The notes beneath the pieces were generated by a model. That model was given only the letters and a program-made list of their open reading frames with translations, was not told the origin of the DNA and searched no databases. The position numbers and the translations under genes are program-made. Shown here one piece after another: positions 1-64,000 of a DNA stretch of 64,000 nt (positions within the stretch are counted from its first letter, which is position 1; the number at the start of each line of letters is the position of its first letter). Source of the DNA: Methanohalobium evestigatum Z-7303 (lineage in GTDB: Archaea; Halobacteriota; Methanosarcinia; Methanosarcinales; Methanosarcinaceae); the NCBI RefSeq assembly GCF_000196655.1, contig NC_014253.1:1-64000 (forward strand). The letters run 5' to 3'.

Positions 1-48
1 TAAATATTATGAGATTAAATTAATATTACCCTGTTTTTTTATATATTT

Positions 49-76
49 TAATAAACATAGATCTCTATGTTTATTA
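49..76. repeat. 12-bp inverted repeat in the putative origin
   Basis: Arms at 49-60 and 65-76 are exact reverse complements around a 4-base centre (atct). It lies just left of the first ORB-like motif in AT-rich DNA, so it could be part of the unwinding region, an operator, or a terminator of whatever lies to the left. Confidence 0.6.
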
Positions 77-84
77 TATTCTCT

Positions 85-102
85 CCAGTAGAAATAATGG
101 GG
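85..102 (+). promoter_or_regulatory. ORB-like initiator binding site 1
   Basis: The 18 bases ccagtagaaataatgggg match 166-183 at 14 positions, including CCA, GAAA and the GGGG tail. This resembles the archaeal origin recognition box bound by Orc1/Cdc6; binding is inferred. Confidence 0.55.
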
Positions 103-165
103 AGGGTGGGTAGAACCTATATTATATATTTGAACTTTTAAAAATGAAAAATTCATTTTATAAGC

Positions 166-183
166 CCACTTGAAACAAAGGGG
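166..183 (+). promoter_or_regulatory. ORB-like initiator binding site 2
   Basis: The 18 bases ccacttgaaacaaagggg are the better of the two ORB-like copies, with a full GAAAC core and a G-string continuing into TTTT. It has the same orientation as the copy at 85-102, with 63 bases between the motifs. Confidence 0.6.
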
Positions 184-357
184 TTTTAACCATAAGCATT
201 AATAAGGTTTACTTCCATTGGAATTAAAGCAGTTAGATAGTTGATAATATGTATTTTAGTATCTTTAATGTGCTAGGGTACCCTACCGGATGGTGTACGG
301 TATATTAATTAAAATCAGATGTAAGGTATGTGATTAAAATGATAGGATGGATTTAAA

Positions 358-1596
358 ATGAAAAACGATGATCCGCTGGATAATTTATTTGATAAATTAC
401 TGGAAAACGAATCTATTTTTAAAAGTAAGGAAGTTTTGAGGCCATCGTATACACCAGAATTTTTACCACACCGAGATAGACAAATTAATAGTCTCGCTAC
501 AATACTTGTATCCGCTCTTCGTGGTGATACCCCTTCAAATATTCTCATATATGGTAAAACAGGTACTGGAAAAACAGCTGCTACAAGACATGTTGGATTT
601 GAACTGGAAAAAAAGAGTGAAAATCTGAATACTTTTTGCAGTGTTTTATATATAAACTGTGAGATTATCGATACCCAGTACCGTCTTGTGGCGAATCTTG
701 CAAGGCAGTTCGGTGAAGACATTCCCATGACAGGGTGGCCCACTGATCAGGTGTTTACTAAATTTAAAGAGACAATCGATTCCAAACAACAGGTTTTAAT
801 TATAATTTTGGATGAGGTTGATAAGTTAATTAAAAAAGGTGATGATGTTCTCTATAATTTATCCCGTATCAATGAAGACCTCAAAAATTCCAAGGTAAGT
901 ATTATCGGTGTATCAAACGACTTAAAGTTCACAGAATTTCTTGACCCCAGAGTTAAAAGTTCACTTGGTGAAGAAGAAATTGTTTTTCCCCCATATGATG
1001 CTGAACAGATAAGCGATATCCTTCACCAGAGGGCTGAAATGGCTTATAAAGAGGGTGTATTGGATGATATGGTTATTCCTTTGTGTTCTGCATTTGCTGC
1101 ACAGGAACATGGAGATGCGAGGAGAGCTCTTGACCTCTTAAGAGTTTCCGGTGAACTGGCTGAGCGTGAAAGTAAACAGGTGGTAGAGGAAAGGCATGTA
1201 AGGAATGCACAGGAAAAGATAGAAAACGACCGTATTGTAGAGGTGGTTCGAACACTGCCGACCCAGTCCAAACTTGCACTCTATAGTGTTATTTTGCTCA
1301 GGAAAAATGGTTATGTAAATGTAACCACAGGTGAAGTATATAACGTCTATCGCCAGTTGTCCCAAAACATCGATATGGATATACTTACCCAGAGACGGGT
1401 AACCGACCTTATTTCAGAACTGGATATGCTTGGAATTTTAAATGCTGTTGTTGTAAGTAAAGGACGCTACGGAAGAACCAAGGAAATCGATTTAAGTGTT
1501 CCTGTGGAAAGTACTCTTGAAGTTCTTTTTGAAGATTATAAATTAAAACCCCTTGAAAACTTCAAACCTGTAATAACCAGTCAGACCCATCTATAA
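358..1596 (+). CDS. orc1: Orc1/Cdc6 replication initiator
   Basis: This AAA+ ATPase recognises origin DNA and loads the MCM helicase. The 412-residue protein has Walker A GKTGTGKT at 66-73, Walker B ending LDEVD near 147-154, a sensor 1 Asn near 187, a sensor 2 GDARRALD near 252-259, and a C-terminal winged-helix region from about 290. The length is normal for euryarchaeal Orc1. The ATG at 358 is preceded by a weak purine-rich stretch (aggatgg). The ORB-like sites directly upstream support its being the origin-linked copy. The next gene is convergent. Confidence 0.95.
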   Translation: MKNDDPLDNLFDKLLENESIFKSKEVLRPSYTPEFLPHRDRQINSLATILVSALRGDTPSNILIYGKTGTGKTAATRHVGFELEKKSENLNTFCSVLYINCEIIDTQYRLVANLARQFGEDIPMTGWPTDQVFTKFKETIDSKQQVLIIILDEVDKLIKKGDDVLYNLSRINEDLKNSKVSIIGVSNDLKFTEFLDPRVKSSLGEEEIVFPPYDAEQISDILHQRAEMAYKEGVLDDMVIPLCSAFAAQEHGDARRALDLLRVSGELAERESKQVVEERHVRNAQEKIENDRIVEVVRTLPTQSKLALYSVILLRKNGYVNVTTGEVYNVYRQLSQNIDMDILTQRRVTDLISELDMLGILNAVVVSKGRYGRTKEIDLSVPVESTLEVLFEDYKLKPLENFKPVITSQTHL

Positions 1597-1604
1597 GATA
1601 CAGG

Positions 1605-2642
1605 TTATTTCATCATTTTTTTCATTATATCTGTATCTTTTAGAATTTTAAAACTGATAATACCTCCTACAACAAGGTTCATGTAAAATGTAAGAGCTCG
1701 CCAAGCGACTACAATAATTCCAAGTATGGAAGACGGTACAAAAACCGAAAATAGAGTTGTGGCACCCAGTTCAGCTATACCACTGGAACCTGGAGTAGCA
1801 GGTATAACTATAAGAAGTATTAGCAATACCTGTGCAGCATAAACAAGTAAAAGCTGTGGTTCCTGATTGAGTCCCAGTAAAATTACAGGTAGCATTGTGA
1901 ACTCGACAATCCAGAAAAGTGCAGTACATCCAGCACCATAAAGGAGACCTCTTCTTCCGTCTTTTAAAAACGTTACAAGGCTTTCATGGAACTGTTCAAG
2001 TTCATGGTCTATCTGCTCAATTAATTTATGATGTTTACCTTCTGATTTTTTCCCTAATAAACCTGTAATTTTATCAACAATATAATGCATTCCAGATTTT
2101 GTTTTTTCCGGTTTCCATATTGTATATATTAGCAATACTAAAATTACAGCCATAAAGATTTGACCTATTGCAAATATAGTATCTATCTTGGAATCCTGCA
2201 TTATATCTCTGAATATATATAACGCAAAAGGAGCAAATGTTAGCATCAGAATGGCGTCCATTATTCTTTCTCCCAGTACCACTGCACTTGCACGTCCAAC
2301 TGGAAGATTTTCTTTATACAGGAGATGAACTCTTAATGGTTCTCCACCAACTGAAGAAGGAGTAAGGGCTGCCACAAATGTACTTGAAGTTACAATTTCA
2401 ATGCATCTAATGAGTTTAGTTTTATGCCCAAGGGCATTTGACATTAATTGTGTCCTTGCACCCCATATGACATATGAAAAAGAGTGTAAAGCTACAGCTA
2501 ACAATAAATATTCAGTTTTGACTTCTTTTATGATTTCAAATGTAGTAGGGTCGACGGTAAAAACGAGTACTACTATTATCGAGATAAAACTGATTAAAAG
2601 AGACAGAGGTAACCATTTACCGAATTTGTTCATGGGACACAT
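1605..2642 (-). CDS. Flippase-like (LPG synthase TM / UPF0104) membrane protein
   Basis: A polytopic membrane protein of about 345 residues with roughly eight hydrophobic segments. It carries the TPSSVGGEP and ATPGSSGIAELG signatures of the lysylphosphatidylglycerol-synthase transmembrane (flippase-like) family. The soluble aminoacyl-transfer domain of bacterial MprF is absent, so lipid or glycolipid translocation is more likely than lysyl-PG synthesis, though the substrate is unknown. A second ATG three codons in (2633) is an equally possible start, and neither has a clear Shine-Dalgarno. The divergent glycosyltransferase next door hints at a role in lipid or surface glycan assembly (inference). 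Confidence 0.8.
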   Translation of the reverse strand: MCPMNKFGKWLPLSLLISFISIIVVLVFTVDPTTFEIIKEVKTEYLLLAVALHSFSYVIWGARTQLMSNALGHKTKLIRCIEIVTSSTFVAALTPSSVGGEPLRVHLLYKENLPVGRASAVVLGERIMDAILMLTFAPFALYIFRDIMQDSKIDTIFAIGQIFMAVILVLLIYTIWKPEKTKSGMHYIVDKITGLLGKKSEGKHHKLIEQIDHELEQFHESLVTFLKDGRRGLLYGAGCTALFWIVEFTMLPVILLGLNQEPQLLLVYAAQVLLILLIVIPATPGSSGIAELGATTLFSVFVPSSILGIIVVAWRALTFYMNLVVGGIISFKILKDTDIMKKMMK

Positions 2643-2808
2643 TTTTTAATTGTTATGTTTTGTTAGATTAGCATTCTATGTTCATCCTTTAGTATGGAAA
2701 TATAAAAAAACTGCTATAACATGTATTTATATTTTGTTAAATGCATGCTGGATGTTAATATAATTTTAAGAATTTGTATTTTTGTATAACAAAAAGAGGT
2801 TTTGCCAA

Positions 2809-3933
2809 ATGAAAATATTGATACTGGTATGTGGTGAAGGATTGGGTCATACAAGTCGCTGTGTTTCTCTTGGAAGGGAACTAACATCTGCAAACCATGA
2901 GGTTCTATTTGGAGCGTATGGATATTCCAAAGAATTTATTGAAGGAAGTGGTTATCAGACACGTGAAATACCGTCTGAAATCAGGCTTGTTGGCAGATCA
3001 GGATCACTTGATTTGAAAGCATCAATCGGGGCAACGCTTAAAGAAGGTGATTTATTGGGTGCCCCAAGAATTTTTAGATTGTTTAATGAATTTAATCCTG
3101 ATGCAGTGGTCTCGGACAGTTACTATCTGGGTGTACTGGCGGCAAAAGCCAAAAAGTTACCTGTGTATTTTATAATCAATCAATCAAATATGGAAGAATT
3201 TTTCAAAAACAAAGGTGTCCCATATAAACTAATAGGCGAAATTGTAAAACGTTTTTACAGCACAGTTTTTAAAAAAGTGGATAAAATTGTAATTCCTGAT
3301 TTTCCCATGCCTTATACTATCTGTCAATATAACCTCTCGTTTCAACCAGAAATAGCTGAAAATGTATTTTATAGCGGACCATTGATAAAAAGAAAATATC
3401 ATGAAGTGGAAGCCAAACCCCTTGATAAACCTCATATATTATCGGCTGTGGGTGGTTTTGGATACAGAGAGCCTATATTCAGAAAGGTGATTGAAACAGC
3501 AAAAAAGGACAGCAGTATCAATTATACATTGATGATGGGTCCTACTATTGACCCGGAAAAATACTCCAATCTCCCGGAAAACGTTGGTGTTATGGATTTT
3601 TATAGTGAACCTTTCCCTTATTTTAAAAGTGTAGATGCTGTAATCGCTCCGGGGGGTCATACCACTATCATGGAGGCGTTGAGTTTTGGTGTACCTGTAT
3701 TATCATTCCCTGATATGAACCACAGCGAACAGGAAAATAATGCCAGGGTAATTGATGAGATGGGTTATGGTCGATGTTTGAATTATTCCACATCTTCAGA
3801 AGAACTTTTGCATTGTATTAAGGAAATAACTGATAACAGTAAATTTAAAGAAAACACACAAAAATTAAAGGATATTAGTAAAGACCTTGATGGTCCAGTA
3901 GCAATTATGAAAATGCTGGAAAACCGTGAGTAA
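2809..3933 (+). CDS. MJ1255-type glycosyltransferase (GT-B fold)
   Basis: A 374-residue protein of the MJ1255/VC2487 glycosyltransferase family, related to UDP-glucuronosyl/MurG-like enzymes. The N-terminal strand MKILILVCGEGLGHTSR is a glycine-rich loop typical of this fold. The C-terminal GGHTTIMEALSFGVP matches the nucleotide-sugar binding region. The ATG at 2809 is chosen because GAGGT at 2796-2800 is well spaced, rather than an in-frame TTG at 2782. Acceptor and donor are not identifiable. The convergent signal peptidase gene starts at the next base. Confidence 0.8.
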   Translation: MKILILVCGEGLGHTSRCVSLGRELTSANHEVLFGAYGYSKEFIEGSGYQTREIPSEIRLVGRSGSLDLKASIGATLKEGDLLGAPRIFRLFNEFNPDAVVSDSYYLGVLAAKAKKLPVYFIINQSNMEEFFKNKGVPYKLIGEIVKRFYSTVFKKVDKIVIPDFPMPYTICQYNLSFQPEIAENVFYSGPLIKRKYHEVEAKPLDKPHILSAVGGFGYREPIFRKVIETAKKDSSINYTLMMGPTIDPEKYSNLPENVGVMDFYSEPFPYFKSVDAVIAPGGHTTIMEALSFGVPVLSFPDMNHSEQENNARVIDEMGYGRCLNYSTSSEELLHCIKEITDNSKFKENTQKLKDISKDLDGPVAIMKMLENRE

Positions 3934-4488
3934 TTATCCGGGTACTATCAGCCTGAGGTATCCTATATATGGTATTCTGTATCTTGCAACACCGATTACC
4001 CATTCATCCTTTACCGGACGATGGTAGCTTATAGAGCCCTGTTGGTCAAAATGGTTATTTGTATTCGGGTTGTCTCCTTTGGTAATATAGCCGTTGTAGG
4101 GTGCAGAAGGTCCGCCGTTCCACATGGGTTCACCTTTTTCTACGTGATACATGGCTCTATGTATAACCGGTGTAACGCCTTCTCTCCCGTAGGGCTGGTA
4201 TAAAATCACATCCCCTTCGTTACCAAATGATGTATAGTTGTTGCTTGATGTGTGCGTTTGTATCTGTGTCCGGTCTATATCTTCTACAAATATAATGTCG
4301 CCTACATGAATATTTGGCTCCATACTACCTGATTCAACAGCAACCATTGGGGTCCACATTCCAAATACAATTTGTGAAAAAGATGCAAATATAGCCACAG
4401 CTAAGAATACTACTGTAATATCCCTAAGAAGAGATACCCAGAAATTATCACTATGTCTGAAAGAATTTATTGCATCTTTTAAATTCAT
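3934..4488 (-). CDS. Signal peptidase I, archaeal Sec11 type
   Basis: Membrane protease that removes signal peptides from secreted proteins. In the 184 residues, a transmembrane helix at about 22-45 is followed by the ESGSMEPN box with nucleophile Ser55. His110 in VIHR and Asp residues in the KGDNPNTNNHFD region (139-148) fit the Ser-His-Asp arrangement of archaeal/ER Sec11 enzymes, in contrast to the Ser-Lys bacterial type. A second hydrophobic stretch lies at the C-terminus. GTGAGG precedes the ATG by 4 bases. Confidence 0.9.
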   Translation of the reverse strand: MNLKDAINSFRHSDNFWVSLLRDITVVFLAVAIFASFSQIVFGMWTPMVAVESGSMEPNIHVGDIIFVEDIDRTQIQTHTSSNNYTSFGNEGDVILYQPYGREGVTPVIHRAMYHVEKGEPMWNGGPSAPYNGYITKGDNPNTNNHFDQQGSISYHRPVKDEWVIGVARYRIPYIGYLRLIVPG

Positions 4489-4630
4489 AAAACCTCACTG
4501 AATCATACAGTTGCTTTATTTAAATAAGTAACTTTTAATGAGTAGTTTATTATAAAAAACAAATAAATTCAAACGAAATACTAATAGGATTTGAATACCC
4601 CTATATTCAATTGGTAAATAAGGGTCTATT

Positions 4631-6208
4631 ATGAGCGAAACCGATGTTTTGAGAATGTTTGCAGAGGCAGGTTACCAGATTAGTCCGGATGCAGCCGAGC
4701 TAATAGCATCACAAAGTTCACAGGATGAACTGGTGGATTATGTTCTCAAAAACATCGATGATTCTGTACTTGTTGTTGATGTTGATGATATAGACCTTGA
4801 TGGTTTTTTATCCCATAATGGAAATGGTTCAGAAAATGATACATCAACTGTAACTGAGAATTCGGCAGAACCAGAACTAAATTGTTCATCTGAACCTTTT
4901 AATGCATCCCCTGTTACCCATTCTTCCCAGTTACAATCATCGTTTTCACCCGATTTATCAGGAAAAACAGCCAATCCGGTTAAAGTAATTTCTGATATAA
5001 CAAATCAGTCGACCTGTGTCGGAGAATATATGGAATTTGTACAGTATTTTAGAGATAGATACAGTAAACTTAGTGAGATAATACGTGGAAGAATTAATGC
5101 AAGACCAGTAGAAAGCCTTACCAAAAACCGAAGACTGGGTGATGGGGGAAACAATGATGAAGTATCTGTTATAGGTATGATATCAGATGTGAGAACAACC
5201 ACAAACGGTCATAAGCTTATTGAAATAGAGGACAACACCGGTTCACTTTCTGTTCTGGTACGCACAGCAGATAAAGAATTATTTGAACAGGCAAATTCAT
5301 TTGTTCTGGACGAAGTTGTTGGTGTAACAGGGATGCTGACCAACGATAAAAAATTGTTAATAGCGTCCAAATTCACGTTGCCCGACCTTCCCAATACCAA
5401 TTTCACAAACAAAGGCAGTCATGGTAAAGCGGTGTTTATCTCTGATGTACATGTAGGCAGTTCGACATTCCTTGAAGATGAGTGGTTGAGATTTATCGAT
5501 TTTTTGAACGGGTATATTGATGACAAAAAAATGCAGGATATCTCAAATGATATTAGGTATGTTGTTGTCTCAGGTGACCTTGTGGATGGTATAGGAATAT
5601 ATCCAGGTCAGGATAAGGAACTTTCTATACCGGATGTATATGAGCAGTACAGGAAAGCGGCTGAATATTTCAAACAGATACCTGAACATATCACGGTTAT
5701 TATAGGTCCGGGAAATCACGATGCAGTAAGACAGGCAGAACCTCAGCCATGTTTTGGGGAAGAATTAAAATCCTATTTCCCGAAAAACGTCACTTTTGTG
5801 GGTAATCCAGCAATGGTTGACCTTGACGGTGTTAAAGTATTGATGTATCATGGTCGTTCTATCGATGATTTTGTTGCATCAGTACCTCATGTATCCTATC
5901 AAAAACCAACTACAGCAATGGTTGAAATGATGAAATTCAGACATCTTTCTCCCATCTATGGAGGGAGAGTTTCAATTGCACCTGAAAAACATGACCATTT
6001 TGTAATAAATCAGATACCTGATATACTCCATTGTGGACATGTACATACAGTAGGTGTTGAACCCTACAAGAACGTTCTGTTAATTAATTCTGGTACATGG
6101 CAGTCACAAACAGAATTTCAGAAAAGAGTAAACTTGGTTCCCGACCCTGCCAGAGTTCCGGTGGTTGACCTCTCGAATATGAAAACATCCATACTTAAAT
6201 TCAACTAA
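4631..6208 (+). CDS. polB: DNA polymerase D small subunit (DP1)
   Basis: Small exonuclease subunit of the euryarchaeal replicative polymerase PolD. After an N-terminal UBA-like helical segment and a low-complexity Ser/Asn-rich linker (about 60-125) comes an OB fold (about 175-260). The calcineurin-like phosphoesterase domain follows, with SDVHVGS (about 271), GDLVDG (about 315), GNHD (about 361) and GHVHT (about 470), so the metal-binding residues for 3'-5' exonuclease activity are intact. The 525-residue length fits the family. The large subunit DP2 is not in the window. Confidence 0.93.
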   Translation: MSETDVLRMFAEAGYQISPDAAELIASQSSQDELVDYVLKNIDDSVLVVDVDDIDLDGFLSHNGNGSENDTSTVTENSAEPELNCSSEPFNASPVTHSSQLQSSFSPDLSGKTANPVKVISDITNQSTCVGEYMEFVQYFRDRYSKLSEIIRGRINARPVESLTKNRRLGDGGNNDEVSVIGMISDVRTTTNGHKLIEIEDNTGSLSVLVRTADKELFEQANSFVLDEVVGVTGMLTNDKKLLIASKFTLPDLPNTNFTNKGSHGKAVFISDVHVGSSTFLEDEWLRFIDFLNGYIDDKKMQDISNDIRYVVVSGDLVDGIGIYPGQDKELSIPDVYEQYRKAAEYFKQIPEHITVIIGPGNHDAVRQAEPQPCFGEELKSYFPKNVTFVGNPAMVDLDGVKVLMYHGRSIDDFVASVPHVSYQKPTTAMVEMMKFRHLSPIYGGRVSIAPEKHDHFVINQIPDILHCGHVHTVGVEPYKNVLLINSGTWQSQTEFQKRVNLVPDPARVPVVDLSNMKTSILKFN

Positions 6209-6222
6209 ATCATCCCGGTTGT

Positions 6223-6230
6223 TTTATATA
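6223..6230 (+). promoter_or_regulatory. TATA box of taw1, leaderless spacing
   Basis: tttatata is centred about 29 bases before the ATG at 6256, so transcription should start within a few bases of the start codon. No Shine-Dalgarno is present. Confidence 0.55.
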
Positions 6231-6255
6231 TCTAAAATCTTAAATAAAAGTTAAA

Positions 6256-7191
6256 ATGCCCGACCAAATATACAATAATATTCCAGATTTCAGGACCCTT
6301 TTAAAAAATCAGGGATACAGTCTGGTAGGTAACCATTCAGCGGTAAAGACATGTCTCTGGCTCAAACGCTCTATTAAAGACGAGGGAGCTTGCTATAAAT
6401 CACGATTTTACGGTATAAAGTCCCACTGCTGTATACAGATGACCCCCACGCTTTTATGCAATCAAAAATGTATTCATTGCTGGCGTCCTACTGAAATTGA
6501 AGTACCGGCTCCTGAAGAATGGGACTCTCCAGTTGAAATAATGGGGTCTTCTATATACGCCCAACGTAAACTAATTTCTGGTTTTGGAGGTTCAGCTCCC
6601 AGAGAACGTTGGATGGAAGCCAACAAACCTGAACATGCAGCTATATCCCTTTCTGGAGAGCCGACACTCTATCCCTACCTTCCAGAGTTAATTGATGAAT
6701 TTACAAAGGAGGGCATAACTACCTTTGTGGTAACCAACGGTACCAGACCAGAAATGATAACAAGGATAAGACCAACCCAACTTTATCTCAGTCTGGATGC
6801 ACCTGATAAAAACACCTATTTAGAAGTATGCAATCCTGAATCTCCTGAATTGTGGGAAAATATAAAAAAATCACTTTCTAATCTGTATAGCAAAGATGTC
6901 AGAACAGTAGTCAGGATTACCCTTATAAAAGGTGTAAACATGTATAATCCTGAAGGTTTTGCAGAACTGATTAATACAGCAAAACCTGATTTTGTTGAAA
7001 TCAAGGCTTATATGCATCTTGGATTTTCCCGTGGGCGTCTCTCCCGTGAATCCATGCCTTCTCATGATGAGGTATATGCATTTGCAAGCAAAATCGCTGA
7101 CTATCTGGATTATGAAGTGGCAGATAATGTTGAAATCAGTCGTGTAGTTCTTTTATCAAGACCTTTAGAACCACTTCCAGGACAGTCATAA
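6256..7191 (+). CDS. taw1: 4-demethylwyosine synthase Taw1 (radical SAM)
   Basis: Makes the tricyclic base 4-demethylwyosine from m1G37 of tRNA-Phe using pyruvate. The 311-residue protein has the radical SAM motif CNQKCIHC (Cys68, 72, 75) and the family-typical SLSGEPTLYP and LSLDAP segments. An upstream Cys pair in the SHCC region could help bind the second cluster known in Taw1. It appears to be a single gene transcribed from its own TATA box as a near-leaderless message. Partner enzymes (Trm5, Taw2) are not in this window. Confidence 0.92.
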   Translation: MPDQIYNNIPDFRTLLKNQGYSLVGNHSAVKTCLWLKRSIKDEGACYKSRFYGIKSHCCIQMTPTLLCNQKCIHCWRPTEIEVPAPEEWDSPVEIMGSSIYAQRKLISGFGGSAPRERWMEANKPEHAAISLSGEPTLYPYLPELIDEFTKEGITTFVVTNGTRPEMITRIRPTQLYLSLDAPDKNTYLEVCNPESPELWENIKKSLSNLYSKDVRTVVRITLIKGVNMYNPEGFAELINTAKPDFVEIKAYMHLGFSRGRLSRESMPSHDEVYAFASKIADYLDYEVADNVEISRVVLLSRPLEPLPGQS

Positions 7192-7351
7192 CCTATATCT
7201 ATAGTAAATCACATAGGGAAAACGACTATAGAACAAGGTTTACCCTTTTGTGACAATATAAAACCCGTTTCTTTGCCTGATGCAATTATTTTGCTAATTA
7301 ATAAATCACATTATTATCACAAATTCAAGTTAATCACGGAGTACCTATAAT

Positions 7352-8593
7352 ATGGTAGAACAATCAGCACATGACAAATACGAATTCAAGAAAAAACTTG
7401 AAGAATTAAGGAATAAAAAGGGAAGAGGTACCGAATTAATATCCCTGTATCTACCACCGGACAAACCTATATCTGAAGTAACATCCCAGCTTAAAGATGA
7501 ATATGGACAGGCATCAAATATCAAATCCAAGGTAACCAGGACTAATGTACAGGGTGCAATTGATTCACTGGTCTCCAGACTTAAATATCTGGAAGAAGTA
7601 CCTGAAAACGGTATTGTATTTTTCACAGGTGCAGTTGATGTCGGGGCTAACAAAACCAATATGGAGACCACTGTTATTGAGCCGCCTGAGCAACTTGTTA
7701 CTTACAGATATCACTGTGATTCATCCTTTTTCTTGGAACCAATGGAAGATATGCTCAAGGAAAGCAAGACCTATGGTCTGGTTGTGCTTGACAGGCGGGA
7801 GGCTACTATAGGTTTGCTTGTTGGAAAGCGTATAGAAACGCATAGACATTTGACTTCTACAGTTCCCGGAAAACAGAAAAAAGGAGGTCAGAGTGCGGAC
7901 AGGTTTGAGCAATTAAGGTTGATAGCAATCCATGATTTTAATAAACGTATAGGTGAAGCTGCAAGTGATGTTTTCCTGAATGTAGACCAGGAAAACTTTG
8001 AAGGTGTACTTATAGGCGGACCATCTCCCACCAAAGAAGAGTTCAAAGAAGGTGAATTTCTTCACCATGAAATCCAGAAAAAAATACTGGGAATGTTTGA
8101 TGTCTCCTATACAGATGAATCCGGATTATCCGAACTTGTTAATGCTGCAACCGATAAACTGGCTGACATAGACCTGATGAAAGAAAAAAAGCTTATGAGG
8201 CAGTTTTTCAATGAATTGATTGCTGAATCCGGTAAAGCTGCATATGGTGAAGAGACTGTAAGAAAGAATCTTGAAATTGGTGCCGTTAATACATTGCTAA
8301 TTTCTGAGGATATGAAGTCAGAAAGGGATATTATCCGGTGTAGTTCATGTGGATATAAGACCTCATTTACACGCAAACCATCAGGTCAGGTGACAGATTA
8401 TGGAACCTGCCCAAAATGCGGTGGTTCTTTTGAGTTTGTTGACAGTATCGATATTGTTGAAGACCTTTCTACTATGGCAGACCAGACAGGAGCAAAAGTA
8501 GAATTTATATCAACCGAATTTGAAGAAGGTTCACAGCTTTTGAATGCGTTTGGTGGTATCGTGGCTATATTGCGGTATAACACCGGAATCTAA
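7352..8593 (+). CDS. prf1: Peptide chain release factor aRF1
   Basis: Reads stop codons and releases the finished peptide. The 413 residues hold the NIKS stop-recognition motif at 56-59, the YxCxxxF motif (YHCDSSF, about 120-126), the catalytic GGQ at 178-180, and a C-terminal minidomain with two CxxC pairs near 340-370. All known functional motifs are intact. If the organism uses UAG for pyrrolysine, as relatives do, this aRF1 competes at UAG; nothing in this window shows that directly. An argS gene follows 34 bases downstream in the same direction. Confidence 0.96.
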   Translation: MVEQSAHDKYEFKKKLEELRNKKGRGTELISLYLPPDKPISEVTSQLKDEYGQASNIKSKVTRTNVQGAIDSLVSRLKYLEEVPENGIVFFTGAVDVGANKTNMETTVIEPPEQLVTYRYHCDSSFFLEPMEDMLKESKTYGLVVLDRREATIGLLVGKRIETHRHLTSTVPGKQKKGGQSADRFEQLRLIAIHDFNKRIGEAASDVFLNVDQENFEGVLIGGPSPTKEEFKEGEFLHHEIQKKILGMFDVSYTDESGLSELVNAATDKLADIDLMKEKKLMRQFFNELIAESGKAAYGEETVRKNLEIGAVNTLLISEDMKSERDIIRCSSCGYKTSFTRKPSGQVTDYGTCPKCGGSFEFVDSIDIVEDLSTMADQTGAKVEFISTEFEEGSQLLNAFGGIVAILRYNTGI

Positions 8594-8627
8594 TTTTTAT
8601 TAAAAGAATAGCTTATTGGGTGATTTT

Positions 8628-10325
8628 TTGTTTTTGGAGTTAAAAAAACAGGTAGAATCAATTTTAAATGATGCCGTTGTATCACTTGGATACGAGATTG
8701 ATAGTCTGTATGTGGAAGCATCCCAGCATTCTGATGTGGCTTCAAATGTAGCGTTTAGGCTGGCGTCAAAATACCGGCAAAATCCCAAGGATATAGCAGA
8801 AAAAATTGGTAATACTGCGGTAATAGGTGATAAATCATATATTGGAAAAATGGAGGTTACAGGACCTTATCTGAATTTTTGGGCAAAACGTGATTATCTG
8901 GATGACACGGTTTTAAAAATCAGGAAAGAAAAAGAAAATTTTGCCAGTAATTTCAGCAGTGGTGACATTATTCTTGAACATACCTCTGCAAATCCAAACG
9001 GTCCTTTGCATGTGGGACATATTAGAAATTCGGTTATAGGTGATACTCTATCTCGCGTACTCAAACATGCCGGTTATAATGTCAGAACCCAGTATTATGT
9101 TAATGATATAGGTCGACAAATTGCAATCGTATCATGGGGGCTTAAAAACTTCGGATTTGATGAATCAAAAAAGAGCGACCATGCAATAGCCGACCTGTAT
9201 ATAAAATCGAATCAGGAACTTGAAAAGGATACTTCTAAAGTGCAGGACATCGACAGCCTCATGCAGATGGTCGAAAACGGAGATGAGGACACCATCAAAA
9301 TTTTTGATGAATCTGTCAGATATTCACTTGAGGGAACAAAACAGACTCTAAAAACCCTTAACGTTTCACATGATGAGTTTGTATATGAATCTGAATTTAT
9401 AAGAAACGGTTCTGTTTCAAAGATTGTTAATGAACTTAAATCCACAGGACATACAGAAATGGATAATGGTGCACTGGTTGTTGACCTTTCAGGCTATGGT
9501 TTTGAGAAACAACTTGTAATCCAGCGTTCAGACGGTACCTCATTGTACACCACCCGTGACCTTGCCTATCATGAACAAAAGAGTGCAGAATCAGACCGAG
9601 TAATTGACATACTTGGAGCAGATCATAAATTAGTATCGTCACAATTGAAAGCTACAATGAATTTACTCGATAAAAAAGAGCCTGAAGTTGTAATTTTTGA
9701 ATTTGTCTCTCTACCAGAAGGGTCAATGAGCACCCGAAAGGGCAAATTTATAACGGCTGATGATGTATTTGATAAGGTAAAATCTCAGGCTTACAAGGAA
9801 GTTGATAAACGCCGTCCTGACATGCCTGCTGATTTTAAAAAAGAAATTTCAGATCAGGTTGGTATGGGTGCAGTAAGGTACGATATAATAAGTGTGTCTC
9901 CAGAAAAATCCACTGTTTTTGACTGGAAAAAAGCACTTGATTTTGAAAAACAGGGTGGACCTTATATTCAGTATTCTCATGCACGTGCTTGTAATATTTT
10001 AAAAAAGGCAGAAACATTCTGGAACCCAGAAGATGCAGTAAACCCTTCAGTTCTTGTGGAAGATGATGAAGTGGCATTAATCAAGAAAATGGCAAAATTT
10101 GACCAGATGATAGACCAGTCTGCAAAAGAATTAAAACCTCATACAGTGGCTACCTATGCAAGAGAACTTGCTGATGATTTTAATCAGTTTTACCGCTATG
10201 TACCGGTAAATAGTGCTGAAGATGATGAGGTTAGGAATGCAAGGCTTGGACTTGTTGATTGTGCCCGTATTATGCTTGCAAACACACTCTATATACTTGG
10301 TATCAGTGCGCCTGAATCGATGTAA
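8628..10325 (+). CDS. argS: Arginyl-tRNA synthetase
   Basis: Class I synthetase charging tRNA-Arg. The HIGH-like motif is PLHVGH (about residue 130) and the KMSKS-like motif is MSTRKG (about 370). A C-terminal DALR anticodon-binding domain ends with the expected Arg/Tyr-rich helices. The start is uncertain: no ATG is present, and TTG at 8616, 8628 or 8634 are in frame. TTG 8628 gives MFLELK, the N-terminus expected for relatives, and GGTGA at 8619-8623 precedes it. Probably co-transcribed with prf1. Confidence 0.93.
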   Translation: MFLELKKQVESILNDAVVSLGYEIDSLYVEASQHSDVASNVAFRLASKYRQNPKDIAEKIGNTAVIGDKSYIGKMEVTGPYLNFWAKRDYLDDTVLKIRKEKENFASNFSSGDIILEHTSANPNGPLHVGHIRNSVIGDTLSRVLKHAGYNVRTQYYVNDIGRQIAIVSWGLKNFGFDESKKSDHAIADLYIKSNQELEKDTSKVQDIDSLMQMVENGDEDTIKIFDESVRYSLEGTKQTLKTLNVSHDEFVYESEFIRNGSVSKIVNELKSTGHTEMDNGALVVDLSGYGFEKQLVIQRSDGTSLYTTRDLAYHEQKSAESDRVIDILGADHKLVSSQLKATMNLLDKKEPEVVIFEFVSLPEGSMSTRKGKFITADDVFDKVKSQAYKEVDKRRPDMPADFKKEISDQVGMGAVRYDIISVSPEKSTVFDWKKALDFEKQGGPYIQYSHARACNILKKAETFWNPEDAVNPSVLVEDDEVALIKKMAKFDQMIDQSAKELKPHTVATYARELADDFNQFYRYVPVNSAEDDEVRNARLGLVDCARIMLANTLYILGISAPESM

Positions 10326-10450
10326 ACACACCCACAAGTTGTATATATGATGAAATTAGACAATTGGTTATATAGTTTGTAATACAGAAAACAAACCTTA
10401 CTAAATTTTTAAACTTTTGTGGAAGAATCCACAACTAAAGAGTTGATATA

Positions 10451-10915
10451 TTGCCTGTAAAACAAGGAGATAAAGTAAAAGTAGAATATGAAGGAACACT
10501 TGAAGATGGCTCTGTTTTTGACAGCACCGAAAACCACGGTGAACCACTTGAATTTGAAATAGGTTCCGGACAGATTATTGAAGGGTTTGAAGAATCAATC
10601 AAGGGCATGGAAGAAGGAGAAGAAAAGCAATTCCAGCTCCAGCCTTCAGAAGCCTATGGTGAACCAAGGGACGATCTTACAAGAGATGTTCCAAAAGAAC
10701 AAGTTCCTGATGACCAGGAAATAACACCCGGAATGATGTTACTCGTTACTCTGCCTGATGAATCCCAGATTCCTGCAGAAGTACTGGAAGTAACAGAAGA
10801 AAAGGTAACTCTTGACCTTAATCATCCACTGGCTGGTAAAGTACTGAATTTTAAAGTAAAAATCGATGAGATTGATGAATCCGGATCTGATGAAGAAACC
10901 GAATCTCAATCCTAA
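10451..10915 (+). CDS. FKBP-type peptidyl-prolyl isomerase
   Basis: A 154-residue cytoplasmic isomerase/chaperone. The FKBP core begins at once (YEGTLEDGSVFDST, about 14-27). It is interrupted after EAYGE by an insert-in-flap segment (about 75-130), as in SlyD-like archaeal FKBPs, and ends in an acidic tail. The start is TTG, and no alternative ATG gives the conserved N-terminus. Very acidic composition fits a salt-adapted cytoplasm. Confidence 0.92.
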   Translation: MPVKQGDKVKVEYEGTLEDGSVFDSTENHGEPLEFEIGSGQIIEGFEESIKGMEEGEEKQFQLQPSEAYGEPRDDLTRDVPKEQVPDDQEITPGMMLLVTLPDESQIPAEVLEVTEEKVTLDLNHPLAGKVLNFKVKIDEIDESGSDEETESQS

Positions 10916-10938
10916 TTTTTCCTTTTTCTTTTTTATTT
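10916..10938 (+). terminator. T-rich terminator after the FKBP gene
   Basis: Runs of T begin immediately after the stop codon without a strong hairpin, as is common for archaeal termination. The TnpB element begins just beyond. Confidence 0.5.
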
Positions 10939-10959
10939 ATAATAATGGAAGGTAGAAAA

Positions 10960-10982
10960 CCCTGATGTCTTCAGCATCAGGG
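10960..10982. repeat. Left-end hairpin of the TnpB element
   Basis: ccctgatg and catcaggg form a perfect 8-bp stem around the loop tcttcag. The right-end hairpin has the same stem and loop lengths (8 and 7). Confidence 0.75.
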
Positions 10983-11019
10983 CTGAATACCGTCCAATAT
11001 ATAACTTAACATATAAATA

Positions 11020-12171
11020 ATGTTAAATCATAATAATTATGGTATGTTAAAAGCTTACAAGTATCGTATGTATCCAAACCAAATCCAACAGGAGTTAATC
11101 GCAAAACATATAGGAGCTTGTAGGTTCATATACAACTGGGCATTGGAGAACAAAATCAAATATTATGAGCAGGATGGTAAAGCAATATCAAGATTTGAAT
11201 TGAACAAACAGATAAGGGTATTAAAACAAGATCATGAATGGTTGAATGAAATTAACTCACAATCATTACAGGGAGCTACTCTTAACCTGGAAAATGCTTT
11301 TACCAAGTTTTTCAGAGAAAAATTAGGTTTTCCAAAGTTTAAATCCAAGAAAAACCCTGTTCAATCGTTTTCTGTTCCTCAGTATTATAAAGTCGATTTT
11401 GAGAATAATAAAGTATACATACCTAAAATCGGCTGGATAAAAACAAGGCTGCATAGAAGTTTTGATGGTAAACAAAGGACTGCGACTATAACAAGAACAC
11501 CGACAGGAAAATATTATATCAGTATTTTAGTCGATGACGACAAACAATTACCACAAAAACAGACATTCTACGAAGTTAATACAGTAGGAGTCGATGTAGG
11601 AATCAAGGATTTCGCTGTAACATCCGACGGTGAAAAAATCGATAATCCAAGATACCTGAAAAATTCAATTGAAAGATTGAAGGTATTACAGAAAAGGCTC
11701 AGCAGAAAAAAGAAGGGTTCTAACAATTACAGGAAACTGAAACATCAGATAGCAAAATATCATGAGAAAATTGCTAATCAGAGAGAAGATTTCCAGCATA
11801 AATTAAGTTCCAGGTTGATAAGCGAGAACCAAGCTGTAGCACTGGAATGTTTGAATGTAAAAGGACTGCTGAAAAATCATAATCTGGCACAGCATATAAC
11901 CGATGCTTCATGGAGTAGTTTTGTTCAGAAATTAGAGTATAAAGCAGAATGGTACGGTAAAAATATCATCAAGATAGGACGATTCGACCCATCAAGCAAA
12001 ATCTGTCATGTATGTGGATATTATCATCAGGATTTAGAACTTAAAGACAGAGAATGGGAATGTCCTGACTGTAAAACGATACATGATAGGGACATCAACG
12101 CATCAGTTAACATTAAAAAATTCACACTGGATAAACAGAATCTAATAGGCATCAATTCACCTTCGGGATGA
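11020..12171 (+). CDS. tnpB: TnpB, RNA-guided nuclease of an IS605-type element
   Basis: A 383-residue TnpB of the family ancestral to Cas12. An N-terminal helix-turn-helix/OrfB_IS605 region begins LKAYKYRMYPN. The RuvC acidic residues are visible as VGVDVGIKDF (about 191), ALECLNV (about 275) and HDRDINAS (about 357). A zinc ribbon lies at CHVCGYY...WECPDC. All catalytic residues appear intact and there is no frameshift, so it may be active. The start may be the second ATG at 11044 (MLKAYKYRM). Family knowledge predicts cleavage guided by an RNA derived from the element's right end. Confidence 0.9.
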   Translation: MLNHNNYGMLKAYKYRMYPNQIQQELIAKHIGACRFIYNWALENKIKYYEQDGKAISRFELNKQIRVLKQDHEWLNEINSQSLQGATLNLENAFTKFFREKLGFPKFKSKKNPVQSFSVPQYYKVDFENNKVYIPKIGWIKTRLHRSFDGKQRTATITRTPTGKYYISILVDDDKQLPQKQTFYEVNTVGVDVGIKDFAVTSDGEKIDNPRYLKNSIERLKVLQKRLSRKKKGSNNYRKLKHQIAKYHEKIANQREDFQHKLSSRLISENQAVALECLNVKGLLKNHNLAQHITDASWSSFVQKLEYKAEWYGKNIIKIGRFDPSSKICHVCGYYHQDLELKDREWECPDCKTIHDRDINASVNIKKFTLDKQNLIGINSPSG

Positions 12172-12254
12172 GGGGTAGAGCCTGTGGACTTGTTCCCATA
12201 AGGGAAAAGGATGAAACAGGAAGCCACTTGGTCTTTAGCCAAGTGGTAGTTCAC
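12100..12254 (+). ncRNA. Predicted omega/reRNA scaffold at the right end
   Basis: In studied TnpB systems the guide RNA spans the 3' part of tnpB and the right end, with the guide taken from the flanking DNA just outside. Here the right end holds two hairpins (12193-12206, 12224-12246). The RNA is predicted from position and structure only, its 5' end is a guess, and the guide would start at about 12255. Confidence 0.45.
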
Positions 12255-12257
12255 TAT

Positions 12258-12929
12258 TCAAAAACTTGGTCCACTGACGTTGGCACTGTTGCTGTAGCCT
12301 CTTTTTTCCCAGTACCCTTCATAACTTTGGTTTGTAATTTCGATTTCTGTTATCCATTTAGCCCATTTATAACCATATTTACTTTCAGCGACCAGCTGTA
12401 GAGGAAACCCTCTGTCACGTGGCAGGATAACATCATTGATTTTATAGGCTAAAATGATATTGTTATCCATTAAATAGTCCAGTTTTAGTGAAGTGGAATA
12501 CCCATCTGCAGAATAGAAAACCACATTTGTGGCATTATCTTTGACACCCGTTTCATTGAACAGGGTCTTTAAAGGAATACCAGTCCATTTTGCGGTAAAA
12601 CTCCATCCTTCTACACAGTTCAGATCTATGACTTTTGAAACATTGGGATAGGATTTTATCTGTTCATATGTAAAGTTTTCAGGATTTTCTACCATTCCGT
12701 TTATTTGTAGCCTGTAGGATTCAATATTGATGTTTGGTGTTCCTTTTATATCACGGGTCTGTTGCTGGTCAATCGGAGTTAAATCAACACCCTGATAGTT
12801 TTTAGTTTCAGTTTGATTTCTTGATATTTCGGTATCATAAGTATTCGAAGGAGTGGATGAAAGGCAACCAGAAAAAAGTATTAAAAAAACCACACAAAAA
12901 AAGGCGTATATAATTTTTAAGAATCCCAT
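12258..12929 (-). CDS. Molybdopterin-binding lipoprotein, sulfite-oxidase-like domain
   Basis: A 223-residue exported lipoprotein. The signal peptide ends in the lipobox LFSGC (Cys22), then comes a linker to about 60. The oxidoreductase molybdopterin-binding domain (about 65-215) carries the family Cys in LNCVEGWS (Cys105), the expected Mo ligand, followed by GIPLKTLF and LPRDRGFPLQLV. The substrate is unknown. No partner heme or membrane subunit is adjacent, so electron transfer is unexplained. It lies just outside the TnpB element. Confidence 0.82.
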   Translation of the reverse strand: MGFLKIIYAFFCVVFLILFSGCLSSTPSNTYDTEISRNQTETKNYQGVDLTPIDQQQTRDIKGTPNINIESYRLQINGMVENPENFTYEQIKSYPNVSKVIDLNCVEGWSFTAKWTGIPLKTLFNETGVKDNATNVVFYSADGYSTSLKLDYLMDNNIILAYKINDVILPRDRGFPLQLVAESKYGYKWAKWITEIEITNQSYEGYWEKRGYSNSANVSGPSF

Positions 12930-12994
12930 AATGTTGTAATATCCCCCTGAAAAGATATAACTGTAATATAGAAATAACTTTCTCCAGAATCTGC

Positions 12995-14020
12995 TTATGA
13001 CTTATAATATTCATTTCGAGCCTGAACCATTGCTTTTAGGTTGGCAAGTGGAGATTCCGGAGCAATTCCGCATCCTGGAGCCAGTACATCTACGCCATTT
13101 TTAAGACAGTCAAAAGATTCCGATATGACCTGTTCCGGAGTTCCGTTGTATAATGTCTGAGAGGTGGACACATTACCGATGACGATATTATTGTTTTTAT
13201 GTGCAGTTTCTACTGCTGTTTTAAAGTCCCTGACGTTTTCTTCAATACTGATACCGTTGAAACCACATTCTACCATAGATGGTATTATTTTGTCCGATTT
13301 TCCACAAACGTGAAGTACACGATGTCCTTCAAGGTTTTCTGCAATTTTTTGGTATCTGGGTTTTAAAAGATTATCAAAATCGCTCGGTGGAAGCAAATCC
13401 GGTGATGCTACAGCCTCTGCTATACATACTGTATCTGCACCGTGTTTTAGACAGGCATTTGCATATTCTATACAGGCATCGGTGCACACGTCCAGCAGTT
13501 TTTCGACTATTTCACGGTCCTTTAGTAACCATTTCATAAACGTTTTTATGTCTGCAATATTGGACGCAAGGTCTATAGGACCTTCAACACCCATAATAAC
13601 CGGCAGTTCATCTTTAACTTCTTCTTTGATGATACGGGATGCATCCAGAATCGTGGGTATTCTTCCATTTTCAAGAAAATCTTCTGGTAATTCAAGTTCC
13701 CTAATTGCTTCTTCTGACAATCCACTGGTTACAGAAGGAGTTCTTTTTTTTGTTCCAATATCGATTTCACATCCCATTGCTTCACCCAGTGTGACCATAT
13801 CGAACGGATATCTCACGGTTTCAAATCCAGCAAATTTAGATGCTGAAATTGCCAATGTAGCCATTTTTTCAGAATCTCTATCTGCTTCAGGTCTTTGTGA
13901 GCCTGAAAGTTCCATCAGGTCGACAGGAGACATGCTGGTAAATGACCCGACCGGAGTTTTATCAACTGTTTTTCCTTTAAGTAATCTAACCATTCTTTCT
14001 TTTGGTGTAATCTCATCCAT
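12995..14020 (-). CDS. MtaA/MtbA-like methylcobamide:thiol methyltransferase (copy 1)
   Basis: Belongs to the uroporphyrinogen-decarboxylase-fold methyltransferases that move a methyl group from a methylated corrinoid protein to a thiol such as coenzyme M. The zinc-binding His-x-Cys (HVCG) and a distal Cys (APGCGIAP) of MtaA/MtbA are present, which rules against heme synthesis. The upstream paralogue's stop overlaps an ATG at 14029. ATG 14020 (MDEITPKER) is preferred because AGATGAT precedes it. No corrinoid protein gene is near, so the methyl donor is unknown. Confidence 0.85.
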   Translation of the reverse strand: MDEITPKERMVRLLKGKTVDKTPVGSFTSMSPVDLMELSGSQRPEADRDSEKMATLAISASKFAGFETVRYPFDMVTLGEAMGCEIDIGTKKRTPSVTSGLSEEAIRELELPEDFLENGRIPTILDASRIIKEEVKDELPVIMGVEGPIDLASNIADIKTFMKWLLKDREIVEKLLDVCTDACIEYANACLKHGADTVCIAEAVASPDLLPPSDFDNLLKPRYQKIAENLEGHRVLHVCGKSDKIIPSMVECGFNGISIEENVRDFKTAVETAHKNNNIVIGNVSTSQTLYNGTPEQVISESFDCLKNGVDVLAPGCGIAPESPLANLKAMVQARNEYYKS

Positions 14021-14025
14021 TTTTA

Positions 14026-15039
14026 TCATCTCTGGTAGTATTCATTTCTTGCATCTACAAGAGCTTTTATGTTCTTCAGTGGTGTGTTGGGAGCAATTCC
14101 GCAACCTGGAGCCAGTACATCAACTCCTTCTTCCAGACAATTTTTTGCCTCGTTTTTAACATCATCATAACTACGCATCAACATGGTTCCAGAAGTTGAA
14201 ACATTGCCTATAAGCTTTGATTTATCTCCAAGAATTTCTTTTGCAGTCTGAAGATCTATTATTTTTTCTTCAACACTTATTCCTTCAAACCCACATTCTG
14301 AAAGTGGTTCAAGTATAGCATTAATATCACCACACATATGGGATACCTTAAATCCCTTAACGTCCCTGCAGAATCTCTGATATTCTGGTTTTATGAAATT
14401 CTCAAACATAGCAGGATCAATCAGGTCAGGACCTGCAGTACCGTCAGGTACACAGACTACATCAGCACCGTGTTCAAGGAGGTTGTTAGCATGGCGAATA
14501 CATATATCAGTACTGACTTCCAGAAATTGCCGTACATATTCAGGTTTTTTGATTAACCCAATCAAAAAATTGGATGTACCCATTAAATGGGCGGTAAGGG
14601 TTGCGGGACCTACCAGACCGGCTATAATTGGAACATTTTCATCCAATTTATCCCTGATTAATTCAGCTACTTCTAACATGACAGGAATTCTGCCTCTTTT
14701 TTCAAGGTCATCGGGAATTTGTGGAATATCGGAATTATTGGAATAGGGGTTTGATACAATTGAAGGCTGGATATCCATAGCACCCATATTTACCTCACAT
14801 CCCATAGCTTCAGCAAGCACAGTAAGACAAAATGGGTATCTTACAGCCTCCAGACCTGCAATTTCATGTCCTGAAACTGCGAGTTTTACCATTTTTTCTG
14901 GGTCACTGTGGGCTTCTGGCCATTCTGAATCTGTCATTCTCATAAGTTCAACAGTCGCTGTCTGGGTGACAGATAGAGCGGGAACAATATCTACTTTTTT
15001 TCCTTTCAGACAGTTTAGGAGCCTATCTCTTGGATTCAT
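14026..15039 (-). CDS. MtaA/MtbA-like methylcobamide:thiol methyltransferase (copy 2)
   Basis: A 337-residue paralogue of the next gene, with the same zinc-site pattern: His234 and Cys236 in SHMCGD and Cys313 in APGCGIAP. Its stop overlaps the following gene (ATGA at 14026-14029), so the two form a translationally coupled pair, probably with related methyl donors or acting together. It is transcribed away from the MetE-like gene at 15183 across a 143-base shared promoter region. Assignment to MtaA, MtbA or another member cannot be made from sequence alone. Confidence 0.85.
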
Positions 15040-15150
15040 GAGGATCTACTTTTCTGCTGTAAGTTAATAATATATTGGTTTAAGTAGTTATATTTATTGA
15101 ATTGTTTACTGCCATCCCTTATGTAAATTGTTTGCAAAACCCCGCCAAAC

Positions 15151-15159
15151 ATATAAATA
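15151..15159 (+). promoter_or_regulatory. TATA box of the MetE-like gene, leaderless spacing
   Basis: atataaata is centred about 28 bases before the ATG at 15183, so transcription should start at or very near the start codon. Confidence 0.55.
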
Positions 15160-15182
15160 GTATCTAAAATAAGTTAGTGTCC

Positions 15183-16208
15183 ATGACTGAGTTAATTTTC
15201 GATGAAATTGGCAGTTACCCTTTACCAGAAGGAGTAACAAAAGAATGGTTAGCTCATGCTTTTTCAACCCGTGAAGAGGATGAGCAATTATTTTCGGTTA
15301 TCAATAATACCTTCCAGAAGAAAATCGATGCAGAGGTACAGGTTCCAAATTACCCACAATTCCAGGATATGAACCAACAATTTTTGTCCATAATCAATGA
15401 TGAGGAATGTTCAGATGGACCCTATGATGTCAAAGAAGATTGTGCAAAGATATTGGAGCTTGAAGCAATCGAACCAGCAGCCAAAAAGTACAGGGAAGAA
15501 CATGGTGAAAAACTTGGTATCCGTGTCTGCATCACAGGACCACTGGAGCTGTATCTTAAGGAATTTGGAAGCACTGAATACACCGATATTTTAAACCTGC
15601 TGGCGTCGAGTGTCGATAAATTTGCTAAAAAAGCAATCGAATCGGCAAAAAATTTCTATGTAAAAACCATTTCTATTGATGAGCCAAGTATAGGAATCAA
15701 CCCGCAGATAATGTTTAGCGATTCTGAATTAATTGAAGCGTTAACGATAGCATCACAATCTGCAAACAAACTGGGTGCAGATGTAGAAATTCATCTTCAT
15801 TCGCCCATACATTATCATCTGGCAGCAAGGACACCTTCGATAAATGTGATAGGTGTTGAATCAGCCGCAAATCCGGATTATCTGGAACTTATTGATAAAA
15901 AGTTACTGGAAGATACAGATTCATACCTGAGAGTCGGAGTTGCACGTACTGATGTATTCAATCTCGCTGCTGTACTTAATGAAAAATACAATACCAATGT
16001 CTGGAAAGATTTGGACAAGTTTGAGGAAATAATCACAGATTTGGAAACTCCTGAAACGGTATCCAAAAGACTTGAAAACGCCTATTCCAAATTCGGTGAC
16101 CGAGTCAAATATGTGGGACCTGATTGTGGTCTTGGTTCATGGCCGACTCAGGAAATGGCAAGCCGTTTACTTAACAATGTTGCCAGAGGAATAGCCGATT
16201 TTAAGTAA
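15183..16208 (+). CDS. Core MetE-like (folate-independent) methionine synthase family protein
   Basis: A 341-residue stand-alone C-terminal-type MetE barrel, the length of archaeal core methionine synthases that use a corrinoid methyl donor. The SIDEPSIG strand and GPDCGLGSWP with zinc-ligand Cys315 are typical. The usual His-x-Cys zinc pair instead reads HLHSP, giving His204 and His206, while the expected Glu (226) remains. The altered ligand leaves the reaction open: methionine synthesis or another thiol methyl transfer. ATG 15183 is chosen over GTG 15177 by TATA spacing. Divergent from two MtaA-like genes. Confidence 0.8.
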   Translation: MTELIFDEIGSYPLPEGVTKEWLAHAFSTREEDEQLFSVINNTFQKKIDAEVQVPNYPQFQDMNQQFLSIINDEECSDGPYDVKEDCAKILELEAIEPAAKKYREEHGEKLGIRVCITGPLELYLKEFGSTEYTDILNLLASSVDKFAKKAIESAKNFYVKTISIDEPSIGINPQIMFSDSELIEALTIASQSANKLGADVEIHLHSPIHYHLAARTPSINVIGVESAANPDYLELIDKKLLEDTDSYLRVGVARTDVFNLAAVLNEKYNTNVWKDLDKFEEIITDLETPETVSKRLENAYSKFGDRVKYVGPDCGLGSWPTQEMASRLLNNVARGIADFK

Positions 16209-16219
16209 TAACTCTTTGC

Positions 16220-17251
16220 TCATTTAATACTTAATATTATATTATCCAGGATTTCCATAACAATTTTTACAAATACTGGAGTGATATTTATTTCTATATA
16301 GGCAGCAGCAAATAATACGACCGTTATTGAGGTTAATAATATCCATAACGGTTTGGATTTCAGATAAGTTTTTGTGGTTGAATTAACTTGTTCAAGGCTC
16401 TGGTATATACTGGCAATACTATCACCTCTGAACAAACTTTTATTTTTAACTGTACAGGATTGTATCTTTGCGAACCTGTGTCCCATGGATGCAGTAAGAA
16501 GCAGTGCAGGTAGTTCCAGTATTCCATGAGGTAGGATTGAGGAAATGAAATAGGAAAATGAATATACTCCGCCAAACATTATTCCCTTTAATCCCATAAC
16601 TTCATATCCATCGATTATACCATTGAAAATAAAATAGGAAAAAAGCAATCCAATTAATATACCATTGACAAAAATAATTATTACAGGTATAGTATATGGG
16701 AGCAATTGTGCGATTTTTTGATAATCATATTCGCTAAATCCACTATAGTACCATATAGAATCCTGCGTATATTCAGAATTTGGTCTATATCCATTTTGTT
16801 TGTAGCTCTTATTAATTTTTGTAGTAAGCTTATATATTTTATTGGAAAAAAATCTGAATAACTGTTCTGTTTTAATGGAAAAGGTTGAATATTTTTTATT
16901 TTTAAATCTGTGTTCCAAATCTCCAAGTAGTGCGTGATGGATATATACAAACAATCCTGTACCGGCTGCTGCAGTAAAAGCGGCAATAGTATTGAATATA
17001 AATATCGACCAAACAGGGCTGATATATTTAGCACTGACTTCAACTTTTTTGGTAGCAGTACTTGATGTTGTGGTGATTGCTTTGTTGACGGTTTCAGGAC
17101 CTGTAAACGAATTCATAATAAGATAAAGACTAAACCCAAGCAAACACGCAAAACCAATAGCCATAGCAAACAATTTAAGAGACCACAGCACATCAGATTT
17201 TTTAATGCTAAATGTTTTATCAGAAAAATCATTCATAATTTGGACTCTCAT
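16220..17251 (-). CDS. SpoIIM-like (DUF95) integral membrane protein
   Basis: A 343-residue membrane protein of the stage-II-sporulation-M family, widespread in archaea and unrelated to sporulation there. The defining motif is LPHGILELPALLLTASMGHRF. Hydrophobic segments lie near 25-50, 85-110, 190-215, 220-255 and 310-335. A polar segment (about 115-185) may face the cytoplasm. AGGGTT lies just before the ATG. Function unknown. It is divergent from the KaiC-like ATPase. Confidence 0.75.
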   Translation of the reverse strand: MRVQIMNDFSDKTFSIKKSDVLWSLKLFAMAIGFACLLGFSLYLIMNSFTGPETVNKAITTTSSTATKKVEVSAKYISPVWSIFIFNTIAAFTAAAGTGLFVYIHHALLGDLEHRFKNKKYSTFSIKTEQLFRFFSNKIYKLTTKINKSYKQNGYRPNSEYTQDSIWYYSGFSEYDYQKIAQLLPYTIPVIIIFVNGILIGLLFSYFIFNGIIDGYEVMGLKGIMFGGVYSFSYFISSILPHGILELPALLLTASMGHRFAKIQSCTVKNKSLFRGDSIASIYQSLEQVNSTTKTYLKSKPLWILLTSITVVLFAAAYIEINITPVFVKIVMEILDNIILSIK

Positions 17252-17411
17252 TTAACCCTGTAATCTGTTATAACACCAAAACAATTTTTAACATTTATAA
17301 ATTACTATCAATATATTATTTGTATAAAATTAAAATTATATCGATGAATTAAAATATCTTTGGTACAAATATTATTATATTAATATGTTAACTTAAATGT
17401 GAGGTTGCGTC

Positions 17412-18161
17412 ATGGTAACAAGAATACAGACCGGAATTTCAGGATTTGATGAGCTGGTTCAGGGGGGTCTGCTGTCAGAAAGGGTATATCTGGTAAGCGG
17501 ACCACCCGGCAGTGGTAAAACAACTTTTGGGATACAGTTTCTGACACATGGCGCTGCAAATGGTGAAATTGGTTTATATATAACCTTAAATGAAAGTCCT
17601 CAAAATGTTATTGATGACATGTCTAATTATAAGCTTGGCATACCTTCTCTTATTAAAAAGAGAAAACTCCTTTTCGCAGACCTTGGTCCAAGGATGGAAT
17701 ATGGTTATTCAGATGAAATGAATGAAGTAATATCTCCCAATTATGATGTTGGATATGCTCCGGTAGAATCGGAAGCTCCTTCACCAAATCTGGTTTTTAA
17801 ACAGATTACTGCCTATGTAATGGAGTACAATGTCAAAAGGCTGGTAATTGATTCTGTATCAGCTATACGTTTTACAAGTAAAGACCGTTCCTTGGAAGAA
17901 AAAGAGATGAGCCGTTTTATAAGAAGTTTAAAAAATCTGGGATGCACAACAGTGCTTTTATCAGAAATGGTGGACCCTACATCCTATTCTACAGAACAGT
18001 TTTCATCTCATGGTGTAATTTTCCTGCATAATTTTCTTTATCAAAAAACAATGACAAGAGCCTTACAGATTATAAAGATGCGGGGAACCAGGCATGATTG
18101 TAATATGCGAGGTATTGAATTTACAGAGAAAGGTCTAAAAATCAACGACCAGCTGAGCTGA
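17412..18161 (+). CDS. KaiC/RadA-like single-domain ATPase
   Basis: A 249-residue RecA-fold ATPase of the archaeal KaiC-like group. Walker A GPPGSGKT lies at 30-37, a Walker B-like strand RLVIDSVSAI near 143-152, and a KaiC-type C-terminus (LQIIKMRGTRHD). There is only one KaiC domain and no fused DNA-binding or sensor domain. Start is ATG with GTGAGGTTG upstream. A 12-base gap separates it from the next gene, so the two are probably one operon and the downstream protein is a candidate partner. Signalling or motility control is typical of the group but is not shown here. Confidence 0.85.
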   Translation: MVTRIQTGISGFDELVQGGLLSERVYLVSGPPGSGKTTFGIQFLTHGAANGEIGLYITLNESPQNVIDDMSNYKLGIPSLIKKRKLLFADLGPRMEYGYSDEMNEVISPNYDVGYAPVESEAPSPNLVFKQITAYVMEYNVKRLVIDSVSAIRFTSKDRSLEEKEMSRFIRSLKNLGCTTVLLSEMVDPTSYSTEQFSSHGVIFLHNFLYQKTMTRALQIIKMRGTRHDCNMRGIEFTEKGLKINDQLS

Positions 18162-18173
18162 TGGGGGAGTGTT

Positions 18174-18695
18174 ATGATAGATTTTATCAAAAAAAGTGAT
18201 AGTACAAGGAATTCATCCAGTACCGGTAAATTCCGGAACACAGAAGTATTGAAAAAAGTTTATGACCTTGGTTTTGAGGTAGGTTATAATAAACATTCAG
18301 AGCTTGGATGGGTTACTGACAAGTATTCCCGTTTGTATTCATTATCGAAAATGTATGGACAGGATGAATATGTACACCGATATTATATAAGGGGAAAAAG
18401 GGACGGAGCTCAGGAAAAAGAACAGAACTTATATGCAAGTTTGTCCAGAGAAGAAAAAGAGAATAAAGATGAAGAAAAGGAGTTGCAGGAATCCCAGGAA
18501 CTGGATTCAGAAGAGAATGTAGATACCAATTTTGAGAGTGGATTTGGCTGTACATACAGCAATGATTATGAATGTATCCAGTCACCAGCTCAAAAACCTA
18601 CCATGATGGATTTGCCTGATTTTCTTGCAAAACCCAAAAAACTTGAAAAACCTGATAGTGTAAAAGGGTTTAAACCATTTACACATAGGCGATAA
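18174..18695 (+). CDS. Uncharacterised partner of the KaiC-like ATPase
   Basis: Not recognised. A 173-residue soluble protein with an excellent Shine-Dalgarno (GGGGGAG). Residues about 24-85 form a compact part with two similar Gly-Tyr/Arg segments (LGFEVGYNKH and YYIRGKRDG). Then follow a strongly acidic Glu/Lys-rich stretch (about 88-120) and a proline- and lysine-rich tail. The order suggests a small folded domain with a disordered tail. Co-transcription with the ATPase is inferred from the 12-base spacing. Confidence 0.6.
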   Translation: MIDFIKKSDSTRNSSSTGKFRNTEVLKKVYDLGFEVGYNKHSELGWVTDKYSRLYSLSKMYGQDEYVHRYYIRGKRDGAQEKEQNLYASLSREEKENKDEEKELQESQELDSEENVDTNFESGFGCTYSNDYECIQSPAQKPTMMDLPDFLAKPKKLEKPDSVKGFKPFTHRR

Positions 18696-18708
18696 ACGTA
18701 TTAAAAAT

Positions 18709-19752
18709 TCATGCATTAACAAATCCGTAACCTATAAACCTTTGTTTATCATTATTAAGGTTGGCGATTATAAACCTGTCAGAACTATTATAGGCTATCT
18801 CTTTTGTACCTGAAAACTCCACCAGATATTCATATCCGGGTTTTGCATGTTCTATATTGTTACTGTTTGATGTAATATTTTCAACTCGTACAGGGGTGGA
18901 TTGGAGACCTGTAAACAGATGCAAAACATCTCCTACTGCAAATCCATCTGTTAACTGGGTTAGTGTGCAGTTAAGGGTGAAATCAGTACCTACTGATTCA
19001 TCATTGGATATTATAAAACCTCTGTCGATTTCTTTGGTCTGTACGTGCTTTAGAGCCAACCCTACACGTGACCCAGCTCCTGCACTTTTTGTATCTTCAT
19101 CATGCATCTGTATCGAGCGTATTTCCAGTGGTTTTTCTAAAGGATACAAGTACATTTTGTCCTTTGAATGTATTGTTCCCTGGGACACAGAACCAAGAGC
19201 TACACATCCGATACCTGTAACATTGAATACCTGATCAATAACAACACGGGGAGGTTTATCATCCAATGATTTCTTTTCTTTGGTTACAGTGTCTCTCAGT
19301 TCAAATATCATATCTCTGAGTTCATTCATTCCTTCAAATGAGGTTGTTGATGTTGAAATACAGTCCCAGTTTTCAAGACTTGTACCTGCAGTTACCTTTT
19401 TTATTTGTTCTTTAAGTTCTTCTATTGCATATGGATAGGTTGTGTCAGATTTTGTTAAAACAAATATTCCGTGCTGGTATTTCATGATGTCCAGAGCTAT
19501 TATACATTCACCTATAGTTGCATTGAGACCTTCCGGTGGCACACAGATGAGGGCAATATCTGAAAGGCTAAGAGCTGTAATCAGTGGTTTTACAGATTCT
19601 GGATACCCGTTCGCATCTATGGCTGTAAGTATTCTTCCACCCTTGGAATACTCAAATTTTGTAATGTCTGATTCATCCTCTTTTTTTCCCAGATGTGATG
19701 CCAGACTGGTTCTTCCACTCTGTTCGCTTCCAATAATTGCTACGCTTGTCAT
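18709..19752 (-). CDS. SelB/EF-Tu-like translation factor with altered P-loop
   Basis: A 347-residue protein related to SelB/EF-Tu: a GTPase-like domain (1-165), then EF-Tu domain 2 (about 170-260) and a domain 3-like barrel. G1 reads GSEQSGRT, with Arg14 in place of the near-invariant Lys. G3 is DANG and G4 is TKSD. It is shorter than true SelB and lacks the C-terminal winged helices. Family knowledge: SelB-like paralogues occur in Methanosarcina species without selenocysteine, and a pyrrolysine link has been considered, but the function is open. Last gene of the CBS cluster. Confidence 0.75.
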   Translation of the reverse strand: MTSVAIIGSEQSGRTSLASHLGKKEDESDITKFEYSKGGRILTAIDANGYPESVKPLITALSLSDIALICVPPEGLNATIGECIIALDIMKYQHGIFVLTKSDTTYPYAIEELKEQIKKVTAGTSLENWDCISTSTTSFEGMNELRDMIFELRDTVTKEKKSLDDKPPRVVIDQVFNVTGIGCVALGSVSQGTIHSKDKMYLYPLEKPLEIRSIQMHDEDTKSAGAGSRVGLALKHVQTKEIDRGFIISNDESVGTDFTLNCTLTQLTDGFAVGDVLHLFTGLQSTPVRVENITSNSNNIEHAKPGYEYLVEFSGTKEIAYNSSDRFIIANLNNDKQRFIGYGFVNA

Positions 19753-19780
19753 GCCCTTGCCCTTAATTTTAAATTATATT

Positions 19781-20950
19781 TTAACTTTTCCACAAACTGC
19801 CGTTCCAGATTGCTTTTGTTTTATCATTGGTACTCTGGTTAAGTTTTCTGATTGATACCAGATATTCGTCGCCAACCTGTTGAGGAGCACCAAATTTAGC
19901 GTCTATCCCCATTCTTTTAAGATGTTTTTCAAATTCATAAATCGTTTCAGGTTCTTTTACCCGGATCTGGACATCATCGTGTACTTCTTCCCCCTGTGCA
20001 ACTTTTCTCATAGTCCTGCTCATTGGCTCCAGTATGCTCCTGCCAAGCTGTAAACAGCGTTCTTGGAATTCTTCCTCGGATTCTCCCAATTCAACTGACT
20101 GGAAACCTTCACGGATAACTCTTGAATAGAAATAATCCCTCCCAAAATCGTTGTAGAATTTGAATCCTTCCCTAAGGTCTGCACAGTTGCTCTCAGAACT
20201 TGTATACTTTATTGCGTTTATTCGCATCTGTGGGTCTTTGATTACTACACCTTCACGCTCCTGTTTACCTATTTCTTTGATAATTTTGGTGATATTTTTA
20301 GGAGCCTCTTCAATTTTATATTCTCCAAAGAGTTGAACCTGATTTAAATTGTAATCGTTCATAAGTTTTCTTCGTTCATATACAGGTAAAGGTTCCCCTG
20401 TGTTTTTATATCTGATATCAAATATGAAAAAGTCAAGTGATTCTATATTGTAGATGTTCTTTGGAACATAGGGATTATCGGGACCCACCATTTCCCCGTA
20501 TAAAACAAATTCTGGATGTTTTTCAAAAAACTCCTGCCCGATTAAATATTTTGCACGTTCTGTAGTATAGGGACAGACTATACCACTTCGGGTAAAAGCA
20601 GTGACATCACCGTTAATACTGGCTACTCTAACGTTGTAGCCGTTCATTTTTTCTTCCACAGAAACAGTACCTGAATTCTTAAAATGGCTTTTTACAGCAG
20701 GTTCAACAGCCATTGCTCTTTTTATTTTGGGGAAACCTCTTATCAATTCAAAGTATCCATTGTTTTGATACAGTACTGTTCCGCTTTCGATTTTGGATAC
20801 TTTTTTGTCAAATCTAAACAGGTTCTGATATTTGCCCCAGTTTTGTAATATCCTTTTTTTGGATGCCAGTTTTTTAACTTTAGATGAGGGCAGGTTCAGA
20901 AATTCTGCCACACCATCTATATCGAGTTTAGTATTTGATTCAAAGCTCAT
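19781..20950 (-). CDS. ATP-dependent RNA ligase, Rnl3 (archaeal Pab1020) family
   Basis: Joins RNA ends through an enzyme-AMP intermediate. The 389 residues include the nucleotidyltransferase motif I EEKMNGYNV, with adenylated Lys101, and later motifs LYGEMVGPDNPY and EGVVIKDP (motif IV). The C-terminal part (about 260-389) is the dimerisation region of this family. In studied archaeal members the ligase circularises RNAs. The gene sits 28 bases from both neighbours in a minus-strand run with CBS-domain proteins upstream and the SelB-like gene downstream. Confidence 0.88.
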   Translation of the reverse strand: MSFESNTKLDIDGVAEFLNLPSSKVKKLASKKRILQNWGKYQNLFRFDKKVSKIESGTVLYQNNGYFELIRGFPKIKRAMAVEPAVKSHFKNSGTVSVEEKMNGYNVRVASINGDVTAFTRSGIVCPYTTERAKYLIGQEFFEKHPEFVLYGEMVGPDNPYVPKNIYNIESLDFFIFDIRYKNTGEPLPVYERRKLMNDYNLNQVQLFGEYKIEEAPKNITKIIKEIGKQEREGVVIKDPQMRINAIKYTSSESNCADLREGFKFYNDFGRDYFYSRVIREGFQSVELGESEEEFQERCLQLGRSILEPMSRTMRKVAQGEEVHDDVQIRVKEPETIYEFEKHLKRMGIDAKFGAPQQVGDEYLVSIRKLNQSTNDKTKAIWNGSLWKS

Positions 20951-20978
20951 GTTGGTCTTTGTTAAACTTTGCGTATAA

Positions 20979-21755
20979 TCAATCAGCCATGCTTTCTATG
21001 ATGTTCCTTCTTGTAATGATTCCTACAAGTTCGTCTTCAAGGTTTAGTACTGGCACTCCACCGATGTTATCTTCAATCATCATGTTGACAACATCAGATG
21101 TAGGTGTATTTGTATAGACGGTTTTAGCACCTCTTGTCATAATGTCTTCAATAATCAGATTTCTTATCCTTGTATCCTGTTTGTTACCCGCAACAAGGTC
21201 ACGGAATGCACGCATGGATTTTGCAATGTCCTTTTCTGTAACAATACCCACAATTTTTTCATCTTCTACAACAGGGACTCTTCCAATATTGTTTTCAAGC
21301 ATCTGATGTCTGATATGAATTACACGATCACTGGGATTTGCCTTTAGAGGGTCTTTTTGCATTATTTCTCCTGCATAACCATCAAAATGATTATTTTTCA
21401 ACAGTTCTTCAGGTGTAACCCAACCGTATATATCATCGTTATCTGTGACTACTATAACTTTTCCTTTGTTTTTCATCAGGGTTATAGCATCTTTGATATC
21501 TGTATCAGGCAAAACTTTTGAATAATCATCAGAAACAGCAGTAGCTACATGTAGTGATGACGCAGGTTTGTTGCCTTTTTTACGTGTTCCAAGTTCTTCA
21601 TTAAGGCTTCTCATGGTAAGTACGCCCATGATTTTATCGTCATGGGTTACGAGCAACCTTCGGGTATTTTTCTTCTCCATAACGTCAAGCGCATGGGATG
21701 TTGTATCAGATTTATCGATGGTAGGTGGCTCCACCATTATTTCTTTAACTTGCAT
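20979..21755 (-). CDS. Four-CBS-domain protein A
   Basis: A 258-residue soluble protein made almost wholly of four CBS motifs, starting near residues 5 (EIMVEPP), 66 (the least typical repeat), 127 ([10 protein letters not shown]) and 199 ([10 protein letters not shown]). CBS pairs usually bind AMP, ATP, SAM or similar ligands and act as energy or metabolite sensors. No effector domain is fused, so it probably acts on a partner. AGAGGTTT precedes the ATG. Closest in the cluster to the RNA ligase, with a 28-base gap. Confidence 0.88.
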
Positions 21756-21808
21756 ATATGAAACCTCTTAATTTGTCCTAAATGTTTTTTATAATTATAG
21801 AGTAGACT

Positions 21809-22669
21809 TTACTCAGATAACTGATTCTGTATAGCTCTTAGTATATCACTTCTGCTAATTATTCCTACTATATCTTCATTTTCTCTTACAGGTAAGCCCA
21901 GAACATTTTCATCAATCATAATTTTTGTGGCATTGTTAAGAGAATCACTACTGTCTATTACATGAAGCTGTGTACTCATAATGTCTTCTGCCACCAGTGA
22001 AACCTTTTCTACATCTCGGTATACCCTTTGACCGCCAGTTTCGGGTTTTCGAGCCATTTTTATTTCTTTGGATTGGAGTTTTCCTTCATCGTCTTTAAGA
22101 CTATTTAAAGCCAGGTCTCTGGTAGATATCATACCCACGGTTTTTTCGACATCGTTTACTACAAGGAGTTTATGTATATTGCTTTTATCCATTTCATCTA
22201 TTACATGGTTTATAGTATGATGTCTGTGAACAAATATTGGATTTTTTGTCATCCATTCAGAAATACTACCTTCCAGTGAACGGTTTTCAACAATATATTT
22301 AACAATATCTGTCCTTGTGATAATGCCGGCTACTTTATTTTTCATGACAGGAAGGCTACTTATATGATTCTCAAGCATCATACTGGTAGCCTGTGATATT
22401 GATGCACTGGAATAGATTGTTAATGGAGATTCGGTCATTACCCTGTCGATTAAAATATCATCTACAGGTCTTCTCTTCCATGTCGGTCCTGATTGAGCTT
22501 TTTTCCTGCTCAAATCAGACATTGTTACTATACCTACCATTTCCTCTTCATCATCAACAACAATAAGAGTGTTGATTTTATGTCTTAGCATCAGGTTACG
22601 TGCATGTGCAACAGTATCATTTGGTTTTAACACATAAACCGGTGAACTCATGATGTCTTTTACGGTCAT
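21809..22669 (-). CDS. Four-CBS-domain protein B
   Basis: A 286-residue protein with four CBS motifs (DIMSSPVYVL; DRVMTESPLTI; EWMTKNPIFV; DIMSTQLHVI). A basic linker between the third and fourth repeats (around KEIKMARKPETGG) may be a flexible or nucleic-acid-contacting segment. ATG 22669 (MTVKDIMSS) is chosen over 22681 because GAGGAT lies six bases upstream. No effector domain is present. Confidence 0.87.
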   Translation of the reverse strand: MTVKDIMSSPVYVLKPNDTVAHARNLMLRHKINTLIVVDDEEEMVGIVTMSDLSRKKAQSGPTWKRRPVDDILIDRVMTESPLTIYSSASISQATSMMLENHISSLPVMKNKVAGIITRTDIVKYIVENRSLEGSISEWMTKNPIFVHRHHTINHVIDEMDKSNIHKLLVVNDVEKTVGMISTRDLALNSLKDDEGKLQSKEIKMARKPETGGQRVYRDVEKVSLVAEDIMSTQLHVIDSSDSLNNATKIMIDENVLGLPVRENEDIVGIISRSDILRAIQNQLSE

Positions 22670-22700
22670 TTTTATCCTCATCTGTTTTTTTAAAATAATT

Positions 22701-23762
22701 TTATTCTACAATGGCTTTCAGGAAGTCTCTTTCTGTGATTATTCCTATAAATTGACCATTATCAATTATTGGTAGAGAACCTACATTATTTTCCTGCATA
22801 AGCCTTGCTGCTTCACCAAGGTCTGTATCAGAAGTTGTCCAGACTACATCTTTTGTAATCATTGAACTTATAGGTTCATTTAAAGGTTCATGTACATTAC
22901 CTGTTATAAGTTTTTCAAAGGCTTTACCGCTCCCAAGGTAATTCATAATATTTGTTGCAGTAACAATTCCAAGTAATATACTGTCTTTGACTACCGGTAA
23001 TCTTCTAAAGCCTTCATTCATCATAATTTTTGCAGCATCTTCTATAGTAGCATTGGATTTAACTCTCATCACATTTTTGTTCATGTATTCTCCAACACTT
23101 TTATTTGTATAAACTCCATCAATAAACTGCAAAAAATCTCGTTCTGTACAGATTGCATGGACGCGATTGTCCTCGTCTACAATTGGGAGGCCGCCAATAT
23201 TTTTGGTATTCATTGTGTCAATTGCATCATCTATACTGTCTGTGTTATGGAGATATACTATGTCGTTTTCCATTATTTCTCGTATTTCCGCGTTTATTGC
23301 TGCTATAAGATTTCCGTTATAATGGTTTTCAACAAGGAGGTTTTTATCTCCACCACCCATGAAGTTTATAATATCAACAGAGGTTACAATTCCTTCAAGG
23401 CGGTTAGTACCAGCATCAGTAATGGGTATACGTCTAAAACCTTTGTTCATCATTGTTTTGATTGCACCCATTATAGTTGTTGTTGGTGGAACAGTTATAA
23501 CATCCCTTTTGGCAATAGCCATTATGTCTCCTTCGTGTTCTGCTTCATGTCCCTGAAAATCCACTGGACCAAGTTCCTGGACTCCATCGGTTGTATGAAG
23601 TTGAGGGTCTTTTTTTCTGGATATTTTTTCTTTATCCTGTGCATGTATTTTTTCTTGCATTCTCACTTTTTTTTCCGAAGCTATATTCCTTTTTTCTCTT
23701 ATATCCAAACTAATCACCTTAAATTGATCTATACTATGGTTTTTTCTTATTATCTCAGACAT
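22701..23762 (-). CDS. Four-CBS-domain protein C with charged N-terminal arm
   Basis: A 353-residue protein. Residues 1-80 are a highly charged, probably helical arm, followed by four CBS motifs from about 80 (GDIMAIAKRDVITV), 160 (EIMENDIVYL), 225 (EYMNKNVMRV) and 300 (ISSMITKDVVW). Each motif contains the G-I-(V/I)-T strand typical of adenosyl-ligand binding. The start overlaps the end of the upstream CBS gene by 13 bases, which argues for co-translation. Confidence 0.87.
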   Translation of the reverse strand: MSEIIRKNHSIDQFKVISLDIREKRNIASEKKVRMQEKIHAQDKEKISRKKDPQLHTTDGVQELGPVDFQGHEAEHEGDIMAIAKRDVITVPPTTTIMGAIKTMMNKGFRRIPITDAGTNRLEGIVTSVDIINFMGGGDKNLLVENHYNGNLIAAINAEIREIMENDIVYLHNTDSIDDAIDTMNTKNIGGLPIVDEDNRVHAICTERDFLQFIDGVYTNKSVGEYMNKNVMRVKSNATIEDAAKIMMNEGFRRLPVVKDSILLGIVTATNIMNYLGSGKAFEKLITGNVHEPLNEPISSMITKDVVWTTSDTDLGEAARLMQENNVGSLPIIDNGQFIGIITERDFLKAIVE

Positions 23763-24517
23763 GCTTCCAGTAGGTCGTTCCTGTCTACAATTCCTACCAC
23801 TTTATTGTTGTTTACAACTGTTAACCTTCCAACATCATAGTGAATAATCTTGTCTATAGCTTCTGTAATAGGAGTATTAGGGGTTATTGTATAGGTCGGA
23901 GTAGACATTATCTTTTCAACTCTGGAACTTTTTTCGGGAGAATTTATTCTTGCATGTCCTGATTTAATGATATCCCTTCTTGTGACCACACCTATTGGTT
24001 CATTTTTCTGGTTGACAACAGGTATGCCGGTATAGTCCCAATCCAGCATATTGTTCCATATTCTTGCTACATTATCATCGGTATAGCATGTTATTACTTT
24101 TGTATTCATAATTTCGCCGATGGTTTCTGGTGATCGTCTTGAAGGGTTTATTTTTTCCAGTAAATCACGGTTGCTTATAATCCCGGCAAGTCTTTTCTCG
24201 GTTGTTGATATCATAACTGGTGACCTGTGTAATTTAGCATCCAAAAGGAGTTTAGATGCTTTCAAAATATCAGTATCTGGTAAGATAGTTGGGAATGCAC
24301 GTTCAAAACCTTTCACAGTTAAATTGGATTTGGTGGATGTGATATTTAGTATATCCTGGTCGGTAAGAAGACCTGTTACATGATTTGAATCATGATTATC
24401 TACAACAGGAACACTTCGTAAAAAATAATCTCTCATTAGTTGCCTTGCATGGGTAATATAATCGTTCTCAGTTACTTTTACCGGGTCTTTTGTCATTATA
24501 TCTTCTACTACTGTCAT
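23750..24517 (-). CDS. Four-CBS-domain protein D
   Basis: A 255-residue protein with four CBS motifs (DIMTKDPVKV; a divergent second repeat around AFPTILPDTD; EIMNTKVITC; KIMSTPTYTI). The second repeat has lost the DIM-type start, as in protein A. A strong Shine-Dalgarno (AAAGGGGG) precedes the ATG, marking it as well translated. Confidence 0.87.
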   Translation of the reverse strand: MTVVEDIMTKDPVKVTENDYITHARQLMRDYFLRSVPVVDNHDSNHVTGLLTDQDILNITSTKSNLTVKGFERAFPTILPDTDILKASKLLLDAKLHRSPVMISTTEKRLAGIISNRDLLEKINPSRRSPETIGEIMNTKVITCYTDDNVARIWNNMLDWDYTGIPVVNQKNEPIGVVTRRDIIKSGHARINSPEKSSRVEKIMSTPTYTITPNTPITEAIDKIIHYDVGRLTVVNNNKVVGIVDRNDLLEACLR

Positions 24518-24562
24518 GTAATCCCCCTTTAATCATCAACAACATAAACTATAAACAAATAG

Positions 24563-25198
24563 TTATGTATTATCTCTACAACTTTCGCACAACATCATGC
24601 CATTAAACATTTTAAGGTATTCTGAAAAAGTTCCACAATATTCACAAATCCCCTGTTCAACACTTTGGGATGTTTCAGATTGTTCACTGCTTGTTTCTAT
24701 ATCCGAATTTGTTGTAAAGTACTGTTCCTGATTCATTTCGATTAAATTTTTCAAAATTGTATTAAGTCCTGAAGAGATTGTTAGTATATCCCGGTCAGTG
24801 ATAAACCCTACAATTTTGTTATCCTGCATTACTATAAGCCTTCGGATGTTGGATTTTACCATCAATTCCGCTGCATCGATTACACTGGTCGAAGGTTTAG
24901 TGGTTATAAGTGGTGAAGACATGACTTCACCGGCAGTTATTCTGGAAGGTCTGATATCTCCTGTTAATATTTTTTTAACCAAGTCTCTTTCAGTTATGAC
25001 TCCAACAGGGTCATTGTTTTGCACAATTATGATACTTCCAACATTGTTTTTGCTCATTTCTTTAGCAACATCAACCACACTCGCATCGATATCTATTGTA
25101 TAAACGCTTCTATTCATTATTTCGTGAACTGTCAAATTGTCATCAAGTTCCTTATACGGTTCACCTGCTTCAATATCTTTCTGAGTTCCTAATGTCAT
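24563..25198 (-). CDS. CBS-pair protein E with C-terminal zinc ribbon
   Basis: A 211-residue protein: one CBS pair (about 20-140), a polar Ser/Glu/Thr linker, then CEYCGTF...MLCESC, a four-Cys zinc-ribbon-like motif. ATG 25198 (MTLGTQ) with GTGAT upstream is preferred to TTG 25228. The zinc ribbon suggests contact with RNA, DNA or protein, making it the one member of the set with a visible output module. It is first in the seven-gene run. Confidence 0.85.
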   Translation of the reverse strand: MTLGTQKDIEAGEPYKELDDNLTVHEIMNRSVYTIDIDASVVDVAKEMSKNNVGSIIIVQNNDPVGVITERDLVKKILTGDIRPSRITAGEVMSSPLITTKPSTSVIDAAELMVKSNIRRLIVMQDNKIVGFITDRDILTISSGLNTILKNLIEMNQEQYFTTNSDIETSSEQSETSQSVEQGICEYCGTFSEYLKMFNGMMLCESCRDNT

Positions 25199-25409
25199 AG
25201 ATATCACTTTATTTGTTAAATCGTTCAATATCGACCCACATTCTGTCCCACCTTAAAGAGTATCTATACGATGGTATTTATAGATGTTTGTAATCTGCAG
25301 GCTTTATTACCAAACATTTACCATAATTTTATTAAGTGTAAAATTAAGGCAAAGTGATAATACAAATAATCCAAAATTGGGTAAAAAAATAAAAAGAAAT
25401 ATTTCGGTT

Positions 25410-25949
25410 TTATTGGGTGTAGTCCATACACATGTCAACAAACCCTTCGGTTTGCCATTCCAGTAACCTTTCTTCGTTTTCGGTAAGTTTTGTCTCCAAA
25501 CCTTCAAATAACCCAATAAATCCTACAAGTGCCAGTATATTTACGTTTTCTATAGTATCTTTTTTAAGTACACCATATTTCATCAATTCTATAACGCGTT
25601 TCCAGAAAACTGGACTGTTTCGAAGTATTTCTGCTTGTGTACATAATATTTCATCTATTTTCAGGTCACTGTTTAACTCATCCAGTAAATCCTTTGATAA
25701 TTTCTTTTTTCCTTTTTCTGTTATTGAATCTATTTTCAGTTGTCCATTTTCTTTTTTGGTTGCAATGTAGCCTTCCCTTTCGAGTCTTTGGTTTTGAGAC
25801 TCGGTTTCTTTTTTGTTGTATTTTTCGTTTTCAATTGTTCTTCTGTTTAATTCTTCAGCGTTGTTTACAGGACAGTTAACACAATCTCCTCGGGGATGGA
25901 TACATTCTAAATCTGTTTTTTGGCAATAAAAACATTCGTTTTTTATCAT
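25410..25949 (-). CDS. Uncharacterised Cys-rich N-terminus protein
   Basis: Not recognised. 179 residues: an N-terminal cluster CFYCQ...CIHPRGDCVNCP with five to six Cys and one His, resembling a metal site. Then a charged helical segment (about 30-75), a short winged-helix-like segment (EGYIATKKENGQLKIDSITEKGKKKL) and a helical C-terminus. The pattern suggests a metal-binding regulator with a possible DNA-binding part. Flanking DNA is AT-rich. Confidence 0.55.
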   Translation of the reverse strand: MIKNECFYCQKTDLECIHPRGDCVNCPVNNAEELNRRTIENEKYNKKETESQNQRLEREGYIATKKENGQLKIDSITEKGKKKLSKDLLDELNSDLKIDEILCTQAEILRNSPVFWKRVIELMKYGVLKKDTIENVNILALVGFIGLFEGLETKLTENEERLLEWQTEGFVDMCMDYTQ

Positions 25950-26245
25950 CGTTTTTCCACTCGGTTACTGTTTTTAGTCACTATATAGACCATTTCCCAG
26001 AATCTTAATCTTCTACTCCCCTCACGTCGTCAATAGGAAATTTTCAAGCTTTGCAAGATGTAAATTTATAGTTCAGCTGATTGTATGATTTGGGCTGATA
26101 CATCCAAGTATACTACAAGTAATTGATATATTTTTATTCTTTTACATCTTAAAAATAAAAAATTAAAAATTTTAACTATTATTATTTTTAATCTGATTTT
26201 AAAACTACTATTTTTTTATAATATGTAATACAATATTTTTACTGT

Positions 26246-26704
26246 ATGTCAAAGGTTAAAATCAATACAAGTATACCTCAGGAATACAAAGAGATGATTG
26301 AACAATCAGGGTACAGTCAAACGTATTGTGTTACAGAAGCATTAAGGCAGTTTTTCTATGGTTCGGATGGTAAAAATCAGGAGACATCATCAGATGAAGA
26401 AAAAAATAGCGATGTGGATGTATTGGTTTATGAAGAAAGAATACAGGAACTAAAACAGGACAAAGAAAGACTTTACAAACTGCTCGGTAACAAAGATTTG
26501 CAACTACAAAACAAAGATAACCAGCTCACTGAAAAAGACAACCAGCTTAAAAATAAGGAATATCAAATAAGTTCAATGTTTCACAAAATAAATACTGTAG
26601 AACAGAAACAGAACAACAAACCCCACCTGACAGACCATCTGAAAACAGATGACGGCAACCCCGGGTTGTTAAAACGTCTCAAATCCAAGTTTACGAATAA
26701 TTAA
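26246..26704 (+). CDS. Ribbon-helix-helix plus coiled-coil protein
   Basis: 152 residues. The N-terminal 40 fit a ribbon-helix-helix DNA-binding fold (KVKINTSIPQEYKEMIEQSG, then a second helix). An acidic linker and a long coiled coil (about 62-110) with near-repeated NKDNQL/EKDNQL/NKEYQI units follow, then a short basic C-terminus (LLKRLKSKF). Similar layouts occur in plasmid and phage proteins of unknown role, so a mobile origin is possible. No Shine-Dalgarno is seen. Confidence 0.55.
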   Translation: MSKVKINTSIPQEYKEMIEQSGYSQTYCVTEALRQFFYGSDGKNQETSSDEEKNSDVDVLVYEERIQELKQDKERLYKLLGNKDLQLQNKDNQLTEKDNQLKNKEYQISSMFHKINTVEQKQNNKPHLTDHLKTDDGNPGLLKRLKSKFTNN

Positions 26705-26711
26705 AGTAGGG

Positions 26712-27848
26712 TTACAAAAATACGACCCTGCTTCTGTTTCCTGCACTTAATTCAACATCATCCTGATAACCGGGTTTTGAAGTTGCATCAATGACCTGTA
26801 TTTTGGAATCGAAATCCAACTGGTCTATCAAATTGGCTTTTTCACCCCATAAGGCTATCCGTATCCGACCGGTATCATCCGAAAGGTAAATATTGGCTAC
26901 TGTATTGGTTGATCCATCTTTTTTTGTAAACTCTTTTATATCTCCAAGACCTGAAACAGCACCCTCTACAGAATAGAGCTTCCGAGATGATGCATCAATT
27001 TTTTCTATAGGAGTAAAATGTTCATTGTAATCCACATTAGTGTTTGTCTTTTTAATTAACCCGTAATTGCCAATCTGGATTTCAACTTCCTGATTATAAT
27101 TATTTGTACGGGCAAATCCATTGATTATTTCTACATTATCATTATAATCAACTTCTTTAACAAGGTCTGCTTTGTCGTCCCATAATGTCACTTTGATTTT
27201 TCCGGTGTCGTCTCCTATCTGAAGGTTGCTGACGCGACCCTGTGAACCGTCTTTTCTCTGGAAGGTTTTGACATCCCATATATTAAGAACCTTGCCCAGT
27301 ATATTGATGTCGCCGGTTCCATCCTCTATATATTCAATTTTTTGTGAATTGGCTGATGTGTCTATACGTTCATCTGCTTCATCGATTGTGCCGTATTGAC
27401 CAATATGGACTTCCAGACCTTTATACCCTTCTTTTGCGTAACCGCTTATCTGAAGGCTCTGGTCTACTTCAAATTCACCGGATTCTATCAAACTGGCTTT
27501 ATCATCCCATAATGTTAACCTGATAGAACCTGTTTCATCTGCTACTATAAGGTTTCCTACTTTACCCTCTGTACCATCATTTTTATTAAAATCCTTGGTA
27601 CCAAAAACAGATACCACTTTTGCGATAAATTTAACGTTGTTGTTGGGACTGATATCTGAAATTTTTACCACATCATTTCCAGTATCACTGACTCCAAGGT
27701 CGTTGGCAACGAGTAGTGCGGCAGTTTTTCTATCACATAAACCACTCATCTGTTCAACCTTTTCATCTACTTTGGACAGAAAATCTTCTCTGCTAATCGA
27801 GTCTTCAAGTTTATCATAGATTTTATCTATTTCTTCGGTTTCACTCAT
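26712..27848 (-). CDS. Replication protein A-like ssDNA-binding protein, three OB folds
   Basis: 378 residues with three OB folds in series: about 65-150 (FIAKVVSVFGTKDF), 185-270 (ILGKVLNIWDVKTF) and 290-375 (VEGAVSGLGDIKEF). Each carries the signature RDGSxGRVxNLxxxDDTGxIxxxLWDDKA in varied form. No C-terminal zinc finger is present, so this is the RPA1-like type rather than the zinc-finger RPA2/3 type of Methanosarcina. Protects single-stranded DNA during replication and repair. Convergent with the RHH/coiled-coil gene. Confidence 0.88.
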   Translation of the reverse strand: MSETEEIDKIYDKLEDSISREDFLSKVDEKVEQMSGLCDRKTAALLVANDLGVSDTGNDVVKISDISPNNNVKFIAKVVSVFGTKDFNKNDGTEGKVGNLIVADETGSIRLTLWDDKASLIESGEFEVDQSLQISGYAKEGYKGLEVHIGQYGTIDEADERIDTSANSQKIEYIEDGTGDINILGKVLNIWDVKTFQRKDGSQGRVSNLQIGDDTGKIKVTLWDDKADLVKEVDYNDNVEIINGFARTNNYNQEVEIQIGNYGLIKKTNTNVDYNEHFTPIEKIDASSRKLYSVEGAVSGLGDIKEFTKKDGSTNTVANIYLSDDTGRIRIALWGEKANLIDQLDFDSKIQVIDATSKPGYQDDVELSAGNRSRVVFL

Positions 27849-28046
27849 GATAACACCAGTGATGGATTAATTATTAAAGGTAACTATCAATTTAATTTTA
27901 TTATATGAATAAAAATGTTCATAATAATTTGTTTGAAAAGATACGAAATTATTACTTCTTGGTTGTGCATTTACTACTAAAAAAAGTTCAAATATTATAA
28001 AAGAATTTGCAAGTTATTTTTTTGTTAAGTTTCGGCAAGATATATT

Positions 28047-28068
28047 AACAATAAATAACATTGTTATT
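28047..28068 (+). promoter_or_regulatory. Overlapping dyads in front of kptA
   Basis: Two nested inverted repeats overlap: aacaat (28047-28052)/attgtt (28060-28065), and aataaca (28054-28060)/tgttatt (28062-28068). They lie between a TATA-like tatatta (28041-28047) and the ATG at 28078, where an operator would block initiation. The site is inferred from symmetry only. Confidence 0.35.
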
Positions 28069-28077
28069 TTAGGTACA

Positions 28078-28704
28078 ATGATTCGTAAATGTAATGAACA
28101 TGGCTATTTCAGAGGCGAAGTCTGTCCTGAATGTAATACAAAAGGCAGACATGTTCTTGGTGACCGTTATGAAGAACGTCTGGGAAAATTCGTATCTGGA
28201 GCACTGAGGCATTTTCCAAATGCAACAGGTTTAGAAATGGATAAAAAAGGTTGGGTAAACCTTGACCAGTTTTGTAATATTTTAAAGCAGAAATACAAAT
28301 GGGCAACAAAAGAATCATTAATATCTCTTGTAGAATCTGACATTAAAAACCGATATGAAATCGATGGTGGATATTTGAGAGCTTGCTATGGACACTCGGT
28401 AGATGTAGAACTTGACCATTGCGAATGTGACCTTCCATATTTATACTATGGTGTAAGCCAGGAAGAGGCGGATATGATTCTTGAGAATGGTATAAAACCC
28501 GTACACCAGCGGTATGTCCATTTAAGTACATCATATGGTAAAGCAAATGATGCTGCACAGGTTCATACAGATAATCCTATAATAATAAAAATAGACGTAG
28601 ATGTTGCAAGAGAAAATGGAATGTCATTCATGTCTGCAACAGATGAAATTGTTTTGGCTAAACAAGTACCGTCAGAGTATTTAAGTATTGCAAATTTTGG
28701 TTAA
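28078..28704 (+). CDS. kptA: RNA 2'-phosphotransferase KptA/Tpt1
   Basis: Removes a 2'-phosphate from RNA using NAD+, making ADP-ribose 1'',2''-cyclic phosphate. The 208 residues start with a Cys/His zinc-binding segment (Cys5, His8, Cys16, Cys19). Then come the catalytic SGALRHFPNATG (Arg44, His45), the RACYGHSV motif and the C-terminal ADP-ribosyltransferase-like lobe with YYGVSQEEADMIL and VHLSTSY. Convergent with rtcA, another RNA-end enzyme, with a 22-base gap. Confidence 0.92.
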   Translation: MIRKCNEHGYFRGEVCPECNTKGRHVLGDRYEERLGKFVSGALRHFPNATGLEMDKKGWVNLDQFCNILKQKYKWATKESLISLVESDIKNRYEIDGGYLRACYGHSVDVELDHCECDLPYLYYGVSQEEADMILENGIKPVHQRYVHLSTSYGKANDAAQVHTDNPIIIKIDVDVARENGMSFMSATDEIVLAKQVPSEYLSIANFG

Positions 28705-28726
28705 TATAATTGGGTGAAATGTTTGG

Positions 28727-29731
28727 TCACTGGGAGGTGACCCGAAATAATCCGTTTTCTTCCATTATATTAAATTCAACATCAAGAAATTTTTCAGTGA
28801 CCCATATATTTGTTTTTGTGTGTTGGGTAATATCTTTAACAGTATAAGAACATCCCGGAACAAGTCCCATATAGGGTATTAACTGGTCAGCAAGATTTAT
28901 ATCAACATCTGCTCCAGATTCCAATTCAACGCTTACTTTATCTGCAGCCTTTTTCCCAACTTCTTCTGCAGGAAAACCTCTTTTTCCCAGTGCACTACCA
29001 CCACACAAATTTTTCCATAATGTAATACCAGTCCCTTTAGAGGGATTGTTAGTGACCTCGGTGGCAATATTACAATCAAAATTTTTATAGTTGAGATGGT
29101 AGGAAGCAGATTCAGCCTGTCTCTGTGCGATATGTTCAGGCAGGTTTGAACAATGTGATATACCATAAATTTTGGAAACTGTTGTTTTTTGATTGCAAAA
29201 ATTAAATTTGTGAAGTTTTTTAGATTTTAAATTTGCATACACAACTCCCTGACCTTTTGGATAGTAACCACGTCTGATGTTTTTTATATCACATGTGTAA
29301 CCCATTTTTGATAGAGCGGTAACTGTTATATGTTTTAGATAGTCAATTGTTGGGGACCAGGCTACATCTGTTCCCCCTGTTATTTTGAGCTGGATGTCCT
29401 CGTTGGATTTTATAACCAATGGCATTATACACTGTAACAACAGGGTTATACTTCCTGCAGTTTTTATATCAACATCGAAATAACCCCCCTTTATTTCACC
29501 TGGAAAAAAACTGATACGTAATGACCCTAAATATTCTCCATCAATTTGCGCATTGCAAATACGTGCAGCAGTTTCAAGAGTTTTTATATGCTGCTTTTTG
29601 AGTCCTGGATTTGAACGAAATTTGCGTATGTTATAAATTTTCACACTTTTACCGGTAGTGGCAGATAGAGCAATCGCAGTTCTGACGATTTGACCTCCGC
29701 CTTCACCATATGACCCGTCAATTTCAATCAT
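28727..29731 (-). CDS. rtcA: RNA 3'-terminal phosphate cyclase RtcA
   Basis: Converts an RNA 3'-phosphate to a 2',3'-cyclic phosphate with ATP. 334 residues with the family N-terminus DGSYGEGGGQIVRTA, NIRKFRSNPGLKKQH, and a C-terminal His in ITQHTKTNIW, the expected adenylated residue. Its start overlaps the end of the flavin reductase gene by 8 bases, so the two are probably co-transcribed. Next to kptA, this forms an RNA end-processing locus. Confidence 0.93.
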   Translation of the reverse strand: MIEIDGSYGEGGGQIVRTAIALSATTGKSVKIYNIRKFRSNPGLKKQHIKTLETAARICNAQIDGEYLGSLRISFFPGEIKGGYFDVDIKTAGSITLLLQCIMPLVIKSNEDIQLKITGGTDVAWSPTIDYLKHITVTALSKMGYTCDIKNIRRGYYPKGQGVVYANLKSKKLHKFNFCNQKTTVSKIYGISHCSNLPEHIAQRQAESASYHLNYKNFDCNIATEVTNNPSKGTGITLWKNLCGGSALGKRGFPAEEVGKKAADKVSVELESGADVDINLADQLIPYMGLVPGCSYTVKDITQHTKTNIWVTEKFLDVEFNIMEENGLFRVTSQ

Positions 29732-31127
29732 ATTTTTGATTATCCATGTTTTTATAGGCGTCCTTTACAGCATACGTTATAGGGTCTACCAGTTCAGATA
29801 CAGGTGGAGTGTAGCAGGTTTCCATTTTCAACATATCGTCAATGGATGCTTTTTTCCTTATTGCAAGGGATAATCCATCGATTCGTTCTTTTACACCTTT
29901 TCTGCCAATAATCTGCGCTCCTGAAAGACAACGATTACTGAATAACAGTTTGATGTATATTTTTTCACCACCCGGATAATATCCTGCTCTTGTAAAACCT
30001 GTTGATGAACCAGTTACAGTGTTTATTTTATTTTTATATGCAGTTTTTTCTGTGAGACCGACGTTACCAACCTGATAATCTCCAATAACACCAATCCACG
30101 GATTTGTAATGGGAGTAAAAGTTGATGTTTTCTCCAAAAGGTTTTCTGCAATAACAGATGCCATTCTTCTTGCAGTACTTGCAAGCTGGCTGACAAAAGG
30201 ATTTCCAGTTACAAAATCATAAACCTGAGCACATTCTCCGCCTGCAAATACATCATCAAGGTATTTATTATCGTATTTTACCTGCAGTTTATTGTTTACC
30301 AACAATCCGCCACTTTCACCAACAGAGATACCTGCATTTTTTGCAAGTGATACTTCGGGGTTAACGCCTGTAGAGATTACAATGGTATCAACAGAGATGT
30401 TTTTTATCTTTCCCGTGATATTTTCTTTAATAGTAACCGACTCGGCGGTGTCAGAACCGTTTATGGATACTGGAGTGTGACCTGTCAAAAGGTTGATACC
30501 TTTTGAATCAAGATGGTTCTGCAGAATTTGTGACATGTCAGAGTCAAGGTTGTGGGACAACACGTTTTTACTACGGTTGATAAGTGTTGTACTGATACCT
30601 CTTTTTACACCGGCTACAGCGATTTCGACTCCTATCCCTCCTGCACCGATTACTACCAGATTTTTTGATTTTTCCAGATTATTCTGGATTTTTATCCCAT
30701 CGGATAATGTTCTAAGTGTAAATACATTGTCCATTTTTATAAATTCTTTCAGGGGTTCTGGTATAGAAGGTGAACTACCCGTAGCAATAACAAGTTTATC
30801 GTATCTTACTGTGTCAATTTGGGTATGTACAGTATGGTTTTCAAGGTCAATGGAATTAACCTGTGTATTAAGTCGGACATCAATACCCATGTCTTTGAAA
30901 AACTGTAGATTTTTAACTATAAGTTTGTTGAAATCCGGAATATCACCGGCGAGTACAAAAGGCATTCCACACTGACTGTAGGCTGTATGTGAGTCTTTTG
31001 ATAACACTTTGATGTTGTAATTTCCGTGGCGCTGGACATGAGTAGCAACAGCCATCCCTACAGCGCCCCCTCCAATGATAACTAAATCCTGTTTTTTTGT
31101 ATTGTTCTCTGATGTATTCCCCACCAT
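29724..31127 (-). CDS. FAD-dependent disulfide reductase (CoA-disulfide reductase/NADH oxidase type)
   Basis: 467 residues. An FAD-binding GGGAVGMAVATH lies at 19-30, the redox Cys53 in YSQCGMPF, an NAD(P)H-binding GAGGIGVEIA near 155, and a C-terminal dimerisation domain. A single redox Cys, rather than a CxxxxC pair, places it with CoA-disulfide reductases and NADH oxidases. The physiological thiol could be CoA, CoM or a polysulfide. It shares a promoter region with the divergent gene at 31273. Confidence 0.85.
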   Translation of the reverse strand: MVGNTSENNTKKQDLVIIGGGAVGMAVATHVQRHGNYNIKVLSKDSHTAYSQCGMPFVLAGDIPDFNKLIVKNLQFFKDMGIDVRLNTQVNSIDLENHTVHTQIDTVRYDKLVIATGSSPSIPEPLKEFIKMDNVFTLRTLSDGIKIQNNLEKSKNLVVIGAGGIGVEIAVAGVKRGISTTLINRSKNVLSHNLDSDMSQILQNHLDSKGINLLTGHTPVSINGSDTAESVTIKENITGKIKNISVDTIVISTGVNPEVSLAKNAGISVGESGGLLVNNKLQVKYDNKYLDDVFAGGECAQVYDFVTGNPFVSQLASTARRMASVIAENLLEKTSTFTPITNPWIGVIGDYQVGNVGLTEKTAYKNKINTVTGSSTGFTRAGYYPGGEKIYIKLLFSNRCLSGAQIIGRKGVKERIDGLSLAIRKKASIDDMLKMETCYTPPVSELVDPITYAVKDAYKNMDNQKYD

Positions 31128-31189
31128 ACTGGTTAATAATTGAGATTGTTTATTAAGTGTATTGCCTATCAGTTTTAAAATCTGGTTAT

Positions 31190-31207
31190 GTTAGGTAATT
31201 TCCTAAC
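31190..31207. promoter_or_regulatory. DtxR/IdeR-like operator candidate
   Basis: gttagg and cctaac are perfect 6-bp arms around taattt, giving TTAGG-N6-CCTAA, reminiscent of sites of iron-dependent DtxR-family repressors. It lies between the divergent flavin reductase and the exported-protein gene, so it could control either. Binding by a named regulator is inference. Confidence 0.35.
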
Positions 31208-31272
31208 AAAAAGAATAATTTTATTATGTTTTAAATCCAACTCATTGTTAAAAAGATATAGGAGGATTAATC

Positions 31273-31758
31273 ATGCTTGATTTATCTATTTTCAAGGGAA
31301 TTGGCATATTACTGGTAATAGTTGTTTTCAGTAGTGGATTGCTTTTTGCAACTGCTTCAGAATTGAATTTGGGAATAAATAAAACAAATAAAAGCCTAGA
31401 AACTTCTTTAGGTGATGGACAAAACGGCTCTCAGATAAATAATACAAACCAGTCTGGATATATCAGTGGACTGGCAAAAATCGATGACATTAATTTGGAA
31501 AGAAACCCTGATGAACAATTACTGGTCAATGTAAGTGGTCACCTTTCTGATAGTTGTACAGAAATTGATGAAATTGTAAAGCAAAAAACTGGGGACAAAT
31601 TTATAATCAATATTACTACCAAAAGACCAAAAGATGCGATGTGTCCTCAGGTGATAATTCCATTTGAGAAAGAATTTAAATTTGATATTAGTGGAATGGA
31701 TATAGATAATTTAGAAGTTAAAGTAAACGAGGTGACTAAATCCTATTTATCTGAATGA
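31273..31758 (+). CDS. Uncharacterised exported or membrane-anchored protein
   Basis: Not recognised. 161 residues with an N-terminal hydrophobic segment (about 8-30) that is a signal peptide or anchor. A low-complexity Asn/Ser/Gly linker (34-60) with several NxS/T sites and a C-terminal beta-rich domain (about 65-160) follow. That domain has two Cys, in DSCTEIDEI and DAMCPQVIIP, which could form a disulfide outside the cell. A strong Shine-Dalgarno (AGGAGG) precedes the ATG. Confidence 0.6.
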   Translation: MLDLSIFKGIGILLVIVVFSSGLLFATASELNLGINKTNKSLETSLGDGQNGSQINNTNQSGYISGLAKIDDINLERNPDEQLLVNVSGHLSDSCTEIDEIVKQKTGDKFIINITTKRPKDAMCPQVIIPFEKEFKFDISGMDIDNLEVKVNEVTKSYLSE

Positions 31759-31844
31759 TTTTTTTGTCAACAAGCAAGTTTTCATAAAGTTTACTTTGTA
31801 AACAGTTAAGTTTAATACATTCTAAAAATATTTTAATATTATAA

Positions 31845-31919
31845 GGAGTTGCAGAACTTATTGTGTCCCCCTTGGATTAGCCCCCAACATTCAGCTATTT
31901 TTATAAGCTCTGCAACTCC
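31845..31919 (+). ncRNA. Long stem-loop, candidate small RNA
   Basis: 31845-31861 pairs with 31903-31919 at 16 of 17 positions, leaving a loop of 41 bases that carries two C5 tracts (cccccttggattagccccc). The stem is far stronger than expected in AT-rich DNA. A small RNA, or a short palindromic mobile remnant, are both possible. Strand is arbitrary because the stem reads the same way on both. Confidence 0.45.
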
Positions 31920-32105
31920 ACCTCTTTGTTTTAACAATTATTATTTCTATATTTGTTAGCTAAATATTTTGTTATTTGTCCTATAGTAGTTATTAACCAC
32001 AAATTTATTAAACTACTACTAACTTCCTATTTATGAGTAATCAATTAATGGTTACATTCATAATACAAAAATTACTAATACATTCACAAAAATATTAAAA
32101 GATGT

Positions 32106-32599
32106 GGTTATCCAACGCAAAATAGTTTGGATTTAATAACTAAATATTACAGTGTATACAACATCAGTATCACATTAATAATTAAAGACATATAAAAAAC
32201 AGAACAAGTTTGATGTACAATAACAATGATTATGGGTTCCAACACTAACGAAGGGTTTCAATTTAATATTAAAATTATAATTGTCACTAATCTGATATAA
32301 TAATACTTTACAGAAATCCTTACTTAATCAGAATCATCAACCAAAACGCAATAATCATTGAAATCAAATTAATGATTAAAGAGGTAACTCATTGTAATTC
32401 AGACAAATAAAGATAAATTGGCATGAGTATCCGGCAGACAACTCATGTATTAATTGAAAATTCGGTTTCAATCAGAGTACTAACAAAAGTAGTATATTGG
32501 GTGCTAAATCAACATGTAAATCTCAATAATAGTTCTCAGGTTAGATATCAATTTGCCCATCAAACTTGTTCTGTTTTTACTATTTTGCATTGGATAATC
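32106..32599. repeat. Nested inverted repeat: MITE-like element or large structured RNA
   Basis: An inner pair of 21 bases is perfect (32195-32215 with 32558-32578). An outer pair of 21 bases matches at 19 (32106-32126 with 32579-32599). On the right the two halves are contiguous; on the left they are separated by 68 bases. This fits a decayed inverted-repeat element with an insertion in one end, or an RNA of about 490 nt with a side branch. No transposase is inside. Confidence 0.6.
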
Positions 32600-32639
32600 C
32601 ATATTTGATATCTATAACAGCCATTATGGAGATATTCAT

Positions 32640-33998
32640 ATGCAAAATCAGAACCATAATCAAAATAATCAAAACCAATCAGCAGATACCACTAAATATA
32701 TCATCCATTCAAAAATCAGTGCAAATGGTATAATTGAGCGTCCTGATATAGTAGGAGCAATTTTTGGACAGACAGAGGGGTTGCTTGGAAAAGACCTTGA
32801 CCTTCGAGACCTTCAAAAGACCGGTAGAATAGGAAGGATTGAAGTCTTAATAAGCGGTAAAGGCGGTAAATCAAAAGGAACTATTCTGATACCATCCAGT
32901 CTTGACAGAGTTGAAACATCTGTTCTGGCTGCTGCCCTTGAAACTATAGATAGAGTAGGACCATGCAGTGCCAAAATAGAAGTAAGTAAAATCGAGGATA
33001 TACGAGCCACAAAAAGAAAAAATATCATTGAAAGAGCTCGGATGATTTATTCTTCAATGTTTGATGATAATCTCCCTGAATCCCAGGAAATCGCAGATGA
33101 AGTACGTGAATCCCTGCGAATCCATGAAATGGAATATTATGGTAAAAATAAAATACCCTGCGGCCCCGAAGTGTTTGATTCTGATGAAGTGATCCTTGTA
33201 GAAGGTCGTGCTGATGTACTTAATCTACTGCGTTATGGGATAAAAAATACAATCTGTGTGGGTGGTACAAATATTCCACCTGAAATAGCGGAACTTACAA
33301 AAAAGAGAAACGTAACTGCGTTTACAGATGGTGATCGTGGCGGAGTGCTCATAATAAAAGAGCTTTTACAGGTTGCTAATATCGATTATATTGCCAGAGC
33401 TCCTGAAGGTAAAAGTGTTGAAGATTTGGTACACAGAGAGGTAATGAGGGCACTGCAACAGAGAGTTCCGATAGAGCAGGCTATGGAATCATATACTTCA
33501 AAACCAGTAGAGTCATCAAAAACTGGTAAGTCTGCAAGGGTTTCTAAACGTAAGGATAATAGGTCGCAGGAAATACAAAAACCTTCAAGTTTGAAGCCGA
33601 AAAATCTGGTTAAAGAAACCGAGGTTGAGCCTCAACAGGAAGTTCAGGAAAGTTTTACTGAAGATGTAGAAATAGCAGAAGAACCTGTTGTAACTGAAGA
33701 AGCGGAACCCCAGTTTAAATTTAAACCTCATATAGATGCAATATCCGGTACACTTGATGCACGCCTTCTTGATTCAGGGGAAGAACTGGTTGAAGAAATA
33801 GCAGTAAGAGACCTTGTTAATAAATTGAAAAATTATAATGGTGAGGTAGTAAGTGTGGTTTTTGATGGGGTTATAACCCAGAGGATTCTTGATGTATCTT
33901 CAGAAAAAGGAATCAAAAACCTTGTTGGTGTGAAACTGGGGAATGTGACAAAAGTACCCACAGAAATTAATATCTTTACTGAAAATGATTATTGCTAA
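32640..33998 (+). CDS. dnaG: Archaeal DnaG-type primase
   Basis: A 452-residue TOPRIM-domain primase-like protein. The TOPRIM glutamate lies in ILVEGRADV (about 188) and the DxD in TDGDRGG (about 229). A conserved archaeal N-terminal region precedes it, and a disordered Glu/Lys/Ser-rich linker (about 285-360) leads to a C-terminal domain. Archaeal DnaG makes RNA primers in vitro and is also found with the exosome, so its role may be RNA-related. GGAGAT precedes the ATG. Confidence 0.93.
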
Positions 33999-34020
33999 TT
34001 TTTTTTATTTTTTATTTTTT
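33999..34020 (+). terminator. T-rich terminator of dnaG
   Basis: Four blocks of T follow the dnaG stop codon directly, with no hairpin, matching archaeal T-run termination. Confidence 0.55.
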
Positions 34021-34188
34021 GTATCATATTTATCATGATTAATCATAAACAATAAATAGAAAATTACTTATAAATGATTGGGGAAAGTATTTTCCGTCAA
34101 TAATGACTTTATTTAAAGTCTAATTAATGATTATCGAGTATATAAAAGTTCATATAAAAACAGCATGATTAATAAAAGGTTGGTCAAT

Positions 34189-34473
34189 ATGCACAAAGAT
34201 GAATTAATACAATTGCATACACTGATGGCTCAATTGAAACGATATTTTGAATGTCAGGGCGTTGAATGTGATTTCAGTGAATACAAGTCCCTGTCCATCA
34301 GTCCAGTGCACGTCCACCGGAGCAAGGCAGAGCATAAACATGCAATATTTGTTCTTGGAAATGATATAGCAAAAATAATTTCTGAAGATGAAAACATGGG
34401 AGGTGGAAGAACCTCTGAACGAATGCAGGAACTTGCGGCAAGGACAGGAAATAAGGTAATTCAGGATAATTAA
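34189..34473 (+). CDS. UPF0058 family protein
   Basis: A 94-residue protein starting MHKDELIQLH, the conserved N-terminus of the archaeal UPF0058 family. It has CQGVEC and a His-rich segment (HVHRSKAEHKHA) that could bind metal. ATG 34189 is chosen over 34165 because TATA-like tataaaag at 34141 and tataaaaa at 34153 would start transcription beyond or too close to 34165. Function unknown. Its 3' end overlaps the convergent rimI by 4 bases. Confidence 0.8.
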   Translation: MHKDELIQLHTLMAQLKRYFECQGVECDFSEYKSLSISPVHVHRSKAEHKHAIFVLGNDIAKIISEDENMGGGRTSERMQELAARTGNKVIQDN

Positions 34474-35015
34474 AGGGTATTTTCATTTGTAATCCCTGAT
34501 TCGTATTTATTGTTTATTTTATTATCCAGTAGATTAGTATATGAATTCATATCATAGGGAGGCTGAAGGTATGCTTTCATTATAATACCGTCTTCACCAT
34601 CTGAATAATATTTTTTTTCAACCCAGCACTGGACAAAACCCATACTATTGTATAGTTTCTGTGCACGAACATTACTTCTTCTTACCTCAAGCCTGGCATA
34701 TTTTAGCCCTGTCCTGCAGAACAGATTTAATATAGCCCTGAGTAGTTCTGACCCGATACCTTTGTCCCTATAGCCTTTTTTAACAGCAAGGGTAAATATA
34801 CGCCCTTCGTTTTCATATATCTGATATCCTACTACATATCCTGCTACTTTGTCACCTACAGTAGCCACTATAAAACCATCACTGTTGATCTCATAAAAAT
34901 TGATGTAGACGAACGGATTGTGTTCGCTAAATGTTTCCATTTCAATTTCTAAGATATCCTCAAAATCTTCCGGTTCAAAGTATCGAAGATTCATTGTATC
35001 GTTTTGATATTTCAA
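34470..35015 (-). CDS. rimI: RimI-like GNAT N-acetyltransferase
   Basis: A 181-residue GNAT enzyme that acetylates protein N-termini (archaeal RimI/Ard1 type). The acetyl-CoA site is visible as RDKGIGSELL, preceded by FTLAVKKGYR, with RRSNVRAQKLYNSMGF in the C-terminal half. A 30-residue tail beyond the GNAT fold is unexplained. It follows arcS by 9 bases on the same strand, so the two are likely co-transcribed. Confidence 0.88.
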   Translation of the reverse strand: MKYQNDTMNLRYFEPEDFEDILEIEMETFSEHNPFVYINFYEINSDGFIVATVGDKVAGYVVGYQIYENEGRIFTLAVKKGYRDKGIGSELLRAILNLFCRTGLKYARLEVRRSNVRAQKLYNSMGFVQCWVEKKYYSDGEDGIIMKAYLQPPYDMNSYTNLLDNKINNKYESGITNENTL

Positions 35016-35024
35016 GTTTAGTGG

Positions 35025-36866
35025 TTAAGTTTTTTTCACATGACGCAACGTTATGGCTATACCTCTTGTGGATTTTTCCATTTCTCTGCCGCTCATCAGT
35101 GCTCTGCCTACACCGATAGCATTCTCTCCCGAAATAAGCACTTCATCACCGGGTCTGATTGAAACATCCGCTTCCTGTATTCCTGGTGCAAGAATCGAAC
35201 CTTTTGGTACAAAACTACCAATTTTTACTACATAATTGTCATGTGGGATTAGTAGTTCAGCACCGCGGGCGGTTAAAGATAGAGTTCCATGGTGTGGTAC
35301 AAGAGTAGCGATTTGTTCTTTATTCAGATAAACCTGATGTTTGGGATAAGGGGCTTTAATTACAGCATCATCTGGAACAAGTATGTTACCTGCACCTTTT
35401 CCAAACTGATAATCAGCAATCGCACGCATAAGGTTGTGTTTTGACATTGGTTTTGGTTGGGTGCGTTCATAAGCCAGATTCTTAATAGTATCTTTAAGAA
35501 CCTCAAGAGATTCTTTGGATGTAACATCACTTTCACAGGTATATACAATATCTATCCCAAGTTTTCTGGCGGCTAAGTCACAAACTTTTTGATATGCACC
35601 CTCTACATGTGCGACTACACAGGAATATTTGTTTTTAGAAAGATAATTTACAAGACAATCGGTGACCCATTCCACTTCATCGGCGTCCCAGTGACCTGTA
35701 ACTGCGATATCATAATGCGCAGCTGGATAAGTGAGTTCAAGTTCCCGGGGGACGATTCCGAGGGGGGATGTCAGGACGAGTTCATGGACGTACTTGCGGT
35801 ATTGACCCAGAGTATCGATAAATTTCTGGTGGGAATTGGATGTGGAGTAGGGTTTTCGGGCAGAACATGGCAGTAGCAATAAAATATCTTTTTTAGGAGG
35901 GGTGTATCTGTTTTGTACCCTTTCAGCAAAACGGGTGATTTCAGGGCGGTTTAGGGATTCGCTCGTATTTGCAGTAAGTTGAACTGTTCGAGTAGTAGGA
36001 AATTGTTCTTCTAAATAACATTGGTCAAAGTCTGCAATACGTAAAAGAGCCGTTAACCAGGGTTGAGTTCTGCATTGTCCTTCTACGTATTCACGCAGAT
36101 ATCCTTTTCGTATTTTTTCGCGTACAAGAGATAGTTCAGAATCAAGCATATTTTTGTTGTGTTCTTCAAGAATAATCCCGCGATTTTCCGCATCCATCAA
36201 TTTCAAATCATCAACGGTGACAGATGTACATGCATCACATCTACATGGCAGTTCTGTGATATTATAAAGATAAAATTTTCCTGATGATGTTAGATAAATG
36301 TCATTGTATGCTGATATGGTGGCACGGGTATAATCAAATACATCGGCTCCAAGATATATAAGCATTGCAAGATTTTCAGGAAGTGCAATGTTTGGAACAT
36401 AAACAGCGGTATCATGAGGTATTTCTTCTTTCAAACCTTTTAAAGCATTGAAAAATTGCCTGGCGTTGTTTTCAAGACCGCCACCACCTTCCATTATATA
36501 TAGGTCGCTGTTTTTGACCTTTTTACCGGGGTGAAAAACACTTCCTGTAGCGCCACTTGTTTCAATATCATAATTACCGGTGGCATTTGATACGGCTTTA
36601 TCAGGTACATTATAGGGATAATTCTGGTGTGGCAATATTATGAGATTATTCTCGCTTACTTTCTGACGCAACTGGTTTAAATATTGGTTTTCAAAAATAT
36701 GTTTTCCCTGTTTCCATACAGAACCAGCGTCAATAATCGGTAACTTCTCAGTATCTCCGATATCTTCGATGTTAATAATACATGGTGTTTTTAGATTCCT
36801 GCTAAGAATAAGTTTCCCCAATCTTGCTTTTCCGTCTCGTTGTTCTACTTCAAAATGTTTTGTCAT
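35025..36866 (-). CDS. arcS: Archaeosine synthase ArcS (TgtA2)
   Basis: Converts preQ0 at tRNA position 15 toward archaeosine. The 613 residues hold a TGT-like N-terminal domain (about 1-320) containing CRCDAC, the ArcS-specific PCSARKPYSTSNSH segment (about 334-347), and a C-terminal PUA domain (about 535-613, VLISGENAIGVGRALMS). Family knowledge: ArcS lacks transglycosylase residues of TgtA and modifies the base already in tRNA, in some archaea with a radical SAM partner, which is not seen here. Confidence 0.9.
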   Translation of the reverse strand: MTKHFEVEQRDGKARLGKLILSRNLKTPCIINIEDIGDTEKLPIIDAGSVWKQGKHIFENQYLNQLRQKVSENNLIILPHQNYPYNVPDKAVSNATGNYDIETSGATGSVFHPGKKVKNSDLYIMEGGGGLENNARQFFNALKGLKEEIPHDTAVYVPNIALPENLAMLIYLGADVFDYTRATISAYNDIYLTSSGKFYLYNITELPCRCDACTSVTVDDLKLMDAENRGIILEEHNKNMLDSELSLVREKIRKGYLREYVEGQCRTQPWLTALLRIADFDQCYLEEQFPTTRTVQLTANTSESLNRPEITRFAERVQNRYTPPKKDILLLLPCSARKPYSTSNSHQKFIDTLGQYRKYVHELVLTSPLGIVPRELELTYPAAHYDIAVTGHWDADEVEWVTDCLVNYLSKNKYSCVVAHVEGAYQKVCDLAARKLGIDIVYTCESDVTSKESLEVLKDTIKNLAYERTQPKPMSKHNLMRAIADYQFGKGAGNILVPDDAVIKAPYPKHQVYLNKEQIATLVPHHGTLSLTARGAELLIPHDNYVVKIGSFVPKGSILAPGIQEADVSIRPGDEVLISGENAIGVGRALMSGREMEKSTRGIAITLRHVKKT

Positions 36867-36934
36867 GTATCTGTGATACCTCTTTTATAGATGTAAATTT
36901 TTGGTTTGGTATTTACCGCAACTTTTAAGTTTTT

Positions 36935-36950
36935 GTATCTTATTTGATAC
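36935..36950 (+). promoter_or_regulatory. Small dyad in the glcD-like promoter
   Basis: gtatc-N6-gatac lies between a TATA-like ttttaag (36923-36929) and the ATG at 36964, close to the expected start of transcription, where a repressor could act. Short arms make this weak. Confidence 0.25.
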
Positions 36951-36963
36951 TTAGAGTTTTTGT

Positions 36964-38337
36964 ATGAAATACATTGAAAAACTACGGGAGATTGTAGGCA
37001 AAAACCGGGTCCGTACTTCTTCTCCAGAACTTTATTGCTATTCATGTGATGCATCCCAGATAAAAGGGATGCCAGATTATGTAGTACGTCCCGATAGTAC
37101 AGATCAGGTATCCAAGATTGTACAGTTTGCAAATAAACACAAAATACCAGTAACCTCAAGAGGTGCAGGGACTGGTCTTGCAGGAGGAGCAGTACCAATA
37201 AGTGGGGGTATTGTTCTTGATCTGTCATCCATGAACCGGATACTTGATGTAGATATTGAAAATCTCCAGGTAGCTGTTGAACCGGGAGTTGTTCATGCCA
37301 AACTCAATGAAAAACTAAAACCCTATGGATTTTTCTTTCCACCTGATCCTGGGAGTTCTGCTATGTGTACTATAGGTGGATTAATCGCCAACAATGGAAG
37401 TGGGATGCGTTCGGTCAAATACGGAACAAGTTCCCGTTATGCACTCGACCTTGAAGTTGTTATGGCTGACGGAACAGTTATCAATACAGGTTCAAAGACT
37501 TTGAAAACGGTTGCAGGTTACAATTTGACAGGTCTGATGGTGGGTTCTGAAGGCACACTTGGAATTATTACAAAAGCGGTGTTGAAAATAGCACCACTTC
37601 CCAAAGCACGTACTGTAATACTGGCGTCATTTGAAAATCCCGAACTTGCGGGGGAAGGGGTAGTTAAAACACTGTCATCAGGAATAGTCCCTTCTGCATG
37701 TGAAATACTTGACAAAACTGCGATTGAAGCGTTAAATGCATTTGACCCAAACCTTAATTTACCCGACGTAGGCGCTATTTTAATGTTTGAAGTTGATGGT
37801 ACAGAGGGTGCAGTAGAAGAGGAAGCTAAATTAATAGAATCTGCCTGTTCATCACTTGCGACCAATGTTAAAAGTGCATCAACCAAACAGGAAAGTGAAG
37901 AATTATGGAGAGCCAGAAGATTGGTGGGTGCAGCCATTTCCCGACTTGATCCCAATCGTACACGTGTGTATGTAGGTGAAGATGTAGGTGTTCCTATTAA
38001 AGAAATACCCCGGATGCTTAAAAAAGTTCGTGAAATATCAGAAGAATTCAATATCCCAATTATGACATACGGACATATAGGGGATGGAAACCTGCATACA
38101 GGAATGGCTATTGATGTGCTGGATGACAGCCAGTGGGACAGTTTGAATAAAGCTGGTGATAAAATACACAGAACTGCTATAGAACTTGGCGGAACAGTCA
38201 GTGCAGAACACGGTATAGGTGGAGCTCGTTCTGAATATATGGAACTTGAACTTGGTCCTGCACTGGATGTAATGCTTAATATCAAAAATGCACTTGATCC
38301 AAATAACATACTTAACCCCGGAAAACTGGGGGTGTAA
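36964..38337 (+). CDS. FAD-linked oxidase, GlcD/D-lactate dehydrogenase type
   Basis: A 457-residue flavoprotein with an FAD_binding_4 domain (about 35-215) with SRGAGTGLAGGAVP and the GGLIANNGSGMRSVKYG loop. The C-terminal FAD-oxidase domain has TYGHIGDGNLHTG and ends AEHGIGGARSEYM. Substrates of this family are 2-hydroxy acids (lactate, glycolate, hydroxyglutarate); the true one is not decidable. An iron-sulfur partner gene follows after 8 bases. Confidence 0.9.
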   Translation: MKYIEKLREIVGKNRVRTSSPELYCYSCDASQIKGMPDYVVRPDSTDQVSKIVQFANKHKIPVTSRGAGTGLAGGAVPISGGIVLDLSSMNRILDVDIENLQVAVEPGVVHAKLNEKLKPYGFFFPPDPGSSAMCTIGGLIANNGSGMRSVKYGTSSRYALDLEVVMADGTVINTGSKTLKTVAGYNLTGLMVGSEGTLGIITKAVLKIAPLPKARTVILASFENPELAGEGVVKTLSSGIVPSACEILDKTAIEALNAFDPNLNLPDVGAILMFEVDGTEGAVEEEAKLIESACSSLATNVKSASTKQESEELWRARRLVGAAISRLDPNRTRVYVGEDVGVPIKEIPRMLKKVREISEEFNIPIMTYGHIGDGNLHTGMAIDVLDDSQWDSLNKAGDKIHRTAIELGGTVSAEHGIGGARSEYMELELGPALDVMLNIKNALDPNNILNPGKLGV

Positions 38338-38345
38338 TCAAATTC

Positions 38346-39428
38346 ATGACTGAATCAGAAGACAAATCCGATTCTTATCTCAGGTCAATACTAAAGTGTG
38401 TACGTTGTGGTACATGCCGTTCAGTATGTCCTGTCTTTGATGAACTTGGCTGGGAATCATCAGGAGCTCGAGGACGTATTCTTGTGGCACATGCTCTTTC
38501 ACAGGGTATGGATGTTGATTCTGATGTACTGAACAGCCTCAATACATGTACTACATGTGGTTTATGTGAACAAAATTGTCCCTCAGGAGCAAAACCTCCA
38601 GATGTTATTGAAGATACCAGACGTCAGCTTGTTTTGAAAAACAAAATGACAGATAAACAGGCTGAACTCAGGGAAAATGTAACCAAATACGGAAACCCAC
38701 TTGCAGAAACATCTGACAGGTATTCTTGGCTGGGGCAAGATTCTGCAGATATTAAAAGCCGTGCAGAATATGTATTTTTTGTGGGATGTCTTGAGTCTTA
38801 TCGATATCCAGAGGTAGCAAAAACGACATTCGATATCTTGAAAAAATTCGATGTAACCCTCTTACCGAATGAGCACTGCTGCGGGTCACCCCTGCTTCGT
38901 ACCGGTTTTGAAGCGGACGATGTGACCGAGGAAAATATAGAACAGATTAGAAAAATCGGAGCTCATACAGTTATTACTGGGTGTGCAGGTTGCTATACCA
39001 CTTTCAAAAATGATTATCCTGATGAGTTCAATGTTAAACATGTTTCTGAATTTCTGGCAGACCATATAGATGAACTGGGTTTAAAACCACTGGATATAAC
39101 TGTTACCTATCATGACCCCTGCCATATAGGGAGGAAACATGGAATATACGAGGCACCTCGAAAAGTTATAAAGGCAATCTGCAACCTCAAGGAAATGAAA
39201 ACAGTACGAGAAAATGCCAGATGCTGTGGTGGAGGTGGAGGTGTCCTTTCGGGATATCCTGAATTGTCCCATTCAATCGCAGAAACACGGATGACTGAAG
39301 TACCGGAAGGTGTGGATTACGTGGTGACTTCATGTCCACTGTGCCGGAGGAACCTTAGTCAGGGTAACAAAAATATTTCTGTTATAGACCTTATTGAACT
39401 TGTGGCACTTGCAATGAAACAAAATTAA
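38346..39428 (+). CDS. Iron-sulfur CCG-domain protein, GlcF/HdrD-like
   Basis: A 360-residue electron-transfer partner of the flavoprotein upstream. Two [4Fe-4S] ferredoxin motifs lie at Cys18/21/24/28 and Cys68/71/74/78. Two cysteine-rich CCG domains follow (HCCGSPLL near 178, RCCGGGGG near 297), as in GlcF, LldE and HdrB/HdrD. The pair probably passes electrons from a hydroxy acid to menaquinone/methanophenazine or to a heterodisulfide; which one is inference. Confidence 0.88.
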   Translation: MTESEDKSDSYLRSILKCVRCGTCRSVCPVFDELGWESSGARGRILVAHALSQGMDVDSDVLNSLNTCTTCGLCEQNCPSGAKPPDVIEDTRRQLVLKNKMTDKQAELRENVTKYGNPLAETSDRYSWLGQDSADIKSRAEYVFFVGCLESYRYPEVAKTTFDILKKFDVTLLPNEHCCGSPLLRTGFEADDVTEENIEQIRKIGAHTVITGCAGCYTTFKNDYPDEFNVKHVSEFLADHIDELGLKPLDITVTYHDPCHIGRKHGIYEAPRKVIKAICNLKEMKTVRENARCCGGGGGVLSGYPELSHSIAETRMTEVPEGVDYVVTSCPLCRRNLSQGNKNISVIDLIELVALAMKQN

Positions 39429-39450
39429 AAAAAATCATTTTTTATTTTTT
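39426..39450. terminator. Bidirectional A/T-run terminator
   Basis: An A-run followed by T-runs lies between two convergent genes and overlaps both 3' ends, giving T-rich terminators on each strand. Confidence 0.45.
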
Positions 39451-41277
39451 TCTTCGTGATATCAGGCATTTCCATGCATTGCCTACCAGATCCATACGAT
39501 TGGCTTTTTTCAACCCTTCATATACCAGCTTATGATTTTTCGGGTTTCTATAATGCATAAGTGCACGTTGTATACGTTTTTCTTTTGGAGAATCCGGTAT
39601 ATACACCTTTTTACCTGTGAAAGGATCGATTCCTGTATAGAACATGCAGGTAGAAACAGTCATAGGAGTAGGTGTAAAATCCTGTACCTGTTCTGTATAT
39701 CTGCCAGTATCTCTTATATATTCAGCCAGTTCTACCATGTTTTCGATTTTGCTGCCTGGATGACCTGAAATTAAAAAGCTTACAAGGTACTGTTCTTTTC
39801 CAAGTTTTTCGTTGATTTCATTGAATTTACTGGCAAACTCTTCAAAAACTTGTTTTCCCGGTTTTCGCATGACATCTGTTACCTCATCAGAGAAATGTTC
39901 AGGAGCAACCTTAAGCTGTCCTCCTACATGATGAGCACACAGTTCTTCCATATAATTTTCATCCTGTAGAGCAAGGTCATGACGAATACCATATCCAATG
40001 AGAACTTTTGAAACACCGGGTATCTGTCTTAGACGCCTTAACATATCAATACTTTTTTTATGTTTTGTGTCAAGAGATGGACAGGGTTCTGGATAAAGAC
40101 AGAATTTGTTTTTACATACACCACTTTTGTGCCATTTTTTACATTCCATCCCATACATATTGGCACTGGGACCTCCTACACCTGATACAGTGCCTTTAAA
40201 ATCAGGTCGTTCTGTGAACCCGGTAGCTTCTCTAACTATAGATTCAATACTTCGGCTTGTTATTATACGCCCTTGATGCTGGGTTATAGCACAGAATGAG
40301 CAATTACCAAAACACCCTCTGTGAGAAGTTATTGAAAATTTAACTGTGTCCAGTGCAGGAATGGGTTCTTTATATGAAGGGTGAGCTTCCCTTGTAAAAG
40401 GTAGTTCATAAACATGGTCAAGTTCCTGCTGGGTCAATGGACGCATTGGTTTGTTCTGGACGATGATGGTTTTAGGGTGGGGCTGGACAATGGCTTTTCC
40501 ATTTATGTAATCCTGTTCCTCATATATCGTTTTAAAGGCGTTTGCATATGATTTTTTATTTGTGGAAACTTCATCGTAGGATGCAATTTCCACGTAATCA
40601 TTTAAATAATCACCTTTTTGCTTTTTCCATTTTTTAACCGCAAGTTTCCATACAGTTCCATCGATATTTTGTATTTCGTTGACCGATTTACCATTGTCAA
40701 GTTGTTTGGCTATTTCTTTGTTTTGTAATTCACCCATTCCGTAAACCAGTATATCGGCGGGAGCATCGGCAAGTATCGATTTACGGACTTTATTGGATAA
40801 ATAATCATATTGTGCAAAACGTCTAAGCGATGCTTCTATACCACCGAGTACAATGGGAACATCAGGATATACCTCTTTTAATCGGTTTGTATAAACCAAT
40901 GTAGCTCTGTTGGGACGGCGGTTTTTCTCACCACCCGGTGAATATGCGTCACTGCTTCGTGGTTTCAGGCTGGAAGTATAGTTGCTGACCATAGAATCGG
41001 TATTACCTGCAGTGACTGCAAAAAAGAGCCTTGGTTTTCCCAATTTTTTAAAATCATCGATGTTGTTCCAATCTGGCTGTGCAATGATACCTACACGGAA
41101 TCCTTCATCTTCCAGTACACGTCCTATGATAGTGGCTCCGAACCCGGGATGATCTACATATGCATCTCCGGTTACAATAATTACATCCAGCTCTTCCCAC
41201 CCGCGTTTATTTGCATCTTCTAAACTCACGGGAAGAAAATCGGATGTCAGGAATATATTGTGTTTGGATTTTTTCAT
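39442..41277 (-). CDS. YgiQ-family radical SAM protein
   Basis: 611 residues. A B12-binding-like N-terminal region, the radical SAM motif CFGNCSFC (about 319-326) followed by AITQHQGR, and a C-terminal segment with GVGGPSANMYGMECKKW (about 365-380) and an extra Cys cluster CKNKFCLYPEPC. Family substrate unknown. Its ATG overlaps the stop of the upstream MBL gene (ATGA at 41274-41277), so the two are translationally coupled. Confidence 0.87.
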   Translation of the reverse strand: MKKSKHNIFLTSDFLPVSLEDANKRGWEELDVIIVTGDAYVDHPGFGATIIGRVLEDEGFRVGIIAQPDWNNIDDFKKLGKPRLFFAVTAGNTDSMVSNYTSSLKPRSSDAYSPGGEKNRRPNRATLVYTNRLKEVYPDVPIVLGGIEASLRRFAQYDYLSNKVRKSILADAPADILVYGMGELQNKEIAKQLDNGKSVNEIQNIDGTVWKLAVKKWKKQKGDYLNDYVEIASYDEVSTNKKSYANAFKTIYEEQDYINGKAIVQPHPKTIIVQNKPMRPLTQQELDHVYELPFTREAHPSYKEPIPALDTVKFSITSHRGCFGNCSFCAITQHQGRIITSRSIESIVREATGFTERPDFKGTVSGVGGPSANMYGMECKKWHKSGVCKNKFCLYPEPCPSLDTKHKKSIDMLRRLRQIPGVSKVLIGYGIRHDLALQDENYMEELCAHHVGGQLKVAPEHFSDEVTDVMRKPGKQVFEEFASKFNEINEKLGKEQYLVSFLISGHPGSKIENMVELAEYIRDTGRYTEQVQDFTPTPMTVSTCMFYTGIDPFTGKKVYIPDSPKEKRIQRALMHYRNPKNHKLVYEGLKKANRMDLVGNAWKCLISRRKK

Positions 41278-41921
41278 AATTGTAAGTATTTTAGTTGTTT
41301 GGATGCCTGATGTGATTGTTTGATTTGTTCGTTCACATTATCAACACTGACATTTCCATGTCCGGGATACAGAACTTTTACATCAAATTCGGTAAGCTTT
41401 TCTATTGATTGTTCCAGTTTATCGGCAGACCCACCATCAAGGTCAGTGCGTCCAACACTGCCTGAAGGAAATACAGTATCACCTGAAAACAGAGATTTTG
41501 ATTGCGGCTCATAGAGGCATATACAACCTTTTGTGTGTCCCGGGGTGTGGATGATTTGAAGGTATTCATCATCTGCTATTTGTACTTTATCACCATCTTT
41601 GTAGATAATATCTGGTTCTATACCGGGAGCTTTGTATCCGAAAAGGTCTGCAGCACTTGCACTGTTATCTTTTAAACATTCAACATCATCTTCATGGATT
41701 GCTATTTTTGCTCCACTTTTTTCTGCAACCTCTGAAGCTGCACCTGAGTGGTCAAAATGGCAATGGGTAAGTATTATTGTATCTAATGTGTTTAGGTCGA
41801 TATGGTTTTCAAGTTCCTTTATCAATGCTGCCGCATCCATACCGGTATCGATAAGGAATTTTTTGTTAATCAGGTAAATATTGGAATCATAGGGTGAAGC
41901 ATTGATTTTTTGTACATGCAT
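41274..41921 (-). CDS. Metallo-beta-lactamase fold hydrolase (glyoxalase II-like)
   Basis: A 215-residue MBL-fold enzyme with the metal motif THCHFDHSG (His53, His55, Asp57, His58) and downstream metal ligands in HTPGHTKGC, GDTVF and PGHG. Glyoxalase II-like thioesterases, sulfur dioxygenases and lactonases share this layout, so the substrate stays open. AAGGAG precedes the ATG. Coupled to the YgiQ gene. Confidence 0.85.
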   Translation of the reverse strand: MHVQKINASPYDSNIYLINKKFLIDTGMDAAALIKELENHIDLNTLDTIILTHCHFDHSGAASEVAEKSGAKIAIHEDDVECLKDNSASAADLFGYKAPGIEPDIIYKDGDKVQIADDEYLQIIHTPGHTKGCICLYEPQSKSLFSGDTVFPSGSVGRTDLDGGSADKLEQSIEKLTEFDVKVLYPGHGNVSVDNVNEQIKQSHQASKQLKYLQL

Positions 41922-41959
41922 AGTTTATGCTCCTTTCTATTAAATAGGTAATATTTGGT

Positions 41960-42721
41960 TTATAACCCAAAAACACGATGCGTATTTTTTGCAGTTTTAG
42001 ACGCTATATAGGATGCATCTGTATTTAGGATGTTTGCTATTTTATCCACAGAATTGACAATAAATGCTGGTTCATTTCTTTTTCCACGATATGGTGATAA
42101 ATAAGGGCTGTCTGTCTCCAGCAACATTTTATCAATGGGTAATTCTCTAACAAGGGATTGATGGTGTTTAGAAAAACATACAAGAGTTGCTATGGATATA
42201 TAGTATCCCATACCGGTAATTTTTTTCATGGTTTCAATTGAACCACTGTAGCAGTGGAAAACAACATTATCAAGGTGCTGGACAAGGTTTAATAGTTTGT
42301 CTTCGGCATCTCTTCCATGGATTACAAGGGTCTTGTCAAATGAGTCAGCCAATTCAACGACATTTTTGAATGCCTGCAACTGGTCATCTTTTTCAGATTC
42401 ATTTTTGCAGTGATAAAAGTCCATGCCTGCTTCTCCAATACCGACTGCAGTTTCAAGATTTTGCTCAATATGGGACAGAATATCATCAACAACATCATCC
42501 TCTGAATTAGAGGCTACCATAGGGCTTAAGCCAAGGGTGGCATGAATATTGGGATATTTGTCAGAAAGTTTTAGACTGGATTCATTTGTCTTGTAATCTA
42601 TTCCGGAATTTATTAGTTCTGTTACTCCGTTAAGATTTGCACGTTCGATAGCTTCTTCTCTATCTTTATTGAATTTTTTAAAATCGAGATGGCAATGTGA
42701 ATCGATTATATTGTATGACAT
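41960..42721 (-). CDS. TatD-family metal-dependent hydrolase
   Basis: A 253-residue TIM-barrel deoxyribonuclease/hydrolase of the TatD family. The metal site begins IDSHCHLDF (His9, His11). It continues with AVGIGEAGMDF (metal Glu), LVIHGRDAEDK and VFHCYSGSIE, and ends with LLETDSPYLSP. Cellular role is DNA turnover or quality control in better-known members. It lies 14 bases after the isopropylmalate synthase gene on the same strand. Confidence 0.88.
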   Translation of the reverse strand: MSYNIIDSHCHLDFKKFNKDREEAIERANLNGVTELINSGIDYKTNESSLKLSDKYPNIHATLGLSPMVASNSEDDVVDDILSHIEQNLETAVGIGEAGMDFYHCKNESEKDDQLQAFKNVVELADSFDKTLVIHGRDAEDKLLNLVQHLDNVVFHCYSGSIETMKKITGMGYYISIATLVCFSKHHQSLVRELPIDKMLLETDSPYLSPYRGKRNEPAFIVNSVDKIANILNTDASYIASKTAKNTHRVFGL

Positions 42722-42735
42722 ATATAAATCTGGTA

Positions 42736-44290
42736 TTAACTTTTACTTTTTAGCATAATGTTTAGGGATGTTATTAAAGCATCAACCGATGCAATCACAA
42801 TATCCGCACTTGCTGAACGTGCTGAAATTATTTTTCCTTTCTCATCTTCTACGCCAATGGTAACTTCAGCGAGAGCATCCGATCCACCGGAGATTGCTTC
42901 TATCCGGAAATCATGAATATTTATTGTGGCATATTCTCCAATTATCTCCTCTACCGCTTTTATAGCGGCATCAACAGGTCCCACGCCAGTGTTTGATGCA
43001 ATTGTTTCACTGTCTCTGATAACCGCCTTTACAACTGCAGTTGGTGTGCTAATATTCCCGGTCATGACAGAAAGTTCTTTCAGTTTGATGGCATCTTCTC
43101 CGGAAGGTTTACCCATTACAGTGGACGCAATAGTGTATAGGTCGGCATCTGTTATACGTTTGCCCTTATCAGCGATTGATTTTATGTTGTCGATTATTTC
43201 ATTTAATTGTTCATCTGTTGGGTAGATTCCTGCAGTTTCCAGTGATTTTTTAATTGCATGTTTGCCTGCATGTTTTCCAAGTACAATACGCCGGTTCTGA
43301 CCAACCATTTCAGGAGTCATTATACCGGGTTCAAAGGTATCGGATTTTTCAAGTACACCGTGTGTATGTATTCCAGATTCGTGGGCAAAAGCATTTTCTC
43401 CAACAATAGGCATATGCGCTGGAATGTTGATACCAGTATATCTTTCTACCATTTTTGCAGTTTCCATTATATATTTGGTGTTAATGTTGGTCTTGGCACC
43501 GTAAATGGAGTTTAAACTCATTGCAGTTTCTGCAAGGTCAGCATTTCCGGCTCTTTCACCCAGACCGTTTATAGTAACCTGTGTTTGACTTGCTCCAGCT
43601 TCCACTGCCATCAAGCTATTAGCTACTGCCAGCCCAAAATCATTGTGGCAGTGGACGTCAATAGGTATGTTTACATTATTATTGATATCACTTATAAGGT
43701 TATACATGCTGGAAGGTGACATTACTCCTACGGTATCAGGTACATTAATGATGTCGCATCCTGCACCTTCAACGGATTTGTATATGTCAATCAGGTAATC
43801 AAAATCAGTGCGTGTGGCGTCCATAGCAGAAAACAGGCATTTTATATCATGGTCTTTTATGTATTCCACAGCATCAACTGCCATCTCCAAAACTTCTTCC
43901 CGGCTTTTATTTATGGTGTGTATCCTCTGCACATCAGATGTAGATACAAATGTGTGAATCATATCTACGCCGGTTTCTACACATGCGTCAATGTCTTCTC
44001 TTTTGACCCTTGCAAGACCACAAACATCAAGACTCAATCCTGCATTTGCTATAGCCTGTACAGATTCACGGTCGCCTTTGGTTGAAACTGCAAACCCTGC
44101 TTCCAGAACATCTACACCTAATTTATCAAGCTGTTGTGCAATGTTTAACTTTTGTTCTGTATTTAATGAGATACCCGGGGTTTGTTCTCCGTCACGAAGC
44201 GTGGTGTCAAAAATACTTATGTGTTTGTTTCTGATATGTTCAGTCCCGTAAAAAACGATCCCTCTTATTCACTTTTGTAACCATAGTCAT
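42736..44290 (-). CDS. 2-Isopropylmalate synthase family (LeuA/CimA/AksA), frameshifted N-terminus
   Basis: Condenses acetyl-CoA with a 2-oxo acid (leucine, isoleucine or coenzyme B pathway). The open frame runs to 44268 and includes the catalytic IFDTTLRDGEQTPG, the barrel and a full LeuA-type C-terminal regulatory domain. It has no ATG, GTG or TTG before codon TTG 44037, which would delete that catalytic motif. Removing one base from the six-base run at 44250-44255 joins it to ATG 44290 and gives about 517 residues, normal for the family. A sequence error or a true frameshift are both possible. Confidence 0.8.
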
Positions 44291-44505
44291 CTAGGATAAA
44301 ATTATCAATTATAGTATAAAAATAAAACGTTGCTTTTTGAATTATAGTTGTTTCTTCTATTTATGGGTTGTTAACTAATATAAAATCATGGTAATTTATA
44401 CTTTTCTTCTATATCCTATATTCAAGTATAGAGAATATATATAGATATATATTTTATATGGAAAACATATATATAATCTATTGTGAATTCGGTATTGGGA
44501 TCAAC

Positions 44506-45492
44506 ATGAGAAAAGATGCGTTAAAAAAAACCAGCACAAAAAAAACAACATTAATGCTTGTTGGAATCTTAATATTTTCAGTAGCTTTAGCTGGATGTGC
44601 AAGTAATAATGGAAACGGAGAAAACCAACAACTTTCTGGACAGGTAATAGTTGATGGAAGCAGTACAGTTTACCCCGTATCCCAGGCAATGGCTGAGGAA
44701 TTCAAGAAACAGCATCCTGGTGTTACAACTTCAGTTACTTCATCAGGAACAGGTGGAGGTTTCAAGAAATTTGTTCAGGGTGAGACCGATATCAACGATG
44801 CCAGCAGACCAATAAAGCCCAGTGAATCACAAAAATGCAAGGAAAATGGAATTGAATATGTGGAATTTAAGGTTGCTACAGACGGAATATCTGTTGTAGT
44901 AAACCAGAATGCCGACTGGATAGATTCTGTATCTAAAGACACACTGGCTGAAATTTGGGGTCCAGAAAATCCTCCACAAAAATGGAGTGATGTAAAATCC
45001 GAGTGGCCTGATAAAAATGTAGAACTTTATGGACCAACCAGTGCCTCAGGTACTTTTGATTTCTTTACAGAACATATAGTTGGTGAAGAGGATGCCAGCA
45101 GAACAGATTATCAGACAACAGAAAATGATAATTTCATAATTAAGGGTGTACGAGGTTCAGAAAATGCTATGGGATATCTTGGTTACGCTTACTACCAGCA
45201 AAATGAAAACAGTGTTAAAGCAATTGGTATAAATGGAGTAAAACCAACAGAACAAACTATATCCTCTGGTGAATATCCGTTGTCAAGGCCACTGTTCTTC
45301 TATGTAAATATTGACCATCTTAAAGAAAATGAAGCACTTAGAGAATTTGTGAAATTCTATATAGAAAAATCAGACAGTGAGATAATAAACCAAGTAGGAT
45401 ATGTTCCAGCTACAGAATCTCAACAAAAAGATTTGATGGACAAGTTCGAAAAAGTAATGAATGGAAATTATGAAGTCAACTACAAAAGTTGA
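44506..45492 (+). CDS. pstS: Phosphate ABC transporter substrate-binding lipoprotein PstS
   Basis: A 328-residue extracellular phosphate-binding lipoprotein. The signal peptide ends with lipobox ALAGC, followed by an Asn/Gly linker and the PBP domain beginning QVIVDGSSTVYPVSQAM. TSSGTGGGFKKF and ETDINDASRPI are phosphate-contacting segments of the family. ATG 44506 (MRKDALKK) is preferred to 44458 because the TATA-rich stretch at 44430-44455 would start transcription after 44458. First gene of pstSCAB. Confidence 0.93.
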   Translation: MRKDALKKTSTKKTTLMLVGILIFSVALAGCASNNGNGENQQLSGQVIVDGSSTVYPVSQAMAEEFKKQHPGVTTSVTSSGTGGGFKKFVQGETDINDASRPIKPSESQKCKENGIEYVEFKVATDGISVVVNQNADWIDSVSKDTLAEIWGPENPPQKWSDVKSEWPDKNVELYGPTSASGTFDFFTEHIVGEEDASRTDYQTTENDNFIIKGVRGSENAMGYLGYAYYQQNENSVKAIGINGVKPTEQTISSGEYPLSRPLFFYVNIDHLKENEALREFVKFYIEKSDSEIINQVGYVPATESQQKDLMDKFEKVMNGNYEVNYKS

Positions 45493-45515
45493 TTTATAAA
45501 CAAATATCCTCCCTA

Positions 45516-45530
45516 CTTTTTAATTTTTTT
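45516..45530 (+). terminator. T-rich partial terminator after pstS
   Basis: Two T-runs lie 25-40 bases after the pstS stop. They could end part of the transcripts so that the binding protein is made in excess over the permease. Confidence 0.4.
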
Positions 45531-45543
45531 AATTACGCAGAGC

Positions 45544-45575
45544 CGTAAAGACTTTATACCTATATGCGTTTTACG
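45544..45575 (+). promoter_or_regulatory. Dyad and TATA-like element upstream of pstC
   Basis: cgtaaa (45544-45549) and tttacg (45570-45575) form a 6-bp dyad that encloses a TATA-like ctttata (45551-45557). This could be a second, regulated promoter for pstCAB or a processing hairpin. Confidence 0.35.
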
Positions 45576-45637
45576 AACAATAAAGCAGTCTGATAACAAA
45601 ATATTTTTGATGGATACCAACAAAAAAGGCTGGAATC

Positions 45638-46546
45638 ATGGATAACAGGCTTAAAATTAAAAGAAGCAATCCTAAAGTTTTAAAAGAACGTGCGATTAAA
45701 TCGGCATTGTTTTCCTGTGCTTTTGTATCTTTGCTGGTTACTATACTTATAATCGCTACTCTATTAGGGGATGCTATTAATTTTTTTACTGAAGTTTCGA
45801 TTGTGGAATTTTTAACTGGTACAAACTGGTCTCCTTCTATGAAACCCTATAGTTTTGGTGTATTACCACTTGTTACAGGAACATTGATGATTACTGTAAT
45901 ATCAGCAGCAGTAGCGATACCTTTGGGAGTTGCTACTTCTGTTTATTTAAGTGAATATGCAGATAAGAAAGTAAGAAAAGTGGTAAAACCTGTTCTTGAA
46001 GTATTGGCAGGCATCCCTACAGTAGTTTATGGTTTTTTTGCATTGACTTTTATAACACCAGTGCTACAGACCATATTTCCTGAAATAAGTTTGTACAATG
46101 CGTTAAGTGCTGGAATAGTAGTTGGGATCATGATACTTCCTATGATATCCAGTCTTAGTGAAGATGCTATGAGTTCTGTACCAGATGATTTAAGGGATGG
46201 AGGATATGCGCTTGGGGCATCAAAATTTAATGTGACAACCGGCATTGTGGTACCCGCATCAATTTCTGGTATTCTTTCTTCGTTTATACTGGGCATATCA
46301 AGGGCTATAGGTGAAACAATGGCAGTAACTATTGCAGCAGGCAGACTTGCAAACATGTCACTTGACCCTCTAAAATCTATAGAGACAATGACCGCTGCAA
46401 TGGTTGAAGTTGCTGAAGGGGACATAGCAGCTGGAACAGCTGCATATGATTCGCTTTTTGCGATAGGTCTCTTGTTGTTTGTAATTACACTTGCAATGAA
46501 CATGGTAAGTCAGTATCTTAAATCAAGATACAAGGAGAAATACTGA
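45638..46546 (+). CDS. pstC: Phosphate ABC transporter permease PstC
   Basis: A 302-residue integral membrane permease with six predicted helices. The BPD-transport inner-membrane motif is [20 protein letters not shown], followed by [12 protein letters not shown]. It pairs with PstA to form the channel. The pstA ATG follows directly after its stop, so translation is probably coupled. Confidence 0.93.
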
Positions 46547-47398
46547 ATGGATATTAAGTCAAATAAAGGGGACTTAAAAGGACAAACATTCCTGTTTTTA
46601 CTTGTAATTGCAACGTGCGTTGGAGTGGCGTCCCTTGCAATATTGGTCTATAGCGTGTTGGAAGATTCAATAGGTTGGTTTGACCTTGCGTTTATATTCA
46701 ATTCACCATCTAGATTTCCTGAAGAAGCGGGTATATATCCAGCACTTATAGGGTCTATTTATCTGATGTTGCTTGTAGCAGTTTTTTCATTTCCGCTTGG
46801 TGTAGGAACTGCAATTTATCTTGAGGAATATGCGGGGCAAAGTCGAATCAAAAATATAATTGAATTAAATATATCAAACTTAGCAGCTGTACCTTCTATA
46901 GTCTATGGTTTACTTGGGCTGGCTCTCTTTGTTAGAGCGTTAAATATGGGAAGAAGTCTTATTGCCGGTGCTTTAACACTTACGCTTTTAATTCTTCCTA
47001 TTGTGATTGTATCGTCTCAGGAGGCTATAAAAGCAGTGCCTGATTCTCTCAGGGATGCTTCCTATGGTATAGGAGCTACCAAATGGCAGACAATTAGAAA
47101 AATAGTTATTCCTGAGGCTTTGCCCGGCATCATGACTGGGACAATATTGTCATTGTCCAGAGCAATAGGTGAAACAGCGCCCTTGATTATGATAGGGGCC
47201 GCTACTTCTATGTATTCAGCACCTGATGGTATATTCAGTCTTTTCAGTGCAATGCCTCTGCAAATCTATGCATGGGTTGGGCAACCTCAATATGCTTTCC
47301 AGGAAGGTGTTGCTTCTGCAGGTATATTATTGCTATTGATTGTACTTTTAACCATGAATTCAGTGGCTATACTAATCCGAAATAGATTCCAAAGGTGA
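46547..47398 (+). CDS. pstA: Phosphate ABC transporter permease PstA
   Basis: A 283-residue permease with six hydrophobic segments. The EAA-like loop is [20 protein letters not shown], followed by [16 protein letters not shown], the PstA hallmark. Second membrane subunit of the phosphate importer; pstB follows after 6 bases. Confidence 0.93.
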
Positions 47399-47404
47399 AA
47401 CTTA

Positions 47405-48220
47405 ATGCCAGAAATAAATGTAGAGGAAGCATTAGCAGGAGATTCTGCAAATGTTAAATCTTTTAATAACTCCATTATTGATGTAGAAAATCTCAATTTA
47501 TGGTATGGTGAATCTCATGCATTAAATGAGATAACTTTAGAAATACCTGAAAAACAGGTAACTGCTATTATTGGTCCAAGTGGGTGTGGTAAATCAACAT
47601 TTCTGCGTACATTAAACAGGATGAATGATAGAATTCCAAATGTTAGAATTGAAGGAAGTATTGTATATGATGGGATAAATATCTATGAAGGAGATATTGA
47701 TGTGGCAACATTAAGAAAAGAAGTAGGGATGGTATTTCAAAAGCCTAATCCATTCCCCAAATCTATCTATGAAAATGTTGCTTATGGCCCAAGGGTGCAT
47801 GGTGTTAATGATAAGACCAAATTAAATGAAGTTGTAGAAGAAAGTTTGAAGAATGCGGCTCTTTGGGACGAGGTAAAGGACAGACTTGACGCTTCAGCTG
47901 TGGACCTTAGTGGTGGGCAGCAGCAGAGGTTGTGTATTGCCAGAGCTTTAGCTGTTGAACCTAAAGTTTTACTGATGGATGAACCGGCATCCGCTCTTGA
48001 CCCTGTAGCAATGTCTAAGATTGAAGATTTAATTTATGAACTCAAAAAGAATTATACCGTAGTAATAGTAACTCATAATATGCAGGAGGCAGCAAGAGTT
48101 AGTGATTATACAGCCTTCTTCCATCTGGGAGAATTAATAGAATATTCCAAAACCAAGAAGCTTTTTGAAAATCCTGATAAAAGAATGACTGAAGAGTATA
48201 TAACGGGAAGGTTTGGATGA
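47405..48220 (+). CDS. pstB: Phosphate ABC transporter ATPase PstB
   Basis: A 271-residue ABC ATPase. Walker [10 protein letters not shown] lies at 57-65, the Q-loop FQKPNPFP, signature LSGGQQQR near 168-175, Walker [13 protein letters not shown] near 187-198 and a switch His in VTHNM. An N-terminal extension of about 24 residues precedes the usual PstB start. The expected phoU gene is absent: the rRNA operon begins downstream instead. Confidence 0.95.
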
Positions 48221-48242
48221 ATGAAACATCCTAACCACAACT

Positions 48243-48250
48243 TTTATATA
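48243..48250 (+). promoter_or_regulatory. TATA box P1 upstream of the rRNA operon
   Basis: tttatata is centred about 26 bases before 48272-48274, which is exactly where the hairpin element begins. Confidence 0.5.
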
Positions 48251-48271
48251 TTAAGACGTTGTTGTAGGGAT

Positions 48272-48352
48272 GCTCTTTATGAGGCGAGTTGGTGCGAACG
48301 ATGTATCAACTTATGAGTCGTAAAGGGCTAAAATTTGAACATCACAAATTTT
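48272..48352 (+). ncRNA. Structured leader or small RNA in front of the rRNA operon
   Basis: An 11-bp stem (48272-48282 with 48318-48328, two G-U pairs) encloses an internal loop and a 7-bp inner stem (48287-48293 with 48305-48311) capped by 11 bases. A second 8-bp hairpin (48330-48337 with 48345-48352) follows. The first stem starts at the transcription start expected from the upstream TATA box. It is either a discrete small RNA or the 5' leader of the longer rRNA transcript. Confidence 0.45.
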
Positions 48353-48400
48353 GATCATTCGTGAAAGAAACCTCATCTATGGATGGGGTGGAAACATAAA

Positions 48401-48408
48401 TTATATAT
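48401..48408 (+). promoter_or_regulatory. TATA box P2 of the rRNA operon
   Basis: ttatatat follows an A-rich stretch, as in strong archaeal promoters; the start would fall near 48432, ahead of the 16S processing stem. Confidence 0.5.
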
Positions 48409-48480
48409 AACATGAACAACCTAAATCAGAGGTTGCTCATCACCTCCATAAGTGGAGATAGGAGTTTTTTCCTGTCTGAC

Positions 48481-48518
48481 GTTGGATCTGCCAGTTCGGT
48501 TAATCCTGACTGGTGGTG
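48481..48518 (+). other. 16S rRNA processing stem, left arm
   Basis: gttggatctgccag (48481-48494) and cctgactggtggtg (48505-48518) pair with 50184-50197 and 50160-50173 behind 16S, forming the long stem whose internal bulges are cut by the splicing endonuclease in archaea. Confidence 0.8.
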
Positions 48519-48667
48519 GTTGTTATTCTATACAATCACTATCAAAGGGAAAGCTGGACTGTTCAGTTACTGAATTAACCCTGCAATTTCTATGATTGTA
48601 ATTAACCAGGTGGACTTAAGTAAATTGGTATGACCAATAGAGAGTTCGACCAAATTTTTCATCTAAA

Positions 48668-50146
<1,479 letters not shown>

Positions 50147-50159
50147 AAGCAAAAGAATT

Positions 50160-50197
50160 CACCACCAGTCAGGAATCGAAAAACTGGCAGATCCAAC
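50160..50197 (+). other. 16S rRNA processing stem, right arm
   Basis: caccaccagtcagg (50160-50173) and ctggcagatccaac (50184-50197) are exact partners of the left arm at 48481-48518. Confidence 0.8.
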
Positions 50198-50228
50198 TCC
50201 AGGAGTTGTTGGGCTGCCTCAACTCTGA

Positions 50229-50301
50229 GGGCTTGTAGATCAGATGGAAGATCGCTGCCTTTGCAAGGCAGAGGCCCTGGGTTCGAGTCCCAGCAAGTCC
50301 A
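50229..50301 (+). tRNA. tRNA-Ala (TGC)
   Basis: A 73-nt cloverleaf in the 16S-23S spacer. The acceptor stem gggcttg/caagtcc has one G-U pair, the anticodon stem ctgcc/ggcag encloses tttgcaa with anticodon TGC, and the T arm reads ggttcgagtcc. No intron and no encoded CCA. Confidence 0.97.
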
Positions 50302-50408
50302 CTTATGATTGTTTAATATCATATTCTTATCTTTCAGTGCACCGGGCAAGTTACATTGTCCGGGAAGGATGGATTCTGCACCGGTGGACACGTCGGTGCG
50401 GATATGAA

Positions 50409-50450
50409 ATCGTGTGTAAGCCATGTCTGTGTCTGTAATATTTTACAGAC
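50409..50450 (+). other. 23S rRNA processing stem, left arm, and leader hairpin
   Basis: atcgtgtg (50409-50416) and gccatgtctg (50420-50429) pair with 53495-53502 and 53482-53491 behind 23S. A perfect 8-bp hairpin (50431-50438/50443-50450) separates the stem from mature 23S. Confidence 0.75.
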
Positions 50451-50452
50451 AA

Positions 50453-53477
<3,025 letters not shown>

Positions 53478-53481
53478 AGTG

Positions 53482-53502
53482 CAGACATGGCAATCACACG
53501 AT
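53482..53502 (+). other. 23S rRNA processing stem, right arm
   Basis: cagacatggc (53482-53491) and cacacgat (53495-53502) complement the left arm at 50409-50429. Confidence 0.7.
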
Positions 53503-53533
53503 ACTACTAATCCATCATTATTACCAATCACGC

Positions 53534-53583
53534 CATCGTATTAGTACAGAAAGATTCAAATACGATGCAGACGATTGCGTAGC
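53534..53583 (+). other. Hairpin and tRNA-Cys-complementary segment in the spacer
   Basis: A perfect 9-bp hairpin (53534-53542/53559-53567) is followed by 53566-53583. That segment is almost fully complementary to the D/anticodon side of the tRNA-Cys just downstream (53622-53640): 13 of 14 in the core, and about 17 with one bulge. The precursor could fold two ways; see findings. Confidence 0.5.
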
Positions 53584-53604
53584 ATAGACATAAGAATACA
53601 TCCA

Positions 53605-53677
53605 GCCAAGGTGGCGGAGTGGCTTACGCAATCGCCTGCAGAGCGATGTGACCCCGGTTCGAATCCGGGCCTTGGCT
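53605..53677 (+). tRNA. tRNA-Cys (GCA)
   Basis: A 73-nt cloverleaf between 23S and 5S. The acceptor stem gccaagg/ccttggc has discriminator T (U73), typical of tRNA-Cys; anticodon GCA sits in atcgcctgcagagcgat; the T arm is ccggttcgaatccgg. No intron. Confidence 0.96.
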
Positions 53678-53694
53678 CTGGACTCACATTCACA

Positions 53695-53826
53695 GTGAGT
53701 ATGGCGGCCACAGCGGCGGGGTAACTCCTGTACCCATCCCGAACACAGCAGATAAGCCCGCCCGCGTTCCGTACGGTACTAAAGTGCGCGAGCCTTTGGG
53801 AACTGCGGATAGCTGCCATGCTCACT
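53695..53826 (+). rRNA. 5S ribosomal RNA
   Basis: Helix I is formed by agtgagtatggcggc at the 5' side and gctgccatgctcact at the 3' side. The conserved core cccatcccgaacac is present. It lies 17 bases after tRNA-Cys, and the ends are estimated from helix I. Confidence 0.93.
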
Positions 53827-53904
53827 TTACCTATCATTCACACACTACTACTTCTACTTGATTATAATCAATTTTTACAGATTATCCATTATTAAAAGAA
53901 ACTG

Positions 53905-53924
53905 GTAACTGGTTACTTTTTTTT
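53905..53924 (+). terminator. Terminator of the rRNA operon
   Basis: A short dyad gtaa/ttac is followed by eight T (53917-53924) and further T-rich sequence, about 80 bases after 5S. Confidence 0.5.
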
Positions 53925-53983
53925 ATTCTTCTTCTTAATTACAACTAATAACCTTAAGTTAAGTGGTCTACATTTTTACAAAC

Positions 53984-54151
53984 CCTTGATATCAGGTTAA
54001 TGTATTTAAAAAAAGTATATTATTGCCTTGATATCAGGTTAATGTATTTAAAAAAAGTATATTATTGCCTTGATATCAGGTTAATGTATTTAAAAAAAGT
54101 ATATTATTGCCTTGATATCAGGTTAATGTATTTAAAAAAAGTATATTATTG
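53984..54151. repeat. Four exact 42-bp tandem repeats
   Basis: Units at 53984-54025, 54026-54067, 54068-54109 and 54110-54151 are identical with no spacers. Each contains a near-palindrome (ccttgatatcagg) and an A7 run, which is T7 on the minus strand. It fills the gap between the convergent rRNA operon and the NAC gene. 42 bp equals four turns of B-DNA, so equivalent sites face the same side. It is not a CRISPR, as there are no unique spacers. Confidence 0.95.
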
Positions 54152-54207
54152 ATTACTGATTTTGATTTATAATAAAAAGAGAATAGAAGTAGTTAAGCAG
54201 GAATATT

Positions 54208-54567
54208 TTATTCTGAAGTTTCAGACAGTTTTGTAATAGCCTCTGCAAGATCACCTTTTGTATTTTTCAGGGCTTCTCTGGCGGCATCTTCAGATGTACC
54301 TGCCTGTTCGGCAACCATTTTAACATCATCATCAGGTATTTCAACTTCTCTTTCAACTTCCTCGGGGGTCCCAACTATTTGGTAGGTATCTACACCTTGG
54401 GCTGTCATTACAGTAACGCTTGCATCGTTGAAAACAATATCTTTGTCAGATTTCCTGATGATAACCTGCTCAACATCATTGATTTCTTCTGTACTTATAC
54501 CCATCTGTTTCATCATCTGTTTCATTTTGGAGGGATTCATCCCTCGACCGCCCATACCTGGAAACAT
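54208..54567 (-). CDS. Nascent polypeptide-associated complex protein (aNAC)
   Basis: A 119-residue ribosome-bound chaperone that meets emerging chains. The N-terminal region starts MFPGMGGRGMNPSKMKQMMKQMG, a NAC domain occupies about 25-75, and a C-terminal UBA domain (about 80-117) ends AREALKNTKGDLAEAITKL. Length and layout are exactly those of archaeal NAC. Confidence 0.93.
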   Translation of the reverse strand: MFPGMGGRGMNPSKMKQMMKQMGISTEEINDVEQVIIRKSDKDIVFNDASVTVMTAQGVDTYQIVGTPEEVEREVEIPDDDVKMVAEQAGTSEDAAREALKNTKGDLAEAITKLSETSE

Positions 54568-54619
54568 CTACTAATCACCTAAATTATACCTGATTTGATG
54601 TTACATTAAATTTTAAAAT

Positions 54620-54946
54620 TTACTGGCAACTGCTGCAGGATCCACATGAAGCAGGGTTTGGATTATCTATAACAAATCCTTTACCTTCTTCGGTTTCAAC
54701 ATAATCTATAGTTGCGTCTGAAAGCCCTTCCTCAATGTCTGAGCTCATAACAACTTTAAGACCGTTGCTCTCTTCTGTAACATCTTCTTCTTTTATTTCG
54801 TTATCAAGAGCAAGTCCGTATTGTATGCCGCTGCATCCCATTCCTGCGATAAATATTCGCAGTGCATGGTCTTCTTTTTCTTCTGATTCGAGTAATGATT
54901 TTAATTCGGATGCGGCTTCATCAGTTATATTTACCAAGTTATTCAC
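54620..54946 (-). CDS. HesB/IscA-type iron-sulfur protein
   Basis: A 108-residue A-type carrier-like protein. The HesB fold starts ITDEAASELKSLL and has the first conserved Cys in GMGCSGIQYGLAL. The usual C-terminal CGC reads SCGSCSSC, so the second Cys pair is spaced differently from standard IscA. It may bind a cluster or another metal. It follows NAC in the chromosome but starts upstream of it on the same strand with a 52-base gap. Confidence 0.8.
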   Translation of the reverse strand: MNNLVNITDEAASELKSLLESEEKEDHALRIFIAGMGCSGIQYGLALDNEIKEEDVTEESNGLKVVMSSDIEEGLSDATIDYVETEEGKGFVIDNPNPASCGSCSSCQ

Positions 54947-55058
54947 CTTTTTTAGTTAATATTATATATTATAGAAAATAGTAATAAAATCTATATTCCT
55001 CTATATATGGTTATTGGTATAAAAAACCTGCGCAACATAATAAATTGTTCTCAAGGTT

Positions 55059-56102
55059 TTACATAAATTCTACATCATTACCAGTAGGCTTACTGAATAC
55101 TTCTGAATTGTGTCCGTTTATTTCGATAGAATTGCGTTTATCTTTTACTTCCCATACTGGAAGATATACCAGTTCCAGATTGTAGTCTATATCACTGGAT
55201 TTGGGCTTAAACCTTTTGTGTTCTGATATTATTGCCTCACCTGCAGTCTTATCAAAACGGATATTTTTGGTATTTTTCTCAATAATGTTTTTTAATATTT
55301 CGCTGCTGGCTTCTTCTCTTGTTAAACTGTTACTTACAATATAATAATTGTATTCGGGTTCTTCTACATACTCAATTATTTTTTCAACTGGTAATGATTC
55401 ATGACTGCCATTTAAGGCGTTTAGATATCCTGTATCCTCAGCTGAGATATCTATTGTTTTAGATTTGTAATTTTGTTCAGTATAGACCGAATAATTGTAT
55501 TTCCAATAAGGTACAAATTTAAGAGTAGCATTTTGGATTTTACCCAGATGTGCTTTTGCGATAGATACAGCACTATCTTTTGAAGTATTTATAGGGGCTG
55601 TTTTTATGTTCAAACAATCAGTTTTTACAGTTTCCTGTTCTGTATTTTGTTCTACTTGTTCAGATGTTGTATCATTCATGACACTATAGTCATAATAGGA
55701 ATCATTACAGTATTCTTGGCTGGATTGGGCTGTAGAATAAGGTTGAACCAGTTCAAGGTTACAGGGTTCTCCTTCAATATCTGCAATCACTGCTTTTCCA
55801 ATCTGTAATGCTAATTGGTCTCTACCCCATAGTATGATACCCATTTTATCAGCATATTGGTATAATCTTTCATCAGGGTTGTCAGTAACCACATAGATTC
55901 CTATAGAATTTCCATCCTGGTTGTTTCCGTTGATTTCATTGGATAACTTTCTTATTTTCTGGTATTCTGCTTGGTCTCCAATGTTTATATAAATGTTGTA
56001 ATTGTTTCTACTGGCTATCAGGTCATAATTATTTGATTCAATAATATTGTACTGGGATGAAGTGAAAATGTCGTTAAGTATTTGTTTTAAATCTTCTTTC
56101 AT
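55059..56102 (-). CDS. Uncharacterised soluble protein
   Basis: Not recognised with confidence. 347 residues. The N-terminal half (about 1-115) alternates beta/alpha and reads like a nuclease- or Rossmann-type fold (NNYNIYINIGDQ, IGIYVVTDNPDE, MGIILWGRDQLALQIGKAV). The middle (130-170) is Gln/Thr/Ser-rich linker. The C-terminal half resembles archaeal proteins with a KFVPYWKYNY strand and ends in VYLPVWEVKD. ATG 56102 with GTGAT upstream is chosen over 56108. A restriction-endonuclease-like origin is possible but not shown. Confidence 0.5.
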   Translation of the reverse strand: MKEDLKQILNDIFTSSQYNIIESNNYDLIASRNNYNIYINIGDQAEYQKIRKLSNEINGNNQDGNSIGIYVVTDNPDERLYQYADKMGIILWGRDQLALQIGKAVIADIEGEPCNLELVQPYSTAQSSQEYCNDSYYDYSVMNDTTSEQVEQNTEQETVKTDCLNIKTAPINTSKDSAVSIAKAHLGKIQNATLKFVPYWKYNYSVYTEQNYKSKTIDISAEDTGYLNALNGSHESLPVEKIIEYVEEPEYNYYIVSNSLTREEASSEILKNIIEKNTKNIRFDKTAGEAIISEHKRFKPKSSDIDYNLELVYLPVWEVKDKRNSIEINGHNSEVFSKPTGNDVEFM

Positions 56103-56381
56103 AATCATCACAAATGTGTTGTTTACTGGACTAAAAAAGATTTCTATCTGATTAGTTTCTATGTAAATCCTTTTTATAAATGTTTAATAATATTTGTAAT
56201 TGTTAGTTTGTATTATATTTATAATTCAAAACTTTTTTCACTGGTCAGATGGTTTAATTACAGTTACTAATACTTGAACTATATTTGTAAATATATTTTT
56301 ATACTTTTAAATTAATGACTGATTAAAATGTGTTTACTATATGATTATAATCATTTCAATCTATGTAGGTAAGATGTAATA

Positions 56382-56777
56382 ATGTCAAATATAAACATAC
56401 TTCTTGTTGAAGATGACCGCTTAAATAGGGAACTTATAAGTGATTTTTTAAATCCACATGGATACAATATTATAAATGCAGAAGATGGTTTTGAGGCACT
56501 TGAAAAGCTGGAAGACTACTATGTTGATCTTATACTTTTAGATATACAATTACCTCAAATGAACGGACTTGAATTTATTTACAAGTTGAAGAATAATTTT
56601 TTGTTTACAGATATCCCTGTAGTGGCTTTAACAGCACATGCTATGCTTGGTGATAAGAAAAAATTTATTGATGCTGGTTGTGATGGATATATTCCAAAAC
56701 CGATAAATGTGGATGTTTTTGAATCACAGGTAAAGCAACACCTCAAAAACAGTGAAATGGTATCTGTTTTACAATAA
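56382..56777 (+). CDS. CheY-like single receiver-domain protein
   Basis: A 131-residue response-regulator receiver with all key residues: acidic pair Asp11/Asp12, phosphoacceptor Asp54 in LLDIQLP, Thr84 in VALTAHAM and Lys106 in IPKPIN. No output domain. The ALTAHAM and PKPI motifs resemble receivers that serve hybrid kinases. No kinase is near, so the partner is elsewhere. Confidence 0.9.
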   Translation: MSNINILLVEDDRLNRELISDFLNPHGYNIINAEDGFEALEKLEDYYVDLILLDIQLPQMNGLEFIYKLKNNFLFTDIPVVALTAHAMLGDKKKFIDAGCDGYIPKPINVDVFESQVKQHLKNSEMVSVLQ

Positions 56778-56965
56778 AAGCTTTACCTTTGTAATAGGAT
56801 ATTATACTATTTCAATCCGAGATAATCATAACTAATTTTTATGTTATGGATTCTTTTTAGTAACTGGTTTTTAAAAGGTCTGTATCAAGTTTTTTCAAAA
56901 AATATTTGGTTGAAAAGCCTTTTTACCGTTTATATGTTTTTAGTATATAGTAGTCAGTGGTAATT

Positions 56966-57328
56966 ATGGTAGACTTGGATAATCTAAATTACGAAAATGG
57001 GCTGGTAATGGCGGTAGCACAAGATTTTGAAACCAACGAAGTTTTGATGTGCGCCTATATGGATAAAACAGCACTTGAAAAAACAGTCGAAACGGGATAT
57101 GTACATTACTGGAGCCGAAGCCGTAACAAATTGTGGAAAAAAGGTGAAAGTTCAGGTCATCTACAGTTGCTCCATGAGATGTATGTTGACTGCGATATGG
57201 ATGCAGTCTTGCTTAAAATAAAACAGATGGGGGCATCCTGTCATGAAGGCTTTTATTCCTGTTTTTATCGTACAATAGAAGGAAATATAGTAGGAAAAAA
57301 AGTTTTTGAGCCAGAGGATGTATATTAA
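56966..57328 (+). CDS. hisI: Phosphoribosyl-AMP cyclohydrolase HisI
   Basis: Third step of histidine synthesis. 120 residues, cyclohydrolase only, without the HisE domain. Zinc and magnesium residues lie in YVDCDMDAVLLKI and GASCHEGFYSC; HYWSRSRNKLWKKGESSGH is the family core. ATG 56966 is preferred to GTG 56957, as the TATA-like tttatatg (56930-56937) implies a start near 56960 and a nearly leaderless mRNA. Not clustered with other his genes apart from hisH 3.6 kb away. Confidence 0.93.
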   Translation: MVDLDNLNYENGLVMAVAQDFETNEVLMCAYMDKTALEKTVETGYVHYWSRSRNKLWKKGESSGHLQLLHEMYVDCDMDAVLLKIKQMGASCHEGFYSCFYRTIEGNIVGKKVFEPEDVY

Positions 57329-57347
57329 TTGGAATTCAAGTTCCAAT
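57328..57347. promoter_or_regulatory. 7-bp dyad between hisI and the PIN-ATPase gene
   Basis: attggaa/ttccaat around ttcaag lies right after the hisI stop and just before the next gene's TATA box (57352-57358). It could be a terminator hairpin for hisI or an operator for the next gene. Confidence 0.35.
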
Positions 57348-57380
57348 CAAATTATATAAGTTCATACACATTTGATAAAT

Positions 57381-59222
57381 ATGAAGAAAAAAAATGATGA
57401 AGAATTTAGGATAGTGCCTGATACCAGTGTAATTATCGACGGGCGTATTTCTGAAAAAGTCAAATCCGGTAAATACAAGAGGTCGATGATATATATACCT
57501 GAGGCGGTAGTCTCTGAACTTGAGGCACAGGCGAACAGGGGTCTTGAAGTTGGTTATAAAGGACTTGAGGAATTACGTGAATTACGCAGACTTGCTGACA
57601 GCGGGGAAATTGACCTTAAATATACAGGAACACGTCCGAGTCTGGATCAAATAAAACTTGTCAAAGGTGGAGAAATCGATGCATTAATTCGTTCTGTAGC
57701 AGCTGATATGGATGCAATGTTTGTAACAGGGGATAAGGTTCAGTCAGAAGTAGCAATTGCAAAAGGTCTTAAGGTTGAACAGTTATTTCCTCAAAGTTTT
57801 GAATTCAAACCATTGCTAATAGAAAGTTTTTTTACAGAAGACACAATGTCTGTCCATCTTAAAAACAAAGTCCCTCCAATGGCTAAACGTGGGTCTATTG
57901 GTGATGTAAAGTTTGTTAAGATACGTGATGAACCATCAACTTTCAAAGAACTGAAGAATATTTCAAGAGAACTGGTGGAAAGAGCACGCTCAGATCCAGA
58001 TTCCTTTACTGAAATGTCAGCAAATGGGGCAATGGTTTTACAAATCCGTAATATGCGTATTGCAATATCCAATCCACCATTTTCAGATGACATAGAAATC
58101 ACAGCAGTACGACCTGTTGCTGCAGTAACACTGGATGAATACCGATTAAGCGACCAGTTAAAGCAGCGTATAGTTGACCAGAGGGGTATACTTATAGCAG
58201 GTCCTCCAGGAGCAGGTAAATCTACTTTTGCGGCAGGAATAGCTGTATATTTAAAAGAGAAGGATTTTGTTGTAAAAACTATGGAGTCTCCGCGAGACCT
58301 TCAGGTGCCAAAAGAAATCACCCAATATTCACCTCTCGATGAAGATATGGCAAACACGGCAGATTTGCTTCTACTGGTTCGTCCTGATTATACCGTTTAT
58401 GATGAAGTACGGAAAACACGTGATTTCCAGATTTTTGCAGATATGCGATTTGCAGGAGTGGGAATGGTAGGTGTAGTGCATTCCTACCGTGCAGTAGATG
58501 CTATTCAGAGGCTTATTGGTAGAGTGGAACTTGGAGTAATACCACAGATTGTGGATACTGTGATTTTTATTGATAAAGGCGAAGTATCCAAAGTGCAGGT
58601 TCTTGAGTTTACTGTAAAAGTGCCGTATGGTATGACTGAAGCAGACCTTGCAAGACCGGTAATTACTGTTTCAGATTTTGAAACTGGTAAAACAGAGTTT
58701 GAATTATACACCTACGGAGAACAGGTTGTTGTAATGCCAGTTGGTACTGAAAGCAAAAAACCGGCACTGAAACTGGCAGAAGGCGGAATCCATGAGGTCA
58801 TTGAACAGTATGTAAGCGGAGCTTTCGAAGTGGAAATGGTGTCAGATGAAAAGGCCATTGTTCGTGTTATGGAATATGACATTCCTAAAATAATAGGAAA
58901 AGGCGGGTCGATGATAGCTGAAATTGAAAGACAGCTTGGCATACACATCGATGTTCAGAGAATTGAAGAAGAAACACCAAAAAGAGGAGAACATACAGGA
59001 AAAACATTCCAGCCGACTGTTGAACGAACCAGAAAACATGTAATCCTTACAATACCTGAATTATCCACTGAAGATGTAGAAGTCTATGCAGGAGGTATAT
59101 ATCTTTTCACTGCAACTGTTAGCCGCAGTGGTGATATCAAAGTTCGAAAAGATTCAACTATTGCAGACAGTATCATCGATGCAGTGGATGAAGGTGAAGT
59201 TATTACTGTCAAAGTAATTTGA
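57381..59222 (+). CDS. PIN domain / PilT-type ATPase / KH domain protein
   Basis: 613 residues in three parts: an N-terminal PIN nuclease-like domain (about 10-140, VPDTSVIIDG), a PilT/VirB11-type ATPase with Walker A GPPGAGKST (about 274-282), and a C-terminal KH RNA-binding domain with IIGKGGSMIAEIE (about 500-512). This fused archaeal family is probably an RNA-handling ATPase, though its substrate is unknown. ATG 57381 is chosen over TTG 57372 by TATA spacing (57352-57358), giving a leaderless mRNA. Confidence 0.9.
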   Translation: MKKKNDEEFRIVPDTSVIIDGRISEKVKSGKYKRSMIYIPEAVVSELEAQANRGLEVGYKGLEELRELRRLADSGEIDLKYTGTRPSLDQIKLVKGGEIDALIRSVAADMDAMFVTGDKVQSEVAIAKGLKVEQLFPQSFEFKPLLIESFFTEDTMSVHLKNKVPPMAKRGSIGDVKFVKIRDEPSTFKELKNISRELVERARSDPDSFTEMSANGAMVLQIRNMRIAISNPPFSDDIEITAVRPVAAVTLDEYRLSDQLKQRIVDQRGILIAGPPGAGKSTFAAGIAVYLKEKDFVVKTMESPRDLQVPKEITQYSPLDEDMANTADLLLLVRPDYTVYDEVRKTRDFQIFADMRFAGVGMVGVVHSYRAVDAIQRLIGRVELGVIPQIVDTVIFIDKGEVSKVQVLEFTVKVPYGMTEADLARPVITVSDFETGKTEFELYTYGEQVVVMPVGTESKKPALKLAEGGIHEVIEQYVSGAFEVEMVSDEKAIVRVMEYDIPKIIGKGGSMIAEIERQLGIHIDVQRIEEETPKRGEHTGKTFQPTVERTRKHVILTIPELSTEDVEVYAGGIYLFTATVSRSGDIKVRKDSTIADSIIDAVDEGEVITVKVI

Positions 59223-59368
59223 AACAAAAAAGTGATTATAACATTTATCGGTTATAATCCTCTTTCAACAATGGTATGAATAATCTCCAGACTTTATAAC
59301 TTAAATTATGATTTTCAAAACGTCAATCTAATATACATCTTACAGGAATTCATGACCAGAGGATAATC

Positions 59369-60670
59369 ATGAAAGTTTCAGTGGTAGGTTCTGGTTATGT
59401 AGGTACTGTAACTGCAGCGTGTCTGGCGGAGCTCGGTCATCAGGTCATTTGTATTGATATTGATGAGGAAAGAGTAAATAAAATAAACTCAGGCGTTTCT
59501 CCTATATGGGAACAAGGTCTTGATGAACTCATTCAAAACCATGCGGGAGGTAATCTGAAAGCTACTTCTGATTATGAATCAGCGGTTAATGATTCGGATA
59601 TATCGTTTATATGTGTAGGGACACCTTCGGATGATTACGGTAATATTGATTTGTCTATCGTTAAATCTGCAAGTGAAAGTCTGGGGTACGCCATTGGCAG
59701 TAAAGATGACTACCATGTTGTTGTTTTAAAAAGTACAGTAGTACCAGAAACAACAGAAAATTTTGTAACTCCCATTCTTGAACAAGCTTCAGGGAAACAG
59801 GCAGGAAAAGATTTTGGTGTGTCCATGAATCCTGAATTTCTGCGCGAGGGTAAAGCAGTTTATGATTTTATGAATCCTGACAGGATAGTCATAGGAGCAC
59901 TGGATAAACACTCAGGTGATGTTGTATCACATCTTTATGACAAGGTTGAATGTCTAAATGAGTTCATAAGAACCAATCCCCGAACTGCGGAGATGATAAA
60001 ATATGCAAACAATTCGTTCCTTGCTACAAAAATTTCGTTTTCCAATGAAATAGGAAACATTTGTAAAAAACTTGATATCGATACCTATGAAGTTATGAAA
60101 GTAGTAGGGATGGATTTTAGAATCTCTCCGTATTTTTTGAATTCTGGAGCAGGTTTTGGCGGTTCATGTTTCCCGAAGGATGTCAGGGCATTGACAGGTA
60201 AATCAAAAGAAATTGGATATGAACCCATATTGCTCGATTCTGTTATTAGAGTGAATGAAAACCAGCCTCATAGAATGATAGATTTGCTCGAAGAAAAAAT
60301 CGGTCATCTGGAAAATAAAACAATTACTGTACTCGGTCTTGCGTTTAAAAATGGGACAGATGACATCCGTGAATCCCGTTCTGTACCGGTAATAGCAGAC
60401 CTATTATATAATGGGGCTAAAATTAAAGCCTATGACCCTCAAGCAAATGGTAATATGAAAAAGGTGTTTAGTAGTGTTAACTATTGTGATAGTGCAGAAG
60501 AGGCGCTTTATAACTCTGAAGCCTGTCTTGTGATGACAGATTGGAACGAGTTCAAAAATCTTGATTCAGAATTTGGGTTGATGAAAAATAAAGTCGTGGT
60601 TGATGGAAGGCGTATTATACCTTTCCAGAACCTTGAACAAGAGATAGATTATGTTGGTATTTGCTGGTGA
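59369..60670 (+). CDS. UDP-glucose/UDP-sugar 6-dehydrogenase
   Basis: 433 residues, oxidising a UDP-hexose to the uronic acid for surface glycans. NAD motif GSGYVGTVTAA (7-17), CVGTPSDDYG, STVVPETTE, and catalytic Cys in GFGGSCFPKD (about 267). The C-terminal domain starts LGLAFKNGTDDIRESRS. UDP-glucose is the most likely substrate, but the closely related UDP-ManNAc dehydrogenase cannot be excluded. AGAGGA precedes the ATG. Confidence 0.92.
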   Translation: MKVSVVGSGYVGTVTAACLAELGHQVICIDIDEERVNKINSGVSPIWEQGLDELIQNHAGGNLKATSDYESAVNDSDISFICVGTPSDDYGNIDLSIVKSASESLGYAIGSKDDYHVVVLKSTVVPETTENFVTPILEQASGKQAGKDFGVSMNPEFLREGKAVYDFMNPDRIVIGALDKHSGDVVSHLYDKVECLNEFIRTNPRTAEMIKYANNSFLATKISFSNEIGNICKKLDIDTYEVMKVVGMDFRISPYFLNSGAGFGGSCFPKDVRALTGKSKEIGYEPILLDSVIRVNENQPHRMIDLLEEKIGHLENKTITVLGLAFKNGTDDIRESRSVPVIADLLYNGAKIKAYDPQANGNMKKVFSSVNYCDSAEEALYNSEACLVMTDWNEFKNLDSEFGLMKNKVVVDGRRIIPFQNLEQEIDYVGICW

Positions 60671-60726
60671 GTCTACTGGTCAGGTATTTATGTGTTGCCG
60701 CCTATATAGAAATAAGGGGATAAATA

Positions 60727-60909
60727 ATGGCTAAATCACCATCCCGTGTCAGTGGAACTGCAAATAAAAAAAGTATACTGTGTTATCTGGGTCTACATAA
60801 ATGGAAGCGTGCAGGTGGATCATCACATTTTTCATCAAATGTCAGGGAAAAAGAATATAGATGTGAAAGGTGTGGCAGGACAAAAACAGTATATGAAACA
60901 AAAGTATAA
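60727..60909 (+). CDS. Small zinc-finger-like protein
   Basis: 60 residues with two half-sites of a possible zinc site: LCYLGLHKWK and RCERCGRTK (Cys plus His, then Cys-x2-Cys). AAGGGG precedes the ATG at good distance. A second reading frame shifted by one base also runs through here, but it lacks this pattern and ribosome site. Function unknown; it lies alone between the UDP-sugar dehydrogenase and hisH. Confidence 0.65.
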   Translation: MAKSPSRVSGTANKKSILCYLGLHKWKRAGGSSHFSSNVREKEYRCERCGRTKTVYETKV

Positions 60910-60931
60910 TGCCATATATTCGTTAATTTGA

Positions 60932-60940
60932 TGTATAAAA
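60932..60940 (+). promoter_or_regulatory. TATA box of hisH, leaderless spacing
   Basis: tgtataaaa is centred about 25 bases before the hisH ATG, implying transcription starts at the start codon. Confidence 0.5.
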
Positions 60941-60959
60941 ACTATACTTCTTCTTAACC

Positions 60960-61568
60960 ATGAAAAAAATCACTATAATAGACTATGGACTTGGTAATCT
61001 TCGAAGCATCAGGAAAGCTTTGGAAAAAGTGGGAGCAAAGCCGGTTATATCAAGTAACCCTGAAGAAATTCTGGACGCAGACGGGGTGATATTACCTGGT
61101 GTTGGTGCGTTTATCGATGCCATGAAAAATCTTCAACCTCTTACTGATGTTATCTATGAATATGTGGATACCGGTAAACCGCTGCTTGGTATTTGTCTCG
61201 GTCAGCAGATACTCATGAGCAAATCTGATGAAGGGGGATTGACCGAAGGAATCGATTTGGTACCGGGACATGTTAGACGTATCCCATCCAGTGAATTAAA
61301 AGTTCCTCATATGGGATGGAACTCTATAACCATTAATAAATCACATCCTCTTCTTAAAGGAATATCAGATGGAGACTATGTATATTTTGTTCATTCTTTT
61401 TATGTGGATACCGATGAGTTTCATACACTTTCATCCTGTGATTATGGTTTAAGCTTTGCAGCAGTAGTTGTAAACGAAAAAGGTAATGTAGTAGGTACCC
61501 AATTCCATCCAGAAAAGAGCGGAAAAACAGGGCTTAAAATCGTTGAGAATTTTGTTAATATGTGCTGA
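60960..61568 (+). CDS. hisH: Imidazole glycerol phosphate synthase glutaminase subunit HisH
   Basis: Supplies ammonia from glutamine to HisF in histidine synthesis. 202 residues of the class I glutamine amidotransferase fold: IIDYGLGNLRSI start, PGVGAF oxyanion region, nucleophile Cys79 in GICLGQQ, and C-terminal His-Glu in TQFHPEKSGKTG (about 180-190). Starts directly at an ATG behind a TATA box. HisF is not in the window. Confidence 0.95.
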   Translation: MKKITIIDYGLGNLRSIRKALEKVGAKPVISSNPEEILDADGVILPGVGAFIDAMKNLQPLTDVIYEYVDTGKPLLGICLGQQILMSKSDEGGLTEGIDLVPGHVRRIPSSELKVPHMGWNSITINKSHPLLKGISDGDYVYFVHSFYVDTDEFHTLSSCDYGLSFAAVVVNEKGNVVGTQFHPEKSGKTGLKIVENFVNMC

Positions 61569-61591
61569 CCATCTTTTTTCAGAGGTAGAAT

Positions 61592-62920
61592 ATGGATATT
61601 GAAGGCTATGCAAAACGTTCATTGTTAAATGGTGTTGAAGAGTCGGAACTTGAAGACAGGCTGACCTCACGGATACTTGAGGTAAAAAACACAAGTAAAA
61701 ATTATGCAAGACAACTTTCAAAAGCTGCTATTGAAGAAGCAAAATCTACACTGAATGTCACAGGTGATGTACTCAATCCGACTATATCTGGTATCACTAT
61801 GGGACAATTTGGCGTTGGTTCCAGAGGCACTGGAGATTTTTATACTCATGAAAAAATAGCGGAGATAATCGGGAACACAGGTGCTTTTGTGGACTCTTCT
61901 CATTTGGACGACTCTGGTGCAGTAGTAACCGAGAACGGTTCCAAATATGTTATAGTAACAGTTGATGGGATGCATTCACGCCTTAGTGATTTTTCATATC
62001 TTGCAGGCTTCCATGTAGCACGTGCGGCTCTTCGCGATATCTATGTCATGGGTGCAAGACCGGTAGCGTTGCTTTCTGATATCCATGTGGCAGATGATGG
62101 GGACGTAGCAAAGATATTCGATCATATAGCAGGTATTACAACAGTATCAGAACTTATTGATGTTCCACTTGTCACAGGTAGTACTCTCCGCATAGGTGGA
62201 GATATGGTTATTGGAGACAGGATGACAGGCGGGGTTGGTGCAGTAGGTGTGGAATCTCACCTCACATCACGTGTTCAGGCAAAAGCGGGTGATGTAATAC
62301 TCATGACTGAAGGAGCAGGGGGAGGCACAGTATCCACTACTGCACTTTATCATGGAATGCATGAGGTTGTTGATGAAACGATAAATATCAAATTCCTTGA
62401 GGCGTGTGAAGCTCTTATTGAATCGGGGCTTACATCTGATATCCATGCCATGACAGATGTGACTAATGGCGGAGTTCGTGGAGATGCACAGGAAATATCC
62501 AGAACTGCCGGTTTAAAACTGGTTTTTGATGAATCACGTATGAGTAAATTGGTAAATTCTCCTGTAATGGAAATGCTTGAATCTCTTGGGATTGATTATC
62601 TGGGTGTATCCCTGGATTCACTTCTTATCATATCACCGGAAGAATATGCCGAAGATATAATAAATACAGTAAAAAGTTCGGGTGTGGATATCGATATTGT
62701 AGGAAATGTGGAAGAAGGAAGTGGATCAGAGTTGATAATTGATGGAGAAAGGCGCGATTTTACACCTCGGTTCAGGGAATCAGCATATACACCAATCAAA
62801 AAAATGGTAGGAGAGGATGAACCACTGGATTTTGAAAATATGAAATCTGCAATCAATAAAGCTGCTGATGAATCATTGGATAAGAAGAAGAAGATAGTTG
62901 ATAGAATTAAAAAAGGTTAA
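61592..62920 (+). CDS. AIR synthase-related (PurM-like) protein
   Basis: A 442-residue PurM/HypE/ThiL-superfamily protein. A family-specific N-terminal extension (about 1-90) precedes the ATP-binding PurM N-domain with VTVDGMHSRLSDFSYLAG and the Gly-rich C-domain (MTEGAGGGTVSTTALYHG, MTDVTNGGVRGDA). True PurM and PurL motifs are not matched. Archaeal homologues are common and uncharacterised. AGAGGT precedes the ATG, and it lies 23 bases after hisH. Confidence 0.8.
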   Translation: MDIEGYAKRSLLNGVEESELEDRLTSRILEVKNTSKNYARQLSKAAIEEAKSTLNVTGDVLNPTISGITMGQFGVGSRGTGDFYTHEKIAEIIGNTGAFVDSSHLDDSGAVVTENGSKYVIVTVDGMHSRLSDFSYLAGFHVARAALRDIYVMGARPVALLSDIHVADDGDVAKIFDHIAGITTVSELIDVPLVTGSTLRIGGDMVIGDRMTGGVGAVGVESHLTSRVQAKAGDVILMTEGAGGGTVSTTALYHGMHEVVDETINIKFLEACEALIESGLTSDIHAMTDVTNGGVRGDAQEISRTAGLKLVFDESRMSKLVNSPVMEMLESLGIDYLGVSLDSLLIISPEEYAEDIINTVKSSGVDIDIVGNVEEGSGSELIIDGERRDFTPRFRESAYTPIKKMVGEDEPLDFENMKSAINKAADESLDKKKKIVDRIKKG

Positions 62921-62921
62921 A

Positions 62922-64000
62922 TTATTCTGCACGCTTTACGACAAGGGTTGGACCCTCTTTATCTATAATTTCTACTTTAACACCTTTATCAATTTCTTCA
63001 TCGGATTTTGCTTTCCAGTATTCTCCTTTATATTTAACGTATCCTTCTTCTCCACGTTTTATCTTTTCATTGGTTATTGCAGTGTTGCCTACAATCTCTC
63101 CGATAATAGGTTTCCTGTGTCGTACTTCTATAATTTTGTAGACAATAAACAGCATGAACACGCCCATAATTATTGAAGGGGTTACGATAGCAATTATTAT
63201 CTCCTGCTGAATTTCTGCTGGGGTATAAAAGTCAGGATAGTCGGTGGGTACTATGAATATGCTTCCTACTATAAGACAAATTAATCCTCCGATACCGAAC
63301 GCCCCAATACCGGGTGATTGAATTTCAAGGAATATCAGCCCCATACCCACAATAATAAGGAATATAGCAGCAATATTAACATCAAATCCTGAACCGATAA
63401 GTCCAAGAGCAATTGCGATTGTACCAAAAATTTCTGCACCAAAACCGGGGTTGGATAAACCAATGACAATCGAATATAATCCAATAATTAACAACAGGGA
63501 TGCAATCAATGGGTCTGAAATTATACTCATAATGGCGATGTTTATTGATGGCTCATAACGGTCAATCTGGGCACCACTAACATTGAGCTGTTTGCCCTTT
63601 GCGACATCTCCATCAACTTGTGAGAGTAAATCGCCTATTGAAGGAGAAGTATATTCGATTACATTGTATTCTAAAGCAGTTTCAGCATTAATATTCAGAT
63701 TTTTTGTAATAAATTCTTCAGCGGCAGTAACGTTTCTGTTATTCTGGCGTGCCTTTTCTCTTGTATATTCGACAATGGCGTTAATAGTTTTTGAATCGTT
63801 TATCGGCTGACTTCCTCCTCCAGTTAGTTGAACTGGTTGTGCTGATCCTATAACTGAAAAAGGAGCCATTGCAGCGATATCTGTGCTTATCAGTATAATG
63901 GTACCCGCAGACCAGGCTTTTGTACCTTCTGGATATACATAACCTATAACAGGGACATTAGTACTTTCGATAGATTCTATAATATTAAATGTTTCACTAA
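62922..64000 (-). CDS. NfeD/ClpP-class membrane serine protease, 5' end outside the window
   Basis: The gene enters from the right edge and is incomplete at its N-terminus: the frame stays open to 64000 with no start codon needed inside. The visible part has the end of the S49/ClpP-like domain, including TNVPVIGYVYPEG and the SAG that holds the expected catalytic Ser. Four or five hydrophobic helices follow (about 110-250 from the internal Met at 63869), then a C-terminal NfeD OB-like domain (VGNTAITNEKIKRGEEGYVKYKGEYWKA). Family members cleave membrane-associated proteins such as stomatin; no stomatin gene is visible here. Confidence 0.87.
   Translation of the reverse strand, partial: SETFNIIESIESTNVPVIGYVYPEGTKAWSAGTIILISTDIAAMAPFSVIGSAQPVQLTGGGSQPINDSKTINAIVEYTREKARQNNRNVTAAEEFITKNLNINAETALEYNVIEYTSPSIGDLLSQVDGDVAKGKQLNVSGAQIDRYEPSINIAIMSIISDPLIASLLLIIGLYSIVIGLSNPGFGAEIFGTIAIALGLIGSGFDVNIAAIFLIIVGMGLIFLEIQSPGIGAFGIGGLICLIVGSIFIVPTDYPDFYTPAEIQQEIIIAIVTPSIIMGVFMLFIVYKIIEVRHRKPIIGEIVGNTAITNEKIKRGEEGYVKYKGEYWKAKSDEEIDKGVKVEIIDKEGPTLVVKRAE

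Follow-up and report, generated by a model that had tools for sequence, protein, structure and literature searches.

Four identical 42-bp units stand side by side in the spacer between an rRNA operon and the gene for the nascent polypeptide-associated complex protein (NAC) of Methanohalobium evestigatum Z-7303, which raises the question of whether this regularity reflects a binding or replication element, a series of transcription terminators, or DNA that was copied in tandem without consequence.

Architecture of the Array and Its Surroundings

The four head-to-tail units fill positions 53984-54151, exactly 168 bp, of the window, by which is meant the whole 64,000-nucleotide stretch of DNA that was analysed. 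Located from the sequence and with Tandem Repeats Finder (period 42, 4.0 copies, 100% matches, score 336), they lie at 53984-54025, 54026-54067, 54068-54109 and 54110-54151, are not assigned to a strand, and are flanked on neither side by a partial fifth unit. With 4.0 copies at 100% identity the array is a minisatellite in the sense of at least three identical head-to-tail units, and chance cannot produce four perfect 42-bp copies. A CRISPR array was considered and rejected, as the units abut directly without unique spacers. The unit, CCTTGATATCAGGTTAATGTATTTAAAAAAAGTATATTATTG, contains 16 A and 17 T among its 42 bases, and each copy carries a GATATC near-palindrome together with a run of seven A (A7) on the rRNA strand. 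A perfect 8-bp palindrome, TGATATCA, is present in all four units, and an AT-rich imperfect inverted repeat (TAATGTATTT...AAGTATATTA) surrounds the A7 run on the rRNA strand.

The array occupies the spacer between two convergent genes, the 5S rRNA gene (53700..53821, + strand), which is the last of an rRNA operon with the order 16S, tRNA, 23S, tRNA, 5S, and the NAC gene (54208..54567, − strand), whose product has a NAC domain and a HYPK-type UBA domain; the nearest genes to the array are those for rRNA, NAC and an Fe-S biosynthesis protein. The tRNA gene between 23S and 5S lies at 53605-53677 and has counterparts in the second operon as well as in another genus of the family, g4. The description given in the initial annotation, of four identical 42-bp repeats between convergent genes with a GATATC near-palindrome and an A7 run in every unit, is thus borne out by Tandem Repeats Finder, by the gene calls and by all four units. 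Its further claim of phasing at four helical turns holds arithmetically, 42 bp being 4.0 turns at 10.5 bp per turn, but has a single unit length as its sole basis.

Occurrence of the Unit in the Genome and the Family

A search of the genome, which consists of two contigs of 2,242,317 and 163,915 bases with the plasmid included, returned no further copy of the unit or of a half-unit within three mismatches, and the unit is also absent from the region 3' of the second rRNA operon, where a different gene follows. The background of tandem repetition was sampled in the window and in 20 segments of 20 kb spread evenly over the same genome (464 kb in all), among which the 42-bp array scored highest. 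One other perfect array of at least 50 nt with at least three units was found in this sample, a 15-bp unit in 4.5 copies (TATTCTGCTTTCCGA; locus L054, 2638-2704, on the same chromosome, G000 C1 at about 1142638). Perfect arrays of this kind are rare in the genome, not unique.

Beyond the genome, exact pieces of the unit were found neither in viral contigs nor in GTDB genome contigs, a set that possibly does not include the window's own record. In 29 other loci of the family, the surroundings of NAC or 5S hold no 42-bp array like this one, the arrays there being mainly two-copy matches of 12-bp period; one locus (L006) holds perfect arrays of 9 bp (6.9 units) and 21 bp (two units). Titles and abstracts on the genus and tandem repeats contained nothing relevant to the array locus between 5S and NAC.

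Comparison with the Congener

The comparison within the genus was made with one genome, a draft of about 160 contigs (G005), which contains a 5S-NAC junction equivalent to that of the window with one copy of the unit (...TTTATAAACCCTGAAAACAAGGTTAATGTATTTAAAAAAGTATATTATTGATTACTGATTTTGA...). In an alignment of this copy with a single window unit, one indel separates the two over the 30 bp at the 3' end of the unit and about 14 bp beyond it, and the matching 30 bp take in the A-run and the flanking AT-rich inverted repeat. The 5' 12 bp of the unit, in which GATATC lies, and the flank on the 5S side diverge, the 12 bp strongly, while 9 of the 360 bases of the NAC gene differ. At the site of the palindrome the congener reads CCCTGAAAACAAGG and has no GATATC palindrome, which is, to judge by these two sequences, peculiar to the lineage of the window.

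Copy number thus varies between relatives, four versus one, in one comparison with a draft congener. Tandem repeats can collapse in assembly, which is a known problem (PMC9879509), and the single copy could in principle be such an artefact; the congener contig runs unbroken across the single-copy site, its end falling in the 5S gene instead. The presence of one copy at the equivalent place indicates that a single-copy piece of spacer DNA was recently multiplied in tandem, a lineage-specific event that came after the lineages split, and that the array is no conserved iteron or binding array; a recent expansion is among the possibilities that the initial annotation had raised. Shrinkage to one copy in the congener is the less likely alternative, because the four units are perfectly identical. 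Variability of the unit in relatives, which the initial annotation had named as the observation that would speak against its interpretation, was found in part, in that the congener has a differing sequence and one unit.

These findings bear directly on the proposal that proteins bind the array through its GATATC palindrome, at four sites that would share one helical face. The unit length of 4.0 turns and the presence of the 8-bp palindrome in each unit would suit such an arrangement, yet the congener copy lacks the palindrome, the unit recurs nowhere else in the genome or plasmid, and no regulator gene was found directly adjoining the array, so that this claim of the initial annotation is not sustained and protein binding of this kind appears very unlikely. 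The suggestion of an iteron-like or origin element fares worse still and is scarcely credible: short direct repeats within an AT-rich spacer are what such an element would offer, but the best chromosomal match to orc1/cdc6 lies at about 1.2 kb, about 53 kb away from the array at 54 kb, and none of the neighbouring genes examined encodes a replication initiator. The plasmid has its best orc1/cdc6 match at about 1.0 kb of its contig and does not carry the repeat. A search for distant DNA matches in plasmid and phage records returned nothing credible, barring one 74% AT-rich stretch at an E value of 0.005 that was taken as chance.

A structural RNA or an intrinsically bent DNA element is another reading to which we give very little credence. 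The rRNA-strand unit folds as an AT hairpin slightly better than its shuffles (z of −2.18), but this z-score is weak and the pairing leans on G-U and is confined to one strand, the other giving a z of −0.02; no Rfam match was found across the array. Bent DNA could draw on the four A7 runs, which are in helical phase, although phasing of A-tracts at least equal to that of the array is seen in 3.3% of all 168-bp windows and, where a window holds four or more tracts, in 5.2%; the phasing is somewhat high, not exceptional.

Two further observations concern the sequences around this spacer. The stretch that follows 5S in the window, at 53860-53925 (AATTTTTACAGATTATCC...AACTGGTAACTGGTTACTTTTT), is like the congener flank at the other rRNA operon (L034, G005 C87) and unlike that of its NAC-side operon, a resemblance which suggests that 3' flanks may have been exchanged between the two rRNA operons. 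In genus g4 the spacer between 5S and NAC holds a tRNA-like piece, GATTCGAATCCGAGCACCGG, and a further conserved stretch (locus L012, 580-700, with similar sequence in L008 and L020); the tRNA-like piece is perhaps a tRNA remnant or an integration scar.

Oligo-T Runs and Probable Transcription Termination

On the NAC strand (−) the A7 runs are read as T7 runs, which follow the stop codon of the gene at regular distances. The first run met downstream of NAC is a T5 outside the array (54174..54178, − strand, 30 nt after the stop), which has its counterpart in the T6 at +31 of the congener and is likely to be the first terminator of NAC. The T7 runs of the array come next on the same strand, in unit 4 (54134..54140, 68 nt after the stop codon), unit 3 (54092..54098, 110 nt), unit 2 (54050..54056, 152 nt) and unit 1 (54008..54014, 194 nt, read from the sequence). 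In the congener, the NAC stop is followed by T6 runs at +31, +70 and +117, and the T7 run of unit 4, a candidate back-up terminator, matches the one at +70.

Serial runs of this kind are common after NAC. Among 28 NAC loci, members of the family that include the window and are related and hence not independent, a run of at least five T lies no more than 50 nt after the stop in 27, whereas base shuffles gave 13.5 loci on average and 19 at most. Runs of at least five A are found on the sense strand in none of the 28 over the same 50 nt, and 20 of the 28 have at least two T runs of five or more within 100 nt. The locus thus has two features expected of an archaeal oligo-T terminator array, namely sense-strand runs of at least five T shortly after the stop codon and a run kept in relatives, both in the congener (T6 at +31 and +70) and in 27 of the 28 loci.

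In the Pyrococcus system the archaeal RNA polymerase needs no hairpin to stop at five to six T, and a histone gene studied there is followed by four serial oligo-T terminators, of which the later three were termed back-up (PMC2253867). Multiple consecutive terminators follow over a third of the analysed genes of Methanosarcina mazei and Sulfolobus, according to work cited in PMC7237163. The termination factor aCPSF1 of Methanococcus maripaludis binds U-tracts, more strongly where there are at least two U4 tracts (PMC8716108), and aCPSF1 is encoded in the genome of the window; the T7 tracts of the array are isolated and 42 nt apart, unlike the clustered tracts of the best aCPSF1 substrates.

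Because oligo-T runs are known archaeal terminators and are often serial, the array can be read as a set of NAC back-up terminators. We regard it as reasonably probable, from the sequence comparisons, that a recent expansion of a spacer segment from one copy to four multiplied a back-up terminator of NAC. In the model proposed here, slippage or unequal exchange would have raised a 42-bp AT-rich segment from one to four copies, and with it the second oligo-T run after NAC that the segment holds, so that one back-up terminator would have become four in series. A polymerase leaving NAC would then halt either at the T5 (+30) or at any one of the T7 runs, so that the transcripts would have nested 3' ends. 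Each unit would trim read-through slightly, and NAC transcription would thereby be kept from running antisense into the rRNA operon. The array, its uniqueness, the single copy of the congener and the enrichment of T runs after NAC in the family are observed; that termination actually takes place at these runs, and that the extra copies bring a benefit, is what we infer. It has to be noted that an efficient T5 at +30 would let few polymerases through to the array.

The main rival is a purely neutral minisatellite, in which slippage or unequal exchange amplified an AT-rich spacer whose extra copies are idle and whose T7 runs are incidental; slippage without effect is quite possible, and we hold it to be a serious, though clearly less probable, account of the array. 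It is favored by the existence of a congener without the array, by the uniqueness of the unit in the genome and by the T5 run that already follows NAC at +30. The perfect identity of the units would reflect youth instead of conservation, and is also what would be seen after an event that was purely neutral and very recent; the Borg elements of related archaea have tandem repeats that are described as recent, quick to evolve and of changing unit number (PMC9879509). The neutral account does not readily explain that the T run of the unit coincides in position with one kept in the congener, nor that NAC is regularly followed by serial T runs in this family, for which reasons the amplified segment is probably not free of function. 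A much stronger claim, that the identity of the array is held by selection, with a four-fold terminator that keeps antisense transcription from NAC out of a strongly transcribed rRNA operon and with copy number tuning the read-through, is improbable.

On the opposite strand the situation differs. The transcript of the rRNA operon meets T5 and T8 runs ahead of the array, and the T8 (53917..53924, + strand) is likely to be the terminator of the operon. The array itself cannot terminate the rRNA operon by oligo-T because that strand reads A7. The idea that the units are terminators insulating the rRNA operon from NAC is therefore plausible for the NAC strand, with its T7 runs, and not for the rRNA strand, with its A7 and its own earlier T5 and T8. 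A bacterial-type intrinsic terminator, with a G+C-rich hairpin and then a T run, was not found in 53820-54600. Three of the four units also contain matches to bacterial promoters, which are irrelevant in an archaeon.

Relation to Known Systems and Implications

The array is a small perfect tandem repeat of a known kind that carries a probable archaeal oligo-T terminator; it is real and ordinary. Intergenic minisatellites or VNTRs of bacteria and archaea have perfect head-to-tail units and copy numbers that differ between species, and for the array a difference in copy number is known here between species, from one comparison. The perfect tandem repeats of Borgs (PMC9879509) are alike, under the definition of that paper, in having at least 50 nt and at least three identical units and in being intergenic, AT-rich, unique and apparently recent, whereas the array is chromosomal and single, is not strongly A-biased and has no flanking partial repeats. 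In the genomes of Borg hosts, perfect tandem arrays are rare (PMC9879509). There is also a likeness to the histone gene hpyA1 of Pyrococcus furiosus, with its four consecutive oligo-dT terminators (PMC2253867): both have serial T5-T7 runs after a short gene that is presumably highly expressed, no G+C-rich hairpin is needed, and later runs would act as back-up. The runs on the NAC side differ from those of hpyA1 in that four of them come from the perfect tandem duplication of a 42-bp unit, and in that termination at them is putative.

The finding carries modest weight, as a clean natural tandem duplication of sequence with a probable archaeal oligo-T terminator. The array could be used for measuring how termination adds up over serial terminators. 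Units that are identical and perfectly spaced in one genome do not necessarily form a binding array, and one single-copy relative suffices to change the reading of such a locus.
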